64,000 bases of DNA from Fimbriiglobus ruber (GTDB taxonomy: Bacteria; Planctomycetota; Planctomycetia; Gemmatales; Gemmataceae). The position numbers and the translations under genes were made by a program. This document shows positions 1 through 64,000 of this stretch, one piece after another. Each line of letters begins with the position of its first letter. Position 1 is the stretch's first letter. The stretch covers positions 790,712 to 854,711 of the forward strand of contig NZ_NIDE01000017.1 of the NCBI RefSeq assembly GCF_002197845.1, read 5' to 3'. The notes under the pieces are model-generated. The model had not been told where the DNA came from. It did no database searches and saw nothing but the letters and a program-made list of their open reading frames with translations.

Positions 1-33
1 GCGAAGATGGTGGCCAAATACAAAGACTTTTAA
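1..33 (+). CDS. C-terminal tail of an unidentified protein (5' truncated by window edge)
   Basis: The first frame reads ten sense codons (AKMVAKYKDF) and then TAA at 31-33. Nothing upstream is visible, so neither family nor true frame can be proved. The following 450 bases have no convincing gene, which fits this being the end of a plus-strand gene. Confidence 0.3.
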   Translation, partial: AKMVAKYKDF

Positions 34-485
34 AGAGACTTCTTCACTCGACGCGACAAGATCTCTTGGCCCATGAGGCCGGAGAGGTGCTTCGGCCCGA
101 CCGTAGGTGTCCTGTCCGCGCGCCACCGGCGCTCGGCGCGGGTCTCCGACCCCGCCGTTCGGCCCGACCGCAGGTCTCCCTACGGCCGGGCGCCGCACGG
201 GTCACCGACCGGAGGAGCACGCGCTGTGGGACGGGAGACCTGCGGTCGGGCCGAACGGCGGGGTCGGAGACCCGCGCCGAGCGCCCGTGCGGGGGGCTAT
301 TGCGACGGGATGGTTACGCCCTACCACCGCCCTACCACCTCTACCGCTTCATGAGCCGTATTCTTTTAAAAGTAACGAATGCCTCAGCCGCGCGCCCGGG
401 GTTCCGGGCGCGGGCCGGACATTGCTCCCCGGGCCGCCGCGTATAGCCTGATAGGGAGCCTCCTCCCGCACGCAGGGTCCGCCAG
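34..485. other. Intergenic region with a long foldback element
   Basis: This gap holds the inverted repeat at 128-285 and a tail to about 356 that is shared with a second copy near 57014-57223. The rest, to the glcD start, shows no gene that I can support; short open frames here are by-products of the GC-rich palindrome. Confidence 0.7.
128..285. repeat. Foldback element A, copy 1: perfect 53-nt inverted repeat
   Basis: Bases 128-180 are the exact reverse complement of 233-285, with a 52-base spacer. The arm contains the phrase GGTCTCCGACCCCGCCG. The adjoining 286-356 stretch (motif GCGACGGGATGGTTA) matches, in reverse complement and with small differences, the stretch beside the inverted repeat at 57077-57223. 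The element is therefore longer than the palindrome alone. Confidence 0.9.
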
Positions 486-2000
486 ATGTCCGCTCCGACC
501 ACCGCCCCCGCTCCGCTGTCCATCCAACTCGGGCACGCGCACGATTTGCCGCGGACCGACGAAGCCAAGGTGCCGCAGCTCATCGAGCGGATGAAGGCGA
601 TCGTCGGGGCGGACGGCGTCCTCACTCACCGCGCGGAACTGGCCGTTTACGAGTGCGACGGGTTCACCGTCGAGAAGAACAAGCCGGACGTCGTCGTCTT
701 CCCGACCACGACCGAGCAAGTCGTCCGCATTGTCAAGGCGTGCAACGAACTCGACGTGCCGTTCATGGCCCGCGGGGCGGGGACGAGTCTCGCCGGGGGG
801 TGCGTGCCGGTCGGCGGCGGGGTGATGCTCGCGCTGGCCCGGATGAAGCGGATTCTCGAAGTCAACGTCCGCGACCGGTACGCCGTCGTCGAGGCCGGCG
901 TGGTCAACGTGTGGCTCACCAACCAGCTCAAGAGCCACGGCTACCACTACGCCCCGGACCCGTCGAGCCAGGGGGCCTGCACGATCGGCGGGAACGTGGC
1001 CACCAACTCCGGCGGCCCGCACACGCTCAAGTACGGCGTGACCGTGAACCACGTCATCGGCGTCGAGATGGTCCTGCCGGACGGCTCGGTCGTCGTCACC
1101 GGCGGCCCTTGCGACGACGCCCCGGGGTACGACCTGACCGGCGTGATCGTCGGGTCCGAGGGGACGTTCGGGATCGTCACCAAGACGTGGGTCCGCATCA
1201 CTCGGAACCCCGAGGCGTATCGCACGCTGCTCGGTGTCTTTTCCTCGATCGACGACGCCACCAATACGATCAGCGACATCATCGGGGCCGGCATCGTCCC
1301 GGCGGCCCTCGAACTGCTCGACCAGACGATCCTCGGGGCGGTCGAGGCGGCGTTCAAGTTCGGCTTCCCGCTCGACGCGGCGGCCGTGCTGATCATGGAA
1401 GTCGACGGCCTGGCGGCCGGCATTCAAGAAGAAGCGGACCGGATCGAGGCGATCGCCACGAAGAACGGTGCCCGGGAAGTCCGCAAGGCGAACTCGGAGG
1501 CCGAGCGGCTGGCGCTCTGGAAAGCCCGAAAGCAGGCGTTCGGCACGATCGGCCGGCTCGGTTATCCGAGCTACTGCACCCAGGACGGCGTCGTCCCCCG
1601 GACCAAGCTGCCGGAGATCATGCGGTTCATCCAGGGCGTGAGCAAGCAGTACGGCATTGCGATCGCGAACGTCTTCCACGCCGGCGATGGGAACATCCAC
1701 CCGATTTTGATGTTCGACGAGCGCGACCCGGACCAGGTGAAGCGGGTTCTGGAGGCGAGCGGGGCGATCCTGACCGAGTGTATCAACTTGGGCGGGTCGG
1801 TGACGGGCGAGCACGGGATCGGGGTGGAGAAGCTAGACTTCATGCCCCGGCTGTTCGCTCCGGAAGACCTGTCGTTCATGGTCCGCCTGCGGACCGCGTT
1901 CAACCCGGCCAACCGGTGCAGCCCGAACAAGATGCTGCCGACCGCGGGCGCGTGTTCCGAGCCGACGCAGCTCAAGCCGGGGCGACGGGCGGCGGTGTGA
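486..2000 (+). CDS. glcD: FAD-linked oxidase, glycolate oxidase subunit GlcD family
   Basis: A 504-residue flavoprotein predicted to oxidise 2-hydroxy acids such as glycolate or D-lactate. The PCMH-type FAD domain covers about residues 70-250 (PTTTEQVV, RGAGTSLAGGCVP, IGGNVATNSGGPHTLKYG, GSEGTFGIVTK). The C-terminal FAD-oxidase domain carries the family motifs NVFHAGDGNIHP and GSVTGEHGIGVEK. The length is normal for GlcD. No GlcE or GlcF partner lies next to it, so its electron acceptor is not shown here. A hairpin follows the stop. A 90-base stretch of its 3' part is found again as a decayed copy at 6377-6467. Confidence 0.93.
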   Translation: MSAPTTAPAPLSIQLGHAHDLPRTDEAKVPQLIERMKAIVGADGVLTHRAELAVYECDGFTVEKNKPDVVVFPTTTEQVVRIVKACNELDVPFMARGAGTSLAGGCVPVGGGVMLALARMKRILEVNVRDRYAVVEAGVVNVWLTNQLKSHGYHYAPDPSSQGACTIGGNVATNSGGPHTLKYGVTVNHVIGVEMVLPDGSVVVTGGPCDDAPGYDLTGVIVGSEGTFGIVTKTWVRITRNPEAYRTLLGVFSSIDDATNTISDIIGAGIVPAALELLDQTILGAVEAAFKFGFPLDAAAVLIMEVDGLAAGIQEEADRIEAIATKNGAREVRKANSEAERLALWKARKQAFGTIGRLGYPSYCTQDGVVPRTKLPEIMRFIQGVSKQYGIAIANVFHAGDGNIHPILMFDERDPDQVKRVLEASGAILTECINLGGSVTGEHGIGVEKLDFMPRLFAPEDLSFMVRLRTAFNPANRCSPNKMLPTAGACSEPTQLKPGRRAAV

Positions 2001-2018
2001 GGGAGGGATGTAGCATTC

Positions 2019-2055
2019 GGGCGGGGCGAGAATGGCTTCTCGCCCCGCCCCGTTT
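2019..2055 (+). terminator. Intrinsic-type terminator after glcD
   Basis: GGGCGGGGCGAGA (2019-2031) pairs with TCTCGCCCCGCCC (2038-2050) over a 6-base loop and is followed by CGTTTCTATT. It starts 18 bases after the glcD stop. Confidence 0.8.
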
Positions 2056-2133
2056 CTATTACGCGATATGAATTGCAGACTTCATCTCAGGTCTCGAATC
2101 CGCATTGAATTATCAATATTTGCGCAGATTAAA

Positions 2134-3144
2134 TCAGGCAACCGACCAGAGAACCGTCGCCCCTAGGCTAATACTCATGACCCCAGTATTTGCAATCGAA
2201 AATGTTGCACCATAGTTTCCGTACGTGCCGGAACTCCAGATTGGGTTGAGCGTTCCGTCCGCGTTCGTGGGGCCATAAATAACGAGGTCTCCGTCCCACT
2301 GCATTATAGCCTCAATTGCGTTCTGTCCAAAAGTGCCTGAACTCCAAGCGGCTATGCCTGTCTGGGTGTTATATTCTACTAGATTACCGTCCGCCTGAAG
2401 AGTTAGTTGATACAGGCCGTTGGCCGAGTATATTGACTGACCTGGGGTGAGAGACAAGACTCGCGCCGGCATACCGCCCTGTGTCCTGGTGGCCCAGATT
2501 GGGGTGTTCACATTATTGATGACATCATAGATTACCAGGTTGCCGTCGTCCTGTAAGGTTAAATACGCGCCGGGATACCCACTAGTGATAGAATTCCAAG
2601 TGGCGCCACTCGGCCCGTAAACGACCAAGTTCCCATCCCCTTGCATAACGACGTCCGTGGCGGGTTGAGAAGTACGAGACGCCCACAATGCATTATAAAA
2701 CTTGTTGTAAAGCACAAAGTTCCCGTCGGGCTGGAGTGTCACCCAGTAGTAGCCATTCGGCGAGACCAGAAATTGACCGGGAGTCAGCAATTGGTATGGC
2801 GTTAATGAGGATGACACGGGGGCAAGTGAGTAAACGCTAACACCTCCACCTTCGTAGTCTACGTAATTGCCACCTTCGTTGTCCGAGTAAGTGTTGTTGC
2901 CCGCATACGCCGTCGAGGGCGATAAGACAACAATTGCTTCGCTGCTGCCAGTACCATTATTAATGGCTTGCAACCTGCTCTTATCTGCATTGTTATTTTG
3001 TACAAATGTATTTGCATAAATAAGAGCGTCTCCGTTCGGGCCAGTTGCCGTGCTAACTACGACCGCCTCTCCGTTTAGCCCTCCGGCTGAATTATAAGCG
3101 AACTGATCTTGCGTGATAACTGCGTTTGCAGACAGAACGGCCAC
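2134..3144 (-). pseudogene. C-terminal part of a broken surface protein: bulb-type lectin repeats
   Basis: This frame encodes at least five copies of the mannose-lectin motif QxDxNxVxY (QPDGNFVLY, QGDGNLVVY, QDDGNLVIY, QADGNLVEY, and QWDGDLVIY with N changed to D). That is the hallmark of beta-prism bulb-type lectin domains that bind sugars outside the cell. It has no signal peptide or convincing start. It continues, after one single-base frameshift near 3170-3185, the reading frame of the beta-helix region upstream, so it is best read as the last third of the gene that starts at 5673. Base composition is less GC-rich than the flanks. Confidence 0.8.
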
Positions 3145-3782
3145 CCCTCCGCCGCCTCCACCACCAATGTAGTTCGTGAATCCGATCCAATTTTGGTCTG
3201 ATTATACGATATTGTACTGTCAGTTATAACAGAATGAGTAAAAGGAGCATGAAAGGTATTGACACCAGAATTACCAAGCTCGTTCAGATCAATTCCTCCA
3301 CCAGTCCCACCGGCATTGCTGTCTCCGGAAGCCGTAACATTGCCGCCCTGCGCTATATTGGTTGTGACCAACGAGCCTTGCATGTGCAAGGATGCTTGAG
3401 ACGTGCAAATACCGCCGCCGTTGCCGCCGCCCCCTATGTTGCCATTAATATCGTCCATTCCAACCCCGCCCTCTGCCGTATTGTTCTCTACAGTCGACGA
3501 GATTACATTCAGCACGGTATTCGATGAAGGCGTTCCTTCGGCGTAAAGTCCCCCTCCGTATGCCGATCCTGCGTCACCAGCTGGCGAGGGGCCACCTTGC
3601 GCGACATTTTCATTAATAGTAGCACCATTGAACGTAGCTGTGCCCCCCTCAAAACTAGCCCCCCCACCGAGACCATCAGCTGTGGTTGGGCTGCTTGGAT
3701 CACCTGAATAACCCTGGCCGAAGGATTCGCCACCCTCCGCGTAATTCGTGGCAATAGTGACTGTATTGCCTGTGACGATTGA
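3145..3782 (-). pseudogene. Middle part of the broken surface protein: Gly/Asn-rich beta-helix repeats
   Basis: On the minus strand the frame from about 3779 down to about 3177 reads IVTGNTVTIATNYAEGG and then many GGG-x-Y/F and NNTAEGG-like turns, as in right-handed parallel beta-helix (Pectate-lyase-like) exoproteins. At the left it is cut by the IS at the TGA target duplication. At the right it loses frame: the continuing protein (FTNYIGGGGGGGVAVLS) is in another frame, and one missing base near 3170-3185 explains this. Confidence 0.78.
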
Positions 3783-4734
3783 GAGGCTGTCCGAAAAGTG
3801 CCCTTGCTGTAAGTCGTGAGATTCCTTTAAGTTAGTCGCTCCTTCATCATTCAGGAGCGAGGTCATGGACGCGCCCGTTCGTAAACCGTATCTGACGGAT
3901 TTGACCGATGTCCAATGGGAGACCATCGAGCCCCTTCTGCCCGCCGCCCGGTTCGGAGGGCGGCCCCGGTCGGTCGACCTCCGGGAGGTGATGAACGCGA
4001 TCCTGTACGTGAACCGGACCGGGTGCCAGTGGTCCCTGCTCCCGCACGATTTCCCGGCCAAGAGTACGGTGTACGAATACTTCGCCCAGTGGCGGGATGA
4101 CGGCACCTGGCAACACCTCCTGGATGTCCTCCGGGAGGGGTATCGGGAGGTCCATGCTCCGAGTCACGAGCCGACCCCGAGCGCCGCGAGCATCGATAGT
4201 CAGTCGGTCAAGGGGACCGAGCATGCGGGTGGGAACGGGTATGACGCGGGCAAGAAAATCCAGGGCCGGAAGCGGTCGATCGTGGTCGACACGCTCGGGT
4301 TGTTGATGACCGTGGCGGTCACCGCCGGGCACGTCGACGATGCGGCCGCGGCCCCGTCCGTGCTCGAATCGTTGGACCGTGAGGCGTACCCGCGGTTGAA
4401 GGTCGTATGGGCCGACGGGAAGTACCACAACCATGCCCTGAACGGGTGGAAGGACGGTCATCCGGAACTCAGATGGGAACTCGTCATCGTCCGCCGGCCG
4501 GACGGGGCGAAGGGGTTCGTCCTGTTGCCCAAGCGGTGGGTGGTGGAGCGGACCTTCGGGTGGCTCGGTCGCGCCCGCAGGCTAAGTCGGGACTACGAAC
4601 GAAATACTAGTTCTAGTGAATCTATGGTTAAAGTGCGGTCGATTCAATTGATCCTCAATCGCATGGACCCCAAAAAGTGTTATCCCCCATTTAAATATAG
4701 AGTTGCATCAAAATAGTACTTCCCAGACAGGCTC
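3783..4734 (+). mobile_element. IS5-type insertion sequence (952 bp) inside the surface-protein gene
   Basis: Both ends are visible. The left end GAGGCTGTCCGAAAAGT (from 3783) matches the inverted right end GAGCCTGTCTGGGAAGT (from 4734). The flanks carry a 3-bp target duplication, TGA at 3780-3782 and 4735-4737. It holds one DDE transposase. The 3-bp TNA-type duplication and the transposase type fit the IS5 family (IS1031/IS427-like groups). Removing the element and one TGA rejoins the host frame exactly. Confidence 0.92.
3865..4716 (+). CDS. IS5-family DDE transposase
   Basis: A 283-residue transposase. The N-terminus (LTDVQWETIEPLLP, then NRTGCQWSLLPHDFP) is the IS5/IS1031-type DUF4096 helix-turn-helix. 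The DDE core is seen as SIDSQSVKG (first Asp), VWADGKYHN (second Asp) and RRWVVERTFGWL-like KRWVVERTFGWL (Glu). An AGGAGCGAGG ribosome site lies just before the ATG. The reading frame is complete, so the element may still be mobile. Confidence 0.93.
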   Translation: MDAPVRKPYLTDLTDVQWETIEPLLPAARFGGRPRSVDLREVMNAILYVNRTGCQWSLLPHDFPAKSTVYEYFAQWRDDGTWQHLLDVLREGYREVHAPSHEPTPSAASIDSQSVKGTEHAGGNGYDAGKKIQGRKRSIVVDTLGLLMTVAVTAGHVDDAAAAPSVLESLDREAYPRLKVVWADGKYHNHALNGWKDGHPELRWELVIVRRPDGAKGFVLLPKRWVVERTFGWLGRARRLSRDYERNTSSSESMVKVRSIQLILNRMDPKKCYPPFKYRVASK

Positions 4735-5673
4735 TGAGTTGCCGCCGAAAAGTCCGCCGCCGTGGGCATAACCACTTGCCGTTATTCCATAAGTAGGCGA
4801 ATTTTTATCTGTGCTTCCGGCAAGGCCACCGTACGCTTGATTACTCGTAATCTTCACGGTATTCATAGTCAGATTGGACGCATTCATGGCAGCGATACCG
4901 CCGCCATCTCCTTCTCCCGCTTGGACTATGGGTGTATTATTTGTTAGATTCTTAGCATAGATTGGAAGTGTTACAATGTAATCTGCGTTGCCACCGACTG
5001 CTTTGTTGTTTTCAATCACGTCATTGTTTAGGCTTACAATTGATTCGTCTGTGAGGATTCCACCTCCAAATCCTTCTCCGTAATCAAAAACTGAATTCGT
5101 GAGATCCGCATCCGCGGGATTAGCAATGGTGCCTCCGAGCCCATTCTCAACGGTAAACCCGTTGAGTGTAAGGGAAGCCGAGCCGGCACCCGGAACGTCA
5201 CCAGTAACAAAAACGCCTCGGTAACTATTACTGCCGTCAATTGTAGTCTGATTCAACGACGGATCTGACGCGCCCCAGTTGTCGCCCCCTGGGAAGCCCC
5301 CTTGTATTGTAATATTCACAGGCGTCGAACCAGAATACGGATACACTTCGACGACGGCGCTAACCCCAGCCGTGCTGAATGCGGCATTGGCCGCCGACGG
5401 TGTGTATTGGTAATCGCCCTTTGCGACATCAATCGTGGACGGTCCGGACGCGCTTGCGGCAAGCGCCAGGTTCACCGCTGCTTGGATCGATTTCAGAGGC
5501 GAAGACGATACGGTTCCCGCATTCAAGTCATTACCGGAATTCACATCGACGTAATAAGTCGACGGTACGATCCGATCGTCAAGATGCAGGCAGTGCAAAC
5601 GAGTCGCGCACCGAACCGATTTGCCGCAAACGCTTTTTTTATCGCCACGGACGCCGAAGATGTTGCTAAGCAT
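4708..5673 (-). pseudogene. N-terminal part of the broken beta-helix surface protein
   Basis: The gene starts at ATG 5673 with AAGGA about 8 bases upstream. The first 40 residues include LDDRIVPSTYYVD, close to the LEDRxVPS-type N-terminal motif common on large exported planctomycete proteins. After that come SGNDLNAGT and beta-helix repeats. The host sequence runs to TCA at 4735-4737; the last eight codons (PVWEVLF and stop) belong to the IS end. Rejoined with the middle and C-terminal parts, the original protein would be about 860 residues: beta-helix followed by lectin domains. Confidence 0.82.
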
Positions 5674-6214
5674 GATATATCCTTAGGAGTTACAAACAGA
5701 ACAATTTAACGTCCGCCCACATCCAAATATAGTTTGGACTGGCCGCAGCCGTTTTGTGAAGTCATGCGTAAAGCATGCTTGGGCGACGAGCTTTCGTGTA
5801 CTCAAAAGTCAGGCAAATAAAGCCCAATTTTTTATATTTATCGTCTTAGGTAATTTGTGCGCAGAAGCGCAATCGCATGGGCATTGCGATTGAATTTGGC
5901 TTAGTTAATAGTCGGCTCCCTAAATCTATCTGCCACTGGGCGGCAAACAAGTGAATTCGTGTGAAAAATCTGCAAATTAGGTAAATTAGGAAATACTAAA
6001 TCTGGCCGCTCATTTATTCATAAATATGTCTGTGTTTATTTCTTACGCTCGGCGTCCACAAATTGTTTTCACCGAATACTTTAAATGTGTGAACGTAGTG
6101 TGATTATCACCTGATCTGATATCCCGTGTGAATGGGACGTATACTGCAAGATTTGTGAGGACCCAGGATCACCCCAGAGTTCCGTGACCACGTCGGCATC
6201 CCTCGTGTGCGTCC
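5674..6214. other. AT-rich intergenic region, no gene seen
   Basis: This stretch is clearly richer in A+T than the rest of the window (for example TTTTTATATTTATCG near 5830). It precedes the surface-protein start at 5673 and probably contains its promoter, although no box can be fixed. No coding frame is convincing. Confidence 0.6.
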
Positions 6215-6376
6215 TCAGCCGCCGCTCGCTCGCGGGTGGAACTTCTGGTGCATGGCTTTCAGTCTCGCGCGGTCGACGTGCGTGTAGTGCTGGGTGGTCT
6301 GAATGGAGGCGTGGCCGAGGAGTTCCTGCACCGTCCGCAGGTCCGCGCCGCCCGCGAGGACGTGCCTGGCGAAGCG
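6215..6376 (-). pseudogene. C-terminal scrap of a tyrosine recombinase (Xer/integrase type)
   Basis: The minus strand encodes [19 protein letters not shown] and [18 protein letters not shown], the end of the catalytic domain of tyrosine recombinases: the GADLRxVQELLGH box and the YTHV segment with the nucleophile Tyr. The upstream catalytic Arg and N-terminal domain are absent. At about 6376 the frame runs into antisense glcD-like sequence, so this is a truncated relic. Confidence 0.8.
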
Positions 6377-6467
6377 GACCGAGTGTATCAACCTGGGCGG
6401 GTCGGCGACGGGCGAGTACGGGATCGGGGTGGCGTAGTTCGACTTCATGCCCTGGCTGTTCGCCCCG
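6377..6467 (+). pseudogene. Decayed duplicate of a 90-bp glcD segment
   Basis: Bases 6377-6467 match 1772-1861 of the intact glcD with few changes (shared phrases GAGTGTATCAAC, TGGGCGGGTCGG, GACTTCATGCCC). The copy has TAG in place of a sense codon at the GlcD frame (GGGGTGGCGTAGTTC), so it cannot be coding. It abuts the recombinase scrap head-on. Confidence 0.85.
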
Positions 6468-6508
6468 AACCGCCGCTTGCCGTCGATCTCTGACGCGAGC
6501 GACCAAAA

Positions 6509-7489
6509 TTACTCCTTTCGGTCGCCGCAGAAAAGAAGGTATTTGCCGTCCGGCGACAACGCCAGGCTGGCGATCTTCGGGTCGAAGCGCTCCTTTTTTT
6601 CTAACCGCGTCGGCTTCTTGCCGGGCTCAAACACGTATAACGCTTGTCCTCGTGCCTCTCTGCCCGAGAACACGCCGCGTTTTAGGGCTTGCGAGTACAC
6701 CGGGTACATGGGCTCAACATTCGTGCCGTCCCCTCGCTTCCAGAGCGTCTCTTTAACGACCAGTCCCGTCGGCTTTGAAGTATCGAGGAGCGCGACGGAG
6801 AAGCCCTTCGCCGAGCGGACGAATGCAACAAGAGTATCGCTGCCTGCCCAACTCGGCACAGAATAAATGCGATGATCTGGAAGCTCTACCTGAAGTTTTT
6901 CTCCATTGTCCAAATCGACAATCTGAATGTTGGTCGGGGTAGCAAATGCCGTGACCATTAGCTGCTTTCCGTTTGGGGACCATCTCGGCGCGCCGAAAGT
7001 GTCAAACTTTCTCGTTATTTCACCCGTTGTGGTTATTACGTAAACATTGTGGTCCACGCCCGCGACTGCGTTAGGGTTCAGCAAATAGGCGTATTCCTTA
7101 CCTTTCGGCGAGGGAGTCGGACAATTGCCCAGGCCCAAATCAGTCCTGACTACTTTGCCGCCGGATAATTCGAGCGATTGGATGCGAGTCTCGGACCACG
7201 ATTTGGGTGACGGTGTGGCGTCGTAGTAAATTCGGGTCCCGTCAGCCAACCAACTCGGACTTCCACAGTAAGGCAATTTTGGGTCTGCCGACGCGCCGAT
7301 TCGGTAAACCTCTCCCGTCGAGAGGTCGGCCAAATAAAGCCCGAGGACGTTCGGCCCGGATTCGGCCGGTGCCGGGTTTTTCTTGATTTGCTCCGCAAAC
7401 CGTTCAACAGCAGCCGCGACTTGTTCGGGCGAGGCTTGAGCAATTCCCGCAAAGAAGCAGACCGTAAGGCAAGCCAGACTTCGGAACAT
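6509..7489 (-). CDS. Exported TolB/WD40-like beta-propeller protein
   Basis: A 326-residue protein. I choose ATG 7489 because GAGG lies 6-9 bases before it and the first residues (MFRSLACLTVCFFAGIAQA) form a clear signal peptide; an upstream ATG at 7675 would place the signal internally. After the signal come PD40-like blades: CGSPSWLADGTRIYY, GAPRWSPNGKQLMV and LALSPDGKYLLFCGD. Such propellers usually bind partners in the periplasm; no enzyme motif is visible. Its role is unknown. Confidence 0.75.
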   Translation of the reverse strand: MFRSLACLTVCFFAGIAQASPEQVAAAVERFAEQIKKNPAPAESGPNVLGLYLADLSTGEVYRIGASADPKLPYCGSPSWLADGTRIYYDATPSPKSWSETRIQSLELSGGKVVRTDLGLGNCPTPSPKGKEYAYLLNPNAVAGVDHNVYVITTTGEITRKFDTFGAPRWSPNGKQLMVTAFATPTNIQIVDLDNGEKLQVELPDHRIYSVPSWAGSDTLVAFVRSAKGFSVALLDTSKPTGLVVKETLWKRGDGTNVEPMYPVYSQALKRGVFSGREARGQALYVFEPGKKPTRLEKKERFDPKIASLALSPDGKYLLFCGDRKE

Positions 7490-7751
7490 GACCGAACCTC
7501 CATGAGGAAACACTCTGGCAGCGTACTTTTGCCTGTTATCAAAAGAAAGTGAGAAAACGCTGAAGCCAAAAATCACTTTGGCGGACCCGAGAAGTGGACC
7601 ATCAGTGAAGATACACCGGCGATCGTTGGGCGGCACCGAATGACGGTGACGTGAAAAACGCACTGCCTCGTTCAAGTGGTATCGACGAGGTTCGCGATCG
7701 GTACGCCCGTCGGACTACTATTGATCGAATTTGCAGGGCAGATCATTTGCC

Positions 7752-8804
7752 TCACTTGGCCAGGTAGCCCACGAACCGCTTCGACGTTGTGACTTGCTCG
7801 TCCGCGTCGTCCGAATCTTTGACCACAATGTACGTCGCCGCGCCGTCGATGGCATCGATCACCGCCAGCGCCTTGGCGGGCGGGAGGACGCTCGCCGCTT
7901 TCGTGAGGCTGTCCGCCTGGACGCCCTTCGGGGCGATCACCGTCACGCTCCGCCGGCCGGTCAGCCCGAGCCCGGTCTTCGGGTCGAGGACGTGCGAATA
8001 CCGCACGCCGTTGATCTCCACGAACTGCTCCAGGTCGCCGGACGTCGACACGGCCCGGTTGACGAGCGTGAGCGTGCGCGGCTTGCGGTTCTTGGAAATC
8101 GGGGCGATGTCGACCGACCACCCCTCCTTGCCCGGCGGCGCGTCGCCGCACGCGATGTCGCCGGACGCGGCCACGAGGGCGCGGGTGATGCCGAACTTCT
8201 CCTTCAGCAGCGCGAGCGCCGCGTCGGCCGCGTACCCCTTGGCGATGCCGCCCAGGTCGAGCCGCATCCCGGGCACCTTGAGCGCCACCGTTCGCGCGGC
8301 GGGGTCGAGCGCGATCTTCTCGTACCCGACCTTGGCCAGTGCGGCCGCGAGTTCCTTCGCGTCCGGGAGTTGTTGCGTCCGCCGGGCGAGTCGCCAGAGC
8401 CGGACCACCGGGCCGACCGTCACGTCGAATGAGCCGCCGGAGATCTTCGAGGTGATTTGCGCCTTTTGCAAAACATCGAACAACTCGGCTCCGACGGCCG
8501 CCGGCTTGCCCGGCGCGGTGTCGTTCGCCTTGCACAGCCGCATCAGTTCGCTGTTCGGGTTGTAGTCGCTCATGATCGCGTCGAGTTCGGCCACTCGCGC
8601 GAACGCGGCGCGGGACGCGGTTTCCGCCGTCGCCTTGTCCGCCGTGTAAAGGACGACGCGGAACAGCGTCCCCATGTGCTTGGACTCGAACTCGTGACGT
8701 TCGAGCCGTTCGTCGGCCGGCGCTTTGGCGTAATCCGCGCCCTCGACAGCGGTTCCCGACATACAATACCCGAGCAAAATCCACCCGATCGCGCGGACAC
8801 GCAT
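7752..8804 (-). CDS. apbE: FAD:protein FMN transferase, ApbE family
   Basis: A 350-residue ApbE-like flavin transferase, which attaches FMN from FAD to a Thr of target proteins in the periplasm. ATG 8804 is chosen because a signal-like segment (VRAIGWILLGYCMSG) follows directly. Family motifs in order: SDYNPNSEL, GGSFDVTVGPVV, LDLGGIAKGYAADAA, VAASGDIACG and VSTSGDLEQFVEINGVRYSH. It is divergent from the SUMF1-fold gene with only 78 bases between starts. No Rnf/Nqr-like target is in the window. Confidence 0.9.
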   Translation of the reverse strand: MRVRAIGWILLGYCMSGTAVEGADYAKAPADERLERHEFESKHMGTLFRVVLYTADKATAETASRAAFARVAELDAIMSDYNPNSELMRLCKANDTAPGKPAAVGAELFDVLQKAQITSKISGGSFDVTVGPVVRLWRLARRTQQLPDAKELAAALAKVGYEKIALDPAARTVALKVPGMRLDLGGIAKGYAADAALALLKEKFGITRALVAASGDIACGDAPPGKEGWSVDIAPISKNRKPRTLTLVNRAVSTSGDLEQFVEINGVRYSHVLDPKTGLGLTGRRSVTVIAPKGVQADSLTKAASVLPPAKALAVIDAIDGAATYIVVKDSDDADEQVTTSKRFVGYLAK

Positions 8805-8882
8805 GTTCGGCCCCTCTCGGCCCGCCCTAGTTCGCACGATGAATCGTTGACAGCGGGCGGCCCTTCGGAGAATCTAGCAGAT

Positions 8883-10001
8883 ATGAAAGTTCGTTACACG
8901 GTCCCGTCACTCGTTCTGGCCGCCGCCTCGGTGGGCGTTGTTTTCGCCACCTCGCGCGCGGACGACGCGGCGAAACAACTCGTCCCGCCGGCCCCGGTCG
9001 TCCCGGTAAAACTCGATCTGCCCGCGAAAAACTTCACCGAAACCCTGCCGGGGACCGAAGTGAAGTTCGAGATGGTGTACGTCCCCACCGGCGAATACAC
9101 GATGGGCAGCCCGGACGACGAGCCGGGCCGGGATGCGAACGAGGGGCCGCGGCGCAAGGTCAAGGTCAAGGCGTTCTGGCTGGGCAAGTGCGAAGTGACC
9201 TGGGACGAATACTACAAGTTTTGGAACGACGAGAAGCTGTTCATGGCCGGCGAGGTGCCCGAGGATTTGAAAAAGGTCCTCGGCCCGGACGCCATCACCA
9301 AGCCGACGAACACATTCGTCGATGAACTCTACGACCATGGCCGCGACGGCCACCCGGCCGTCTGCATGAGCCACCACGCGGCGATGATGTACTGCCACTG
9401 GCTGCGGTGGAAGACCAAGAAGGGCTACCGGCTGCCGACCGAGGCCGAATGGGAGTTTGCCTGCCGGGCCGGTCACGACGGCCCCTACGGGTTCGACAAG
9501 GCCGAGAAACTGGGCGACTATGCCTGGTACAAGGAAAACTCGGCCACCAAGGACAGCACCGACCCGAACAGCCGGCGGGCCGACGACGGCGAGCCGACCA
9601 CCCACAAAGTCGGGACCAAGAAGGCCAACAAGCTCGGTCTGCACGACATGCACGGCAACGTCAGCGAGTGGTGCCTCGACCAGTACGACCCGAAATTCCG
9701 CGAGTCCCTCCCGGCCGACAAAGTGATCCTCGGAGCGTTCAACAAGCCGACCGACAAGAAGTGGTCGCACGTGGTCCGTGGCGGGTCGTGGGCCGACCTG
9801 CCGACGGACCCGGTGAACCGCCTCCGCAGCGCCTCCCGCCGCGTGTCCGACCGGACGTGGATGAAAAACGACCCCCAGGTGCCGCGGAGCATCTGGTGGC
9901 TGACCAAGCTGGACGTGGTCGGGTTCCGCGTCTGCGTCCCGGTCGAAGAATACCCCGAACTCGTCGGCCTCAAGCCGATGGTCGAGAAGAAGCCGGACTG
10001 A
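8883..10001 (+). CDS. Exported SUMF1/FGE-fold protein
   Basis: A 372-residue protein starting at ATG 8883 with an N-terminal signal (VPSLVLAAASVGVVFATSRA). The formylglycine-enzyme fold is shown by FEMVYVPTGEYTMGSPDDE, GYRLPTEAEWEFACRAG, MHGNVSEWCLDQY, VVRGGSW and GFRVCVPVEE. The cysteine pair that follows GGSW in true formylglycine-generating enzymes is not there (GGSWADLPTDPVNRL). It is therefore more likely a binding or other SUMF1-fold protein than a sulfatase activator. No sulfatase lies beside it. Confidence 0.87.
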   Translation: MKVRYTVPSLVLAAASVGVVFATSRADDAAKQLVPPAPVVPVKLDLPAKNFTETLPGTEVKFEMVYVPTGEYTMGSPDDEPGRDANEGPRRKVKVKAFWLGKCEVTWDEYYKFWNDEKLFMAGEVPEDLKKVLGPDAITKPTNTFVDELYDHGRDGHPAVCMSHHAAMMYCHWLRWKTKKGYRLPTEAEWEFACRAGHDGPYGFDKAEKLGDYAWYKENSATKDSTDPNSRRADDGEPTTHKVGTKKANKLGLHDMHGNVSEWCLDQYDPKFRESLPADKVILGAFNKPTDKKWSHVVRGGSWADLPTDPVNRLRSASRRVSDRTWMKNDPQVPRSIWWLTKLDVVGFRVCVPVEEYPELVGLKPMVEKKPD

Positions 10002-10178
10002 CGTGATGCGGGGGTGATCCGGAAACGGACGATCCGCCCGCCCCGACCCCCGAAATCGACGGCGTACCCGGGCACGCGGCTGTGTGCCCGGCGGGCGCCC
10101 CGCGACGTTGAACGGTTCCGATTCGCTCTTGTGGTTCGTGCGTTCGTTTCCTCCCCGTGCTCTCCGGAGTTTCGTCAC

Positions 10179-11444
10179 ATGTCGACCACCGACCGCCGTG
10201 ATTTCCTCAAGACCGGCGCCGTCGCCGGCGCGGCCGCCGCGGCCGTTTCCTTGATCCCGACGGCCGTCCACGCCGCCGGCAACGACGTCATCAAAGTCGG
10301 CCTGATCGGCTGCGGCGGCCGCGGCAGCGGCGCCATCCACGACAGCCTGGAAGCCGACAAGTCGACCCAACTCTTCGCCGTCGCGGACTTCTTCGAAGAC
10401 CGGGCCAAGGGCGCGGTGAGCAACCTCCAGAAGAAGCAAGCCGACCGCGTCAACGTCGGCGAACGCGTCTTCCACGGACTCAACGGGTACAAGCAACTGC
10501 TCGAGTCCGGCGTCGACCTGGTGATCCTGGCCACCCCGCCCGGCTTCCGCCCGGTCCACCTGGAAGCGGCCGTGAAGGCCAACAAGCACATCTTCTGTGA
10601 AAAGCCGGTCGCCGTGGACGGCCCGGGCATCAAGAAGTGCCTGGAACTGGTCGAGGAGTCCAAGAAGAACGGCAAGGCGGTCGTCGCCGGCACCCAGCGC
10701 CGCCACCAGGCCGGGTACATCGAAACCATCAAGCAGATCAAGGACGGGGCGATCGGCGACATCGTCTCCGCCCGCTGCGCCTGGAACAACAACGGCATCT
10801 GGTTCAACGCCCGGAACGGGAGCGAAGCCGACGTCGCGTACCAAATCCGGAACTGGTACCACTACCTGTGGCTGTGCGGCGACCACATCGTCGAACAACA
10901 CGTCCACAACCTGGACGTGATCAACTGGGTCATGGGCGCCCACCCGGTCAAGGCGGTCGCGCTCGGCGGCCGCGGATTCGGCCGCAAGTCCGGCGCCCCG
11001 GAAGAAGTCGGGAACATCTGGGACCACTTCGCGGTCGAGTTCGAATACCCGAACGGCGTCCCCCTGTACAGCTACTGCGCCCACGTCCCGGGCATCGTCT
11101 CGGACGTGTCCGAGACCGTGTACGGCAGCAAGGGCCGGTCGCACGTCAACCGGTACTCGATCGGCAAGAAGCGGGTGTTCGAAGGCACCGAGATCAACCC
11201 GTACGTGCAAGAGCACATCGACCTGATCCAGAGCATCAAGGCCGGCAAGCCGCTCAACGAGCTGCAGTCCGTGACCGAGAGCACCATGACCGCGATCCTC
11301 GGCCGGACGGCCGCCTACTCGGGCCAGGTCGTCACCTGGGACCAGATGCTGAAGTCGACGAACAGCACGATGCCCGACGGGTTGACCGAGCAAACGGCCC
11401 TCAAGGTTCCGCCGGTCCCCGTCCCCGGCAAGTATAAGGTGTAA
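10179..11444 (+). CDS. Tat-exported Gfo/Idh/MocA-family oxidoreductase
   Basis: A 421-residue NAD(P)-dependent sugar oxidoreductase type. ATG 10179 begins a twin-arginine signal (TDRRDFLKTGAVAGAAAAA, cleavage near VHAAG). The Rossmann motif VGLIGCGGRGSG follows, then FCEKPVAVDGPG with the conserved EKP, and the C-terminal GFO_IDH_MocA half (HIVEQHVHNLDVINW). Planctomycetes carry many such exported paralogues whose substrates are mostly unknown. It lies in the same direction as the SUMF1-fold gene, 177 bases downstream. Confidence 0.9.
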   Translation: MSTTDRRDFLKTGAVAGAAAAAVSLIPTAVHAAGNDVIKVGLIGCGGRGSGAIHDSLEADKSTQLFAVADFFEDRAKGAVSNLQKKQADRVNVGERVFHGLNGYKQLLESGVDLVILATPPGFRPVHLEAAVKANKHIFCEKPVAVDGPGIKKCLELVEESKKNGKAVVAGTQRRHQAGYIETIKQIKDGAIGDIVSARCAWNNNGIWFNARNGSEADVAYQIRNWYHYLWLCGDHIVEQHVHNLDVINWVMGAHPVKAVALGGRGFGRKSGAPEEVGNIWDHFAVEFEYPNGVPLYSYCAHVPGIVSDVSETVYGSKGRSHVNRYSIGKKRVFEGTEINPYVQEHIDLIQSIKAGKPLNELQSVTESTMTAILGRTAAYSGQVVTWDQMLKSTNSTMPDGLTEQTALKVPPVPVPGKYKV

Positions 11445-11890
11445 GCGCTGAGGACGTTGCCCCATAGGGCTGGGTCGAAGGCGCAACGCGCGGGCGTGTC
11501 GATGTTCAGCGTGACTCAAACGCTGGAGATCGATACGCCCGTCGTTTTTTAGGATCACATTCCTGACATCAGACTAACCTCGAACACCCTCTGACTGGGA
11601 ACCGCCTCGGGAGCAACGACGTGCGACAACACGCGTCGACGAGCAGGCGGCAGGGAGTTTTTGCGCTTTTTGCGCCTACTATGCGTTTTGAGCAACTTTA
11701 ACGGGATTTGATAGCCTTGCATTGTCATGCAAATCGCCCCCGCCAGACATGTCCGGCGGGGGTGATTTGGTAAGCGGATGGCTGCTTGTGGCCCCCGCAA
11801 CCGGAGCCGAAAACAAGAAGGGCTTGTCCTGCGGCTCCGGTCAGGGGCCGCGCCTGGTCTGGCAGTCTTCTTCTGCAGCCCGCAACCGGC
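11445..11890. other. Intergenic region with a strong palindrome
   Basis: Between the oxidoreductase and the small membrane gene I see no coding sequence. It contains the near-perfect palindrome at 11731-11768 described separately. Confidence 0.6.
11731..11768. terminator. 38-bp near-perfect palindrome, possible bidirectional terminator
   Basis: AAATCGCCCCCGCC pairs with GGCGGGGGTGATTT around an inner GACATGTC palindrome; only one G-T and one A-C position break symmetry. It sits between convergent genes (10179-11444 plus, 11891-12220 minus) but 287 bases after the first stop. A protein-binding operator is also possible. Confidence 0.55.
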
Positions 11891-12220
11891 TTAGAATCGC
11901 CCCTGGAAGTCGTATCCGTGGTCTTGAAGCGTTGATCGGAGCCAAAAGTAGATGCCGACACCCAACAGGACCGCCCCAATCCCGATCGCGTAGGCGGCGG
12001 GCGTGGGCTTCTCGCGAGTGCCCATGACCGCGTTGGCGCGTTCGCCCAGCACGATGTACATCAAGCCGATGAGGCCGAGCGGAGCGAGGATCGCCCCCTT
12101 CAGGGACACCGAAACCGACGGCTCGCCGCGCCAGGCGGATTCGAGCGGTTGATAAATACAGAGATAACTGAGTACGCCGCCACCGATCAGCATCAAAACG
12201 CCAATGACTCGTTCCTTCAT
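11891..12220 (-). CDS. Small membrane protein of unknown function
   Basis: A 109-residue protein with three hydrophobic segments: about residues 5-23 (VIGVLMLIGGGVLSYLCIY), 43-60 (GAILAPLGLIGLMYIVLG) and 76-95 (AYAIGIGAVLLGVGIYFWL). ATG at 12220 is preceded by GGGAGAAGC. No known motif was recognised. Third-position GC fits the neighbours, so it is probably real. Confidence 0.65.
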   Translation of the reverse strand: MKERVIGVLMLIGGGVLSYLCIYQPLESAWRGEPSVSVSLKGAILAPLGLIGLMYIVLGERANAVMGTREKPTPAAYAIGIGAVLLGVGIYFWLRSTLQDHGYDFQGRF

Positions 12221-12669
12221 AAAGCTTCTCCCGAGTGTTTATGAGACTTCCAGTCGCGAGACAAAGCACGATAGGATACCGCAAGACGTTCTCGTGCAGC
12301 AAGTCAATCTTCTCGGCCGAACGACAACTCCCGGCCGATCTCCGATCCGGTATTGGCCCGGTCGATCCTGGCCCGGAATGCGATTACTGATTTGTGGTTA
12401 TTTCGCTTCCTTTCGTCGGCTTTCGTTTTAAAGCGAACTTTCCGAGCACAGCCCCAGGCGCGTTTCGGATTTTCGACCCCGCCATGTGCCCTCAGCCCCG
12501 ACGTATGCCCCTTCCAAAATGTCGGTAATTGACAAGGTGGGAACTCGGGGCTGCCGTCCGGCGCCGCATTTTGGGCAAAACCGCTACACTCGCATCTCCT
12601 GTTCCGCCGATCTTGTAGAATGTCTGCTACGCATTCCCCGAATCTGTTCGTTTAGACGAGGCCCGTGCC
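12221..12669. other. Intergenic region upstream of metK
   Basis: No gene is supported. It must hold promoters for the divergent small membrane gene and metK. A TTGACA hexamer is at 12529-12534, but no good -10 box sits at the right distance. I did not recognise any S-adenosylmethionine riboswitch fold by eye. Confidence 0.5.
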
Positions 12670-13866
12670 GTGAGTGCCGACCGATACCTGTTCACGAGCG
12701 AATCCGTCTCCATGGGGCACCCGGACAAGGTGGCCGACCAGATCAGCGACGCGATCCTCGACTTCTGCCTATCGCACGACCGCATGAGCCGGGTCGCGTG
12801 CGAGACGCTGGTGACGACCGACCACTGCACGGTGGCCGGCGAGATCACCACGAAAGCCCCGCTGACCCGCGTGAACGTGGACAAACTGGTCCGCGACGCG
12901 ATCACCGAGATCGGCTATACCGACCCCCGGATCGGCTTCGCGGCCGAGACCTGCCAGGTGAACTGCCTGATCCACGCCCAGTCGCCGGACATCTCGGTCG
13001 GCGTGGACACCGGCGGCGCCGGCGACCAGGGGATGATGTTCGGCTTCGCCTGCGACGAGACGCGGACGCTCATGCCGCTGCCGATCTACCTCTCCCACCG
13101 GTTGGTCGAGAACCACGCGGCCATGCGGCGGGACGGCCGGCTCAAGTGGCTGCGGCCGGACGCCAAGAGTCAAGTCACCGTCGAGTACAACGCGGACGGC
13201 AGCCCGCACCGGATCACCACCGTCGTCCTCAGCACCCAGCACGACGAGACCGTGCTGGAAGCGGACAAGAAGCGGATGACGGACGCGGCCCGGAAAGAAA
13301 TCGTCGAGAAACTCGTTCTCCCGACGCTCCAGGCCGAGCGAGCCGACCTGCTCAAGGGCGACATCACCTACCACATCAACCCGACCGGCATCTTCCTCGA
13401 AGGCGGCCCCCACGGCGACTGCGGCTTGACCGGCCGGAAGATCATCGTGGACACCTACGGCGGCCGCGGCCGGCACGGCGGCGGGGCGTTCAGCGGCAAG
13501 GACCCGACCAAGGTCGACCGCTCGGCCGCGTACATGGCCCGGTACATCGCGAAGAACATCGTCGCGGCCCGGCTGGCCAAGCAGTGCGAAGTCCAACTCA
13601 GCTACGCGATCGGCTACCCGGACCCGCTCTCCGTCTGGGTAAGCACCTTCGGCACGGTCGCCCCCGGCGTCACCGAACACAAGCTCATTGGCCTGATCCG
13701 CGACCATTTCAAGCTGACCCCGAAGGGGATCATCGAGACCCTCGACTTGCGCCGCCCGATCTACCGGGAGACCGCCCGGCACGGCCACTTCGGCCGCGAG
13801 CGGCCGGAGTTCACCTGGGAAAAGACCGACAAGGCCGAAGCGCTGCGGAAGGCCGCGGGCGTCTGA
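12670..13866 (+). CDS. metK: S-adenosylmethionine synthase
   Basis: A 398-residue cytosolic enzyme that makes S-adenosylmethionine from ATP and methionine. The start is GTG 12670, with GAGG about 10 bases upstream; [20 protein letters not shown] is the expected N-terminus. Signature motifs include [44 protein letters not shown] and [20 protein letters not shown]. The length is standard. metH (41537-45115) supplies its substrate pathway but is far away in its own unit. Confidence 0.97.
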
Positions 13867-13897
13867 TCGAAGAAGATTTGAAAAACCCTGATTGCGT

Positions 13898-13929
13898 CGG
13901 GCGTCCGGGCCAGTTGTCCGGGCGCCCGT
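13898..13929 (+). terminator. Intrinsic-type terminator after metK
   Basis: CGGGCGTCCGG (13898-13908) pairs with CCGGGCGCCCG (13919-13929) with one mismatch, and TTTTCATTTC follows. It begins 32 bases after the metK stop. Confidence 0.75.
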
Positions 13930-13974
13930 TTTCATTTCACGACTTCGCATCGGTGGTCAACCGAAGCCACAGAA

Positions 13975-15222
13975 TCACCACGCCCGATAACGGTACGCCC
14001 AAACGGTCGTGCCGTCGATCACGACCAACACATTCGCCGCCTCATCGACGTACCCCAGTCGCTTGCCCCCGGTCGGCATCGGGGCGCCTTCCGGAGCCAG
14101 TTTCGTCCACGTCGCCTTGTCCGGGTCGTAGGCCCAAAGCGTGTTCGTCTCGAACTGCACGAGTAACCCGTGGCCGCTGGGCGGGTCGCGGTACATCACC
14201 GCCCGGGCGTCGTGGCCGAACGGGGTCTTGCCGTCGTCTTTGCTCCCGGTGCGGACTTTCTTCCACTCCACCTTCCGGGTGTCGAGGTGGCAGGTGTCGT
14301 AGTGCCGGTGGACGACGACGAGTTTCCGCACCGGGTCGTAGTAGCCGATCTGCTCCGGTTCCGGCGACTCCTTCTCGAACGCCACCCCGCCGCCGTTCGC
14401 TTTGAGGTCGGTCCACGCGTCTTTCTCGAAATCGTGGAGCCAGGTGCCGCGCATCTGCCAGTTGTTCGCGTGCCAGATGCTGCCGCCCAGTTCGGGGATG
14501 TACTCCAGCATGCCGCCGAAGATGGCGACCGGGTACGGCTTCGCGGCCTTGAACGGCTTCCACTTCGCGTCGGCCGGGTAAAAGGCCCAGAGCGGCGGGC
14601 CCGCGTAAAGGTCGGCCGGGTCGCCACCGAGGTCTTTCACCGCCTTCTTCCGGTCGGTGACCCACGTGTTCATGAACAACAGGGCCTTGTGCCTGGGGTC
14701 GTAAGTCAGGCCCCACCACGTATGGGCGATGATTGCCGGTCCGCCCCGTTTCGTGATGAGAATGCCGTCCTTGAACTCGACGTCGGACGTGTCCTTGCCG
14801 AGGTCGGTGTACCCGCGGGCGTTGTCCGGGGCGTACAGCATGGTCCAGGTGAGTGAGGGCAGGTCGAATTCCCACACGTCGTTGAGCCGGTGCGGGACGG
14901 CGTGGTTGGCCCCGCAGAAGAGAGCTCGCTTGCGGTCCGGTGCCCAGCACATTTTGTTGGTGAAGTCCCGACCCCGCGGCCCCGTCTTGTGCAGGTCGTA
15001 CTTGCGGGCGGTGTCGTTGAACTCGCCGACCACGTCGGCTTTACCGAGGAGGACCGCGTGGTTCGGCTTGAGGGCAGCCAGCGTGTCGGCGACGACTGCT
15101 TTCGGTCCCGGGGGGGCCGCGGTCGCGTCACCGGGTGTCAGGCTGAGATTCAGGGCGAGGGCCAACGAGCCGCCCTGCAAGAAAGTCCGCCGATCGACGG
15201 GGAGTGGAGTGGTGGCCAACAT
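13975..15222 (-). CDS. Tat-exported kelch-like beta-propeller protein
   Basis: A 415-residue protein with a twin-arginine signal (DRRTFLQGGSLALALNLSL). The body repeats kelch-type blades, each with a W-x-Y/F-D pattern: NDVWEFDLPSLTWTML, GLTYDPRHKALLFMN, LWAFYPADAKWKPF, GTWLHDFEKDAWTDL and NTLWAYDPDKATWTKL. These predict a secreted beta-propeller. No catalytic motif was recognised. It is convergent with metK and lies 148 bases from the kinase-like gene upstream. Confidence 0.8.
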   Translation of the reverse strand: MLATTPLPVDRRTFLQGGSLALALNLSLTPGDATAAPPGPKAVVADTLAALKPNHAVLLGKADVVGEFNDTARKYDLHKTGPRGRDFTNKMCWAPDRKRALFCGANHAVPHRLNDVWEFDLPSLTWTMLYAPDNARGYTDLGKDTSDVEFKDGILITKRGGPAIIAHTWWGLTYDPRHKALLFMNTWVTDRKKAVKDLGGDPADLYAGPPLWAFYPADAKWKPFKAAKPYPVAIFGGMLEYIPELGGSIWHANNWQMRGTWLHDFEKDAWTDLKANGGGVAFEKESPEPEQIGYYDPVRKLVVVHRHYDTCHLDTRKVEWKKVRTGSKDDGKTPFGHDARAVMYRDPPSGHGLLVQFETNTLWAYDPDKATWTKLAPEGAPMPTGGKRLGYVDEAANVLVVIDGTTVWAYRYRAW

Positions 15223-15370
15223 GCTCGTGCTACCGGGAAAGGAGTGGGGGAAGGTGGTGCGATTGTAACCTGCGGCCGAGTCGGAGGAACAGGGGCTCCC
15301 GACCGGATCGAATTGGCGTCACACAGCAGCGGCAGCGGTAGCCAGAGTGGCCGGTCTGCTCCAGGTCCGG

Positions 15371-16855
15371 CTACCAGATCGTGCGATCGGTCACCACCCG
15401 CAGGTTCACCTCGGCCTGCTCCCATTCGGCGCAGGCTTTCTTGATTTCCGGACCCAGTTTGTCGAGTTCCGCCCGACAAGCCGGTGCCAGCATCTCCAGG
15501 GCCGCGACCTGCTGATCGAGTCGCGTGAGAATCTGTTGATGACGCTTGCGAAATTGAAGGACAATAGCCCCGCGCTCGGCAGGGAGAGTGACGCGCAAGG
15601 GGCCGGCTTGACCCGCCGCATTCGCGCTCTCTGACAGTCTCGCCATCTCGGTCCGGTACCGGGCCGTCAGGGCCATGCATTCCGCGATCAACTCCCGCGT
15701 CGATTGACCCAGGGCGGTGTGATCCCGGCGATACCGGCCGACGATCGACTTCCATTTCCATTCGAGTGTGAAGAGGGCGTCGTATGCGTAATCGTGGACC
15801 CTTTGACGGCACGAGCGTTCGTAGAGGTCCGGTGGGTACCGGAAGAAGGCGGCCAAGGCTACCCCGAACAACACCAGGCACAACATGCCTATGAAACAAA
15901 GGACTCCGTAAAAAATGCCGACGGGGATCGCGATCACGCCGAGCCCGAGGCACGCGTAAATCGTGACGGTCGCGATGGGGAGGTTGCCGTTGTCCGGCAA
16001 CGGCTCCGCGGCCGGTCGGGTGGCGGGAAAGAACGCGGCGCGCTCGTAAGGGAAATCGACCATGCGGACGGCCGCCAGGCGCCGTTGAACGGCCCGCAGC
16101 TTGTCTTCGTCCACGACGAACGTGCTGCCGATGTCGGCCACACCGAAGTAATACTCCGGCCCACCCGTTGCCGCCAACCGGCACCAGACACAGCCCCGGG
16201 CTCCCGGCCAATACTTGTGCCCGGCGTCGGCCGCACATTCGACGGCACTCTGCTCCAGTCGCTGCAGCGCGGGCACCCACTCGGCCGCCCGCGGGCGGGC
16301 GTCGGCTTCACTCCCGCGCTCGAACGCCCGGCGAAAAAGGGTGCCGATCTCGGGCGGGACGTCGGCGAGGGCCGGTGTGTGCGGCGGCGGAGCCATCCCC
16401 CACGAACCGGCTGCCGGGCCGTGCGCGAAGCGGAACTCGGCGATCAACTGCTCGAACGGTGGGTCTCCGGCGCCGGAATAAACGCCAGCGTAAGGGTGGC
16501 GGCCGACGAACAACAATTGAAAGATCAGGACCGCCAGCCCGAACCGGTCGTGGTTTTCCGCCCGCACCAACCCGCGGAGCGGTCGGCCCTGTAACTCAGG
16601 CGGGATGTAGTGCGGCAGGCCGACTTCGCACAGGTATTGTTTGCCGCCGGCCCGGACCTGGAACGAGTCACAGTCGACCAGTCGCACGATCGCTTGCGGC
16701 GAGACGTGGGCGTTCCGCATTTGCACGTCGCCGATCAGGCACCCGGCGCTGTGGACCGCGTCGAACGCGGCGGCGAGGTTGCGGGCGGCCCGCAACTGGA
16801 AGGTCCACCCGGCACGGGGGAAGTGTTTGAGGCGTTCGATCGGGTGGTAGAGGTA
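15371..16855 (-). pseudogene. C-terminal half of a kinase-like membrane protein (COG4248-like), downstream of an in-frame TAG
   Basis: The frame from 16855 reads without a break into YLYHPIERLKHFPRAGW, then the catalytic region HSAGCLIGDVQMRNAHV and VRLVDCDSFQV (HRD replaced, DFG seen as DCD). PPELQGRPLRGLVRAENHDR, the kinase C-lobe, two adjacent membrane segments near IATVTIYACLGLGVIAIPV and LCLVLFGVALAAFF, and a C-terminal helical region (about 150 residues, ending VTDRTIW) follow. The architecture resembles the COG4248 proteins with kinase-like domains. No start with a good ribosome site is evident inside, so alone it would lack the ATP-binding lobe. Confidence 0.78.
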
Positions 16856-17152
16856 CTAGAGTTCCTGGTAGTCGATCAGCCGCGGCATGACGAAACCGAC
16901 GACCTGCCGCGACCCGGCACCCGTCAGAAGTTGGCACGGCCACGCGGCCACCGTGAGCAGGTCCGGGTTCACCAGCCCCACCATGGCCGTCAGCTTTTCC
17001 ACCGTCTGGGCGGTCGGCGGCTTATGGTAAATCTTCGCCACGCGGTCGGGGTCGTTCGGAAGTGTGTAAACGGCCCCCTCGCCGCCCGTGGCCAACAGAC
17101 GATCGAGGGGGAACGAGCAGCCGGACGCATCGACCAGCGGGGGTGGGGTCAT
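16856..17152 (-). pseudogene. N-terminal lobe of the same kinase-like protein, ending at TAG
   Basis: ATG 17152 begins a 98-residue piece with the glycine-rich loop LLATGGEGAVYTLPND, the VAIK-like Lys segment DRVAKIYHKPP, and the hinge region VVGFVMPRLIDYQEL. The TAG at 16856-16858 is in frame with the rest of the kinase. A single base change (for example back to CAG, AAG or GAG) would give a protein of about 594 residues. Mutation, sequencing error and suppression all remain possible. Confidence 0.78.
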
Positions 17153-17181
17153 GGCCGGAGGGCGCCGTCAGAAGGAAATAT

Positions 17182-17322
17182 TTAGCCACAGAGGTCACAG
17201 AGAACACAGAGAGGGAAGAGAGTCGTTCAGACCGTCCTCCCGTTTCGGGAAGTGAACCGAATTGTCCCACTCATCGCGTCGTTCTTTTCTCTCTCTGTGT
17301 TCTCTGTGACCTCTGTGGCTAA
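17182..17322. repeat. Foldback element B, copy 1: perfect 32-nt inverted repeat
   Basis: TTAGCCACAGAGGTCACAGA and the following bases to 17213 are the exact reverse complement of 17291-17322, with a 77-base spacer. Related arms occur at 56944-56967 and 57335-57358. It lies upstream of the kinase start. Confidence 0.9.
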
Positions 17323-17353
17323 TTGAATCCCTATTTTTCTAGAGACTTTGGCA

Positions 17354-17652
17354 TCATGGGTGATCGGATTCGGACTTCGATCGCTCGTGGTGCAGGACTT
17401 TCATACTGCTGTCGCGTGCAGTGGCGTGCCGTTCCCGCCGCATATCCAGCGACAGGCGCTGTTCCAAGTGGCGCTTGGTCCGGGCGCTGTAGATGCTGTT
17501 CTGTGCTTTGCGGAACCGCCGATTCGCTCGCTCCACCGCGTTACTCGTCGCGCCCAGTAATTTGTCATCCAAGATGACAGTGCCTTCTCCAGTGTCGGGC
17601 TCTTCGCTTTGTCGAGACTCTGGCCCAATTTTTGGCTTGGTTCAACCAGCAA
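17354..17652 (-). pseudogene. C-terminal remnant of a transposase, frameshifted
   Basis: The minus strand reads LGQSLDKAKSPTLEKALS in one frame, then DDKLLGATSNAVERANRRFR and SIYSARTKRHLEQRLSLDM in another. One missing base near 17577 would join them. The NAVER segment with the conserved Glu and the Arg-rich tail look like the end of a DDE transposase. I cannot name the IS family, and no ends were found. Confidence 0.7.
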
Positions 17653-17889
17653 GGTAGCAGGGCCACACTTTGGGGCGTCGATAACAGTCCCGGAAGATGC
17701 CGCAACCGGCTATGGAGAAGGATGTTCCATCAGAATCGCCATGATCGTCAGGCATCAAAAAGTATAACCCTGATCTGAACCAAGCCTTTTTATTTTTTAA
17801 TCTGACAGGCACCTCCGATTACGTTTTTAACGAATCAATCTGATGCTGTGTCAGATTGACTCGCATCGCCAAATTGCCCGGAGGTTGTA
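17653..17889. other. Non-coding leader upstream of the 45-residue-repeat gene, with a dyad
   Basis: No gene is seen. CAATCTGA (17836-17843) and TCAGATTG (17851-17858) form a perfect dyad 31 bases before the ATG at 17890, and another AATCTGACA occurs near 17800. This could be an operator or a 5' leader hairpin. Confidence 0.4.
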
Positions 17890-18579
17890 ATGCCCCGTAT
17901 CACCGCCCTCGCCCTACTCGCCGCAATCGTCACCCTGACTATGGCCGACACCGCCAGTGCCTTCGGCCATCGCCGATACCAGTACCAGTACCAAGGCCCA
18001 ACCTGCTACTCGCTCCCGGTCTACGTCCCGGTCCCGTATGCTGACCCCTGCGGCCAACCGGCTTGGCTGGTGGGCGATCAGACCCCCGTCATTGGCGGGA
18101 TCGTGACGGTCGACGCGAGCCAAGGCGTCCAGGGAGGAACCCAAACCGCGGCGACCGAGCCGACCCCCGCCGAACTGGCGAACTGGCAGAAGATGCTAGA
18201 CGCCAAGTACGTCACCCCGGAGCAACTGGTCGACTACAAGAAGGCCAACGCCGCCGAACGGGCCAAGTTCTACGCCGACTTCATGAAGGCCCAGCCGACA
18301 GACGCCGAGATAGCGAACTGGAATGAGATGCTCAAGGAAAAGTACGTGACGGCAGCCCAACTGACCGAGTACAAGAAGGTCAGCACCGCCGAACGGGCCA
18401 AGTTCTACGCCGACTTCAAGAAGGCTCAGCCGACAGACGCCGAGATGGCGAACTGGGCGGAAATGGTGAACGCCAAGTACGTCACCTCGGAGCAACTGGC
18501 TGACTTCAAGAAGGCCAGCACCGCCGATCGGGCCAAGTTCTACGCCGACTTCAAGAAGGCTAAGAAGGACGACAAGTAA
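17890..18579 (+). CDS. Exported protein with three 45-residue repeats
   Basis: A 229-residue protein. ATG 17890 has GGAGG 9-13 bases upstream and a signal peptide (ITALALLAAIVTLTMADTASA). A Tyr/Pro-rich linker follows, then three tandem repeats from about residue 92: each has PTxAExANWxxM, then AKYVT or EKYVT, then QLxxYKK or QLxDFKK, then ERAKFYADF (DRAKFYADF in the third). Helical, highly charged repeats suggest a binding or structural role. I recognise no family. A GC-rich palindrome follows the stop. Confidence 0.8.
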   Translation: MPRITALALLAAIVTLTMADTASAFGHRRYQYQYQGPTCYSLPVYVPVPYADPCGQPAWLVGDQTPVIGGIVTVDASQGVQGGTQTAATEPTPAELANWQKMLDAKYVTPEQLVDYKKANAAERAKFYADFMKAQPTDAEIANWNEMLKEKYVTAAQLTEYKKVSTAERAKFYADFKKAQPTDAEMANWAEMVNAKYVTSEQLADFKKASTADRAKFYADFKKAKKDDK

Positions 18580-18591
18580 CTTGTGCCGGTT

Positions 18592-18617
18592 GCGGCGGCC
18601 GGCCGGCCGGCCGCCGC
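18592..18617 (+). terminator. Perfect 26-bp GC palindrome after the repeat gene
   Basis: GCGGCGGCCGGCC pairs with GGCCGGCCGCCGC, 12 bases after the stop at 18579. No T-run follows, so a terminator role is inferred from position. Confidence 0.55.
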
Positions 18618-18828
18618 GGCCGCGTGTGGAACGACTTGAGAGTCGAAAAAATCTCGTCCGACTGACAGATCGTAATTCTTTCGATAGTCCAAGTGCCTAG
18701 CCATTTTATTCTCGGCGAAGGGCTGCCTTCTGCCCGCCACAAAACACCGTTGCCCGTAGGTGTGCTGCCGCACCCGCAAACCTCACTCCTGTATTACTCA
18801 CACAGTGTCGCCGCATCAGGAGACTCGC

Positions 18829-21357
18829 ATGACGGCTGTTCAGAAATGGCTGGCCACCCCAGCCACCGCGCTGCTTTTCTGGCTCACCCCGCCGATCCTC
18901 GCCAATAACAACCCCGGCGGCGGGGGCCAGCCGGGTGGCAGGCTCCAAGGCGGTGGCGGTCAGCCCGCTGGTGGGGGCGGTCTCCACCCGGCTAACGGCG
19001 GTCTCCATCCGGCCGGCGGCGGGACTACCGGGTTCCACCCGGCCGGCGGCGGGGGGATGCACCCAGCCGGCGGCGGGGGGACGCCCGGCCTTCATCCGGC
19101 TGGTGGGGGTGGTTTCCACCCGGCCAACGGCGGACTCCACCCGGCCAACGGCGGGACTACCGGACTTCACCCGGCCAACGGTGGGACCACCGGACTCCAC
19201 CCGGCCAACGGCGGGACCACCGGACTCCACCCGGCCAACGGCGGGACCACCGGTCTCCACCCGGCCGGCGGCGGGACCACCGGGCTCCACCCGGCCAACG
19301 GCGGGACCACCGGACTCCACCCGGCCGGCGGCGGGACCACCGGACTCCACCCGGCCGGCGGCGGGACCACCGGACTCCACCCGGCCAACGGCGGGACTAC
19401 CGGACTTCACCCGGCCAACGGCGGGACTACCGGACTCCACCCGGCCAACGGCGGGACCACCGGACTCCACCCGGCCAACGGCGGGACCACCGGTCTCCAC
19501 CCGGCCGGCGGCGGGACCACCGGGCTCCACCCGGCCAACGGCGGGACCACCGGACTCCACCCGGCCGGCGGCGGGACCACCGGACTTCACCCGGCCAACG
19601 GTGGGACTACCGGGCTCCACCCGGCCAACGGCGGGACCACCGGTCTCCACCCGGCCGGCGGCGGGACCACCGGACTCCACCCGGCCGGCGGGACCACCGG
19701 TCTCCACCCGGCCGGCGGCGGGACCACCGGACTTCACCCGGCCAACGGTGGGACTACCGGGCTCCACCCGGCCAACGGCGGGACCACCGGTCTCCACCCG
19801 GCCGGCGGCGGGACCACCGGGCTCCACCCGGCCAACGGCGGGACCACCGGACTCCACCCGGCCGGCGGCGGGACCACCGGACTTCACCCGGCCAACGGCG
19901 GGACTACCGGGCTCCATCCGGCCAACGGCGGTCTCCACCCGGCCGGCGGTGGGGGGCTGCGGCCAGCCAACAGCGGGTTGAATCCTTCTCCGACCCGATC
20001 CCCGCAAGCCATCGGGGCGGCCAAAGCGGCGGCCGAGCAACGCGCCCAGCGGGTGAATCAGCTCAACCCGGACCAGAAATCTAAGTTCAACAATCTCCAT
20101 CAGATCGCCGACAAAAACCGGACGGGCGCCCTCAGGCCGAACAATACCGGCGGGCTAGCCAAAGCCGGCGGTCAGAAGCCGATCGTGGAACCGAAGAAAT
20201 CTCAGGCGGCCCAGGATCTAGCCAAGGCCGGCCAGAACAACCCGGTCCTCAAGAAGCAACTCACCGACATCACGAAGAAGGGAACGACCAAGGGCGACAT
20301 CGCCAAAGCCGGTGGCGGGGACAAGACTCTCCAGGCCAAACTGAACCAGGCGACCAAGGCCGGTGGCCTCGGGCTGACAGACAAGCAATACCAGACGCTC
20401 GCGGCACTGGCCAACAATCCGAAGTTGGCCCCCGCGGCGCAGCAGGCTCTCAAAGACTACCTCGAAGGGAAGACGCTCACCCCGGCGGAGGTGACCGCCC
20501 TCCAGAAGGGCATGGGCAAGCTGCCCGCGAACGACATCAAAGATATCGCCGCCCTTGCCGCGGCGAACGCCGACATCCGGCAGCAGAGCCAGACGCTGGC
20601 AGCCAACAGTACCCTCGCCAGCGTGCTGAGCAACTTGGGCGGGGGGCCGGGGGGCGGCGGGATTCCGGGCGGCGGGCCGGGGCTGAACCCGAACCTGATC
20701 GCCGGCGGCATCCTCGGCATCGTCGGTAACCTGACCGCCAACGGCGGGGGTGGGTTCCCCGGGGGCGGGGGGGGCGTCCCGGGCGGGGACAACGGCGGGG
20801 GATACTTCCCGGTCGTCAGCCCGACCGTGTTCGTCCCGAACGACCCGAACGTCCAGTTCGCGTCCGACGTAGTGATCCCGGACGCGTCCGGGATCGCCCT
20901 CGGCATCACCCCCGATTACACGGGTCCGGTGAGTAACTCCCTCCCGCTGACCGAGGAGGGGGACGTGGACGTCCAATTTGTCCTGGCCACCCAGGACGCG
21001 TCCCCATGGCAGTCCACCCGGTACGTCCGACTCGGGAATGCGACCGCCAAGCCGATGACGTTCTACGTCCAGTACGAGGCTCCGGGCCAGGACGGGGGCA
21101 CGAGGTGGTATCCGACCAACCCGGCCGATGGCGACGACGCCCTCAAGGTGGAAGTCGCCCCGGGCACGACCCTCGACCTGATGGATGGGGACTGGCGGGT
21201 GAACGCCACCCGGGTCCGGGTCTGGTCGGACAACGGGGAGGTGGTGTTCGACGCCTTCAAGAGCCGCGACCTGCCACTCGTGCCGGAAAGCGACGAAGAT
21301 GGCAACGCCCGCTACCGGGCGGCCAACATCGAAGTGTTCGAGATCACCCCCCGCTGA
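18829..21357 (+). CDS. Large exported Gly/Pro-rich repeat protein
   Basis: An 842-residue protein. ATG 18829 has CAGGAGA about 8 bases upstream, and the first 26 residues are a signal peptide (ATALLFWLTPPILA). Residues about 30-380 are low-complexity: GGxHPA variants, then about 26 tandem copies of the decapeptide GGTTGLHPA(N/G). A helical, Lys/Ala/Gln-rich middle follows (PDQKSKFNNLHQIADKNRT). After a second Gly-rich linker a folded C-terminal domain of about 165 residues contains VRLGNATAKPMTFYVQYEA and TRVRVWSDNGEVVFDAF. The repeats look like a wall-spanning or fibrous stalk and the end like a beta-rich domain. Function unknown. Confidence 0.82.
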   Translation: MTAVQKWLATPATALLFWLTPPILANNNPGGGGQPGGRLQGGGGQPAGGGGLHPANGGLHPAGGGTTGFHPAGGGGMHPAGGGGTPGLHPAGGGGFHPANGGLHPANGGTTGLHPANGGTTGLHPANGGTTGLHPANGGTTGLHPAGGGTTGLHPANGGTTGLHPAGGGTTGLHPAGGGTTGLHPANGGTTGLHPANGGTTGLHPANGGTTGLHPANGGTTGLHPAGGGTTGLHPANGGTTGLHPAGGGTTGLHPANGGTTGLHPANGGTTGLHPAGGGTTGLHPAGGTTGLHPAGGGTTGLHPANGGTTGLHPANGGTTGLHPAGGGTTGLHPANGGTTGLHPAGGGTTGLHPANGGTTGLHPANGGLHPAGGGGLRPANSGLNPSPTRSPQAIGAAKAAAEQRAQRVNQLNPDQKSKFNNLHQIADKNRTGALRPNNTGGLAKAGGQKPIVEPKKSQAAQDLAKAGQNNPVLKKQLTDITKKGTTKGDIAKAGGGDKTLQAKLNQATKAGGLGLTDKQYQTLAALANNPKLAPAAQQALKDYLEGKTLTPAEVTALQKGMGKLPANDIKDIAALAAANADIRQQSQTLAANSTLASVLSNLGGGPGGGGIPGGGPGLNPNLIAGGILGIVGNLTANGGGGFPGGGGGVPGGDNGGGYFPVVSPTVFVPNDPNVQFASDVVIPDASGIALGITPDYTGPVSNSLPLTEEGDVDVQFVLATQDASPWQSTRYVRLGNATAKPMTFYVQYEAPGQDGGTRWYPTNPADGDDALKVEVAPGTTLDLMDGDWRVNATRVRVWSDNGEVVFDAFKSRDLPLVPESDEDGNARYRAANIEVFEITPR
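19141..19930 (+). repeat. 30-bp coding tandem repeat array with 240-bp higher-order unit
   Basis: The unit GGCGGGACCACCGGACTCCA plus CCCGGCCAAC is repeated about 26 times, with codon variants (AAC or GGC at the last position; ACC/ACT; CTC/CTT). Bases 19141-19380 and 19381-19620 are nearly identical blocks of eight units. One unit near 19690 has lost a Gly codon. Confidence 0.93.
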
Positions 21358-21381
21358 CGGGGTGGCGGTGACAAGACAGTC

Positions 21382-21423
21382 CGGCGCGGGCCGGGCGCCC
21401 GAAGAGGTGTCCGGCCCGCGCCG
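21382..21423. terminator. GC-rich hairpin between convergent genes
   Basis: CGGCGCGGGCCGG (21382-21394) pairs perfectly with CCGGCCCGCGCCG (21411-21423). It sits between the stop at 21357 and the stop at 21425 of the opposite gene, so it can serve both. Confidence 0.7.
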
Positions 21424-21424
21424 T

Positions 21425-23101
21425 TCACCTGTCTAAATCTTTTGCCTCCTCCGGGCTGAGGAGTTCGTCGCCGTCGCGGTCGAGCTTACGGAACAACGCG
21501 ATCGGGCCGAGGAATTCGCGGAGGGATACGTCGCCGTCGCCGTTCCGGTCCATTTTTTCGAACCACTCGGGGCCGCTGGCTCGCGCCGGCCGGCTCGCCA
21601 TGTCCGTAACACGCGGAGTGCGAAGCGGGACGACGAGGGTGATCGATTCGACTTCCGCCCGGACGATCACCCGCCGCGGAAGACTGGCCGGGCTGATGTT
21701 GCCGTCCCGGTCGGCGTAAGACTTCAGCACAGCGGCCGCCTCAACCAGTTCGCGGGGCGTAAGCCGGCCGTCGCCGTCCTTGTCTAATAGCTCGAAGAGG
21801 CCGTTCCCCTCGTCGACGAACCGGACATTCACGCGGCACCCGACCAGTGGGGCGAGGAGTTTCAGGGCCGCTTCGGCTTCTTTCGCCGGATCGAGTTTGC
21901 CGTCGGCGTTCCGGTCGGCGAAATCGAACAGTGCGAGCGCGAGAGGGTCACTTTCGATCGCCTTCCGGGCGACGGGCCCGCCGTCTTTGGCCAGGTCTTT
22001 CAGTCGCTTGCGGAGGCCGTTGGCTTGTTCGTCCCAGGCCGCGCGAAGCGATGGCCGGTCGTCGCGGGGCCGTTCGAAGCGGAAGAAAGTACCCGGCCAC
22101 GCGGCCACGACTGGGCCGTCTGGTTTCGTGGTGATTTGTGCCCCGCGTGTTCCCGGCGAAGGTGCGGACCACCGGGCCGCCTGATCGGGTGGGCTGAACG
22201 ACAGCGCGAGTTCCGCGGCCGGCGATTGGCGGAGCCATTCCGCCAGTTCGGCCGTATCGAGGCGGCCATTCCCGTCCTTGTCGAGCGCCGCGAAGGTTGC
22301 CGCGTCGGCGCCGAATTCAGCCCGTGTCAGGGCCGTGGCCCGCGCGGACCCGCGGGTCGTGAGCAGGTACTTCACCGCACGGTCGTCGTCCGCCGGGAGG
22401 AAGAGGATGTCGGGCGACGCGGAGCCCGCCTCGGGCGTCGCGCGCATGCCGAGCGCTACGGGGGTGCGAACAGCTGCCGTGCTGACGGCACGCCCCAACA
22501 ACTCCGGGCCGGACAGAATTTCGTCTTCGTTAACGTCCAGAATCGCGAGGCGTTCGCGGGCAGTCTTCAGTTCGCCGGGCGAGATCTTGCCGTCTTTGTC
22601 GGCGTCGAGGTGCCGGAACAGGGCGGCCGAGAGGGCGGCCGAGTCGGTCGGGCCGGTGACGCCGCTCAGGTCAATCGCCCCGGCCCCGGCAGTGCGGATC
22701 GCTTCGGCGAACGCCGCCCGGGTGACGTTCTCGTCCCGCTTCGGGAACGTGAGCTGAATGGGCGAAGTGGTCATCCCTTCCTGGTCGATGCCGAGCATGA
22801 TGTCCCGGCCTCGCCGCAGCGCCGGCGGTGCCAGCAGGGCTCGCTCGGCCTGGTCCAGCACGCCGTCGCCGTTCCGGTCGCAAAAGGCGAAGAGCGCGTC
22901 CACGGCGGCAGCCCACCCGGCGTCGACCGGCTTGCCGTCGATCGCGACGTGCAGGCGAACCCGGTAAGGCCCGCCGGGACCGAAGTAAACGACGTCCCGG
23001 ACGCTTCCGGCAACCGGCGCGGGAGCGGGTTCCGCTGCGGCGAGGGAGACCACTGCCAGGATCACCGCCGTTAGGGTTGTCCCAATCGTCCGGGTGGTCA
23101 T
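21425..23101 (-). CDS. Exported EF-hand calcium-binding protein
   Basis: A 558-residue protein with a signal peptide (TLTAVILAVVSLAAAEPAP). At least six EF-hand-like loops are seen, in order: DRNGDGVLDQAE, DADKDGKISPGE, DVNEDEILSGPE, DKDGNGRLDTAE, DRNADGKLDPAK, DKDGDGRLTPRE, DRNGDGDVSL-type (MDRNGDGDVSLREF) and DRDGDELLSPEE. Its ATG (23101) overlaps the TGA of the DUF1501 gene (23098) as ATGA, so the two are almost surely translationally coupled. It probably works with DUF1501 and the DUF1549/1553 protein outside the cytoplasm. Confidence 0.85.
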   Translation of the reverse strand: MTTRTIGTTLTAVILAVVSLAAAEPAPAPVAGSVRDVVYFGPGGPYRVRLHVAIDGKPVDAGWAAAVDALFAFCDRNGDGVLDQAERALLAPPALRRGRDIMLGIDQEGMTTSPIQLTFPKRDENVTRAAFAEAIRTAGAGAIDLSGVTGPTDSAALSAALFRHLDADKDGKISPGELKTARERLAILDVNEDEILSGPELLGRAVSTAAVRTPVALGMRATPEAGSASPDILFLPADDDRAVKYLLTTRGSARATALTRAEFGADAATFAALDKDGNGRLDTAELAEWLRQSPAAELALSFSPPDQAARWSAPSPGTRGAQITTKPDGPVVAAWPGTFFRFERPRDDRPSLRAAWDEQANGLRKRLKDLAKDGGPVARKAIESDPLALALFDFADRNADGKLDPAKEAEAALKLLAPLVGCRVNVRFVDEGNGLFELLDKDGDGRLTPRELVEAAAVLKSYADRDGNISPASLPRRVIVRAEVESITLVVPLRTPRVTDMASRPARASGPEWFEKMDRNGDGDVSLREFLGPIALFRKLDRDGDELLSPEEAKDLDR

Positions 23102-24420
23102 GCCAGCACCTCGCGGATCGGCTTCCCGGCCTGGTCGACGATGCGGATCGGACGGCCGACGTTGGACAGGTTTTGCTTTTCGTGGTCGATGCCCAGCGCC
23201 TTGCACATCGTCGCCAGCACGTCCGGCACGCCGACGGGCCGCTCTTCCACCTTGGTCCCGTCCTTGCTCGTCCGACCGACCGCCTGGCCGCCTTGGATGC
23301 CGCCGCCCGCGAGGACCACGGACCACGCCTCCGAGAAGTGGTCCCGGCCCTTTTGCGGGTTGATCTTTGGCGTCCGGCCGAATTCGCCCATGCAGGCGAT
23401 CAGCGTGGAATCGAGGAGCCCGCGGTCTTTCAAATCGCGCACGAGGGTCGACCACGCCGGGTCGAGTACGCCGCACAGGTTCTTGACGCTGTCGAAGTTG
23501 TTGGCGTGGGTGTCCCATCCGTCGAGCGTCACCTCCACGAACGGCACCCCGCGTTCGACGAGCCGGCGGGCGAGCAGGCAGCCCTGGCCGAACAGGTTTC
23601 GGCCGTAGGCGTCCCGCACCGCCGGGTTCTCGCCGGACAGGTCGAACGCCTTGGTCGTCTCGGGCTTCATCAGTCGGGCGGCCGCCTGGTACGCGGTCCG
23701 GTGACTGTCCCCGGCGGTGCCCGGTCGCGCGGCGAGGAAGTCGGCTTCCAGGTCACCGAGGAGGGCGAGCCGGTCGTCGGCCCGCGGGTTGCTCACGCCG
23801 GAGTAGTGGTCGAGGTTTTGCACCTTGAGTTGCAGGTCGACGCTGTCGCCGCCGTTGCGGCCCGGTGCGGCGGATTGGCCGTCCGCGACGATGAGCGGGG
23901 CGTATTGCGGGCCGAGGAAGCCGGGGCCGAACGCATTTTGCGACAGCCCGCGTTGCGGGGCGACGCTCACGAACGGCGGCAGGTCGGCGGTCTCGTCGCG
24001 CAATTCCTTGGCCACGAGCGAGCCGAGAGTCGGGAAGTCGATCGCGCCCTGGGGCAGGGTGCCGGTGCGGATGAGGTAGGTCGCCCGGCCGTGGTCGCCT
24101 TCCTTGGTCGACATCGAGCGGACGACCGCGAGCCGGTCGCCGAGGGCGGCCAGCTTGGGCAGGTGTTCGCTGATCCGCAGGCCCGGGGCCGCGGTGGCGA
24201 TTTCCTTCGACGGCCCCCCGTTCGCGTGCCCAGGCTTGAGATCCCAGAGGTCGATGGTAGCCGGCCCGCCGTTCAGCCAAAGCAGGACGCACGACCGCTT
24301 CCGCGCCGGGTCTGCCCCGGCCGCGTGCGCGAGCCGGCCAAACCAGCCGGACACCGACACGGAAACCGCTGCCCCCGCCCCGGCACGAAGCCATTCCCGG
24401 CGGTCGAGACGTGTTCGCAT
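23098..24420 (-). CDS. DUF1501 protein (sulfatase-like fold, Tat signal)
   Basis: A 440-residue DUF1501 family member. ATG 24420 is preferred over 24435 because GAGGG stands about 9 bases before it. The twin-arginine signal is LDRREWLRAGAGAAVSVSVS. Family motifs: CVLLWLNGGPATIDLWDLKP, SMSTKEGDHGRATYLIRTG, FGPGFLGPQYAPL, GWDTHANNFDSVKNLCG and MGEFGRTPKINPQKGRDHF. Planctomycetes usually encode it beside a DUF1549/DUF1553 gene; here that partner lies upstream, separated by an IS and a foldback. The reaction is not established for the family. Confidence 0.9.
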   Translation of the reverse strand: MRTRLDRREWLRAGAGAAVSVSVSGWFGRLAHAAGADPARKRSCVLLWLNGGPATIDLWDLKPGHANGGPSKEIATAAPGLRISEHLPKLAALGDRLAVVRSMSTKEGDHGRATYLIRTGTLPQGAIDFPTLGSLVAKELRDETADLPPFVSVAPQRGLSQNAFGPGFLGPQYAPLIVADGQSAAPGRNGGDSVDLQLKVQNLDHYSGVSNPRADDRLALLGDLEADFLAARPGTAGDSHRTAYQAAARLMKPETTKAFDLSGENPAVRDAYGRNLFGQGCLLARRLVERGVPFVEVTLDGWDTHANNFDSVKNLCGVLDPAWSTLVRDLKDRGLLDSTLIACMGEFGRTPKINPQKGRDHFSEAWSVVLAGGGIQGGQAVGRTSKDGTKVEERPVGVPDVLATMCKALGIDHEKQNLSNVGRPIRIVDQAGKPIREVLA

Positions 24421-24440
24421 GGCAATCGCCCTCATGGTTT

Positions 24441-24533
24441 GCCGCAGATGAACGCAGATAAACGCGGATCAGAAAAGATTAAATTAATCGGATCTTATCT
24501 ATCTTTTGTCTCTTATCTGCGTTCATCTGCGGC
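24441..24533. repeat. Foldback element C: perfect 21-nt inverted repeat
   Basis: GCCGCAGATGAACGCAGATAA is the exact reverse complement of 24513-24533, with a 51-base spacer. Before the IS arrived it would have started only about 8 bases after the stop of the DUF1549/1553 gene. Confidence 0.88.
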
Positions 24534-24544
24534 GAAAAATCTTA

Positions 24545-25475
24545 GAAACCATCTCAGAAAGTATAATGTACCAGGGCAGGAGGTTACGGGAAATCGCGGA
24601 GCGAGTGTATGACGGCGGACAGAGAATCGATCCTTCCGACGATCTGGGAGGTATCCGATGATTTATGGGCGAGGATCGAACCGATCCTTGCGGCGGCCTG
24701 GCCTCGGCGAGACCCCCGTGGTCGGCATCACGCGGATTGGCGTAGGTGCCTGAACGGGATCATCTACCAGATGCGGACCGGGTGCCAATGGAATGCGTTG
24801 CCCAAGGTGCTGGGTGACGACAGCACGGTTCACCGTTGGTATCAACGCTGGTGTCGCTTGGGTGTGATGGAAAAGATCTGGGCGGATCTGGTCCAGACAT
24901 GTGATGATCTGGGGCAAGTCCATTGGGACTGGCAGAGCGCTGACGGGTGCATGGGGAAGGCCCGTCACGGCGGCGACCACATCGGCAAAAACCCAACGGA
25001 TCGAGGGAAAAACGGGACGAAGCGGAGCATCGTGGTGGACGAACAGGGTGGACCACTGGGGGTGGTCATTGACGGGGCGAATCGACACGATGCGAAGTTA
25101 TTGAAGGCGACGATCGAGGCGATCGTCATCGAGCGGCCGGATCCCAAAGAACACGAGCAACATCTGTGTTTGGATAAAGCGTACGATAATCCGTCCGGCC
25201 AGTCTGCGGCGAGTGAGGCCCAATACACCCCTCACATCCGCCGAATCGGCGAGGAGAAGACAACGGTCACGGCCAAGCACCCGGATGGCAAGCCGCGTCG
25301 TTGGGTGGTTGAGCGTACCCTGAGTTGGCTGAATCGTTGCCGAGCCATCTTGGTCCGTTATGCAAAAAACGGAAAGAATTATTTGGGCTTAGTCCAGTTA
25401 GCGTGTTCCTTGATCTGGTATCGTAGACTCTTCCGCCTCAATGGGTTAGGTTGACGCCTATTTTGAGATGGTTTC
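24545..25475 (+). mobile_element. IS5-type insertion sequence (931 bp) at a stop codon
   Basis: The ends GAAACCATCTCAGAAA (from 24545) and, inverted, GAAACCATCTCAAAAT (from 25475) match over the first 12 bases. A 3-bp duplication TTA stands at 24542-24544 and 25476-25478. The right TTA is the complement of the TAA stop of the DUF1549/1553 gene, so that gene is left intact. The element differs clearly from the one at 3783-4734. Confidence 0.9.
24609..25454 (+). CDS. IS5-family DDE transposase (second type)
   Basis: A 281-residue transposase with GGAG before ATG 24609. N-terminal DUF4096-type region: VSDDLWARIEPILAAAWP and YQMRTGCQWNALPKVLGDD. DDE core: QSADGCMGKARHGG (first Asp; the usual Asp-Ser/Gly), LCLDKAYDNP (second Asp) and RRWVVERTLSWLNR (Glu). 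The frame is intact. It is not a close copy of the transposase at 3865-4716. Confidence 0.93.
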   Translation: MTADRESILPTIWEVSDDLWARIEPILAAAWPRRDPRGRHHADWRRCLNGIIYQMRTGCQWNALPKVLGDDSTVHRWYQRWCRLGVMEKIWADLVQTCDDLGQVHWDWQSADGCMGKARHGGDHIGKNPTDRGKNGTKRSIVVDEQGGPLGVVIDGANRHDAKLLKATIEAIVIERPDPKEHEQHLCLDKAYDNPSGQSAASEAQYTPHIRRIGEEKTTVTAKHPDGKPRRWVVERTLSWLNRCRAILVRYAKNGKNYLGLVQLACSLIWYRRLFRLNGLG

Positions 25476-27071
25476 TTAATGGTTTGTGCGGAACTCGGCG
25501 CCGTTCAGCAGCGCCCAGAAGACGTCGGCGTACCGCTCCTTTTCCGCGCCGGTGCCGACGTGGGTGAGCGAGCGGGTTCGCTCCGCCTGGCTGGGCTCGC
25601 GGCCGAGGGCGGTCATGTACAGGGCGGTGATGCGGTCCGCGGGCGTCAGGCCGGGGAGCGTGACGACCGCGCCTAATGTCCTGCTCGCGCTGACTGTTGT
25701 CGCGGCCCCGACGAGGTTACCGTTCATCAGCGTCAGGGCCTGGATGATCGTGGTCGGCGACTCGGTCCGTCGGCCGGACAACGCGAACGCCTCCTGAAAC
25801 TCTCGCCGGCCGGGGCCGCCGTTTTGCAGGTACATGCCGCCCGGCCCTTCGAGCCCGGCTCCCGTCGCGACGGCGAGGCTGTCGAAGATCTGCTCCGGGG
25901 ACAGCGCCTGAACCGGGAACCGCGCGAACAGGCGGGCGTCCCGCTGGCCGGGATGAGTGAGCGCGCTCGACCGCTGGAACGCCTCACTGCGGCAGATCGC
26001 TCGCAGGATGTACTTGGTGTCGAAGCCCGAATCCACGAACGCCCGCGCGAGGGCGTCGAGCAGTTCGGGGTGGCTGGGCAGGTTCTGGTCGTGGGCGTCA
26101 TCGACCGGGTCGACGAGACCGATGCCGAACGCGAAGCTCCAGAGCCGGTTGACGGCCGCCCGCGCGAAGAACGGGTTATCCGGCGCGGTCAGCCACGCGG
26201 CCAGCGTCACCCGCGGGCTCTTCTTGAACCGCCACTCCGGTTCCTTGTCGTCCAGGAATGTCGCGGGGACGGCCCGGTCGCTGTTCGGGATGAGCAGTTC
26301 GCGGCGGTCGAGGATTTCGCGCAACCCGCCCCCGGCGGTCGGCCGCTCGACGCCGCCGAAGAACGCGGCTAGTCCCCAGAACTGGTCCCGCGTCCATCGG
26401 GCGAACTTGTGGTCGTGGCACTGGGCGCATTCGAGTTGCACGCCGAGGAAGAGCCGGGCGGTGGCGGCCGCCAGGTTCTCGGGCTTCGCTTCCTTGGCGA
26501 TGTAAAACGCGAGCGGGTTGGCCGCCTCGTCGGTGTCCGCGGCCGGGCGCCCCCGGCTGGCCGGCCGCCGACCGTCGAGTGGGGCGGTGAGCAGTTCGGC
26601 CACGAACTGGTCGTAAGGGACGTCGGCCCGAATCTGGTTGTGCAGCCATGCCTCGAAGCCGGAAACGGCCCCGGCGACTTCGGCGTTCGTGCTCGCCTCC
26701 GGGAGCAGCCAGCCGCGCCACGTCGTCGTCATGTGGTTCGCGTAAGCAACGGATGCCAGTAACTTGTCGACCGCGGCGGCCCGCTTGTTCGGGTCGGTGT
26801 CGGCCAGGAACAGGCGGACGGCCGACGGGGTCGGTATCCGGCCGGCGAGCGTCAGGTGGATGCGGCGGAAGAATGTGGCGTCGTCCGCCAGCGGTGTCGG
26901 AGTCACGTCGGCCGACCTGGCTTTCTCGCCAACGTATCGGTCAATGACAGCCGCGAGGGCCGCCGGGTCGGGCCGGGTGGAGCGACGGGCAACAGCTTCG
27001 GCGGCCGAAACCGGCCCGGTACACGCCGCCACGACCAGGGCCACGATCATACCGGCTTTCCACGTCGTCAT
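25476..27071 (-). CDS. DUF1549/DUF1553 exported protein
   Basis: A 531-residue planctomycete protein. ATG 27071 has GAGGG about 10 bases upstream and begins a signal peptide (AGMIVALVVAACTGPVSAAE). DUF1549 is shown by FFRRIHLTLAGRIPTPSAV and the ECAQCHDHKFARWTRDQFW box, whose CxxCH may bind haem. DUF1553 follows with NPFFARAAVNRLWSFAFGIG and SHPELLDALARAFVDSGF. It starts 10 bases after the M56-WD40 gene, so it is probably in the same operon. Confidence 0.9.
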   Translation of the reverse strand: MTTWKAGMIVALVVAACTGPVSAAEAVARRSTRPDPAALAAVIDRYVGEKARSADVTPTPLADDATFFRRIHLTLAGRIPTPSAVRLFLADTDPNKRAAAVDKLLASVAYANHMTTTWRGWLLPEASTNAEVAGAVSGFEAWLHNQIRADVPYDQFVAELLTAPLDGRRPASRGRPAADTDEAANPLAFYIAKEAKPENLAAATARLFLGVQLECAQCHDHKFARWTRDQFWGLAAFFGGVERPTAGGGLREILDRRELLIPNSDRAVPATFLDDKEPEWRFKKSPRVTLAAWLTAPDNPFFARAAVNRLWSFAFGIGLVDPVDDAHDQNLPSHPELLDALARAFVDSGFDTKYILRAICRSEAFQRSSALTHPGQRDARLFARFPVQALSPEQIFDSLAVATGAGLEGPGGMYLQNGGPGRREFQEAFALSGRRTESPTTIIQALTLMNGNLVGAATTVSASRTLGAVVTLPGLTPADRITALYMTALGREPSQAERTRSLTHVGTGAEKERYADVFWALLNGAEFRTNH

Positions 27072-27081
27072 GGTGTTACCC

Positions 27082-30000
27082 TCACGGAGCCGGAGTGGAA
27101 GTCTTGGGGTCGGGCTTGCCGGTCGGTGGCATCGGCCACCATTTGGCCGCCCGGTCGCCGGCCGAGTAGACGGCGGTGCCGTCGGGGCGCATCGCGACGC
27201 CGCGGACCGCGTCGCGGTGGGCACGGACCGTCCGGGTCAGGCGGCCCGTCTCGGCGTCCCAGAGGTACAGGTTGCCGTCCCGGGCGGCCGTCAACACACG
27301 CTGGCCGTCCGCGGTGAACGCCGCGGCCGTCACCGGGCCGGGGTGAGTCAACGGCCGCGACCTGTCGCGGGGTGTCGCATCGCGTACGTCCCAGAAGACG
27401 ACCGCGTGGACCGGGCCGGCACCGGGATCGTCGTCGTCCGCCGATCCGTCACTGTTAATAACGACGGCCGCGGTCGACCCGTCCGCGGAAAATGAGATCC
27501 CGTCCACACGCCCGCCGACCGTGCCGTGTTGGACTTCGTCCCCGTCGGCTGCGCTCCAAAAGCGGAGCGTCCCGTCCGCATACCCGGTGGCGATCCGATC
27601 GCCGGTCGGCGTAAACGCGACGGTCGTGACCTCGCCCTCCCCCATTCCGACGCGGCGGACCAGTGTGCCGGTCGTTAAGTCCCAGAGGGCCACGCCCGGC
27701 AGCGTCCGCCCGCCGACGGCCAGCGTGCGGCCGTCCGGCGACAGTGCGACATGCAGGTCGGCGGTCTGGTGGGTGACCGTGTACAGAACCAGTCCGGTGG
27801 CTGTATCCCATACCCGGACCCGCTCGTCCGCCCCGGTCGAAACCAGTCGCCCGCCCGGGGCGAACACCAGCGCGGTCACGCCCCCGGGGTGCCCTGGCAG
27901 GCTCCCGAGTTCACGGGCGGTCGTGGCGTCCCAAAGCCGAATCACTCCGTTCGGGCCGGCGGTCGCCAGTGTCCGCCCGTCCGGCGACAGCGCCACGACC
28001 GAAACGAGATGGCTGCCCGTGCGGAAGATCCGCGTGGGCTCCACCGCCCTGGCCGCCGGCCATGCCAGCACGGTCCCATCGCGGGAGACCGTTAACATCA
28101 TCCCGCCAACTGGGTCGGAGAGAACAGCCGTCACCGTTGTGGCGTGAGCCGGGAGCAAGTCCGGCGAGCCGGGGGCGACGCCGAGATATCCGCGGGCGAG
28201 GGCGGTCGCCGGGTCAATGTTCAGGAGGTGTCCGCCGGAAGTGCCCACCAGCAAGACACCGCCGTGGACCGAAAACCCGAGGGCCGTCACGAAGTCCGGC
28301 ACCGCGATCGGCGGCCCGACCTCGCGGCCGTCGGCCGGATTCCAGACGCGCACCGTGCGGTCCTCCGACCCGGTGGCGAGCCGGCTACCGTCCGGGGAAA
28401 AGGCCACCGCACGGACCGTCGCGGAATGCTTAGCAAAAACGCGAACCGTTTCGCCCCGTACGAGATCCCAGAGCCGGACCAGGTGATCCGCGCCGCCGGT
28501 GGCGAGCGTCTTTCCATCCGGCGAAAACGCCACCGCACGTACGGCCGCAGTGTGACCGGATAAGGCCGCCAGCGGCTCGCCGGTTGCAACGTTCCAGAGT
28601 CGGACAATGCGGTCGTATCCCGTGGTGGCGATCGTCTTCCCGTCCGGGGAGAACGCCACCGCCGTCACCCAGCGACTGCCGCCCGTCAGCGTGTGCAGGA
28701 ATCGGCCGTTTGCCCCCCACAACTTGGCGACGCCGTCGTTGCCCGCGGTGGCAATAGTCCGCCCGTCTGGGGAGACGGCGACGGCCGTGACCATATCCGT
28801 GTGCCCATCGAGTATGACGACTTCACGCTTCGTTGTGCGGTCCCAGACGGTTACGGTCGGACCGGCGGCCAGGATCAGTCGGCGGCCGTCCTGCGAGAGG
28901 GTGGCGGCAACCCACCCCCCACGGCCGTCGGCTGCTGGGTCGAGGAGTCGGGTCGGGTTCGCGGCGAATTGCACGGCTTCTTCGGCCGGTTCGATCGGGC
29001 CGTCAGCTACCACAGGGCGAACCGGCGTCGTGGCCGCAGTTTCTACAATCGGGGGCTCACTCGCGTCCGCAGTCGATCGGGCCAACCTGGGGCCGAACGC
29101 GAGGAAGAGGGCGGCCGCAATCAGCACGACAGCCCGAGGGATCGCGGAGCCGCGCGAGGCCCGGCGGCTTCCGAGGATCAACACCAGTCGCTGGCGGAGA
29201 GATTCGGCCTCCCCGATCCCGCTCGCCATCCCATGCGCCGCCCGGAACCGCGGGGGTGCCCCCGCCAGGTAGTCGATCGTTTCGAGGACGGCGGACGCGT
29301 AAGCGTACCCGGACCCGGGGAAAGCGGCCGTCACCTCGGCGTCGCACGCCTCTTCTTCGCGCCGCCGGAGTTCACGGCGGGCGATCCAGGCGAGCGGGCA
29401 CCACCAGTAAACGGACACGATCGCGAACTCGACCCACCGGACGAGATGGTCCCACCGGCGGACGTGCGCCAATTCGTGGGCGACGACGGTGAGCCGCTGG
29501 TCGGGCGACAGCCGGGCGAGAAGGCCGGCCGGGAAATAGACCGTCGGCCGCCCGAGCGCCCACACGAGCGGCGCGATTCCGCCGGCCACGAGGCGGGCGA
29601 TCGGCACGCGGCGGAGACGCATCCGCCCGGCGACCGTCGCAACGTCGGCCGCGAGTTCGGCCGGCGGCGCGGTCGAAAGTTGCAGGAGTCGAGAAAACCG
29701 CCGCACCCGCTCCGTTGCCAACGCCAGGCACACGAGACAGCCCGCGAGCCACGCCCCGCAGAGCAGCCATTCCGCGTGAGATGTCGCGCTGGTGGATGGC
29801 AACTCGGGCGGAGCGATTGCCCCGCCCGGCGACGCGGGTGCCGTCGTCACAGTTTCGATAGAGGCGAATGGTGCGTCCGGCGGCGCGGCCATCGCGACCG
29901 GGTCGGCGCCGCCGACCGTGCCCGCCGCGGCGAATGGCCCGGCCGGCGTGGGAGCCGGAGTCGGTGGGCCGACGAGTGCAGAAGCCGGTTCCGCGGGCAG

Positions 30001-30183
30001 GCACCGGACGGGAACAGTGATTAAAGCCGGTGTGACGAGTTTAACGAGAACCAGGAGCCAGAGCGTGTGTGTCAACGCTGGCCGCCCGGCCCACCGGCCG
30101 ACCGCGTAAGCCACCCCGGCCAGCGCGGTCGCGGCGACCACGTTGCCGAGAACGGCTTCGAGCGGCGCGGCGAGGGGAGCCAT
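27082..30183 (-). CDS. M56 (BlaR1-like) membrane metallopeptidase fused to two WD40 propellers
   Basis: A 1033-residue protein. Residues 1-350 form the M56 part: membrane segments near residues 10-30, 38-58 and 138-157, the zinc site HELAH at about 236 with a downstream EEEACDAEV, and a further membrane segment near 335-352. Residues about 420-1020 contain about 13-14 WD40 blades (for example VTAVAVSPDGRTIATAGNDG and VRAVAFSPDGKTLATGGADH), enough for two seven-bladed propellers. In BlaR1/MecR1 the outer part senses a signal and the peptidase inactivates BlaI. Here the sensor is a propeller rather than a penicillin-binding domain. The blaI-like gene lies 522 bases upstream. Confidence 0.9.
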   Translation of the reverse strand: MAPLAAPLEAVLGNVVAATALAGVAYAVGRWAGRPALTHTLWLLVLVKLVTPALITVPVRCLPAEPASALVGPPTPAPTPAGPFAAAGTVGGADPVAMAAPPDAPFASIETVTTAPASPGGAIAPPELPSTSATSHAEWLLCGAWLAGCLVCLALATERVRRFSRLLQLSTAPPAELAADVATVAGRMRLRRVPIARLVAGGIAPLVWALGRPTVYFPAGLLARLSPDQRLTVVAHELAHVRRWDHLVRWVEFAIVSVYWWCPLAWIARRELRRREEEACDAEVTAAFPGSGYAYASAVLETIDYLAGAPPRFRAAHGMASGIGEAESLRQRLVLILGSRRASRGSAIPRAVVLIAAALFLAFGPRLARSTADASEPPIVETAATTPVRPVVADGPIEPAEEAVQFAANPTRLLDPAADGRGGWVAATLSQDGRRLILAAGPTVTVWDRTTKREVVILDGHTDMVTAVAVSPDGRTIATAGNDGVAKLWGANGRFLHTLTGGSRWVTAVAFSPDGKTIATTGYDRIVRLWNVATGEPLAALSGHTAAVRAVAFSPDGKTLATGGADHLVRLWDLVRGETVRVFAKHSATVRAVAFSPDGSRLATGSEDRTVRVWNPADGREVGPPIAVPDFVTALGFSVHGGVLLVGTSGGHLLNIDPATALARGYLGVAPGSPDLLPAHATTVTAVLSDPVGGMMLTVSRDGTVLAWPAARAVEPTRIFRTGSHLVSVVALSPDGRTLATAGPNGVIRLWDATTARELGSLPGHPGGVTALVFAPGGRLVSTGADERVRVWDTATGLVLYTVTHQTADLHVALSPDGRTLAVGGRTLPGVALWDLTTGTLVRRVGMGEGEVTTVAFTPTGDRIATGYADGTLRFWSAADGDEVQHGTVGGRVDGISFSADGSTAAVVINSDGSADDDDPGAGPVHAVVFWDVRDATPRDRSRPLTHPGPVTAAAFTADGQRVLTAARDGNLYLWDAETGRLTRTVRAHRDAVRGVAMRPDGTAVYSAGDRAAKWWPMPPTGKPDPKTSTPAP

Positions 30184-30301
30184 AAGGGCCTCGGGTGCGA
30201 CTATTGTCCTGTTTCCCGTCTGGCAGCGAGAGCCGGGGTAGTGGTGTCCGCTCCCGGTCGGCTGGTCTTGGTTGCGGGTTCGCGTCGGCCCCGGCGTCCC
30301 C

Positions 30302-30437
30302 GGGCTCCCGCCCGGGTCTACGTTAGGCCGCCCCGGAGGGGCTCAAAACCACGAACCGTACTTGTGCCTGGTCCTTTACTCGATCGCCGGATTTCCGCCC
30401 CTCCGGGGCGGCCTGACGTAGACCCGGGCGGGAGCCC
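30302..30437. repeat. Foldback element E1: 41-nt inverted repeat
   Basis: Bases 30302-30342 (GGGCTCCCGCCCGGGTCTAC and on) are the reverse complement of 30397-30437 with a single mismatch. The spacer is 54 bases. A single arm of the same sequence is found again at 54657-54705. Confidence 0.9.
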
Positions 30438-30596
30438 TCGTTGTACCCCATAAGTCGGAAACAGCGAAAATGCCCCTTCCGAATGGCCTGGAAAACAAGC
30501 GTTTTCCAAACGGCGAAGCGGATTTGGGCCTTCCGAATGCCGTTTCCGCAACATCTTGTTACGAAAGACGTTGCAGACTTGTGGGGTACAACGAGG
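30436..30596. repeat. Foldback element E2: 21-nt inverted repeat abutting E1
   Basis: CCTCGTTGTACCCCATAAGTC (30436-30456) is the reverse complement of 30576-30596 with one mismatch. The interior contains CCTTCCGAATG twice (near 30476 and 30531). Right after the second arm, GGCGGGAGCCCGGGGACACC echoes the E1 arm. Confidence 0.8.
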
Positions 30597-30705
30597 GCGG
30601 GAGCCCGGGGACACCGGGGGAACGACCCCACCGACCATCGGAGACCGGCCGGGATCGGACACTTCCACCCGAACCCAGAATCCTGGGGCCTCGGGTCGGG
30701 CAACG

Positions 30706-31101
30706 CTATTTGCGGCCCGGGGGCCGGTGCGCGTTCAAGAGTTTCCGGAGTTCCTTGCGGTCCGCGTCGGCCAGGGTGGCCGTCTTGAGCAGGTGCGTGA
30801 GCAGCGGGGTCATGGCCCCGCCGCACAGGCGGTCGGCGACGGACCGCAGCTGCTCGCTGATGTATGTGTCCCGCCCGATCAGCGCGGTGAACACGTGCGT
30901 CATCGCCGTCCGGTCTCGCGTCACACACCCTTCTTCTTCCAGCCGCTCCAGGAGCTTCTGCACCGTCGCGTAGCTCGACGACCCGCCCCCGGGGTACAGG
31001 TGGTCGGTCAACTTTCGGATGGGCGACGGACCGTGTTCCCACAGGGCCTCTAAAACCCTGAGTTCGGCGTCCGTCACGTCCGGGGAGGGGCGTGCGGCCA
31101 T
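30706..31101 (-). CDS. BlaI/MecI-family transcriptional repressor
   Basis: A 131-residue winged-helix repressor. VTDAELRVLEALWEHGPSPI and SSYATVQKLLERLEEEGCVT match the DNA-binding part of BlaI/MecI. The C-terminal half (ALIGRDTYISEQLRSVADRL) is the dimerisation and cleavage region. It is paired with the M56-WD40 gene on the same strand, as BlaI is with BlaR1. A short dyad upstream may be its operator. Its regulon need not involve beta-lactams. Confidence 0.9.
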   Translation of the reverse strand: MAARPSPDVTDAELRVLEALWEHGPSPIRKLTDHLYPGGGSSSYATVQKLLERLEEEGCVTRDRTAMTHVFTALIGRDTYISEQLRSVADRLCGGAMTPLLTHLLKTATLADADRKELRKLLNAHRPPGRK

Positions 31102-31155
31102 GAGCTTGTCCCGACGGCGAGTTCAACCCGACTTGACGCGAATGTCCTCAAGGTA

Positions 31156-31168
31156 AGACAAAGTGTCT
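31156..31168. promoter_or_regulatory. Candidate BlaI-type operator dyad
   Basis: AGACAAAGTGTCT is a perfect 5-3-5 dyad 55 bases upstream of the repressor start. BlaI/MecI operators have a comparable TACA/TGTA-type dyad, so autoregulation is plausible. This is position and symmetry only. Confidence 0.45.
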
Positions 31169-31195
31169 GATAATGCAAGACGGAAAATTCGCGTG

Positions 31196-32740
31196 TGTCA
31201 CGCCCCATTAGAAATGTCCGGGGTTTGGCCCCAATAGAAATGTCCTCCCCCCGGGACATATTTCCACTCATCATAGACGTTTTCGCCAAGGATGATTTGG
31301 AGCTGGACGGTACGATCGCTTCGGGTTATCTACCTCCTCGCCGCCGGAAGGATAGGGCTCCGCAGGAGTGCGACCCGAGCGTCCGGCAGTCGGCTGCATG
31401 CCCGCGGGACGGGAGTCCTTGACCGGCTCCCGTCCCGTCGTCTCCGCACTGGCATCGGCCGCTGATGCGCTAAACTCCGGGGGTTTGGGGGCAGAGCCCC
31501 AAGGCTGCCCCCCACGGTGATCTCCTGGTACGGCAAATGACGCTTCCCGAACCGAATGTGCAGCGTCCCATCCAGTCTCTGCTCAATCACCACCCGGCCG
31601 CCACGCTCTCCCGGGTACGCTGGCGGCAACAATTGGTAGAACGTATTCGCGAAACGCACCACGTAGTCGTTGCTCACCACCCGCTCGCTCTGAATCGACA
31701 GGATCGACGCCAGCTTGTGATCTCGACCCAACGGTCGATGGGCATCGTTTGGCTGACGCGCCGGCTTGGCGAACCGCTTGTTGTGGTCGGGAAGGAGTTT
31801 CGCCAACAACGCGTTGGCGTCCTCGCAGGTCGTGACCTTGGCCAACCGCAGTTCCTTGACCCACCGATCCTGAGCCGTGCCAAACGAACGCTCGACACGT
31901 CCCTTCGCCTGGGGACTGTGCGCCCGAATCAACTCTATGGCCAGTTCGCCGAGCGCTCGGCCAAACTGCGTTTGCGCGTCGGGATCGGCGAGCGGACGTC
32001 CCTTCTCGTGCGGCTCGAAGATGCTGTGTCGATCCGTGTAAACCGCCAGCGGTCGGCCGTATTTCCGCAGCCAGACCCCCAACAAATCCAGGTGCGATTC
32101 CACGCTCCCATGCCGGTAAAACTTCGCTTCGACGCGGCTGGTGGCGTCATCGATCATGGTGATCAGAACGATCGTCTCGCCGCGACCCTCCAGCCACTCA
32201 TGCACCGAGGCGTCCATCTGCACCAACTCGCCCAAACAAGCCCGTCGCGGCCGACGACTGCGATGCGGGTCACGGCGACGTTGGCGTTCCCACAAGCCCT
32301 CGGCCAGCAACCAGCGACGCAGCGTTTCGACGCCCACCTTCAACCCTTCTTCCGCCAACTTCTCGCACGCGAAGGTGGGGCCGAAGTCGCGGTAACGCTG
32401 GCGGTACGCCGCCAGCACCTGCGTTCGCAGCTTGGCTTCCAGGCAGCGATTCGACGGCTGACCTCGAAGGCCATGCACCAGGGCGCTGTCACCCTGGGTC
32501 TTCAGTTTGCCCTTCAGTCGCCGGACCTGACGCGCGCTCAACTTCAACAAACCAGCGGCTTCCGTAACCGTCCGATCTCCCGATACCACCGCCTTCAGAA
32601 TCGCCAAAACGTCACGCTCGCGCTGACTCATGGCTAGAATGCCCCAATCTTGTAGCTCGGTAGACATACGTCCTCCTTGGCATGAACAAGGAGGACATTT
32701 CTAACGAGTTAAGGCCGGACATTTCTAATGTGTTTCAACA
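31196..32740 (-). mobile_element. ISNCY/IS1202-like insertion sequence (about 1545 bp)
   Basis: The ends are TGTCACGCCCCATTAGAAAT (from 31196) and, inverted, TGTTGAAACACATTAGAAAT (from 32740), both continuing GTCCGG. A second AGAAATGTCCTCC box lies inside each end (near 31235 and 32690). A 17-bp direct repeat GACGGAAAATTCGCGTG flanks it (31179-31195 and 32741-32757). Long target duplications are typical of the IS1202 group. Confidence 0.88.
31330..32667 (-). CDS. ISNCY (IS1202-type) DDE transposase
   Basis: A 445-residue transposase with a strong AAGGAGG site 5 bases before ATG 32667. N-terminal helix-turn-helix: TVTEAAGLLKLSARQVRRLK. Integrase-like core: LVQMDASVHEWLEGRG (first Asp), LAVYTDRHSIF (second Asp) and HSPQAKGRVERSFGTAQDR (Glu). 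The C-terminal region, about 55 residues after GGSLGALPP, is Arg-rich and may be altered. The frame is intact. Confidence 0.9.
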   Translation of the reverse strand: MSTELQDWGILAMSQRERDVLAILKAVVSGDRTVTEAAGLLKLSARQVRRLKGKLKTQGDSALVHGLRGQPSNRCLEAKLRTQVLAAYRQRYRDFGPTFACEKLAEEGLKVGVETLRRWLLAEGLWERQRRRDPHRSRRPRRACLGELVQMDASVHEWLEGRGETIVLITMIDDATSRVEAKFYRHGSVESHLDLLGVWLRKYGRPLAVYTDRHSIFEPHEKGRPLADPDAQTQFGRALGELAIELIRAHSPQAKGRVERSFGTAQDRWVKELRLAKVTTCEDANALLAKLLPDHNKRFAKPARQPNDAHRPLGRDHKLASILSIQSERVVSNDYVVRFANTFYQLLPPAYPGERGGRVVIEQRLDGTLHIRFGKRHLPYQEITVGGSLGALPPNPRSLAHQRPMPVRRRRDGSRSRTPVPRACSRLPDARVALLRSPILPAARR

Positions 32741-32864
32741 GACGGAAAATTCGCGTGTCCCGGGGAAGGGTGCGAGTCGGACGTGCGGGCGCCGGACCGC
32801 GGCCGGTCCCATTTCGTCCGACCCGGCCGCGTGACCCCGACGCCCGCGCCGGTACAATGGCGAC

Positions 32865-35195
32865 ATGCACCCCATTTTGATCGTCGGCGCCGCCCTGGTC
32901 GGGTTGCCGATCCTGTTGCACCTGATCATGAAGCAGGAGCCGAAGCGGCTCCTCTTCCCGGCTCTGCGGTTCCTGAAGCAGAAGCAGCGGACGAACCAGC
33001 GGAAAATGCGGCTACGGCACCTCATCCTGCTCGCACTGCGGATGCTGCTCATCGCCCTCTTCGCGGTCACATTGTTCCAACCCAAGATCCCCAGCTCCGG
33101 GCTCAGTCTCGCGGGCGAGCAACCCGTCGCGGCCGTCCTGATCGTCGACACGACGCCGAGCATGGGGTACAAGGCCGACAACAAATCGCGGCTCGACGAG
33201 GCCCGTCGGCGGGCGCTCGAACTGCTCGACGACCTCCCGCCCGGCTCGCGGGTCGCCGTCCTCGACCCGGCCGACCCGACTGGCACCTGGGAGCAGTCGG
33301 CCGGCGACGCCCGGCGGAAGATCGAGGGAATGAAGGAACCGCACGGCGGCGGCCCGCCGGTCACTGCTGCCCTGTTCACCGCCTACCAACTGTTCCGCAC
33401 GATCGACCGAGAGAGCGACGGGGCCGAGGCGATGCCGAGGCTCGTGGCCGTCTTCTCCGACCGGACGGCCGAATGCTGGCAGGCCGACCGGGCCGACGAT
33501 CTCAAGAAAGCCGCGGCCGACCTCGCGCCGTTGGCCGGCAACCAATCCGTCGCTCATCTCTTCGTGGACGTGGGCGTCGACCGCCCGGTCAACGTCGGCA
33601 TTACGTCGGCCCAGGTCAGCCCGCAGCTCGCCAACGCGAACCAGCCGGTGTCGCTGATTGTGACCGTGCAGGCGACCGGCCCGGACGTGCCGACGGCCGT
33701 GCTACGGGTCAGCCTGGACGACGGACCGCCCGAGCGGAAGGCCGTGGACAACCTCCCCGCCGGTACGCCGCGGGCGGTGACCATGACGTTCAAGGACCTC
33801 AAGCCCGGCGTCCACGCGGTCAAAGCCACGCTCGAAACCGATGACGCACTCCTGTTCGACAACGTCCGGTACGCGACGTTCCGCGTCGGGGCCGCGCGGA
33901 AGATCCTGACGCTGAGCGACGACCCGGACGACGCACTGTTCTGGCAGCTCGCCCACGAAGCGAAAGGCGAGTTCGGCTGCGACGTGGCCAAGCCGGACGC
34001 GGACATCGACTTCGGCCCGTACGAATTCGTCTGCCTCCTCAACGTGGCCGACCCCTCTCGCCCGCTACCAGCTCGCCAAGGAGCCGGCGCGGGGGCACTC
34101 CAGCGGACACTCTGGGACAAGCTCGCGGGTTACGTGAAGCGCGGCGGCAAAGTGCTGGTCATCCCCGGCCCGCGCGAGAAGGTCGCCCCCGCTGCCTACG
34201 ACCCAACTGTAGCGAACGATCCGACATCTGGGCTATTGCCTGGCAAACTCGTTCAGGTCATCGACACAAATACGTTTCCGGCTCCCGAACCGCCCGCCGC
34301 GGGCCAACCGCCCCCGGTCGACCGCCGCGCCGGGGTGACGTGGGCGACGAAGCCGGACGACCGGCCCGAGCGACACCCGCTCACGGCTCCGTTCAAGCAG
34401 TGGAACCTACTCGGCAACGTCGACTTCCTGATGAACCCGCGGAAGGCGTGGAAATATTGGGAGGTGAAGCCGGTCGAAGATAAAGACGTGTCCGTCGTCG
34501 TGGCTTACGACGACGCGGACGACCCGACGAAGCGGCACCCGGCCGTCCTCGAAAGGACGTTCCCGGGCGGCGGGAAGGTGTTGCTGCTGACGACCCGCAT
34601 GGACGACCCCGAATATGACCAGCGGTGGAACAACTACTGGCTCACCGGCGGAAGTTCGTGGCCGGTCGTCTTCCCCCACTTGCTCGCGAGCTACCTCGCC
34701 GGCAACGCGGCCGACGCCGTTTACAACTTTACGACTGGCCGACCGGTCGCGATCGCGTTGCCCAAGAGCAGCCCGGGCGGAGCCGCGGGCCAGGGCCGGA
34801 AACTGGTGTTCGAAGGACCGGGCGTCTCCGGCCCCGAGGCGTACCCCGAAGTCGGCGACCGCCAGGCCGACCTGCGCCTCTCCGCCGCGCGGACGTTGAC
34901 CCCCGGCAATTACCTGCTCCGCACCGAGGATCGGTCGTGGCAGGAGGGCTTCAGCCTGAACCCGCCGGCCGAGGAAAGCAACCTGTCGAAAGTGCCGGTC
35001 GAGGTGATCGAAGCCGTCTTCGGCGCTAACAGCGTGATCCCGATCGACAAGAACCTCAAACTGCACGACGTGATGGAGACAAAGTTTAACCCGGAAATGA
35101 AACTGTTCCCGTGGCTTCTGATCGGCGTACTCTTCCTCTTCGCCCTCGAAGGCTTCGTCGCCAACCGTTTCTATCGCTTCCGGGCAAAATCGTAG
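32865..35195 (+). CDS. BatA/VWA-domain membrane protein
   Basis: A 776-residue protein. The N-terminal BatA segment (PILLHLIMKQEPKRLLFPAL) with two membrane helices (residues about 3-21 and 55-72) is the aerotolerance-operon BatA type. A VWA-like domain follows: AVLIVDTTPSMGYKADNKS gives a partial MIDAS (DxTxS in place of DxSxS). A further glutamine-amidotransferase-like segment contains GYVKRGGKVLVIPGP. A C-terminal membrane helix lies at LFPWLLIGVLFLFALEGFVA. Planctomycetes carry such genes in MoxR/DUF58/BatA clusters, but no MoxR or DUF58 gene is next to it here. A foldback begins 3 bases after its stop. Confidence 0.85.
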   Translation: MHPILIVGAALVGLPILLHLIMKQEPKRLLFPALRFLKQKQRTNQRKMRLRHLILLALRMLLIALFAVTLFQPKIPSSGLSLAGEQPVAAVLIVDTTPSMGYKADNKSRLDEARRRALELLDDLPPGSRVAVLDPADPTGTWEQSAGDARRKIEGMKEPHGGGPPVTAALFTAYQLFRTIDRESDGAEAMPRLVAVFSDRTAECWQADRADDLKKAAADLAPLAGNQSVAHLFVDVGVDRPVNVGITSAQVSPQLANANQPVSLIVTVQATGPDVPTAVLRVSLDDGPPERKAVDNLPAGTPRAVTMTFKDLKPGVHAVKATLETDDALLFDNVRYATFRVGAARKILTLSDDPDDALFWQLAHEAKGEFGCDVAKPDADIDFGPYEFVCLLNVADPSRPLPARQGAGAGALQRTLWDKLAGYVKRGGKVLVIPGPREKVAPAAYDPTVANDPTSGLLPGKLVQVIDTNTFPAPEPPAAGQPPPVDRRAGVTWATKPDDRPERHPLTAPFKQWNLLGNVDFLMNPRKAWKYWEVKPVEDKDVSVVVAYDDADDPTKRHPAVLERTFPGGGKVLLLTTRMDDPEYDQRWNNYWLTGGSSWPVVFPHLLASYLAGNAADAVYNFTTGRPVAIALPKSSPGGAAGQGRKLVFEGPGVSGPEAYPEVGDRQADLRLSAARTLTPGNYLLRTEDRSWQEGFSLNPPAEESNLSKVPVEVIEAVFGANSVIPIDKNLKLHDVMETKFNPEMKLFPWLLIGVLFLFALEGFVANRFYRFRAKS

Positions 35196-35197
35196 AA

Positions 35198-35357
35198 ATC
35201 CGTATTCACCGCAGAGGGCACGAGAGAGCACGTGAGAAGACAGAGAGAATAGTAAAAAGGCGATAGTAGTATTATTTGCGTTTAAATAAATTGCTATTTG
35301 CTTCTCTCTCTTCGTCTTCTCACGTGCTCTCTCGTGCCCTCTGCGGTGAATACGGAT
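35198..35357. repeat. Foldback element D: perfect 43-nt inverted repeat
   Basis: Bases 35198-35240 (ATCCGTATTCACCGCAGAGG onward) are the exact reverse complement of 35315-35357, with an AT-rich 74-base spacer. It starts 3 bases after the BatA/VWA stop and ends 19 bases before the prmC stop on the other strand. Confidence 0.93.
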
Positions 35358-35375
35358 TTGTATCTGCGGCGAAAA

Positions 35376-36269
35376 TTACTTCTTGCGCGCTGAAACGACC
35401 CGGAAGCGGCCGCCAAGATCTTTGACCGAGGCGTTCACCGCCCACTCGGGCCGCGACTCGAATAGCCCCCGGACGGCCGCCTCTTGCGTCCAGCCGACTT
35501 CGACCATGACGGTGCCGCCGGGTGTAAGGAAGCGACCGGCATCGGCCGCGATGCGGCGGTAGAACGCCAGCCCGTCCGGGCCGCCGTCGAGGGCGATCCG
35601 CGGTTCGTGGTCGCGGACCTCGGGGGCCAGTTCGGCTAACTCGCCGGGCGTGATGTACGGCGGGTTACTCGCGATCAGATCGAAGGTCGCCCCCTCCGGA
35701 ACGGCCGCGAACAGGTCGCCCTGGGCGAACGCGATACGGTCTGCCACGCCGTGCCGGGTCGCGTTGCGGCGGGCCACGTCGAGCGCGTCCGGCGACACGT
35801 CCGTGGCCGTGACGCGGGCGGTCTTGCTCTGGTGGGCGAGGCTGACGGCGATGCAGCCGGACCCGGTGCCCAGATCGAGGACGGCCGGCGCCGGTTTCCC
35901 TTTGAGCAGTTTCAGGGCTTCGAGGACGAGCGTTTCCGTGTCCGGCCGGGGGATGAGGACGGCGGGCGTCACCTCGAACGGCAGCAGATAAAATTCCCGC
36001 TGCCCGATCAGGTACGCGACCGGCCAACCCTCGACCCGACGGCGGATCAGGTCTTTGAACGTCGTCCGGTCGGCGTCCGCCGGTTCCTCTTCGGAGCGCA
36101 CAAACAAGTCGATCTTTTGGCACCCGAGGACGTGCGCGAGCAGGAGTTGCGCCTCCAGCCGCGGCGACTCGACGCCCTTCTTTTTGAGGAAGTCGGTCGT
36201 CCACGTGAGGAGCGCCTTGACCGTCCAGACGGTGGGAGGCTGCGGGACCGTATTGTTCGGAGCAGACAT
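35376..36269 (-). CDS. prmC: Release factor glutamine methyltransferase
   Basis: A 297-residue enzyme that methylates the GGQ glutamine of RF1/RF2. N-terminal helical domain (TTDFLKKKGVESPRLEAQLL, then AHVLGCQKIDLF). The S-adenosylmethionine site is VLDLGTGSGCIAVSLA, the catalytic motif is IASNPPYITPGELAEL, and the conserved ALDGGPDGLAFYRRI follows. Length and motifs are normal. prfA is not adjacent in this window. Confidence 0.95.
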   Translation of the reverse strand: MSAPNNTVPQPPTVWTVKALLTWTTDFLKKKGVESPRLEAQLLLAHVLGCQKIDLFVRSEEEPADADRTTFKDLIRRRVEGWPVAYLIGQREFYLLPFEVTPAVLIPRPDTETLVLEALKLLKGKPAPAVLDLGTGSGCIAVSLAHQSKTARVTATDVSPDALDVARRNATRHGVADRIAFAQGDLFAAVPEGATFDLIASNPPYITPGELAELAPEVRDHEPRIALDGGPDGLAFYRRIAADAGRFLTPGGTVMVEVGWTQEAAVRGLFESRPEWAVNASVKDLGGRFRVVSARKK

Positions 36270-36699
36270 GAGCCGTCCGTGGTTATTTCAAGTAGAGGGC
36301 AACGAGCCGTTAGCTTACTCGACGCAGCCGGGTGGTGTCAGCGGGAGTTGAGGAGCGGCGGCTCGAATACCGGCGGAACAGCAAGGGTCGCGAACAGACG
36401 ATCATCCGCACACGAGCGGCCCGGCGAGACCGTATGGTTGCACACTTACGAAGCGTATGTGCGGCAAACCTGGGCTGGACCCGCGGGTTAAATTATTCTG
36501 AGCCGTGCGTCTAATACTCCTTCTTCCATGACGATACGGCGAATCCGCCATTCAGCCAGTTCGTCGGCGCGGATGTTGCTCTGTCGATGTTCTGTCTGTC
36601 TCCGCCGAACTCACTTTTTCATCTTCGCTCCTGGTATACCCTGTTGATCGGGTAGACTATCGGGCGACCGTCCACTCACACCCACGGGACGCCGACAAC
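36270..36699. other. Intergenic region with hairpin potential, content unassigned
   Basis: No gene is supported between prmC and the DUF1559 gene. GCACA and TGTGC flank TACG/CGTA near 36438-36460 and could form a stem. The 36290-36500 stretch is well structured by eye, but I could not match it to tmRNA, RNase P, SRP or a group II intron. Confidence 0.4.
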
Positions 36700-37668
36700 A
36701 TGCGAAGGAACGACCCTGCCAGCCGGCGCGCATTCACCCTGATCGAACTCCTGGTCGTCATTGCCATCATTGCGATCCTCATCGGCCTCCTGCTGCCCGC
36801 CGTGCAGAAAGTCCGCGAGGCGGCTGCCCGCATGAAGTGCGAGAACAATCTCAAGCAGATCGGCCTGGCCATGCACAACTTCCACGACACGAACCAGGTG
36901 CTGCCCCCGGGCTACTTCTTCTACGGCACGCCGACCCAGGGGCAGGTCGACTGGAGCGAGTCGACCTGGGTGCTACGGGTGTTGCCGTACATGGAACAAA
37001 CCGCCCTTTACAACACGATCAATTACAGCACGTTCCTTTCCCCGCCCGGCGGTAGCGCCAGCGTGTCGAGCTTCGGCCAAAACGGGGCTAACACCCTCGC
37101 CGTGCGGACGACCCCGGTGAGCACCTTGGTCTGCCCCTCATCGCCCAACGACGGAACCCTGATCGCCTCCTCGCTACTCCGCGGCAACTACGTGGCGAAC
37201 GGCGGCGTCGGGGAAATGGTGTACACGACCACGCCGCCGGACCACACGATCTCCCAGGGCGTCTTCTTCCTGGCCAGCCGGATTCGCATCACCGACATCA
37301 CGGACGGGACGAGCCAGACCGCCTTCGCGTCGGAAGTCATCACACCGATCGGCCAGGACTTCCGCGGCATCATGCACTACCCCGAGGGACCGATCTACCA
37401 GCACACCTACACGCCCAATTCCGGCACGGACGAGAACCGGTCGGGCTACTGCGTCAACACCCCCCAGACGCCCTGCACCACCACGTACACGGCGTACAAC
37501 AACGTCCGCCTGCTGTACACCGCCCGCAGCATGCACACCGGCGGCGTGAACCTGTTATTGGGCGACGGCAGCGTCCGGTTCGTGTCGAACTCGGTCGCCA
37601 CGAACACCTGGCGGGCGTTGAGTACGCCGCAAGCCATCGCCGGCGAGGTGATTGTCGGAGACTTTTGA
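36700..37668 (+). CDS. DUF1559 prepilin-like protein
   Basis: A 322-residue protein of the planctomycete DUF1559 family. The type IV pilin-like N-terminus is RRAFTLIELLVVIAIIAILI, with Glu at position 5 after the cleavage site. The SBP_bac_10/DUF1559 body has NNLKQIGLAMHNFHDTN and near the end HTGGVNLLLGDGSVRFVSN, the family signature. It is probably processed by a prepilin peptidase and placed at the envelope. A lipoprotein gene follows after 40 bases, likely in the same operon. Confidence 0.93.
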   Translation: MRRNDPASRRAFTLIELLVVIAIIAILIGLLLPAVQKVREAAARMKCENNLKQIGLAMHNFHDTNQVLPPGYFFYGTPTQGQVDWSESTWVLRVLPYMEQTALYNTINYSTFLSPPGGSASVSSFGQNGANTLAVRTTPVSTLVCPSSPNDGTLIASSLLRGNYVANGGVGEMVYTTTPPDHTISQGVFFLASRIRITDITDGTSQTAFASEVITPIGQDFRGIMHYPEGPIYQHTYTPNSGTDENRSGYCVNTPQTPCTTTYTAYNNVRLLYTARSMHTGGVNLLLGDGSVRFVSNSVATNTWRALSTPQAIAGEVIVGDF

Positions 37669-37708
37669 GCGGTCGCTCCGGAACCTTTTCATTCACCGGA
37701 GGACGCCC

Positions 37709-38137
37709 GTGAACGGGATCATGTTTGTCATGCGTGCCGCACCGCTGGTCGTGCTGCTGATCGCACTTATGGGCTGCGAGGCGAGCATGTTACCGGTCGA
37801 GGGCTATGTCACGCTCGACGGCCAGCCGCTCGAACAAGGGGTCATCGAATTCGAGCCGGCGGACGGCAACGGTCCGACCAGCGGCGGCCCCATCGTCAAC
37901 GGCCGCTACGAACTGGCCGGGACCGCTCGAATGCCCGCCGGGTCCAAAACCGTCCGCATCCGGGCGTTCCGCAAGACGGGGAAGAAGATTCCGCCCTTCC
38001 CCGGCTCGTCCGAGCGCGTCGACGAAATGGAGCAGTGCGTTCCGAAGGAGTACAACGACCGCAGCACGCAAAAAGTGACCGTCGAGGCCGGCAAGAAGAA
38101 CGTGATCGATTTCGATATCAAGTTGAAGCCCCGGTAG
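37709..38137 (+). CDS. Small lipoprotein with a carboxypeptidase-regulatory-like domain
   Basis: I choose GTG 37709, because CGGAGG lies about 6 bases before it, giving 142 residues. The N-terminus is hydrophobic and ends in the lipobox LMGC, so the mature protein is membrane-anchored. The body, VEGYVTLDGQPLEQGVIEF and AGSKTVRIRAFRKTGKK, is the short beta-sandwich often found beside DUF1559 genes in planctomycetes. Its location 40 bases after the DUF1559 stop supports one operon, closed by the hairpin at 38168. Confidence 0.82.
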   Translation: MNGIMFVMRAAPLVVLLIALMGCEASMLPVEGYVTLDGQPLEQGVIEFEPADGNGPTSGGPIVNGRYELAGTARMPAGSKTVRIRAFRKTGKKIPPFPGSSERVDEMEQCVPKEYNDRSTQKVTVEAGKKNVIDFDIKLKPR

Positions 38138-38167
38138 CACCCGTCGTTGCCCACACAGGAAACAAAA

Positions 38168-38209
38168 CCGCCCGCGGCCCCGGTCTATCAAGACCGGGGC
38201 CGCGGGCGG
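38168..38209. terminator. Bidirectional hairpin terminator
   Basis: CCGCCCGCGGCCCCGGTCT (38168-38186) pairs perfectly with AGACCGGGGCCGCGGGCGG (38191-38209) over a 4-base loop. It sits between two converging stops at 38137 and 38229. Confidence 0.85.
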
Positions 38210-38228
38210 TCGACGTCTTACGTCGCTG

Positions 38229-39062
38229 TTACTTCGCCGCGGACGCCAGTGGGTCGCGGGTCGAGGCGGCGGCCGCGATCAGCTTCGGGAAGGCCTCGTT
38301 CAGCGAGTCCCCGGCCCGAACGATCACGCGCTTCTGCTCGACTTCCGTCCGCCCGTTGACTTCGATTTCGGCCTTCATGTCGTAGAAGAACGATTCGCCG
38401 GCAACGAGGCTCGGGGTGTGGAACTGGCGGGTGGCGCCGGTCCCCTTGGTGAGCACACCGTCCACGTACAGCTTCGCGTCGGCCGGCAGTTCGACGGTCA
38501 ATTGGGCCGATTTTGCGGGTTCGACCGCCTTCACAACCACCACGGGCGCGGCCATTTCGGGAACGACAACGACCGGGGCAGCCGGGACTTCAACGACGCC
38601 GCTGATGACGGTGCCGATACAGCCACTGCTCATGACCGGGGCCGGAACCGAGCCGATGCAGCTCGACCCGTAGCAACTGCCGTAGCAGGAGCCATAGCTG
38701 CTGCCGTAACAGGAGCCGTAGCAACTGCCGTAGCACGAGCTATAGCTGCTGCCGTAGCACGAGCCGTAGCACGACCCGGAGTGGGTGAAGCACGACCGGA
38801 CGCGGGCACAGAAGGCGGCGACGTGCGGGCACCGCGGGCCGCCGTAGCAGGACGACCCGTAGCACGAAGAGCCGGAGCAGGACGACCCGTAGCACGAGGA
38901 GCCGTAACAGGACGACCCGTAACAGGACGACCCGTAGCACGAGGAGCCGTAGCAACTGCCGGTGCACGAGCCGGAGCAGCTTGCGTACGCGGGCGTCTGC
39001 CATCCGAACGCGGTCGCATCGGGCGCCCCGGCCACCGCGGTCATGAGAAGAATGCTGTACAT
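38229..39062 (-). CDS. Exported Cys/Tyr/Gly/Ser-rich repeat protein with a TIGR03000 domain
   Basis: A 277-residue protein. ATG 39062 begins a short signal-like segment (SILLMTAVAGAPDATAFG). Residues about 29-140 are repeats of CYGSS and CYGS, with dozens of cysteines. The end, VELPADAKLYVDGVLTKGTG with FFYDMKAEIEVNGRTEVE, is the planctomycete-specific TIGR03000 domain. The cysteines could crosslink it into the cell envelope; that is inference. Repeats cause an open antisense frame that is not a gene. Confidence 0.87.
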   Translation of the reverse strand: MYSILLMTAVAGAPDATAFGWQTPAYASCSGSCTGSCYGSSCYGSSCYGSSCYGSSCYGSSCSGSSCYGSSCYGGPRCPHVAAFCARVRSCFTHSGSCYGSCYGSSYSSCYGSCYGSCYGSSYGSCYGSCYGSSCIGSVPAPVMSSGCIGTVISGVVEVPAAPVVVVPEMAAPVVVVKAVEPAKSAQLTVELPADAKLYVDGVLTKGTGATRQFHTPSLVAGESFFYDMKAEIEVNGRTEVEQKRVIVRAGDSLNEAFPKLIAAAASTRDPLASAAK

Positions 39063-39209
39063 ACCGCTTACCTCCAGTGTTGCGATACCATGAGCCGGAT
39101 GCGGTCACCCGACATAGGTCAATCGTAAGACTGGAGAAGCTAGGCGTCAAAAGCAATTGGGGTAAACCGGGCAATTTGAGACGCTTACCGGCGGTACAGA
39201 CCGCTCGAA

Positions 39210-40469
39210 CTACTGCCACCCGCGGCGCCGGAAGAGCCAGCCCGCGACGGCGACCCAGCACCCGGCAAGTCCGGCGGCCGCCGCGAGGTGAATCCAGTGT
39301 TCGGTCGTGTAGCTCATGGTGATGGCGGCGTGCAGCACCCGCGGGCCATGGAACTCGAGCGCGAGGTACGGGATGCCGGGAATCCCGTTCTGCTGGCAAA
39401 TCATCAACACCAGCGCGACCGAGAGCAGGTAGCACATCGAACCCATAAACGCGGCCCGCTGCGTCTTCGCGAGTGTCGCGACCGTCATGCCGATGCCGAG
39501 GAACCCGGTCGCCATCGCGAGTAACGCGAGCCAAAAGAACAGTGTTTCCAGAATCTCGAATTTGTAAATCCCGGCCAGGGTGGCAGCCAGTCCGATGCCG
39601 AGTGCCGGGTAAAACAAGAATTTCGCGGTCAGGATCTCGGCCGGCGATGCCGGGGATAACGCTTGTGCCAACAACACCCCCCGCTCCCGCTCCTCGCAGT
39701 TCAGCGTCGGCAGCAGGTAAACGCACGAGAAATAGAGCGCGAACACGACCATGCCGGTCGCGATCGCGGACCGGAAGTCGAGCGTCTTGGCGCCGATCCC
39801 CTCGCGCTTGAACTCGATGGGCACCGGGGGCGGAATCGTCGCGGGGCCGGGAGCGGCGTCCCGCAACCGGGCGACCTGGGCGTCGAGTTGGTGGAACGAG
39901 TCGCGGACGGCCCACAGGTCGTCGGCCCCCGGGTCCGGGGCAATCAAGCGGCTGGGGTCGGCCCCGACGGCCCGGAGGTAGGCGACCGCTTCCGTCTGTC
40001 GGGCGTCGCGGGCGGCCCGCCAGAGCCACGCCTCGTAAGGGGCCATCGCGGCGGCCAACTCGGGCGGGTGTTCGATCGTCACGACCCGCTTCGGCCGGCC
40101 GGTGGCCGCGTCATACGTCTCGCGAACCCAGATCGCGCCCGTGCCCGGCGGGTCTTGGACGAGTTCGTTCAGGTTCGCGGGGACTTGTTGAAACATCACC
40201 GACGGCCCGAGGGCCGGCGGGACGTGACTACTTAATTCCCTGACGAATGGCGTCTCGTCGTTGTACCGGACTATGCACCGGTGGACCCCGTCCACGAGCG
40301 CCCCGCCCCCGGTCCCGCCCGCCCCGGCCCCGGGGTTGAACACCGACAGGAGCAGTGCGGCGACGACGAGCAACCCGGCGAGCGCGATCCCGCCCCGGTT
40401 CGCGAAGTGCCGCTGCACTTCCTTGACCAGTAACGCCCGAAGGATGTAGATGCGCATGGGGGTCGACAC
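39210..40469 (-). CDS. ABC transporter permease (NatB/ABC-2 type)
   Basis: A 419-residue membrane protein. One membrane helix near residues 23-44 (GIALAGLLVVAALLLSVF) is followed by a large outside domain of about 170 residues, then about five helices from residue 230 on (GMVVFALYFSCVYLLPTL, ALGIGLAATLAGI, WLALLAMATGFLGIGMTV, YLLSVALVLMICQQ, LAAAAGLAGCWVAVAGWLF). NCEERERGVLLAQALSPASP is typical of ABC-2 permeases. The gene starts 32 bases after the ATPase gene ends, so they form one exporter operon. The substrate is unknown. Confidence 0.88.
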   Translation of the reverse strand: MSTPMRIYILRALLVKEVQRHFANRGGIALAGLLVVAALLLSVFNPGAGAGGTGGGALVDGVHRCIVRYNDETPFVRELSSHVPPALGPSVMFQQVPANLNELVQDPPGTGAIWVRETYDAATGRPKRVVTIEHPPELAAAMAPYEAWLWRAARDARQTEAVAYLRAVGADPSRLIAPDPGADDLWAVRDSFHQLDAQVARLRDAAPGPATIPPPVPIEFKREGIGAKTLDFRSAIATGMVVFALYFSCVYLLPTLNCEERERGVLLAQALSPASPAEILTAKFLFYPALGIGLAATLAGIYKFEILETLFFWLALLAMATGFLGIGMTVATLAKTQRAAFMGSMCYLLSVALVLMICQQNGIPGIPYLALEFHGPRVLHAAITMSYTTEHWIHLAAAAGLAGCWVAVAGWLFRRRGWQ

Positions 40470-40501
40470 TCTTCCAGGTCGTAAGGTGCGTTACGTGGTG
40501 G

Positions 40502-41383
40502 TCACTCGAACGACTGGCCAGTCAACTTCAAAAACGTCGCGTGGAAATCGAACTCGCGGGTGCGGATGCTCGCGACGTGGCCGGCGCGGACGGTCTCGGC
40601 CAGTCGCTGGCGGTCGGCGTCCGCATCCATGTCGAACGCGAGCCGCTCGCCGGAGTGCAGGATCACGTCCGCCTGCCGCTCGGTGTGTTCTTGTTTGAGC
40701 GCGAGCGGCGAGTCGAGGGCCACGAGCTTGCCCTTGCACACGATCCCGACCCGGTCGCAGATCTTCTCCACCTCGTCCATGTCGTGCGTGGTGAGAACGA
40801 CGGTCGCCCCGGCCGCGACCCGCTCCCGCAAGATGCGGTGAACGACCTCGGCCGAGTGGATGTCGAGGTTGGCGGTGGGCTCGTCCAGGTAGAGGATTTT
40901 CGGCTCGTGGAGCAAGGCACGGGCAAGAAGGAGCTTGCGGCGCATTCCGAGCGAGTACCCGCGGACCGGGAGGTTCGCGGCCTCTTCCAGTTCCACCATT
41001 CGCAGGCAGTCGCGGACGCGGAGGCGCGGGGCGGCGTACAGGTCGGCGAAGAATTCGAGATTTCGCCGGCCGGTGAACTCCTCGAAGTGGTTCTCGCGGT
41101 CCGGGACGTAGCCGAACAGCGGCTTGATCGCGGCCCACTCGCGGACCACGTCGTGCCCGGCCACGGTCACCCGCCCGGCGGTCGGCTGCCGCTGGCCGAT
41201 GAGGACGCGGATGGTCGTGGACTTGCCGGCCCCGTTCGGCCCGAGCAGGCCGAACAGTTCACCCCGGCGGATGTCCAGGCTCAGCCCGTCCACCGCCGCG
41301 AACGAGCCGTAGTGGACGCGGAGCCCGTCGATGCGGATCGCGGGGTCGTGCGAGGGCGAAGGGGTAGGATCTCCCACGATCAC
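40502..41383 (-). CDS. ABC transporter ATP-binding protein
   Basis: A 293-residue ATPase. Walker A is GLLGPNGAGKSTTIRVLIG, the signature is YSLGMRRKLLLARALLHEP (LSGGQ replaced by YSLGM, as in many NatA-type proteins), Walker B is KILYLDEPTANLDIHS, and the switch His is in VVLTTHDMDEVEKI. It energises the permease encoded next to it. A foldback lies between its start and the end of metH. Confidence 0.93.
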   Translation of the reverse strand: MIVGDPTPSPSHDPAIRIDGLRVHYGSFAAVDGLSLDIRRGELFGLLGPNGAGKSTTIRVLIGQRQPTAGRVTVAGHDVVREWAAIKPLFGYVPDRENHFEEFTGRRNLEFFADLYAAPRLRVRDCLRMVELEEAANLPVRGYSLGMRRKLLLARALLHEPKILYLDEPTANLDIHSAEVVHRILRERVAAGATVVLTTHDMDEVEKICDRVGIVCKGKLVALDSPLALKQEHTERQADVILHSGERLAFDMDADADRQRLAETVRAGHVASIRTREFDFHATFLKLTGQSFE

Positions 41384-41422
41384 CGGGCCTTCAATTCTTC
41401 TTTGGTGCGCTCAAATCTTGCA

Positions 41423-41508
41423 GGCGAGCGGGGGACGTGAGTCCCCTGATTCTCGTTCTATCAGCGGCATCCCAAGGAGAATCAGGGGACTCACGTCCCC
41501 CGCTCGCC
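41423..41508. repeat. Foldback element F: perfect 32-nt inverted repeat
   Basis: GGCGAGCGGGGGACGTGAGT and on to 41454 is the exact reverse complement of 41477-41508, with a 22-base spacer. It begins 28 bases beyond the metH stop. Confidence 0.93.
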
Positions 41509-41536
41509 GGGACCGCGGAAACCAATCATAGCACCG

Positions 41537-44500
41537 TTATTCGTCGCCTTCGTCCCCGATCGTGCCGCCGCGCTGGATGTTGAAATATTTCGCGTTCGGG
41601 TGGTGCATGATGATCGCGGTCGTCGATTGCTCCGGTTCGAGCTGGAAGGTGTCCGTGAGGGTGATGCCGACCCGCTCCGGCTCGATGAGTTTGAACAACC
41701 CGGCCTGGTCTTCCAGGTTCGGGCACGCCGGGTAGCCGAAGCCGTACCGCTTGCCGCGGTAGTGCCCCTTGAACAGTTTCTGGACGACCGGCGAGTCCGC
41801 CCCGCCGATGCCCCACTCGCGCCGGAGCTGCTGGTGGAAGTATTCGGCCAGCGCCTCGGCCGTCTCCACGCCCAACCCGTGCAGGTACAGGTAGTCCTTG
41901 TACTGCCCGCTTTCCTTCAACTTCATCGCCTGGACACTGACCTCGTGCCCGGCGGTGACGGCCGCGAACGCCACGTAGTCGACCGCGCGGCCGTCCCGGG
42001 CCGGCTCCACGTAGTCGGACAGGCAGAGGTATTCGCCCCAGTCTTGCCGCGGGAACTCGAACGACTGCCGCGGGGTCATGTGGTCGTCGCCGTAAACGAC
42101 GAGCGTGTTCCCGTCGGCCGCGGCCGGGAAGTAGCCGTAGGTCACGGCCGGACGGAGGATGTTCTCGGCCAGGCACCACGCTTTAAGGCGTTCGAGGGCG
42201 GGCAGCGCCTCGGTCTGCATCTGCCGCTCATATTCCGCCGGCTTCACACCCGCCTTGCGGAAGCCCCATTGCGTGCTGAACAGCGTCCGCTCGTTCAGGA
42301 ACCGGAATACGTCCTTGAGCGCGAAGTCGGTCCGGGCGCGTAACCCGAGGAACGGCGGTACCGGGATGTCCGGAGACTGCGGGAGCGTCGGCGAACGACG
42401 GTAGCGCAGGGCCGCAGCCGCGTCGTGCGCGGGGCAGCAACCGGGGCAAGGCGTGTGGCTGCGGGGCGCCTTCTCGATCGCCCGCGGCCGGTCCGCGTCC
42501 GCCCGGCCGCGGGGCTGCATCACGCCCTTGATGGCTATGCTGCCGGCGTTTTCCAGCTTTTTACGTGTCACCAACTCGTCCATGATGCGGAGGCCGGCGA
42601 ACGCGTCTTCGCCGAAGTACAGCGGGCCGCGGTAAATGTCCCGCAGGTCGTGTTCGACGTACCGCCGGTTGAGGGCCGCGCCGCCAAGGATGACGGGCGG
42701 GGCGAGGCCGCGGTCGTTCAGGGTGATGAGGTCTTCCTTCATCACCACAGTCGATTTCACCAGGAGGCCGGACATGCCGATGGCGTCCGCGTTCGCCTTC
42801 TGGAACTCGGTAATCATGTTCTCGATCGGCTGCTTGATGCCGATGTTGAACACCTTGTACCCGTTGTTGGTCAGGATGATGTCCACGAGGTTCTTGCCGA
42901 TGTCGTGCACATCTCCCTTGACCGTCGCGAGGACGATCTTCCCCTTCTCCGCTCCCTCGACCTTCTCCATGAACTGTTCGAGGTAGGCGACGGCCGCCTT
43001 CATCACCTCCGCGGACTGGAGGACGAAGGGGAGCTGCATCTGGCCCGAGCCGAACAGGTCGCCGACCGTTTTCATGCCGTCGAGCAGGACGCGGTTGATG
43101 ATGTCGAGCGGGGAGTGCAGGCCGCGCGCCGTTTCGAGGTCGGCGATCAGCGACTCTCGGCGGCCCTGAATGATCGCCTGCTTGAGTCGCTCCTCGACGG
43201 TCTCGCCGAGGCTCGACCCCTTCTTGGACTCGACCTTCTTGTCCGCGTAGTGTTCGATCAGTTGGTGGAGCGGGTCGCCGTCCGCCCGGTCGTCGAACAG
43301 CAGCCGGCGGCAGAGCTCCCGGCCCGTGTCGTCGATCCGGGCGAGCGGGAGGATCTTCGACGAGTGGAGGATGGCCGAATCGAGGCCGTGCTCCAGGGCG
43401 TAGTGCAGGTAGACCGAGTTCAGTACCTGCCGGGTGTACGGGGCGAGCCCGAACGAGCAGTTCGATAGCCCGATGTGCGTGAGCGCGCCGGGTAGCTCGG
43501 TCTTGATCCGGCGGATCGCGTCGAAGGTCGCGATCGCGGACTTCCGCGTTTGCTCCTGCCCGGTTGAAAGGGGGAAGACGAGCGGGTCGAACATGAGGTC
43601 GGTCGGCGGGATGCCGTACTCGTGGACCACGATGTCGTAGATCCGCTTGGCCACCTCGAATTTCCAGTCCGCGGTGTCCGCCTGGCCCTTCTCGTCGATC
43701 GTCAGGGCGACGAGGGCGGCCCCGTACTTCTTCGCGAGTATCGTCTTCGGGTCGAGCGTCTTCCGGCCGTCTTCGAGGTTGATCGAGTTGATGATCGTCT
43801 TGCCGCTACACAGCTTCAGCGCGGCCTCGATGACCGGCACCTCGGTGCTGTCGAGCATGAGCGGCTTCGTCAGCACGGCGTTGTACCGCTTGACGACTTC
43901 CTTCATGTCGCGGACGCCGTCGCGGCCGACGTAGTCGACGCACACGTCGAGGATGTGGGCGCCCTCGCGCTCCTGCTCCTGGGCCATTTCGACTAGGCCG
44001 TGCCAGTCGTCTTTTTCGAGAAGTTGCTTGAACTTCCGCGAGCCGTTCGTGTTCGTCCGCTCGCCGACGAGTAGCGGTCTTTGGTCCACCACGAGGTCTT
44101 GCGCGCTTTGCAAGCTCGACACCGCCGGCAGGTAGACCGGTTTCCGCGCGACGGGCTTGCGGCCGTGCAGACGGTCGCAGACTGCCTTGAGGTGGGCGTG
44201 GGTCGTCCCGCAGCACCCGCCGATGATGTTCGCTCCGAACTCGGTAACGAACCGCTCCAGCCAGTCGGCGAGCGGCTCGGGGGCGAGCGGGAAGTACGCT
44301 TCGCTCCCGCGCGTCTCGGGCAGGCCGGCGTTCGGTAGCACGCTGAGTAGCTTGTCGCTGTGCTGGCTCAGGTGCTTGAAGCTGGACAGCATCAGGTCCG
44401 GGCCGACGCCGCAGTTCATGCCGATGACATCGATCCCGGTGAGGTCCGCGAGGGCGACCAGGGCGGTCGGGATGTCCGTCCCGGGGAGCATCTTCTGGTT

Positions 44501-45115
44501 CGCGTCGATGATGGTGAGTTGGACCATCAGCGGGATGCGGACGCCGGCGCGCTCCATCTCCTCGATCGCGGTGATGGCGACGCACTTCGCCTGGAGGATG
44601 TCGAAACAGGTCTCGACCAGGATGGCGTCGACCCGCTCGTCGATCATGGCCCGGAGTTGCGGGCGGTAGGCGTCGGCGAGGGTATCGAAGTCGACCCAGA
44701 TGGCCGGGTCGGTGAGCGACGGCATCTTCGTACCCGGGCCGACCGATCCGACCACGAACCGCGGGCGGTCCGCGGTGGCGAACTCGGCGGCGGCTTCCTT
44801 CGCGAGCCGGATGTTGGCCCGGTTGATCTCGTCGATCTTGTCGGCCATCTTGAACTCGCCGAGTCCGATCACGTTGGCGTTGAACGTGTTCGTCTCGACC
44901 GCGTCGCACCCGGCGGCGAAGAATCCCTGGTGGATCTCCTTGATCCATTGCGGGTGCGTGTAGACGAGGGCGTCGGACAGGTTCATCAGCGACTTGCCGT
45001 CCGGCCCGTAGCCCCAGTCCTTGTCGGTCGGTTTGTAGCGGTGAAGGCTGGTCCCCATCCCGCCGTCGAGAATGACGACGCGTTCGCGGGCGAGGCTGAG
45101 GAAGTCGGTCGGCAT
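41537..45115 (-). CDS. metH: Cobalamin-dependent methionine synthase
   Basis: A 1192-residue, full-length MetH that moves a methyl group from methyltetrahydrofolate via cobalamin to homocysteine. Domains in order: homocysteine-binding (LDGGMGTSLHRYKPTDKDWG; zinc ligands in NIIGGCCGTTHAHL), pterin-binding (LLVGERTNTNGSRKF), cobalamin-binding (cap, then VKGDVHDIGKNLVDII), and the AdoMet activation domain (RPAVTYGYFPAAADG). A 60-residue linker before the activation domain is Pro/Arg-rich with several cysteines, longer than usual. No cobalamin riboswitch was recognised upstream. Confidence 0.96.
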   Translation of the reverse strand: MPTDFLSLARERVVILDGGMGTSLHRYKPTDKDWGYGPDGKSLMNLSDALVYTHPQWIKEIHQGFFAAGCDAVETNTFNANVIGLGEFKMADKIDEINRANIRLAKEAAAEFATADRPRFVVGSVGPGTKMPSLTDPAIWVDFDTLADAYRPQLRAMIDERVDAILVETCFDILQAKCVAITAIEEMERAGVRIPLMVQLTIIDANQKMLPGTDIPTALVALADLTGIDVIGMNCGVGPDLMLSSFKHLSQHSDKLLSVLPNAGLPETRGSEAYFPLAPEPLADWLERFVTEFGANIIGGCCGTTHAHLKAVCDRLHGRKPVARKPVYLPAVSSLQSAQDLVVDQRPLLVGERTNTNGSRKFKQLLEKDDWHGLVEMAQEQEREGAHILDVCVDYVGRDGVRDMKEVVKRYNAVLTKPLMLDSTEVPVIEAALKLCSGKTIINSINLEDGRKTLDPKTILAKKYGAALVALTIDEKGQADTADWKFEVAKRIYDIVVHEYGIPPTDLMFDPLVFPLSTGQEQTRKSAIATFDAIRRIKTELPGALTHIGLSNCSFGLAPYTRQVLNSVYLHYALEHGLDSAILHSSKILPLARIDDTGRELCRRLLFDDRADGDPLHQLIEHYADKKVESKKGSSLGETVEERLKQAIIQGRRESLIADLETARGLHSPLDIINRVLLDGMKTVGDLFGSGQMQLPFVLQSAEVMKAAVAYLEQFMEKVEGAEKGKIVLATVKGDVHDIGKNLVDIILTNNGYKVFNIGIKQPIENMITEFQKANADAIGMSGLLVKSTVVMKEDLITLNDRGLAPPVILGGAALNRRYVEHDLRDIYRGPLYFGEDAFAGLRIMDELVTRKKLENAGSIAIKGVMQPRGRADADRPRAIEKAPRSHTPCPGCCPAHDAAAALRYRRSPTLPQSPDIPVPPFLGLRARTDFALKDVFRFLNERTLFSTQWGFRKAGVKPAEYERQMQTEALPALERLKAWCLAENILRPAVTYGYFPAAADGNTLVVYGDDHMTPRQSFEFPRQDWGEYLCLSDYVEPARDGRAVDYVAFAAVTAGHEVSVQAMKLKESGQYKDYLYLHGLGVETAEALAEYFHQQLRREWGIGGADSPVVQKLFKGHYRGKRYGFGYPACPNLEDQAGLFKLIEPERVGITLTDTFQLEPEQSTTAIIMHHPNAKYFNIQRGGTIGDEGDE

Positions 45116-45373
45116 GTCGGCGCACTCGATTCGGGGACGTAACTCCCCTGCGGACCAAGATGACTAAGTCTATCAGTATAGATATTCGACTGTCGACGCG
45201 GGTTCGCATTAGCCGGGAGATTCGTGAACACGGGCCAAGTGAACATCTCATAACTGGCTTCGCTTCTTTGACTACGGGGTATTCGGGTGGTACTGTGGGC
45301 ACGGTTCGGGCAGACCGGGATCGACCGGTCTTTCGCCGGCCACAGTGCGAAAACGCATCCCGCGAGTGTGCGA

Positions 45374-46444
45374 ATGATCCCTTATCGCAGCGCCCTGATC
45401 TTGTTAGGCGCGATCGCCCTCGCTGCCGGCGCCGCGGAACCGGCGAAGATCCGGCTCTCGACCGATGGCAAAGCGATCGAACTACCCGGCGTGGATGCGG
45501 CCGTCGCGCCCCGCGTCTCCGTTGTGGTAGCCGTGGGGAGCGACAAGGAGACGGCCGCCCGTCCGCCCATTCCGGGGTCGACGCGGGTCGTGGACGGCGT
45601 GGTGCGGTTCGAGCCGCGGTTCCCGCTCACTCCGGGCGTCACCTATCGGGTGACGGCGGGCGACGTGTCCAGCGATGTCATCGTTCCGAAAGTGAAGCGC
45701 GAGCCCACGACTACCATCGCCGCCGTTTACCCGACCGGCGACCGACTGCCCGAGAACACGCTCCGCCTCTACATCCATTTCTCCGCCCCGATGACACGCG
45801 GCGACGTTTACCAACACATCAAGCTCCATACTGCCGACGGGAAGCAAGTCGTCCAGCCGTTCCTCGAACTCGACGAAGAATTGTGGTCCGCCGACGGCAA
45901 GCGGTTCACCCTGCTCTTCGACCCCGGCCGCATCAAGCGCGGTCTCAAGCCGCGGGAAGACCTGGGGCCGGCGTTGGAGGAAGGGAAGTCGTACACACTC
46001 ACGATCGACCGCGCCTGGGAGGACGAGAACGGGGTGCCGCTCAAGGTGGGCTTCCAGAAGTCGTTCTCGGTCGGCCCGCCGGACGACGAGCCGATCGATC
46101 CGGAAAAGTGGCGGATCACCCCGCCGGCGGCCGGTGGTGTCGCATCACTCGCCGTTGCGTTCGAAAAGCCGCTCGACCACGCGCTGTTGCACCGCATGGT
46201 CTGGGTCGTCGGGCCTGGCGGGAAGAAACTGGCTGGCGAAATCGTTGTCGCGGGCGACCAAAAGGCGTGGTCGTTCCGCCCGCGAGCCGCGTGGGTCGCA
46301 GGTGAGTACCAGCTCATGACCGACACCCGGCTCGAAGACCGGTGCGGGAACCGCGTGGGCGAGCCGTTCGAGATCGACGTGTTCAAGCCGGTTCAGAAGA
46401 AGATCGAGGGCAAGACCGTTTCGAAGGCATTTGAGGTGAAGTGA
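45374..46444 (+). CDS. Exported protein with SbsA-type Ig-like domains
   Basis: A 356-residue protein. ATG 45374 gives a clean signal peptide (SALILLGAIALAAGAAEP); an upstream in-frame start would bury it. LRLYIHFSAPMTRGDVYQHI is the SbsA-like Ig domain signature, and TLTIDRAWEDENGVPLKVGF fits a second such domain. These domains are found in surface proteins. No enzyme motif was recognised. It is divergent from metH, with 258 bases between starts. Confidence 0.75.
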   Translation: MIPYRSALILLGAIALAAGAAEPAKIRLSTDGKAIELPGVDAAVAPRVSVVVAVGSDKETAARPPIPGSTRVVDGVVRFEPRFPLTPGVTYRVTAGDVSSDVIVPKVKREPTTTIAAVYPTGDRLPENTLRLYIHFSAPMTRGDVYQHIKLHTADGKQVVQPFLELDEELWSADGKRFTLLFDPGRIKRGLKPREDLGPALEEGKSYTLTIDRAWEDENGVPLKVGFQKSFSVGPPDDEPIDPEKWRITPPAAGGVASLAVAFEKPLDHALLHRMVWVVGPGGKKLAGEIVVAGDQKAWSFRPRAAWVAGEYQLMTDTRLEDRCGNRVGEPFEIDVFKPVQKKIEGKTVSKAFEVK

Positions 46445-46535
46445 GAACGGCGGGACGGGCGGCCGACCGAATACAAAGGCCAACGCGGGGGATCAGACCA
46501 TAACCGGACTCAGTTGCCGACGAGACCAAACAAGC

Positions 46536-46820
46536 TTAAGGCATGTTCTTGTCTACGTCGAAAAGTTCGTCCCAAGCCCGGATCTCTAGCAGGCGGTCTG
46601 CCAGGTTGTGTAATTGAGACAGATCCGTACTTGCTTCTATTACTTTGATCACCGCGGCCGAAGGTGGGCCGAATAGTTGGCGTCCTAAACGTAAGATGCA
46701 CGCCCGCGCCTGGATTAGTCGTTCCTTGTTTTCTTCCATTGCAAAAACCCAAGCTCGATCAAGCAGGCAACGAGCGCACTCTCGTACCGCCAACCCGTCA
46801 CCACATACACTCTCGCCCAC
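46536..46820 (-). pseudogene. Second decayed copy of a DUF4351 C-terminus
   Basis: The minus strand carries ACILRLGRQLFGPPSAAV and LHNLADRLLEIRAWDELF, a diverged DUF4351 end. The sequence before it reads VYVVTGWRYESALVACLI in another frame, so a frameshift separates the two parts. It lacks the N-terminal nuclease part and is a relic downstream of the copy at 46830-47105. Confidence 0.7.
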
Positions 46821-46829
46821 GTCGCGGGT

Positions 46830-47105
46830 TCACTTGGTCTCAAGCAATTCGTCCCACCCGGCCGCATCGAGTATACGATCGCCGAGTTCTTCCAGTCGGG
46901 CCAAGTCGGTGATCGCCGCCAGCGATTCCGCCACTGCGACGGAGGGTGAGCCAAACTTCTTGCTGCCCAGGCGCAAGATCATCGCCCGCTCTCCCGCGAG
47001 GTGCCCCTTGACCTCGCCCCGGGCTTCCCCCCGGGCGAGAATGGCTTGATAGGTTGCCGATTCTTCCATTTGCTGCACCCCATCGAGTGCGGGGAACGAG
47101 CGCAC
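46830..47105 (-). pseudogene. First decayed copy of a DUF4351 C-terminus
   Basis: It contains LDGVQQMEESATYQAILARG and AMILRLGSKKFGSPSVAV, close to the end of the intact gene at 47159-48049. Upstream, MYVVTGWRYEGALVP is in a different frame, so it begins with a frameshift at the same position as the other copy. It has no N-terminal domain. Confidence 0.75.
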
Positions 47106-47158
47106 CCTCGTACCGCCAACCCGTCACCACATACACTCTCGCCTACAACATCGCAGTT

Positions 47159-48049
47159 TTACTCGATGCCGAGAAGGTCATCCCACCCAACCGCGTCGAG
47201 CAGGCGGTCGCCGAGGTCTTCCAATCGAGCTAGGTCGGTGATGGCCGCCAGCGCCGCCGTTACCTTGGTGGGAGGTGGGCCAAACTTCTTGCTGCCCAGG
47301 CGCAAGATCATCGCCCGTTCTCCCGCGAGGTGCCCCTTGACCTCGCCCCGGGCTTCCCCCCGGGCTTCCCCCCGGGCTTCCCCCCGGGCGAGAATGGCTT
47401 GATAGGTCGTCGATTCTTCCATTTGCTGCACCCCATCGAGTAGGCGGGCAACGAGCACATCATTGTACCGCAAGCCCATCAACACGTACGTACTCGCCCA
47501 CAACTTCGCGGCCAACGGGTCGTCGGCCTCGGCCCGGATTCGCTCGTCCATCCGCTGAACGATCCCGGGCAACGCGGCCTCGTCGGGGGCTGCGAGTGGT
47601 GCCAGCGGCATCATGGCGAGCGCGCCGGATAAGAAGTCGTCCGGCGGGCACTCCCAGACGCGGATCACCCGATACTTGTACACCCACTCCGGGCCGACGG
47701 GCGGCCGCACCACCCACGAACCGGTCACAGCCGTCATGTTCGCGGCCGACCGCAGCAGGAACACGACCGACGACACCAATAACTCGTGCCGACAGTACAG
47801 CAACGTATTGTACCGGAGCAGGCGGGGCACGAACCAGGGGTCGGTGTTCGCCTGGAATTCCAGGTGCAATATCCACGGCTCGGGGGCGCCGACGCGGATC
47901 ACCTTGTCCGCTTCGGCGGTCACGGTCGACACGTCGGCGTCGACGACTGTGACCGGGCCGGGCGGGGGCGCACTCGTGAGGTACGCGACCCACCCGGCCG
48001 GGTCGGCTTCGAGCAGGTCTTTGCTCGTCGCGTCGAACGGCTTGGACAC
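47159..48049 (-). CDS. Rpn/PD-(D/E)XK nuclease-like protein with DUF4351
   Basis: A 296-residue protein of the Rpn/RpnA-like, transposase-related class often found in multiple copies. The N-terminal part holds the nuclease-like core: VIRVGAPEPWILHLEFQANT (putative Glu and Gln of the ExQ motif). A Gly/Glu/Ala/Arg repeat (GEARGEARGEARGEVKG) precedes the C-terminal DUF4351 (AMILRLGSKKFGPPPTKVTA, LEDLGDRLLDAVGWDDLL). Related proteins are recombination-promoting nucleases. Two tandem C-terminal copies follow it. Confidence 0.82.
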   Translation of the reverse strand: MSKPFDATSKDLLEADPAGWVAYLTSAPPPGPVTVVDADVSTVTAEADKVIRVGAPEPWILHLEFQANTDPWFVPRLLRYNTLLYCRHELLVSSVVFLLRSAANMTAVTGSWVVRPPVGPEWVYKYRVIRVWECPPDDFLSGALAMMPLAPLAAPDEAALPGIVQRMDERIRAEADDPLAAKLWASTYVLMGLRYNDVLVARLLDGVQQMEESTTYQAILARGEARGEARGEARGEVKGHLAGERAMILRLGSKKFGPPPTKVTAALAAITDLARLEDLGDRLLDAVGWDDLLGIE

Positions 48050-48065
48050 CGGCGGTTCCTCAAAA

Positions 48066-51000
48066 CTACTTCGCGGCTGGGTAACTCAGCTTCCGCTCCG
48101 GGTCCTGGAACCGGACGTAAGCCGCCGCGTTGGTACTCTTATACTTGGCCGTGATCGTGACTTTGTGCGGGCCGTTTGTCAGCTCCACCGGGAACGCGAA
48201 TTCGTTCGGCACGGCCGGCTTGTCCGTCTTCCCCCGCCCGACTTCCTTCCCGTCGATCTTGACCGCGAACGCCCACGGCGCCCCGACCAGGAGTTGTGTT
48301 TTCACCGGGCCGGCCGCCGTCACCTCTGCCTCAATGACCATCTCGCTGATCTCTTCGTGGACCGGCAGCGCGATTCGTCCCGTCACGCTGGCGGTCGCCG
48401 GTTTGCCGTCGACCGCCGCCACCGTCACGTACGGGTGAGCCATGACGTAGCAGACGAGGTCGCGGAAGTCCTGAACGGACATGCCGGCCGTCAGGCCCTC
48501 GGGCATCATCGACTTCTCTTGCACTTTCACGGGGCCGTCGAGATCCTTCTTGGCGAACTTCTTCAGCACGCTCTGCTCGACCTTGAGCGTCACGGACTGG
48601 TCGTCTTCCTCGGCGAGCAAGCCCTGCTCGACGCGGCCGTCGACCGTCGTCACTGTCCGCAGGAAGTACGGCGCGCCGATCACACGGTTCGGGTCGATCA
48701 CGTTCGCCAGGATGTACTCGACGTCCCGGGCGGCCCCGTCGAGCGGCGGACCGACGTCGGCCCCGCGGCCGTCGAACTTGTGGCACTTGGCGCACTGGTT
48801 GTCGAACACGACCTTGCCCCGGGCGAACGACGCCGGGCCGGCGGCCAGTTCGCCGCGCATCCTGGCGATCAGCGCGTCCAGTTCCTTCGGCGTCGGCCGC
48901 GTCCGCCCCCACGCCTTCTCGATGAGCGCGTTCAAGTCCTTGTCGTTGAACGCCTGGATGCGGAGGATCGTGTTGTCGGTCACTTCGGTCCGCTCGATCT
49001 TCTTGTCAGCCATCGCCCGGAGCAGCGCCCGTGCCCACTCCTTCCGCGACGCGAGGCTGTTGACCAGATCGCCGCGGATCGGCTTGGGGAACTGCGCCCA
49101 GTCGCGGACCGTCTCCTCGCCGACCTTCGGGCTGTCGATCGCGGCCAGTTGCCGGGCAGCCTCGGCGCGGACCTTGAGGTCGCCATTTTCGCGGACGATC
49201 TTTCCGATCAAGGCGAGTGCTTCTGGGTGTCTCAATAACACGACCTGACGAACTGCCTCGGCCCTCGCGTCTGGGGGTGACTGAGCATCGCGGGCTACGT
49301 CATACGCGCGATTGAGGGCGGCAGGGTCGCGGAAGTTGACGGCCAACTTGTTCACGAGCGGCACGAGACGGGCGTCTTGTCGCAATTCGGCCAAGAACGA
49401 GCCACTCCCGTCGGGTGGGGCAACAGTCTGGTTGTTAAGTGCGACAACCAACCCGCCGAGTGCCTTCTCGCGCGTGTCCACGTCCTTGACATCGGCCACG
49501 AACTTCAAGCAGCGCGCGAGGTCGGCCGGCCGACCGGTCGCAACGAACCGCCGCATCACTTTCGGAACGATCTGGTCGCGGACGAACGGATTGTCCACGG
49601 CTTTCTTGGTCAACCAGGCGAACTCCGCCTCGATTTCGTCCGCCTTTTTCGCCTTCTTCACGAGAACCTTCTCGTACGCAATCCAAACAAGGTGAGGAAT
49701 GACGGGGTCGGAAGCATCCTCTTTGTATGCCATCAGATTGTGGATCAGGTCGCCGACCTCTTCGGCCCCGATGAGGTTACCGGCCTCTAACGTCCCCGCG
49801 AGGCGTATGGCGGCCGAGGCGAATTCCCGGCGGGCGATCTGCGGGATGTTGCGAACCCCGGATTTTTCGCAAAGAAATCTCAACGCATCCAAGTCATTCT
49901 CCGCCTCATCCGCCCAACGGCGGATAGTCAACGCCCACGCCTCTTCCGACTTGTACCGGTCGAAGCCCTCCCATACCCTCCGAAAGTTTTCTTCACTCGC
50001 CAAGAACCAACGTCCACTCAATACCGCTCGATCGATCAACGCTGAGCGGACCGTCAACGCGGGCAACGTCGTCAAGCATAGCGGCCGCGCGTAGGCCGGC
50101 AGCGGTTTGAACTCCTTCTGGACGGTGAATCCCTCATCTTGGCCAAGTGATGACTTGAGCGATTCGCGTTCCTGGACCCGTTCGTTTGTTAGTCGAAGCG
50201 AGGTTCGGAACTCATACGGGTTGTCGCTCTTCAAATACTCGGCGAGTTCCTTCGATGTCGCGTTGCCGATGTCCTTCGCCTTCTTCGTCTGCGTCCCTTT
50301 CAGCTGAATCCGGTACACCCGCCCCCGCTCGTAGTCCCAGCTATCGGCCGCGGCCTGGTGGCAGGGGTTCTGGTCGTGCCAGTCGATCAGGTAGATGTCG
50401 CCGAGCGGCCCCCACTTCATGTTGATCGGCCGGACGTTCTTGTCACCGCTGACCAGGAAGTCGTCGCCGCGGCTGGCGGTGTACGTGCTGCCGTTCGGCT
50501 TCAGGATGTTCTGCTTGACGCTGCAGCCGTGGATGCTGCCGAAGATCACGCTGTTGCGGTACTTTTCGGGGATGTGCGGGGCGTCCAGGCTGATGAGGCC
50601 GGCGTGGGCCCAGCCGGATTCCTTGTGGAACGTGTGGTCACAAATCTCGTTGATCTGGCCGTAGGCGTAGGGGTTGGAATGCGCGCCGGCTTGCCGCTTG
50701 TAGACTCCGCCCGGGACGATGTGGAACAGGTGCGGGATCACGCAGCAGGCGAGGATGAACTGGCCGTCCGTGTTCCGCCAATCCATGCCCCACGGGTTCG
50801 ACGTGCCCTCGGCGAAGATCTCGAACGTCTTTCGTTGCGGGTGGTACCGCCAGACGGCCGCGTTCATGCGGGTTTCCGGCCCATCGAGCGGCTTGACGGC
50901 CGACAGCGTGAAGACGCCGTGCAACCCGTACAGCCAGCCGTCCGGACCCCACTGGAACGTGTTCAGCATCTCGTGCGTGTCCTGGCTGCCGAACCCGCTG

Positions 51001-51530
51001 AGGAGCGTCTCGTACTTGCCCGGCTTGTCGTTCTTGTTCTCGATGAACCAGAGGTACGGCGGCGCCCCGACGTACACCCCGCCGTTCCCGACCTCGATCC
51101 CGCTCGCCAGGTCGAACGCGCCCAGGCCCGCTTTCTTCCGCTCCTCGGGAACGGGGAAGTCTTTCCCCTCGGCGAACACGGTCCGCTTGTCGCAGACGCC
51201 ATCGCCGTCCGTGTCCTCGAGGATCACGATCCGGTCCCGCGGAGCCTTCCCCTTGGGCGTCCGGCTCGGGTATTCAAAGCACTCGACGACCCACACGCGA
51301 CCCCTCTCGTCGATGGTGAACGCGACCGGGTTAATCACCTGCGGCTCGCCCGCGAACAGTTTCACCTCGAACTCGGGCGCGACCTTGAACCGCTTGACCG
51401 TTTCCTCTGGCGTCAGGTACGGTTGCCCGGACGGCTTGCGGTTGTCGAACCCGAACTCCTTCTGAGCCAGGGCGGGTGTCGCGAGGAGGAGAAGGAAAAG
51501 CGGCGTGAGGCCGGGGAAGAGGCGGCGCAT
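48066..51530 (-). CDS. Giant PVC-type membrane-bound dehydrogenase with HEAT repeats and haem-binding domain
   Basis: About 1154 residues. ATG 51530 starts a signal peptide (LTPLFLLLLATPALAQ). The N-terminal propeller (TIGR02604-like) has VWVVECFEYPSRTPKGK, RIVILEDTDGDGVCDK and LLSGFGSQDTHEMLNTFQWG. A long alpha-helical HEAT-like middle follows. The C-terminal TIGR02603-type domain has the cytochrome motif NQCAKCHKFDGRGADVGPPL, and after it a carbohydrate-binding-like module (KVTITAKYKSTNAAAYVRF). Such proteins are abundant in Planctomycetes and thought to act in the periplasm; the substrate is unknown. Confidence 0.9.
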   Translation of the reverse strand: MRRLFPGLTPLFLLLLATPALAQKEFGFDNRKPSGQPYLTPEETVKRFKVAPEFEVKLFAGEPQVINPVAFTIDERGRVWVVECFEYPSRTPKGKAPRDRIVILEDTDGDGVCDKRTVFAEGKDFPVPEERKKAGLGAFDLASGIEVGNGGVYVGAPPYLWFIENKNDKPGKYETLLSGFGSQDTHEMLNTFQWGPDGWLYGLHGVFTLSAVKPLDGPETRMNAAVWRYHPQRKTFEIFAEGTSNPWGMDWRNTDGQFILACCVIPHLFHIVPGGVYKRQAGAHSNPYAYGQINEICDHTFHKESGWAHAGLISLDAPHIPEKYRNSVIFGSIHGCSVKQNILKPNGSTYTASRGDDFLVSGDKNVRPINMKWGPLGDIYLIDWHDQNPCHQAAADSWDYERGRVYRIQLKGTQTKKAKDIGNATSKELAEYLKSDNPYEFRTSLRLTNERVQERESLKSSLGQDEGFTVQKEFKPLPAYARPLCLTTLPALTVRSALIDRAVLSGRWFLASEENFRRVWEGFDRYKSEEAWALTIRRWADEAENDLDALRFLCEKSGVRNIPQIARREFASAAIRLAGTLEAGNLIGAEEVGDLIHNLMAYKEDASDPVIPHLVWIAYEKVLVKKAKKADEIEAEFAWLTKKAVDNPFVRDQIVPKVMRRFVATGRPADLARCLKFVADVKDVDTREKALGGLVVALNNQTVAPPDGSGSFLAELRQDARLVPLVNKLAVNFRDPAALNRAYDVARDAQSPPDARAEAVRQVVLLRHPEALALIGKIVRENGDLKVRAEAARQLAAIDSPKVGEETVRDWAQFPKPIRGDLVNSLASRKEWARALLRAMADKKIERTEVTDNTILRIQAFNDKDLNALIEKAWGRTRPTPKELDALIARMRGELAAGPASFARGKVVFDNQCAKCHKFDGRGADVGPPLDGAARDVEYILANVIDPNRVIGAPYFLRTVTTVDGRVEQGLLAEEDDQSVTLKVEQSVLKKFAKKDLDGPVKVQEKSMMPEGLTAGMSVQDFRDLVCYVMAHPYVTVAAVDGKPATASVTGRIALPVHEEISEMVIEAEVTAAGPVKTQLLVGAPWAFAVKIDGKEVGRGKTDKPAVPNEFAFPVELTNGPHKVTITAKYKSTNAAAYVRFQDPERKLSYPAAK

Positions 51531-51588
51531 GGAGTGGACCTTGTGCGGTGGGAAGACGACGCGGAGATCATAAACGACGTGGCAGCCG

Positions 51589-51737
51589 GTCATCAAGTCA
51601 TCAAGTCGTCAGGTCTTCAAGTCGCCAGGGGCGGGATCGCGGTGTCGCATAGGGAAAGTCGAGACTTGTAGAGTCGATTCGCGAGCATGCGGTCGCCGTA
51701 TTCGCAGATTGGCTTTTCGACTTGATGACTTGATGAC
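51589..51737. repeat. Foldback element G: perfect 20-nt inverted repeat
   Basis: GTCATCAAGTCATCAAGTCG (51589-51608) is the exact reverse complement of 51718-51737. The arm itself is built of two TCATCAAG-like units. It begins 9 bases after the stop of the Pro-rich gene. Confidence 0.85.
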
Positions 51738-51745
51738 TTCGGTTT

Positions 51746-53980
51746 TCAGTTTTCGAGTTTAGCCAGCGCGAGATGGGAAGCCTGGCGGACCATCTGCTCA
51801 TCCTTGACGGCGCTTTCTTCCAGGTATTCGAGGTACTTGGTTTCGTGATACCCCAGTTTGGACAGGGCGTGGATGCAGTGCGCGCGGACGGTCGGCGCCG
51901 GGTCGGTTTGGGCGGCTTTCGCGAGGAGGGCTTTGATCTCGGGCTTCCACCCGTACCGGCCTTCTGCAAGGGCGGTCGCGGCCCGCTCGCGGATCGTGGG
52001 CCGTAGCGCGGTAAACAACTCCGTCGCGAACGGCCCGACCTCGTCGACCATCGGCGACGACATCGCCCCGAGGGCGACCCGCAAGATCGTGTCCGGCGGC
52101 TCGACGGATACTCGGGTCGCAGCATGCGCGACGTCCATCGGCCGGGCTCCGCCCACGGTAAGGTACCGCAGCCGCTGGCTCGGTCGCGCCGCGGCCGCGT
52201 AGCTCGCGCCCGCGGGCGCGATCACGCCCACGGCCGGCGGGATCGTATCCGGCGGCTCCTTCTTCGGACCCGCCTTGGGTTTCTTGGGCTCCGCCGGCGC
52301 GGGCTTGACGGCGTCGATCGGCGGCAGTTCCGTGGGCGCGTCCGGCGGCAAGGTCGCCGGCGGGATGTCGGGCGGCGGGATCGTGGCCTGGGGCGCCGGT
52401 CGTGGGGTAATCGTCGCGGGCATGGGAGCGGGCGGTTGGGGCGCGGTCGCCACCGGGGGCATCGGCATCGGGGCCGCCGGTGCGGGCATCGCCCGCGGTG
52501 GAGTTTGGGTGCCTCCAACCACGGGGACGGATGTCGAGGAGGTCGCCGGGGAGCGTGAGAACAGTTGAGACCACGACTTGAGCAGGGTCGGCTGGGCCGC
52601 GAACGCGGCCGCGTAATTATCCCGCGCCGGGCCGGGTGCATTTCCCGACACACGACTGCCGGCCGGCATGGGTTGGGCCGTTCCCCCAGCGAGGTATTTG
52701 ACTAACGTCGGCTGGGCCTCGAACGAGCCCGGCGCAGGCGAGACGTTCTGGACGCTACACTTGGCCTGCGTCAGCTGGGCGGCGCTGGGCTGCAGATACG
52801 GCCCGGCAGCCCGGGTGTATTCCGCGGTGAGGTATTTGACTAACGTCGGCTGGGCCTCGAACGAGCCCGGAGCGGGCGAGACGTTCTGGACGCTGCACTT
52901 GGCCTGCGTCGGTTGGGCCGCCAGTTGGGCGGCGCTGGGCTGCATGTACGGCCCGGCGACACGAGTGTATTCCGCGGTGAGGTATTTGACTAACGTGGGC
53001 TGCGCTTCAAACGAGCCCGGCGCGGGCGCGGGAGGCGCGGCGGCGACGGCCCGAACGGGGATGATCTGCCCGCCGGCCTCGGGCCGCGTCACGAGGTACT
53101 GGGCGTTAATCACCCGTGCGTTGACGGGCGGCTTCGGTATCGGATTCGAAGTCGTCGATGCAGACGGTTTGGTTAAAGCCCGGATCTCGGCCGGCGACGG
53201 AATGCCCTGCCACGGGTTCCTGGGCGCGGGCGTCGCCTTTCCGTCCGCGGAAGTAGCCGGAGCCTGCGCGGTGAGGACCGGCCAGCCTTTCGCGTCCACG
53301 GCCGGCAGGTCCGGGCGCGAGCCGGGGGTATTCGCGGCCGGGACGGGCGGTGCCGGGGGATTCGGCGGGACGATCGTTTGCGGTACGACGAGCGGTTGGT
53401 CGGCGAACACCAGGCGACCCGGTTCCGCGGGGCCGCCTGGCGCCGCGGGAGGAGTCGAGTCAACCGCGGCGACGACGATGGTTTTCGCCGGCGGTGGATC
53501 GAGGGTGGGCGGACTCTGTTCGCCGATTCTGGTCGCGAGTTTAACGAGCGGATTTTCCGGGAAGATGATCCGGCGCGGCGCGCTCAGGGCCGGCGGAGCG
53601 GAACCGATTTCGGCCTGCGCCGCGGTCGTGTGGCCGGCTGGGGGACATGGAGCTTCGTGCCACTCGGTTTTGTGGGAGATCGGGAGGTCACCGCTCGGTT
53701 CACTTTTACCGAGTAAATCCCGGACCGGAATCTTTTCAACCGGGCCACCACCGACGTCCTGAACTTCGGCTACCGGCTCCCCGTTTTCCGTGGTCACGCG
53801 CAGCACCCGCAGGCGTCGCTCGGTCTGTCCCGGCGTGTGCGTGGTGACAGACACGTCCGCCTGGGAACCGTCCGGCGCAACCTGTGCCGGCCGCGCGGCC
53901 GGCCCCGGAACTTGCCCGGGGGCCGACCCGGACCACGTCAGCCCCACGGCGACCGCGCCCGTCCACATCCATCGTGTCAT
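51746..53980 (-). CDS. Exported Pro/Ala-rich repeat protein with HEAT-like C-terminus
   Basis: A 744-residue protein with a signal peptide (WTGAVAVGLTWSGSAPGQ). Residues about 30-320 are low-complexity Pro/Ala. From about 325 to 445 there are three tandem copies of a 45-50-residue unit: PGSFEAQPTLVKYLTAEYTR, then GPYMQPSAAQL, then TQAKCSVQNVS (the third copy is partial). The last 150 residues carry helical repeats ending in PTVRAHCIHALSKLGYH and VRQASHLALAKLEN, typical of HEAT/PBS-type repeats. Unknown function; likely cell surface. Confidence 0.78.
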   Translation of the reverse strand: MTRWMWTGAVAVGLTWSGSAPGQVPGPAARPAQVAPDGSQADVSVTTHTPGQTERRLRVLRVTTENGEPVAEVQDVGGGPVEKIPVRDLLGKSEPSGDLPISHKTEWHEAPCPPAGHTTAAQAEIGSAPPALSAPRRIIFPENPLVKLATRIGEQSPPTLDPPPAKTIVVAAVDSTPPAAPGGPAEPGRLVFADQPLVVPQTIVPPNPPAPPVPAANTPGSRPDLPAVDAKGWPVLTAQAPATSADGKATPAPRNPWQGIPSPAEIRALTKPSASTTSNPIPKPPVNARVINAQYLVTRPEAGGQIIPVRAVAAAPPAPAPGSFEAQPTLVKYLTAEYTRVAGPYMQPSAAQLAAQPTQAKCSVQNVSPAPGSFEAQPTLVKYLTAEYTRAAGPYLQPSAAQLTQAKCSVQNVSPAPGSFEAQPTLVKYLAGGTAQPMPAGSRVSGNAPGPARDNYAAAFAAQPTLLKSWSQLFSRSPATSSTSVPVVGGTQTPPRAMPAPAAPMPMPPVATAPQPPAPMPATITPRPAPQATIPPPDIPPATLPPDAPTELPPIDAVKPAPAEPKKPKAGPKKEPPDTIPPAVGVIAPAGASYAAAARPSQRLRYLTVGGARPMDVAHAATRVSVEPPDTILRVALGAMSSPMVDEVGPFATELFTALRPTIRERAATALAEGRYGWKPEIKALLAKAAQTDPAPTVRAHCIHALSKLGYHETKYLEYLEESAVKDEQMVRQASHLALAKLEN

Positions 53981-54157
53981 GTCGCGGCCCGCCAGTCCGG
54001 TTGAGCGATCGGGGCGTCCCTGCCCCGGCGTGGCATCCTTGCCTATCGTCCTTCATCGGCCGGAGTAGAAGAGGCGGTTGAGCGGAAAAGCCGGGCTGGA
54101 CGTTTTGTGCTGGATAAGCGGATCGGGGGAATCTGAGTGAAAGGCGGGGTGTCGCTG

Positions 54158-54559
54158 CTACGAATCGCAATTCCAAACCGCCGGCAGTTCGCGGCCACAA
54201 ACCGCGCACTCGAAAACGTTTTCTTTCACCACACATTTCTGGCCGCACAGGCTGCTGAGGGCCGGCGTCTTTCCGCCCAACGTCATTCGCCGGGCGTACT
54301 TGAACACCTGACGCAGCGGCAGGTGGGTCAGCAGGCCCATGGTCAGGACGATCCACAGCATGGTTCGGTGCGACAGTTGGCACCGGCGTTGTCCGACCCG
54401 GTCCGAGTCCGACAGGGCTTGTTCGATGACCTCCGGCGAGATCACCTTGGTCAGTCCCGCCAAACGATCCAGGATCAAGCTCTCCGATTCACTGTCGATA
54501 CTGCGTCCGTGCTGTGGCATGCTTCCCGCCTCCCTGAGACCCCATGTTTTGGTGAACAC
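54158..54559 (-). pseudogene. Truncated IS4-type transposase N-terminus fused to a zinc-ribbon-like tail
   Basis: The first 95 residues match the N-terminal domain of IS4-type transposases: VISPEVIEQALSDSDRVGQR, LSHRTMLWIVLTMGLLTHLP and RQVFKYARRM. After about residue 95 the sequence changes to CGQKCVVKENVFECAVCGRE, with two Cys pairs, and stops. No catalytic DDE part follows. The tail may come from a different small gene, so this is probably a fusion by deletion. Confidence 0.75.
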
Positions 54560-54776
54560 AAGGTATCAGGGGGCGGGGGCTTGCGCCATGACGAACGGTA
54601 TTGGGGCTTAAAACCAAGAGAGAAGAGCGAAAATGTGTTCTGTGAACGCGACGGCATTCCGCCCCTCGGGGCGGCCGAACGTAGACCCGGGCGGGAGCCC
54701 GGGAACACCTGCCCGCGACCGCACGCTCTGCCCGAATAACTCATTCCAGAAGACAATCGACCCATAAACTGAGTGA
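54560..54776. other. Intergenic region with a single foldback arm
   Basis: Contains only the half-repeat at 54657-54705 and the promoter region of the helicase. No gene is supported. Confidence 0.6.
54657..54705 (+). repeat. Solo arm of foldback element E
   Basis: CCGCCCCTCGGGGCGGCC and ACGTAGACCCGGGCGGGAGC repeat the right arm at 30397-30437 with a few changes and then continue GCCCGGGAACACC, as at 30600. The opposite arm is missing. Confidence 0.8.
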
Positions 54777-56936
54777 ATGGCCACCCTCCACATCGACCCG
54801 CTGCCCCGCAACGCCACACCGGGGCAGGTTCTCCGCTTCGTCGCCGAGATCGGAAAGATCGACGGCAAGCGCATCGGGAAGATCGTTTTTCTCGGCAAAG
54901 GCGCGACGGTCGAGGTGCCGGACACGCACGCGGCCAAACTCGTGACCGCCCTCGACGGGGCGACGTTCCGCGAGCGGCCGGTGCGAGTCCGGTTCGCGAC
55001 CGCCCCGAAGCGCGAATCCGGCCCCGGCCACTTCGATCTCCTGGCTCGCCTACTTCAACTCGAAGCCGACGAAGAACGCCGGCAAATGAAGGAGCGGGCG
55101 GCCCGCGGTGCCGCGGCCGGGGACGGCACCAGTCTGACACGCCTCGTCATCCGCGAGGAAGACATCGGCCTCGCCGGCCGCCTGATCCTCACGCTGGCTC
55201 GTGTTAACCGCGACCCGCTTCCCCCGAACCGCCTCCAACCCGGCGCGCCCGTCCTGCTCACCCAGACCGGCACACAGCGGCCGGCCAGTTTTCGTGGCGT
55301 GGTCAGCGACCGCGCCGAGCGTACGATCGCCGTCGCGTTCGACCAGTCCGATGCCGAGTGGCCGGACGACTCCCAGTGGCGGCTCGATCTCTCCCCGGAC
55401 GAGGCGTCTCGTCAGCGGCAACTCGCCGCCCTCGCCCGAGCCGGCGCCGCCGAGGGTGACCGACTCGCGGAGCTTCGCGCGGTGCTACTGGGCGAGCGGC
55501 CGCCGGAATTCGCCGTACCCGCTCCCGACGCGCCGCCGGAGCGGGCGAAGGACGCAGGCCGGGTGGCGACGTGGCTGTCGCCACTCAACGAACCACAGCG
55601 GGACGCCGTCGAGTTCGCCCTTGCCGCGAAAGACGTGGCCGTCATCCACGGGCCGCCCGGGACCGGCAAGACGACGACCGTGGTCGAGCTGATCCGGCAG
55701 GCGGTCCGGCGTGGGGAGAAGGTCCTCGCGTGTGCGCCGAGCAACGCGGCGGTCGACAACATGCTCGACAAGCTGATCGCCGCCGGGGAAGAGCCGGTTC
55801 GCCTCGGCCACCCGGCCCGGGTCGCCCCCCACTTGCGCGACCGCGCGCTGGATCTACTGGTGCAGGCGCACCCGGACGCGCGGCAAGCGCGGAAGTTCGC
55901 CCGCGACGCCCGAGCCCTGTTCCGCAAAGCCGACAAGTGGACGAAGAACAAGCCGATGCCAGGCGAAAAGCACGCCCTCCGTGCCGAGGCCCGCGACCTG
56001 CTCGCCATCGCCCGGCGGACCGAACAGCTCGCCGTCGAGCGCGTCATCAATGCGGCCCCGATCGTCTGCGCGACCCTTACCGGCGTGGACAGTGAAACGC
56101 TCGCCCAGCGCCGCTTTGACCTCGCCGTGCTGGACGAAGCCTGTCAGAGTACCGAGCCGGCGAGCTGGGTTCCGCTGCTCCGCGCGAACCGCGTCGTCCT
56201 GGCCGGCGACCCCTGTCAGCTCCCGCCAACGATCCTTTCCCCCCAGGCGGCGGAGCAGGGGCTCGAGGTGAGCCTGATGGAGCGCGTGATGGCTCTCCAC
56301 GGCTCGGCCGTCTCCCGCCTACTGACCGTCCAGTATCGGATGCACGCCGAGATCATGGGCTTCTCGTCCGACGAGTTTTACAGTGGCGAACTCGTCGCCC
56401 ACGAGAGCGTGACCACACACCGGCTCTGCGACCTCCCCGGCGTCCGCGCGGAGCCACTGACGGAATTGCCGGTGAAGTTCATCGACACGGCCGGCGCGAG
56501 CTACGACGAGGAAGCGGAGGAAGACACTGAGAGCCGCCTCAACCCCCAGGAAGCCACGCTCGCCGCGAAATACGTTCGGGCGCTCCTCGAAGCGGGCGTC
56601 GCGCCGGCGGACGTGGCTGTGATCGCGCCGTACTCGGGCCAGGTCCGCCGCCTCCGTGAACTCCTCACAGGCACCGGCGTGGAGATTGACAGCGTGGATG
56701 GCTTCCAGGGACGGGAGAAAGAGGCGGTCGTCATTTCCTTGGTCCGCTCGAACCCGGAAGGCGAGATCGGCTTCCTCGGAGACGTCCGCCGTACCAACGT
56801 GGCACTCACGCGGGCTCGCCGCAAACTGATCGTCGTGGGCGACAGCGCGACGCTTGCGAACCACGATTTTTATCAGCGAATGTTGACGTATTTCGAGACG
56901 GTCGGGGCTTATTCGAGCGTATGGGAAGAAGCGTAG
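54777..56936 (+). CDS. Superfamily 1 helicase, IGHMBP2/SMUBP-2-like
   Basis: A 719-residue UPF1/IGHMBP2-like helicase. After an N-terminal region of about 270 residues (partly OB-like) comes motif I at about residue 295, HGPPGTGKTTTVVELIRQ, then motif Ia CAPSNAAVDNMLDK, motif II VLDEACQSTEPASW, motif III VVLAGDPCQLPPTI, motif IV LLTVQYRMHAEIMGFSS, motif V SVDGFQGREKEAVVISL and motif VI NVALTRARRKLIVVG. All core motifs are intact. Cellular targets in bacteria are not settled. No partner gene is evident. Confidence 0.93.
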   Translation: MATLHIDPLPRNATPGQVLRFVAEIGKIDGKRIGKIVFLGKGATVEVPDTHAAKLVTALDGATFRERPVRVRFATAPKRESGPGHFDLLARLLQLEADEERRQMKERAARGAAAGDGTSLTRLVIREEDIGLAGRLILTLARVNRDPLPPNRLQPGAPVLLTQTGTQRPASFRGVVSDRAERTIAVAFDQSDAEWPDDSQWRLDLSPDEASRQRQLAALARAGAAEGDRLAELRAVLLGERPPEFAVPAPDAPPERAKDAGRVATWLSPLNEPQRDAVEFALAAKDVAVIHGPPGTGKTTTVVELIRQAVRRGEKVLACAPSNAAVDNMLDKLIAAGEEPVRLGHPARVAPHLRDRALDLLVQAHPDARQARKFARDARALFRKADKWTKNKPMPGEKHALRAEARDLLAIARRTEQLAVERVINAAPIVCATLTGVDSETLAQRRFDLAVLDEACQSTEPASWVPLLRANRVVLAGDPCQLPPTILSPQAAEQGLEVSLMERVMALHGSAVSRLLTVQYRMHAEIMGFSSDEFYSGELVAHESVTTHRLCDLPGVRAEPLTELPVKFIDTAGASYDEEAEEDTESRLNPQEATLAAKYVRALLEAGVAPADVAVIAPYSGQVRRLRELLTGTGVEIDSVDGFQGREKEAVVISLVRSNPEGEIGFLGDVRRTNVALTRARRKLIVVGDSATLANHDFYQRMLTYFETVGAYSSVWEEA

Positions 56937-57413
56937 AACTCGGAATTTAGCCACAGAGGTCACAGAGATCACAGAGAGAAAGACCAGGAGAATACGAAGA
57001 TCGAAAAATCTGTCGGCTCGTGAGGCGGCAGAGGTGGAAGGGCATAACCATCCCGTCGCAATCGCTCCACACACCGGCGCTCGGCGCGGGTCTCCGACCC
57101 CGCCGCTCTTCGGACCGCAGGTCTCCCGACGCTCGCCCCCCTCGGACACCGCCTCCTCCGCTAGGCTGGCGTTGGAGACCTGCGGTCCGAAGAGCGGCGG
57201 GGTCGGAGACCCGCGCCGAGCGCGAGTAGAACTTGGAATTTAGCCACAGAGATCACAGAGAGAAAGACCAGGAGAATACGAAGATTGGAAATCTGTCTTG
57301 TCGGACCATTACGCTTTCCTACTCGTGTGTTTCTCTCTGTGACCTCTGTGGCTAAATTCTTCGATGCAAAATGTAGATAGGCACCCCGCGCCCTGACCCG
57401 TATCACTGTCGGT
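56937..57413. other. 477-bp intergenic region of nested foldbacks
   Basis: It contains element B copy 2 (arms 56944-56967 and 57335-57358), with element A copy 2 inside (arms 57077-57126 and 57174-57223). About 70 bases starting at the helicase stop codon (56933-57014) recur directly at 57226-57297. No gene is supported here. Confidence 0.8.
57014..57223. repeat. Foldback element A, copy 2: perfect 50-nt inverted repeat with tail
   Basis: Bases 57077-57126 are the exact reverse complement of 57174-57223. The tail 57014-57076 is homologous to 286-356 in inverted orientation, so the two copies lie in opposite directions. In this copy the arm core has CTCTTCGGACCG where copy 1 has TTCGGCCCGACCG, and both arms agree, which points to compensatory or copied change. 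Confidence 0.9.
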
Positions 57414-58019
57414 ATGAAGACGATCCTGTTCGACTTCGGCAACGTGATCGCGTTTTTCGACCACCAGCGTGCGATCGCGCGGCTGGCCCGCTACACCGAC
57501 ATGCCCCCGTTTGAATTAACGCTCGCGCTCTACGGCGGGACGATCGAGAACGACTACGAAATGGGCAGACTGCCCACCGCCGAATACTTCCGTCTGGCGA
57601 AATTGAACGGGCGGCTGACCTGCTCCGAGGCAGAATTCGTCGATGCCTTCGTGGACATCTTTTGGCGTAATGACGAGGTTTGCGATCTCATCCCCAAGCT
57701 TAAGCCGCGGTACCGGCTCGTCCTCGCCAGCAACACCAACGACGCCCACTTTCGCAAGTATTGCGACCAGTTCGCCGACGTGATCCGCCACTTCGACCAC
57801 CTCTGCCCGTCGCACGTCATCGGCGAGCGGAAGCCGCACCCGGAGTATTTCGCCGGGTGCCAGCGGTTCGTCGACGCCCGGCCGGAGGAATGCCTGTTCG
57901 TGGACGATCTGGCGGTGAACATCGAGGCGGCCACCAAGCACGGTTGGGCGGGCGTGTGTTATCGCGCGGACGGGACGCTGGCCGAAAAACTCCGCGCGGC
58001 CGGGGTACTGATCGGGTAA
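57414..58019 (+). CDS. HAD-superfamily hydrolase (IA type)
   Basis: A 201-residue haloacid-dehalogenase-like phosphatase. Motif I is [15 protein letters not shown] with the nucleophile Asp and the DFGNV form typical of sugar/nucleotide phosphatases of this branch. [12 protein letters not shown] is motif [13 protein letters not shown] supplies the motif III Lys, and [19 protein letters not shown] is motif IV with the metal-binding Asp pair. Length is normal. It precedes glyA, with a hairpin between them. Confidence 0.9.
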
Positions 58020-58045
58020 CGGTTTCGGTAAATCAATTGGGACCG

Positions 58046-58090
58046 GTCGGGCCGCGCCCGACTCCTCTTCTTCGTCGGGCGCGGCCCGAC
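58046..58090. terminator. Hairpin between the HAD gene and glyA
   Basis: GTCGGGCCGCGCCCGAC (58046-58062) pairs with GTCGGGCGCGGCCCGAC (58074-58090) without mismatch over an 11-base loop. It lies 27 bases after the HAD stop and 18 bases before glyA, so it may terminate the first gene or sit in the glyA leader. Confidence 0.65.
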
Positions 58091-58108
58091 CCACGGAGCG
58101 CCAGGTTC

Positions 58109-59356
58109 ATGAACGTCCTGCAACAAGCCGACCCCGAGGTGTGGCACTCGATCCAGGCGGAACGAGCCCGGCAGCGGTTCGGCTTGGAGATGATCGCGTC
58201 CGAGAACTACACCAGTCCCGCGGTCATGGCCGCGCAGGGCTCGGTGCTCACGAACAAGTACGCCGAAGGCTACCCCGGCAAGCGGTACTACGGCGGCTGC
58301 GAATTCGTGGACGAGGTCGAGCGGTTCGCCATCGAGCGGGCGAAGAAACTCTTCGGCGGCGACCACGTCAATGTCCAGCCGCACTCCGGTGCGCAAGCCA
58401 ACATGGCCGTCTTCCTCGCCGCGCTCAAGCCCGGCGACACCATCCTCGGCCTCGATCTCGCCCACGGCGGGCACCTGACCCACGGGATGAAGCTAAACTT
58501 CTCCGGCAAGTATTTCAACGTCACCAGCTACGGCGTGACGAAGGACACGCACCGAATCGATTTCGACCAGGTCGCTGCCCAGACCCGCGAACATAAGCCG
58601 AAGCTCGTGATCGCCGGGGCCAGTGCGTACCCGCGGGTGTTGGAATTCGCGAAGTTCGCTGAGATTTGCAAGGAAGTCGGCGCGCTGCTCATGGTGGACA
58701 TGGCGCACATCGCCGGACTGGTGGCCGCCAGGCTGCACCCGGACCCGGTGCCGCACGCCGAGTTCGTGACCTCGACCACGCACAAGACGCTCCGCGGCCC
58801 GCGGGCGGGGATCATCATCTGCAAGGAAAGCTGGGCCAAGCCGATCGACTCGGCCGTCTTCCCCGGCATTCAGGGCGGGCCCCTCATGCACGTAATCGCG
58901 GCCAAAGCGGTCGCGCTCGCCGAAGCACTCCGCCCCGAGTTCAAGACGCACATCGCCCAGGTTCTCGCGAACGCCAAGGTGCTGGCAGACGAACTGGCCC
59001 ACGCCGGTTACCGGATCATCTCCGGCGGGACCGACAACCACCTCATGCTGGTCGACGTGTTCTCGAAGGACGGCGTGACCGGGAAGGTGGCCGAGCAGGC
59101 GCTGGATACGGCCGGGATTACGGTCAACAAGAACATGATCCCTTACGACCCCCGCAAGCCGCTCGACCCGTCCGGCATTCGTATCGGCACCCCTGCCCTG
59201 ACCACGCGGGGGATGAAGGAAGCGGAAATGAAGCAGATCGCCAAATGGATCTGCGAAGTCCTGCACCGGCCGACCGACGACGATCTGTTGTCTCGGGTAC
59301 GCGGCAGCGTTCGCGAGCTGTGCGAACAATTCCCAGCTCCGGCGGAAGCGGCGTAG
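58109..59356 (+). CDS. glyA: Serine hydroxymethyltransferase
   Basis: A 415-residue PLP enzyme that interconverts serine and glycine and makes 5,10-methylene-tetrahydrofolate. ATG 58109 fits the usual N-terminus. Motifs: [64 protein letters not shown], and the PLP Lys in [16 protein letters not shown]. Its product feeds the methyl-folate pool used by MetH. Confidence 0.97.
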
Positions 59357-59579
59357 GCGGTCGTTGTCGGGAACCGTTCTCTCTCGCGGTCATCTTCATC
59401 TGCATGCCGCCACCCTCTTCGGCTCCGTTAACGGGGCCGAAGTTGGTAACACGTGCGGCTGCTGTCTTGGTGCATCTCCCGCACTTCGGGGCGAATCGCT
59501 CTATGACGACGCTCCAACAGCCGTAAAATATTTTCTGCTCGACCACAACGGCGAAGGCACCCGGCTCCGGATACCAGCG

Positions 59580-60761
59580 ATGAAGGAGAGCGTTATCGAT
59601 GACGTGTCGGCAGTCGCTCAAATCGACGCCGTGCCCAGGATTCTCGAAGTCGTTTGCAGGGCCACCGGCATGGGCTTTTCCGCCGTCGCTCGCGTGACCC
59701 CGTCCCACTGGGTCGCGTGCGCGGTGCGCGACGAGATCGCGTTCGGCCTCCAAGCGGGCGGCGAATTGGTCGTCGGCACCACGATCTGCGACGAGATCCA
59801 ACGAAGTGGCGAGTTGGTGGTTATTGAGGACGTAGATACGAACGAGGCCTACTCCTGCCATCCGACGCCCAAGATGTACGGGTTCAAGAGCTACATCTCC
59901 GTGCCCATCCGCCTCCACGACGGGCGGTTCTTCGGAACCTTGTGCGCGATCGATCCTCGACCCGCCCGACTGAAGCAAACAGAAACAGTCGAGATGTTTA
60001 AACTGTTCGCAGATCTCATCGCGTATCACTTGGATTCTCAGCAGCGTCTGATGGCGAGCGAGAAGGCACTCCTGGGCGAACGCGAAGCCTCGCAACTCCG
60101 GGAGCAATTCATCGCCGTCCTGGGCCACGATCTGCGGAACCCGCTGGGAGCCATCCGCTCCGGCGCGGACCTGTTGACCATGCTGCCCAAGGGCGAGCAG
60201 GCCAACAAAGTCCGCGACATGATTCAGCGCAGTGTGACCCGTATGACCGGACTGATTGACGACGTCCTCGATTTCGCCCGCGGTCGACTCGGCGGCGGGA
60301 TTTCACTCGATCGCAAGGTGATCGACGGCCTGGAAGGTGTGTTGAATCAGGTCGTCCTGGAGTTGGAATCTGCGAACCCGGAACGAACGGTGCATCGGGC
60401 GATCCGAATCAGCCAACCCGTCGACTGCGACGGCAGCCGACTCGGCCAGATGCTCTCGAACCTGCTTGCCAATGCGTTCACGCACGGCGATCCGGCGTGC
60501 CCGATCTGGGTTCGGGCGGGGACGTCTGCGGGCGCGTTCGAGCTGTCCGTGACAAACCAGGGGCCGACGATCCCACCTGAAATCGTCGGGCAGTTGTTTC
60601 AGCCCTTCGTTCGCGGGGCCGCGAAACCGGGCCAGCAGGGCTTGGGTCTCGGGTTGTACATCGCATCGGAGATCGCCCGCGCCCATCAAGGGATACTCAA
60701 GGTCGAATCGGTCGAGGGCACGACGAGGTTCCTGTTTCAAATGCCGATTTCAAGCGAGTGA
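59580..60761 (+). CDS. GAF-domain sensor histidine kinase
   Basis: A 393-residue soluble kinase. An N-terminal GAF domain of about 150 residues (AVARVTPSHWVACAVRDEIA, GFKSYISVPIRLHDGRFFG) is followed by HisKA (FIAVLGHDLRNPLGAIRSGA, His in the H-box) and HATPase_c (MLSNLLANAFTHG, GLGLGLYIASEIA). The usual DxG of the G1 box reads NQG (SVTNQGPTIPPE). ATG 59580 is chosen because the residues before it have no good start, though its ribosome site is weak. No response regulator is adjacent. The ligand is unknown. Confidence 0.85.
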   Translation: MKESVIDDVSAVAQIDAVPRILEVVCRATGMGFSAVARVTPSHWVACAVRDEIAFGLQAGGELVVGTTICDEIQRSGELVVIEDVDTNEAYSCHPTPKMYGFKSYISVPIRLHDGRFFGTLCAIDPRPARLKQTETVEMFKLFADLIAYHLDSQQRLMASEKALLGEREASQLREQFIAVLGHDLRNPLGAIRSGADLLTMLPKGEQANKVRDMIQRSVTRMTGLIDDVLDFARGRLGGGISLDRKVIDGLEGVLNQVVLELESANPERTVHRAIRISQPVDCDGSRLGQMLSNLLANAFTHGDPACPIWVRAGTSAGAFELSVTNQGPTIPPEIVGQLFQPFVRGAAKPGQQGLGLGLYIASEIARAHQGILKVESVEGTTRFLFQMPISSE

Positions 60762-60954
60762 GAACCGCTAGAATCACTGCTATACTTTGTTACCGCGCAT
60801 TGGCCGGTCAGGCGGGCGTTGAGTCCGCCTGAACCCGGTTTGTTATGATTGACTGTGGTCGGCTGCTGAAGAGCTTTCCGCCCGAGATTGGTTTCATGAA
60901 CTACGTTCGGCGCCGTTGCCCCGGATCACCGGCCACACCGAGAGGCACAGTTTC

Positions 60955-61389
60955 GTGAACCCCGGACAAGTCTTCGCCGTCCTCTGCTGCCTCGGGTTCA
61001 TGCTGGCCATCGTCCTCGCGTTCGAGGTGGCGGTGTTCTGGCTCGCGTGCGCGCTCTGCAAGATTCCCCAACCTGGATTCTTCCGCACCTGCGGCATTGT
61101 CGTCATGTTGCTGGTCATCCCGGCCGTGGTGGACGGCATATTCGGGGCAATCCTTTACGAGGTGTACACCGCGACGGCGTACCCGCTCTGGGAAGCCGGG
61201 GTCGTTCAGTTCTTCCTCGCGCTCCCGGTTCACATGGCGATCTGCTCGTTCATCCACGCCAAGATGATTAACATCCGCCTGGGTCAGGGGTTGGCCGTCT
61301 GGCTCGTCGAGAAACTGCTCAAGCTTACGCTCGTCGTCGCCGCCGTGGGCGTCACCGCGGTCCTCGTTCTTGCCAGTCAGGCGAAGTAA
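60955..61389 (+). CDS. Small multi-pass membrane protein of unknown function
   Basis: A 144-residue protein. GTG 60955 has GAGAGG about 9 bases upstream; a further upstream TTG is less likely. Four hydrophobic segments: VFAVLCCLGFMLAIVLAFEV, GIVVMLLVIPAVVDGIFGAI, GVVQFFLALPVHMAICSF and LTLVVAAVGVTAVLVLAS. No family recognised. Its TAA overlaps the ATG of the next gene (TAATG), so the two are translationally coupled. Confidence 0.72.
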   Translation: MNPGQVFAVLCCLGFMLAIVLAFEVAVFWLACALCKIPQPGFFRTCGIVVMLLVIPAVVDGIFGAILYEVYTATAYPLWEAGVVQFFLALPVHMAICSFIHAKMINIRLGQGLAVWLVEKLLKLTLVVAAVGVTAVLVLASQAK

Positions 61390-62518
61390 TGAATCGGTAT
61401 TTCGTGACCTGTGCCCGCGGGCTGGAACCGCTCCTCGTGCGCGAACTCGCCGCCCTCGGCGCGGCCGGGGTCGCCCCGGGGCGCGGCGGCGTGTACTTCG
61501 AGGGCGGCCCGGCCATCGTCTACCGCGCGAGCCTGTGGCTCCGCACGGCCGTCCGCATCCTCCGCCCCGTGCTGGAAGCCGACGTGCGGACACCGGACGA
61601 GTTGTACGAAGCCGTCCGCTCGATCCTCTGGTCGGAGTACATGACGCCCGACCACACACTCGCGGTCGACTGCAACGCCCGGAACTCGGGCATCACGCAC
61701 TCGCAGTACGCCTCCCGGCGGGTCAAGGACGCGATCTGCGACCAGTTCCGCGAGCGGGTCGGCCGGCGGCCGAGCGTGGACACCGAGCGGCCGAGTATCG
61801 GCCTCAACCTCCACATCGCCAACGACCACGCGATCCTCAGCCTCGACGCCTCGTGGGACTCGCTCCACAAGCGCGGCTACCGCCCGATCCAGACCCGCGC
61901 GCCGCTGAACGAGGCGCTGGCTGCCGGGTTGCTCATGCAGTGCGGGTACGACGGCAGCGTGCCACTGTACGACCCGATGTGCGGGTCCGGGACGTTCGCG
62001 ATCGAGGGGAGTTGGATTGCCCTCGATCGCCCGCCGGGGCTGACGCGGAAGTGGTTCGGGTTCTTCGGCTGGATGGACTTCGACAAGGGCCTCTGGTCGG
62101 CGATCCGCGAGGACGCCCGCCGGAGCGTAAAAGCCGCGCTCGCGCACCCGGCCGGCGGGTCGGACGTCCGACAGGACGCGATCGACTTCGCCTGCGGCAA
62201 CGCGCGGGCCGCCGGCGTCGGGCACCTGCTCTCGTTCGAGCGGTTGGCCCTCAAACAGGTCCGCCCCCCGCCGGTTTACCACCCGGCCTACTCATCTGCA
62301 ACCCGCCCTACGGCGAGCGGATCGGCGAAGAAGAAGAACTGGAGCCGTTGTACAAGTCGATCGGAGACGCAGTAGCTGCCCACTGGCCCGGCTGGCGGCT
62401 GGCCGTGTTCACGTCGAACGACTTCCTGGCCAAGCAGATCAAGCTCCCGGGGCGCAAGGCGACGCCGTTCTACAACGGCAGCCTGGCGTGCAAACTGTGG
62501 CAGTTCGAGCCGGTGTGA
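61389..62518 (+). pseudogene. THUMP-domain RNA methyltransferase with a single-base frameshift
   Basis: The first frame (61389 to about 62270) encodes a THUMP region and the start of the UPF0020/RlmL-type methyltransferase: NRYFVTCARGLEPLLVREL, LHKRGYRPIQTRAPLNEALA and PLYDPMCGSGTFAIEGSWIA. The catalytic end, LLICNPPYGERIGEEEELEP to CKLWQFEPV, is in the next frame. Loss of one base in the C-run near 62261-62275 explains this. A sequencing error in the C-run would leave a normal gene of about 376 residues. It probably modifies 23S rRNA or tRNA at an N2-guanine-type site. Confidence 0.8.
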
Positions 62519-62699
62519 GTCGCACTGAGTGAGCGCTCCCGGGTTGGAGAGGGAGACAGGATTGCACGTCGCGCTGTCCGCGGTGAGCGGATACACGTGA
62601 CTAACCCAGTCGGATCGCGCGTCGCCCGGGCAAACCCGGTGCAAACCCGGTGCGACAATTCATCGAATCGGATAGCCACATAAACAGACCGGCACCCTG

Positions 62700-63692
62700 C
62701 TACTTCTCCAAATCCTTCACCAGAGCGGCGACCTTGTCCCCGGTCGGCGTGCCGTCGAACTTCTTCAGGAACGCCTTGGATTGCTGTAGCACCACCGCCT
62801 TCTGCCCGGGCGAGGCTGTGGCGATGCCTTTGATGAGTTGGGCGTAGGCCCGGCGGGCCGCCAACTCCGCCGCCACCACTTTGTTCGTCGCGAGTTTCTG
62901 CTTGGCGGTGGCCGTTCCCTTCGCGAACCCGTCGGTCGGGAAATACGCGGCGACTTTGGTGTAGAGGTCGTAGGCCTTCACCGGTTCGCTCGCGGCGAGC
63001 CCGTCGGCTTCGGTCTTCCACCCCTCGGCCTCCGTCTTCAGAACGTTGAAGAGCTTGTTGGCCGAGTCGGCGACGGCCTTGGTACCGTTCCGCCGCAGCG
63101 GGGTCAAGAGCTTCATCCCGGCGTCCCACTGGCTCCACTCGAAGGCGTCGAGGGCCACTTTCAGCTTGGGGTCGTAGTCCTTCGGGTCGTACTTCCAGGC
63201 GGCCTTCGCCAGGGCTTTCTCGATCGTCGGCTTATCCATCTCGTGCCCGACGATCTGGCCGTCCGGCCCGATGACACGGATTTGCCAGATGTTTTGCAGT
63301 GAAATCTTCTGGCCGTATCGCGCTTCCATCAGCCCGAGGTTATCCGCGAAGATCGGCATTTGCAGCCGTGTCTCGCGGCCGTAACCCACCACGGATTCGA
63401 TGGAGTCGCTCGCGCCGATGGCGAGGAACTTGACCGGCTTCCCTTCGAAGTCCTTGACGACTTCGTTGCGCTTCGGGATCTCCCCTTTGCATCGCGGGCA
63501 TTCGCTCTCGTAGAAGAACAAAACCACCACTTTGCCCCGGTAATCACTCAAATTGTAAGTCTTGCCGTCGGAGAACAGGCCGATGGGGAAGTCGGGAGCT
63601 TCGTCGGCCGCCCCGGTCCGAGTGGTCGTGAGCAGCGCGAGAAGAAGCGCGGCTCCGACGGACAGAAGGTAGCGAGTCGGGAGGTGCTTCAC
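62700..63692 (-). CDS. Exported thioredoxin-fold (AhpC/TSA-type) protein with helical C-terminus
   Basis: About 330 residues. GTG 63692 is preferred because it starts a signal peptide (RYLLSVGAALLLALLTTTRT); the upstream frame to 63779 is Arg-rich and unlikely. The thioredoxin-like domain (residues about 40-170) has the redox motif FFYESECPRCKGEIPK (CPRC) and FLAIGASDS. The C-terminal half is an alpha-helical, TPR-like region (AYDLYTKVAAYFPTDGFAKG). A role in periplasmic disulfide or peroxide chemistry is likely, with no partner visible. Confidence 0.8.
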   Translation of the reverse strand: MKHLPTRYLLSVGAALLLALLTTTRTGAADEAPDFPIGLFSDGKTYNLSDYRGKVVVLFFYESECPRCKGEIPKRNEVVKDFEGKPVKFLAIGASDSIESVVGYGRETRLQMPIFADNLGLMEARYGQKISLQNIWQIRVIGPDGQIVGHEMDKPTIEKALAKAAWKYDPKDYDPKLKVALDAFEWSQWDAGMKLLTPLRRNGTKAVADSANKLFNVLKTEAEGWKTEADGLAASEPVKAYDLYTKVAAYFPTDGFAKGTATAKQKLATNKVVAAELAARRAYAQLIKGIATASPGQKAVVLQQSKAFLKKFDGTPTGDKVAALVKDLEK

Positions 63693-63936
63693 GGGGCACT
63701 CGTGCGAATGAGAAAGTCGAGCGGGGTATAACCGGAGTGATTCTATCGGTTGACCCGACCGCGAGCCACGCATTCCCAACGCCCGGGCTCCGGTAGCGGT
63801 CGCCGAAATCTATTCCGCCTGGTCCGCACCCACGTCAGCCCTCGGTTCGGAGTTGGCCCGGAAGAGTTCGGCACTTACAGTGAGTAGAGAGCCCATCGCC
63901 CGTGGAAGAAACCTCGGACCGCGTTGGGGGAAAGCC
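63693..63936. other. Intergenic region, no gene seen
   Basis: A divergent gap between the thioredoxin-fold gene and the partial gene at the window end. No repeat or RNA was recognised. Confidence 0.5.
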
Positions 63937-64000
63937 ATGTCCACCGTCCAAAACTTAGGCGGGAGCGCGGTGCGAATCGACCGCCTCAGACTTGTTTGGA
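63937..64000 (+). CDS. Start of a gene truncated by the window end
   Basis: ATG 63937 with GGGGGAAAG just upstream reads 21 open codons to the edge (STVQNLGGSAVRIDRLRLV). Too short to identify. Confidence 0.4.
   Translation, partial: MSTVQNLGGSAVRIDRLRLVW

What the first reader, a model, noticed from the sequence alone, without database searches (positions are those of the whole stretch)
18829..21357. Freshly expanded decapeptide stalk in an exported protein
About 26 copies of GGTTGLHPA(N/G) carry a 240-bp higher-order repeat (19141-19380 and 19381-19620 nearly identical), and a third partial copy pattern near 19590 and 19733. Such near-identity means very recent unequal exchange, so repeat number probably varies between strains. 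The flanking signal peptide and folded C-terminus imply a length-variable surface stalk.
Basis: partly seen in the sequence, partly recalled or inferred. Interest (0 to 1): 0.6.

Follow-up and report, generated by a model that had tools for sequence, protein, structure and literature searches.

The report
Repeat tether on conserved planctomycete domain
A planctomycete bacterium appears to export a protein whose long, recently multiplied ten-residue repeat probably acts as a flexible tether for a conserved but uncharacterised end domain, and related bacteria carry the same end domain on unrelated repeats.

Summary
ORF 18829-21357 (842 aa) holds 26 contiguous GGTTGLHPA(N/G) units (19150-19926; one is 27 bp) between degenerate GGLHPA-type units. 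The 240-bp blocks match at 232/240; the longest exact repeat is 158 bp (mean 83, none as long in 1000 unit shuffles). Apart from the Asn/Gly switch, the base changes among the 25 full-length units are silent. The last ~129 residues are a conserved, predicted all-beta domain without a Pfam or NCBIfam match, found in 15 of 95 family genomes (own included). An ortholog (G102) has an unrelated octapeptide stalk; other relatives have ARPPV, IDPK or PKDKTVIT repeats. Outside the family, 6 of 9 matching genomes have the domain after trypsin and TPR. Two G023 paralogues share 80% of the domain, but their signal-plus-stalk parts are 317 and 185 residues.

Best reading: an exported beta-domain on a fast-evolving, replaceable, disordered spacer. 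Not shown: export itself, surface anchoring, a rigid stalk, or strain-to-strain variation. No second isolate was available; two same-genus genomes gave no domain match.

The parts
18829..18903 (+). putative signal peptide (MTAVQKWLATPATALLFWLTPPILA); boundary judged by eye
   Evidence: no signal-peptide program available
18973..19149 (+). degenerate edge units (GGLHPAN, GGTTGFHPAG, GGGMHPAG, GGGTPGLHPAG and similar)
19150..19926 (+). 26 contiguous decapeptide units GGTTGLHPA(N/G)
19141..19380 (+). first copy of the 240-bp higher-order repeat (232 of 240 identical to the second)
19381..19620 (+). second copy of the 240-bp higher-order repeat
19690..19716 (+). 27-bp unit lacking one Gly codon
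19927..19971 (+). degenerate edge units at the 3' end (GGLHPAG, GGGLRPAN)
19984..20640 (+). predicted helical middle segment; weak relative in G115, and in G102 only by pairwise comparison of the longer C-terminal half
20641..20814 (+). glycine-rich linker (limits by eye)
   Evidence: sequence
20968..21354 (+). conserved C-terminal beta-domain (last 129 residues)

Best explanation
The gene encodes an exported protein (inferred) in which a conserved all-beta C-terminal domain (homology shown, fold predicted) is carried by a long, disordered Gly/Thr/His/Pro repeat followed by a short helical segment and a Gly-rich linker. The repeat most likely acts as a flexible spacer, setting how far the domain can reach from wherever the N-terminal part is held. 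It grew recently by unequal exchange or slippage of 30-bp units, in blocks of about 240 and 150 bp among others (the block pattern is shown, the process inferred), while selection kept the peptide (supported). In relatives the same domain is carried on unrelated repeats, so the spacer seems free to be replaced or remade while the domain is kept. What the domain binds is unknown; a role in the envelope or matrix is a guess.
For: DNA: 232/240 block identity and a 158-bp exact repeat, 0 of 1000 unit shuffles as long. Among the 25 full-length units only third positions of codons 1, 3, 5, 6 and 7 (all silent) and codon 10 vary; over all 26, codon 10 is AAC 16 times and GGC 10 times with no intermediate. 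Six silent changes to one replacement has P of about 0.003-0.005 if changes were independent. Domain: 15 of 95 family genomes and 24 of 347 class genomes, own included in both. Ortholog G102: 31% identity (106 of 339 columns), E 2e-34; own+G115 at support 97/93 and these with G102 at 91/90; but G102 has a KPSNPLGN octapeptide stalk. Other relatives: ARPPV (G096), 26-residue IDPK units (G032), TVITPKDK (G094), NVN (G023). G023 paralogues: domain 103 of 129 identical, signal plus stalk 317 against 185 residues. No secondary structure in the repeat in the single-sequence model.
Against: Signal peptide and location were not computed. The C-terminal model is only moderate (pLDDT 66, pTM 0.62, 4 sequences), and low pLDDT in a single-sequence model of a repeat is weak evidence of disorder. 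The selection test counts changes that may have spread by exchange and so are not fully independent. By my reading 11 of the 20 family matches have a stalk-like low-complexity region; 9 do not (G005 C256 and G080 C168 short, G115 unresolved, the others differently built), so a long repeat is not obligatory. The helical middle alone matched only G115 (E 7e-4) among 94 other family genomes, not G102. Array length comes from one assembly and could be miscounted there.
Confidence: 0.6

Rival explanations
1. The repeat is itself the working part: a histidine-rich, elastin- or silk-like polymer segment that binds metal or assembles into matrix fibres, with the C-terminal domain as an accessory.
For: The 333-residue stretch holds 34 His, 117 Gly and only one K/R/D/E residue; the decapeptide is kept while silent sites vary.
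Against: Stalks of relatives with the same domain share neither the His nor the motif (KPSNPLGN, ARPPV, IDPK, PKDKTVIT), so a His-specific role is not conserved in the family. One relative (G029, L011) has a short His-containing Gly-rich region. The role could still be specific to this lineage.
Confidence: 0.2
2. A variable-length surface protein of the Periscope kind, with copy number changing at the population level to expose or hide the end domain.
For: High DNA identity between repeats favours copy-number change; the Periscope paper reports the most extreme variation where repeat identity is highest (PMC8201768, passages). Paralogue stalks differ in length.
Against: Periscope repeats are described as folded domains of about 50-165 residues in cell-wall-attached proteins (PMC9704523, passages); this unit is 10 residues, predicted unstructured, in a protein without LPxTG or cysteine, and there are no population data.
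Confidence: 0.15
3. Neutral low-complexity filler: a tandem array that expanded by slippage in a high-GC genome and is simply tolerated in an exported linker.
For: The domain occurs with short or no repeats in some relatives; stalk sequence is not conserved between genera.
Against: All single-base variants among the 25 full-length units are silent. In G096 the pentapeptide is kept (lag-5 protein identity 82%) although the same codon recurs at only 24% of matched residues at lag 5 and 47% at lag 10. Both point to selection on the peptide.
Confidence: 0.15

Closest known systems
Periscope Proteins (SasG, Rib, Sgo_0707; PMC8201768 and PMC9704523, passages seen)
   Same: Tandem repeats of high DNA identity, likely to change number by recombination, carrying a non-repetitive end domain in an exported protein (export inferred here).
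   Different: Ten-residue, predicted unstructured unit instead of a folded domain; conserved domain at the C-terminus instead of the N-terminus; no LPxTG or lipid anchor; no population data.
Trypsin-TPR proteins of other Planctomycetia that end in the same domain (L066-L070, L091) and two in the family (L030, L036)
   Same: Homologous C-terminal domain.
   Different: Domain follows Trypsin_2 and TPR repeats instead of a low-complexity stalk.
Beta-sandwich folds, such as a T3SS secretin pilot protein (2yjl) and the pVHL beta-domain
   Same: Similar all-beta arrangement in the model (VIA-align Z 8.3, rmsd 2.5 over 88 residues for 2yjl_C; Z 6.9, rmsd 2.7 over 79 for pVHL 7khh_C).
   Different: No Foldseek match at E <= 0.001 (best 0.027) and no pVHL match in Pfam up to E 1. 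Unrelated chains (PepT2, perfringolysin O) score about the same, so this may be only a common arrangement.

Membership tests
Periscope Proteins | tandem repeats with high DNA identity | tested here: met
   Adjacent-unit DNA identity 0.873 over the array; 240-bp blocks 232 of 240
Periscope Proteins | repeats are folded domains (about 50-165 residues) forming a rod | tested here: not met
   Unit is 10 residues; no secondary structure in the single-sequence model. The unit length alone fails the size range
Periscope Proteins | repeat number varies between strains | not testable with these tools
   No second strain held; the two same-genus genomes gave no domain match
Periscope Proteins | cell-surface attachment | tested here: inconclusive
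   No LPxTG and no Cys in the protein; other ways of attachment and the location could not be tested
C-terminal domain family defined here by alignments A1 and A3 | sequence homology along the domain, with conserved Asn, Gly and Tyr columns (N24, G66, Y116) | tested here: met
   Single-sequence match to G015 at E 5.5e-20; N24 invariant, G66 and Y116 at least 90% in 18 rows. The profile score of the own sequence (E 3.0e-46) is partly by construction
pVHL-like beta-domain | significant sequence or fold match | tested here: inconclusive
   No Pfam pVHL match up to E 1; Foldseek E of about 0.03-0.1, VIA Z of about 6.9

The most novel reading that the evidence does not exclude
An undescribed planctomycete beta-domain, found mostly at the end of trypsin-TPR proteins elsewhere in the class, has in this family repeatedly been placed on short-peptide stalks that are remade from scratch in each lineage, so that length and disorder, not sequence, are what selection keeps: an interchangeable-tether system.
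Probability: 0.35. Interest if true: 0.6.

Novelty: new variant of a known kind. Interest (0 to 1): 0.42.

Why it matters
If the reading holds, it gives a natural series in which one end domain is kept while the tether is swapped between unrelated 5-, 8-, 10- and 26-residue repeats, both young (this gene) and old (G096, synonymous codons largely diverged but peptide kept). That allows a direct test of whether exported spacers are selected for length and flexibility or for sequence. It also points to a domain that no Pfam or NCBIfam model matched in these scans.

Tried and rejected
Domain identity: Pfam, NCBIfam and PHROGs gave no credible family; the PDB sequence profile search gave nothing below E 0.6. 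Mobile or viral origin: no match of the last 165 residues in plasmids, nor of the last 445 in phages or viral contigs. The repeat elsewhere: a 100-residue piece of the array matched 3 other genomes of 58 at E 4e-5 to 9e-4; by eye these are other proteins or unlikely frames, so rejected. An adjacent-gene system: the exported-looking 229-aa neighbour matches only 2 of 94 other family genomes, weakly, and neither has the domain. His-specific metal function as the family role: rejected because most other stalks lack His. The missing gene in G002: WD40-, PSD- and DUF1501-like and EF-hand genes keep their order there (names recalled except EF-hand, tested), the stalk protein finds no match on that 12-kb stretch, and another ORF lies beside the EF-hand gene; this does not tell gain from loss. 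G115 as a stalk-less ortholog: rejected as proof, because its middle and domain lie in different frames and no clear start is seen; the draft contig may be faulty. Promoter scan: no sigma-70-type site in 18500-21600.

Dropped rows: of the 20 matches, 18 are in A3; left out are G095 (near-copy of G015) and G032 C491 (caspase-like by eye, no Pfam match). G011 (E 7e-4) was not used and gave no match. In the class search 6 of 9 genomes outside the family have Trypsin_2 plus TPR, one (G306) has TPR alone, and two (G049, G125; E 3e-9 and 8e-9) have neither and hold the match inside a long protein.

Organism: no call names the window's genome. Record titles of relatives read Planctomycetota bacterium, Singulisphaera sp. 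GP187 and Gemmataceae bacterium. The 12.36-Mb size suggests Fimbriiglobus ruber; that is recall, plus a passage in PMC7717043 that gives 12.4 Mb as the upper size, citing the F. ruber genome paper (that paper is not held). Literature searches; only listings were seen apart from passages of PMC8201768, PMC9704523 and PMC7717043. No held paper contains the four peptide words, which says nothing of papers outside that library.

Full report
What is there. The ORF at 18829-21357 encodes 842 residues. After a hydrophobic N-terminus that looks like a signal peptide by eye, it has degenerate GGLHPA-type units (18973-19149), 26 contiguous GGTTGLHPA(N/G) units (19150-19926), two more degenerate units to 19971, a predicted helical middle part, a Gly-rich linker, and a conserved C-terminal domain (20968-21354).

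Is it more than chance? The 240-bp blocks agree at 232 of 240 bases, and the longest exact repeat is 158 bp at spacing 240. Shuffling the order of the 26 units gave no exact repeat as long in 1000 trials and 3 of 1000 with as high an adjacent 240-bp identity. A coarser test on whole identical units was weaker (50 and 183 of 5000). A 119-bp exact repeat at spacing 147 also exists. So units spread in blocks, as unequal exchange or slippage would do.

How the units vary. Of 30 positions, only third positions of codons 1, 3, 5, 6 and 7, and the first two of codon 10, vary among the 25 full-length units. Codon 10 is AAC or GGC, two bases apart, with no intermediate, which suggests that two old variants were shuffled by exchange and not made anew by point mutation (inference). 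Counting distinct changes, six are silent and one replaces a residue; under independence this has P of 0.003-0.005. The edges of the array are diverged and the centre is homogeneous, a pattern expected of an array under exchange (inference).

The conserved domain. A single-sequence search with the last 165 residues matched 7 of 59 relatives, own genome included. One of these, G011 at E 7e-4, is doubtful and was not used. A nine-row profile matched 15 of 95 family genomes, and an 18-row profile 24 of 347 class genomes and 3 of 342 phylum genomes, all three in the same class; own included each time. In some searches at most 12 candidates of each genome were scored, so counts are lower bounds. 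The own genome has one copy (a second match at E 0.9 with stops is ignored). No curated family matched credibly. AlphaFold2 with four sequences gives ten strands, pLDDT 66, pTM 0.62. Foldseek finds nothing significant (best E 0.027). VIA-align gives Z 8.3 for a secretin pilot protein, then a plateau near 7 that holds PepT2, perfringolysin O and pVHL chains alike, so a common arrangement is the safe reading.

What carries the domain elsewhere. All 9 genomes outside the family with a match were examined: 6 have Trypsin_2 plus TPR repeats before a C-terminal domain (G251, G166, G247, G120, G356, G340), one has TPR without trypsin (G306), and two weak matches lie inside long proteins without a Pfam match (G049, G125). 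Two proteins in the family are also trypsin-TPR (G026, G080 C327). Of the 20 family matches, 11 have, by my reading, a low-complexity stalk-like region before the domain: the decapeptide (own), KPSNPLGN (G102, interrupted by Ns, so copy number unknown), ARPPV (G096), 26-residue IDPK units (G032), TVITPKDK (G094), NVN and similar (two in G023), and Gly-, Asn-, Thr- or Lys/Asp-rich (G005 C146, two in G029, G098). The other nine: short (G005 C256, G080 C168), unresolved (G115), domain near the N-terminus followed by another repeat without a Pfam match (G015, G095; for G015), two domains plus PASTA (G116), trypsin-TPR (two), caspase-like by eye (G032 C491).

Orthology and stalk replacement. Own and G102 align from the helical part to the end (31%, E 2e-34), although the helical middle alone does not find G102. 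A tree of 23 domains puts own with G115 (97/93) and these with G102 (91/90); 4 of 20 inner branches are starred and 12 are open, so deeper order is unknown. The clearest case of one orthologous protein with two unrelated stalks is therefore own against G102. G096 is not placed. Two G023 paralogues share 103 of 129 domain residues, but their signal-plus-stalk parts are 317 and 185 residues. This is the nearest thing to a length comparison that was available; it is between paralogues, not strains.

Two evolutionary ages. In this gene, with the 27-bp unit left out, the same codon recurs at 83% of matched residues one unit apart, no more than position-wise codon shuffling gives; higher values at 40, 80 and 90 residues are reached by 33, 82 and 10 of 500 shuffles. 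In G096 the peptide repeats at 82% identity at lag 5 while the same codon recurs at only 24% (lag 5, below its shuffles) and 47% (lag 10, above them), which suggests an older 30-bp unit. The G096 stalk is thus old and kept at the peptide level; this one is young.

Local context. In the same-genus genome G002 the WD40-, PSD- and DUF1501-like and EF-hand genes are in the same order (identities 32, 61, 75 and 39%), but the stalk gene is not beside them; another ORF is. G001 and G002 are 86-87% complete and have no domain match. Gain here or loss there cannot be told apart.

Mechanism. Shown: block-wise expansion pattern, a conserved domain, and different stalks on the same domain. Supported: selection on the peptide. 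Inferred: export, disorder, spacer function. Unknown: anchoring, ligand, population variation. I put the flexible-tether reading at 0.6.

Comparison with what is known. Periscope Proteins are the nearest concept (PMC8201768 and PMC9704523, passages). This protein would work in a comparable way if copy number varies, but the unit fails the folded-domain criterion, so it is not filed as a member.

Noticed in passing
17890-18579 (+): Exported-looking 229-aa protein directly upstream with nearly three 45-residue tandem repeats (135 bp, 18168-18561, 80% matches); weak relatives in 2 of 94 other family genomes.
   Followed up: partly
24609-25454 (+): Transposase-like ORF (by eye) between the DUF1501-like and PSD-like genes, whose counterparts are neighbours in the same-genus genome G002 (L089: one frame ends at 3800, the next opens at 3816), suggesting an insertion in this lineage.
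   Followed up: partly
38229-39062 (-): Small exported-looking protein rich in SCYGS repeats (12- to 48-bp DNA periods); a Gly/Cys-rich ORF of similar look lies about 1 kb from the stalk gene of relative G102 (L042:6085-6786).
   Followed up: no
3865-4716 (+): Transposase-like ORF (by eye) lying between pieces of an exported-looking gene on the other strand (ORFs 2134-3144, 3075-4106 and 4708-5673), as if it had interrupted it.
   Followed up: no
46769-47365: A 329-bp tandem duplication (1.8 copies, 84% matches) that overlaps the 3' end of ORF 47159-48049 (-).
   Followed up: no
L043:1479-4196 (G096): ARPPV-type stalk of about 395 residues whose synonymous codons are largely diverged at lag 5 (24% same codon) but more alike at lag 10 (47%), suggesting a 30-bp ancestral unit and long-term selection on the peptide.
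   Followed up: partly
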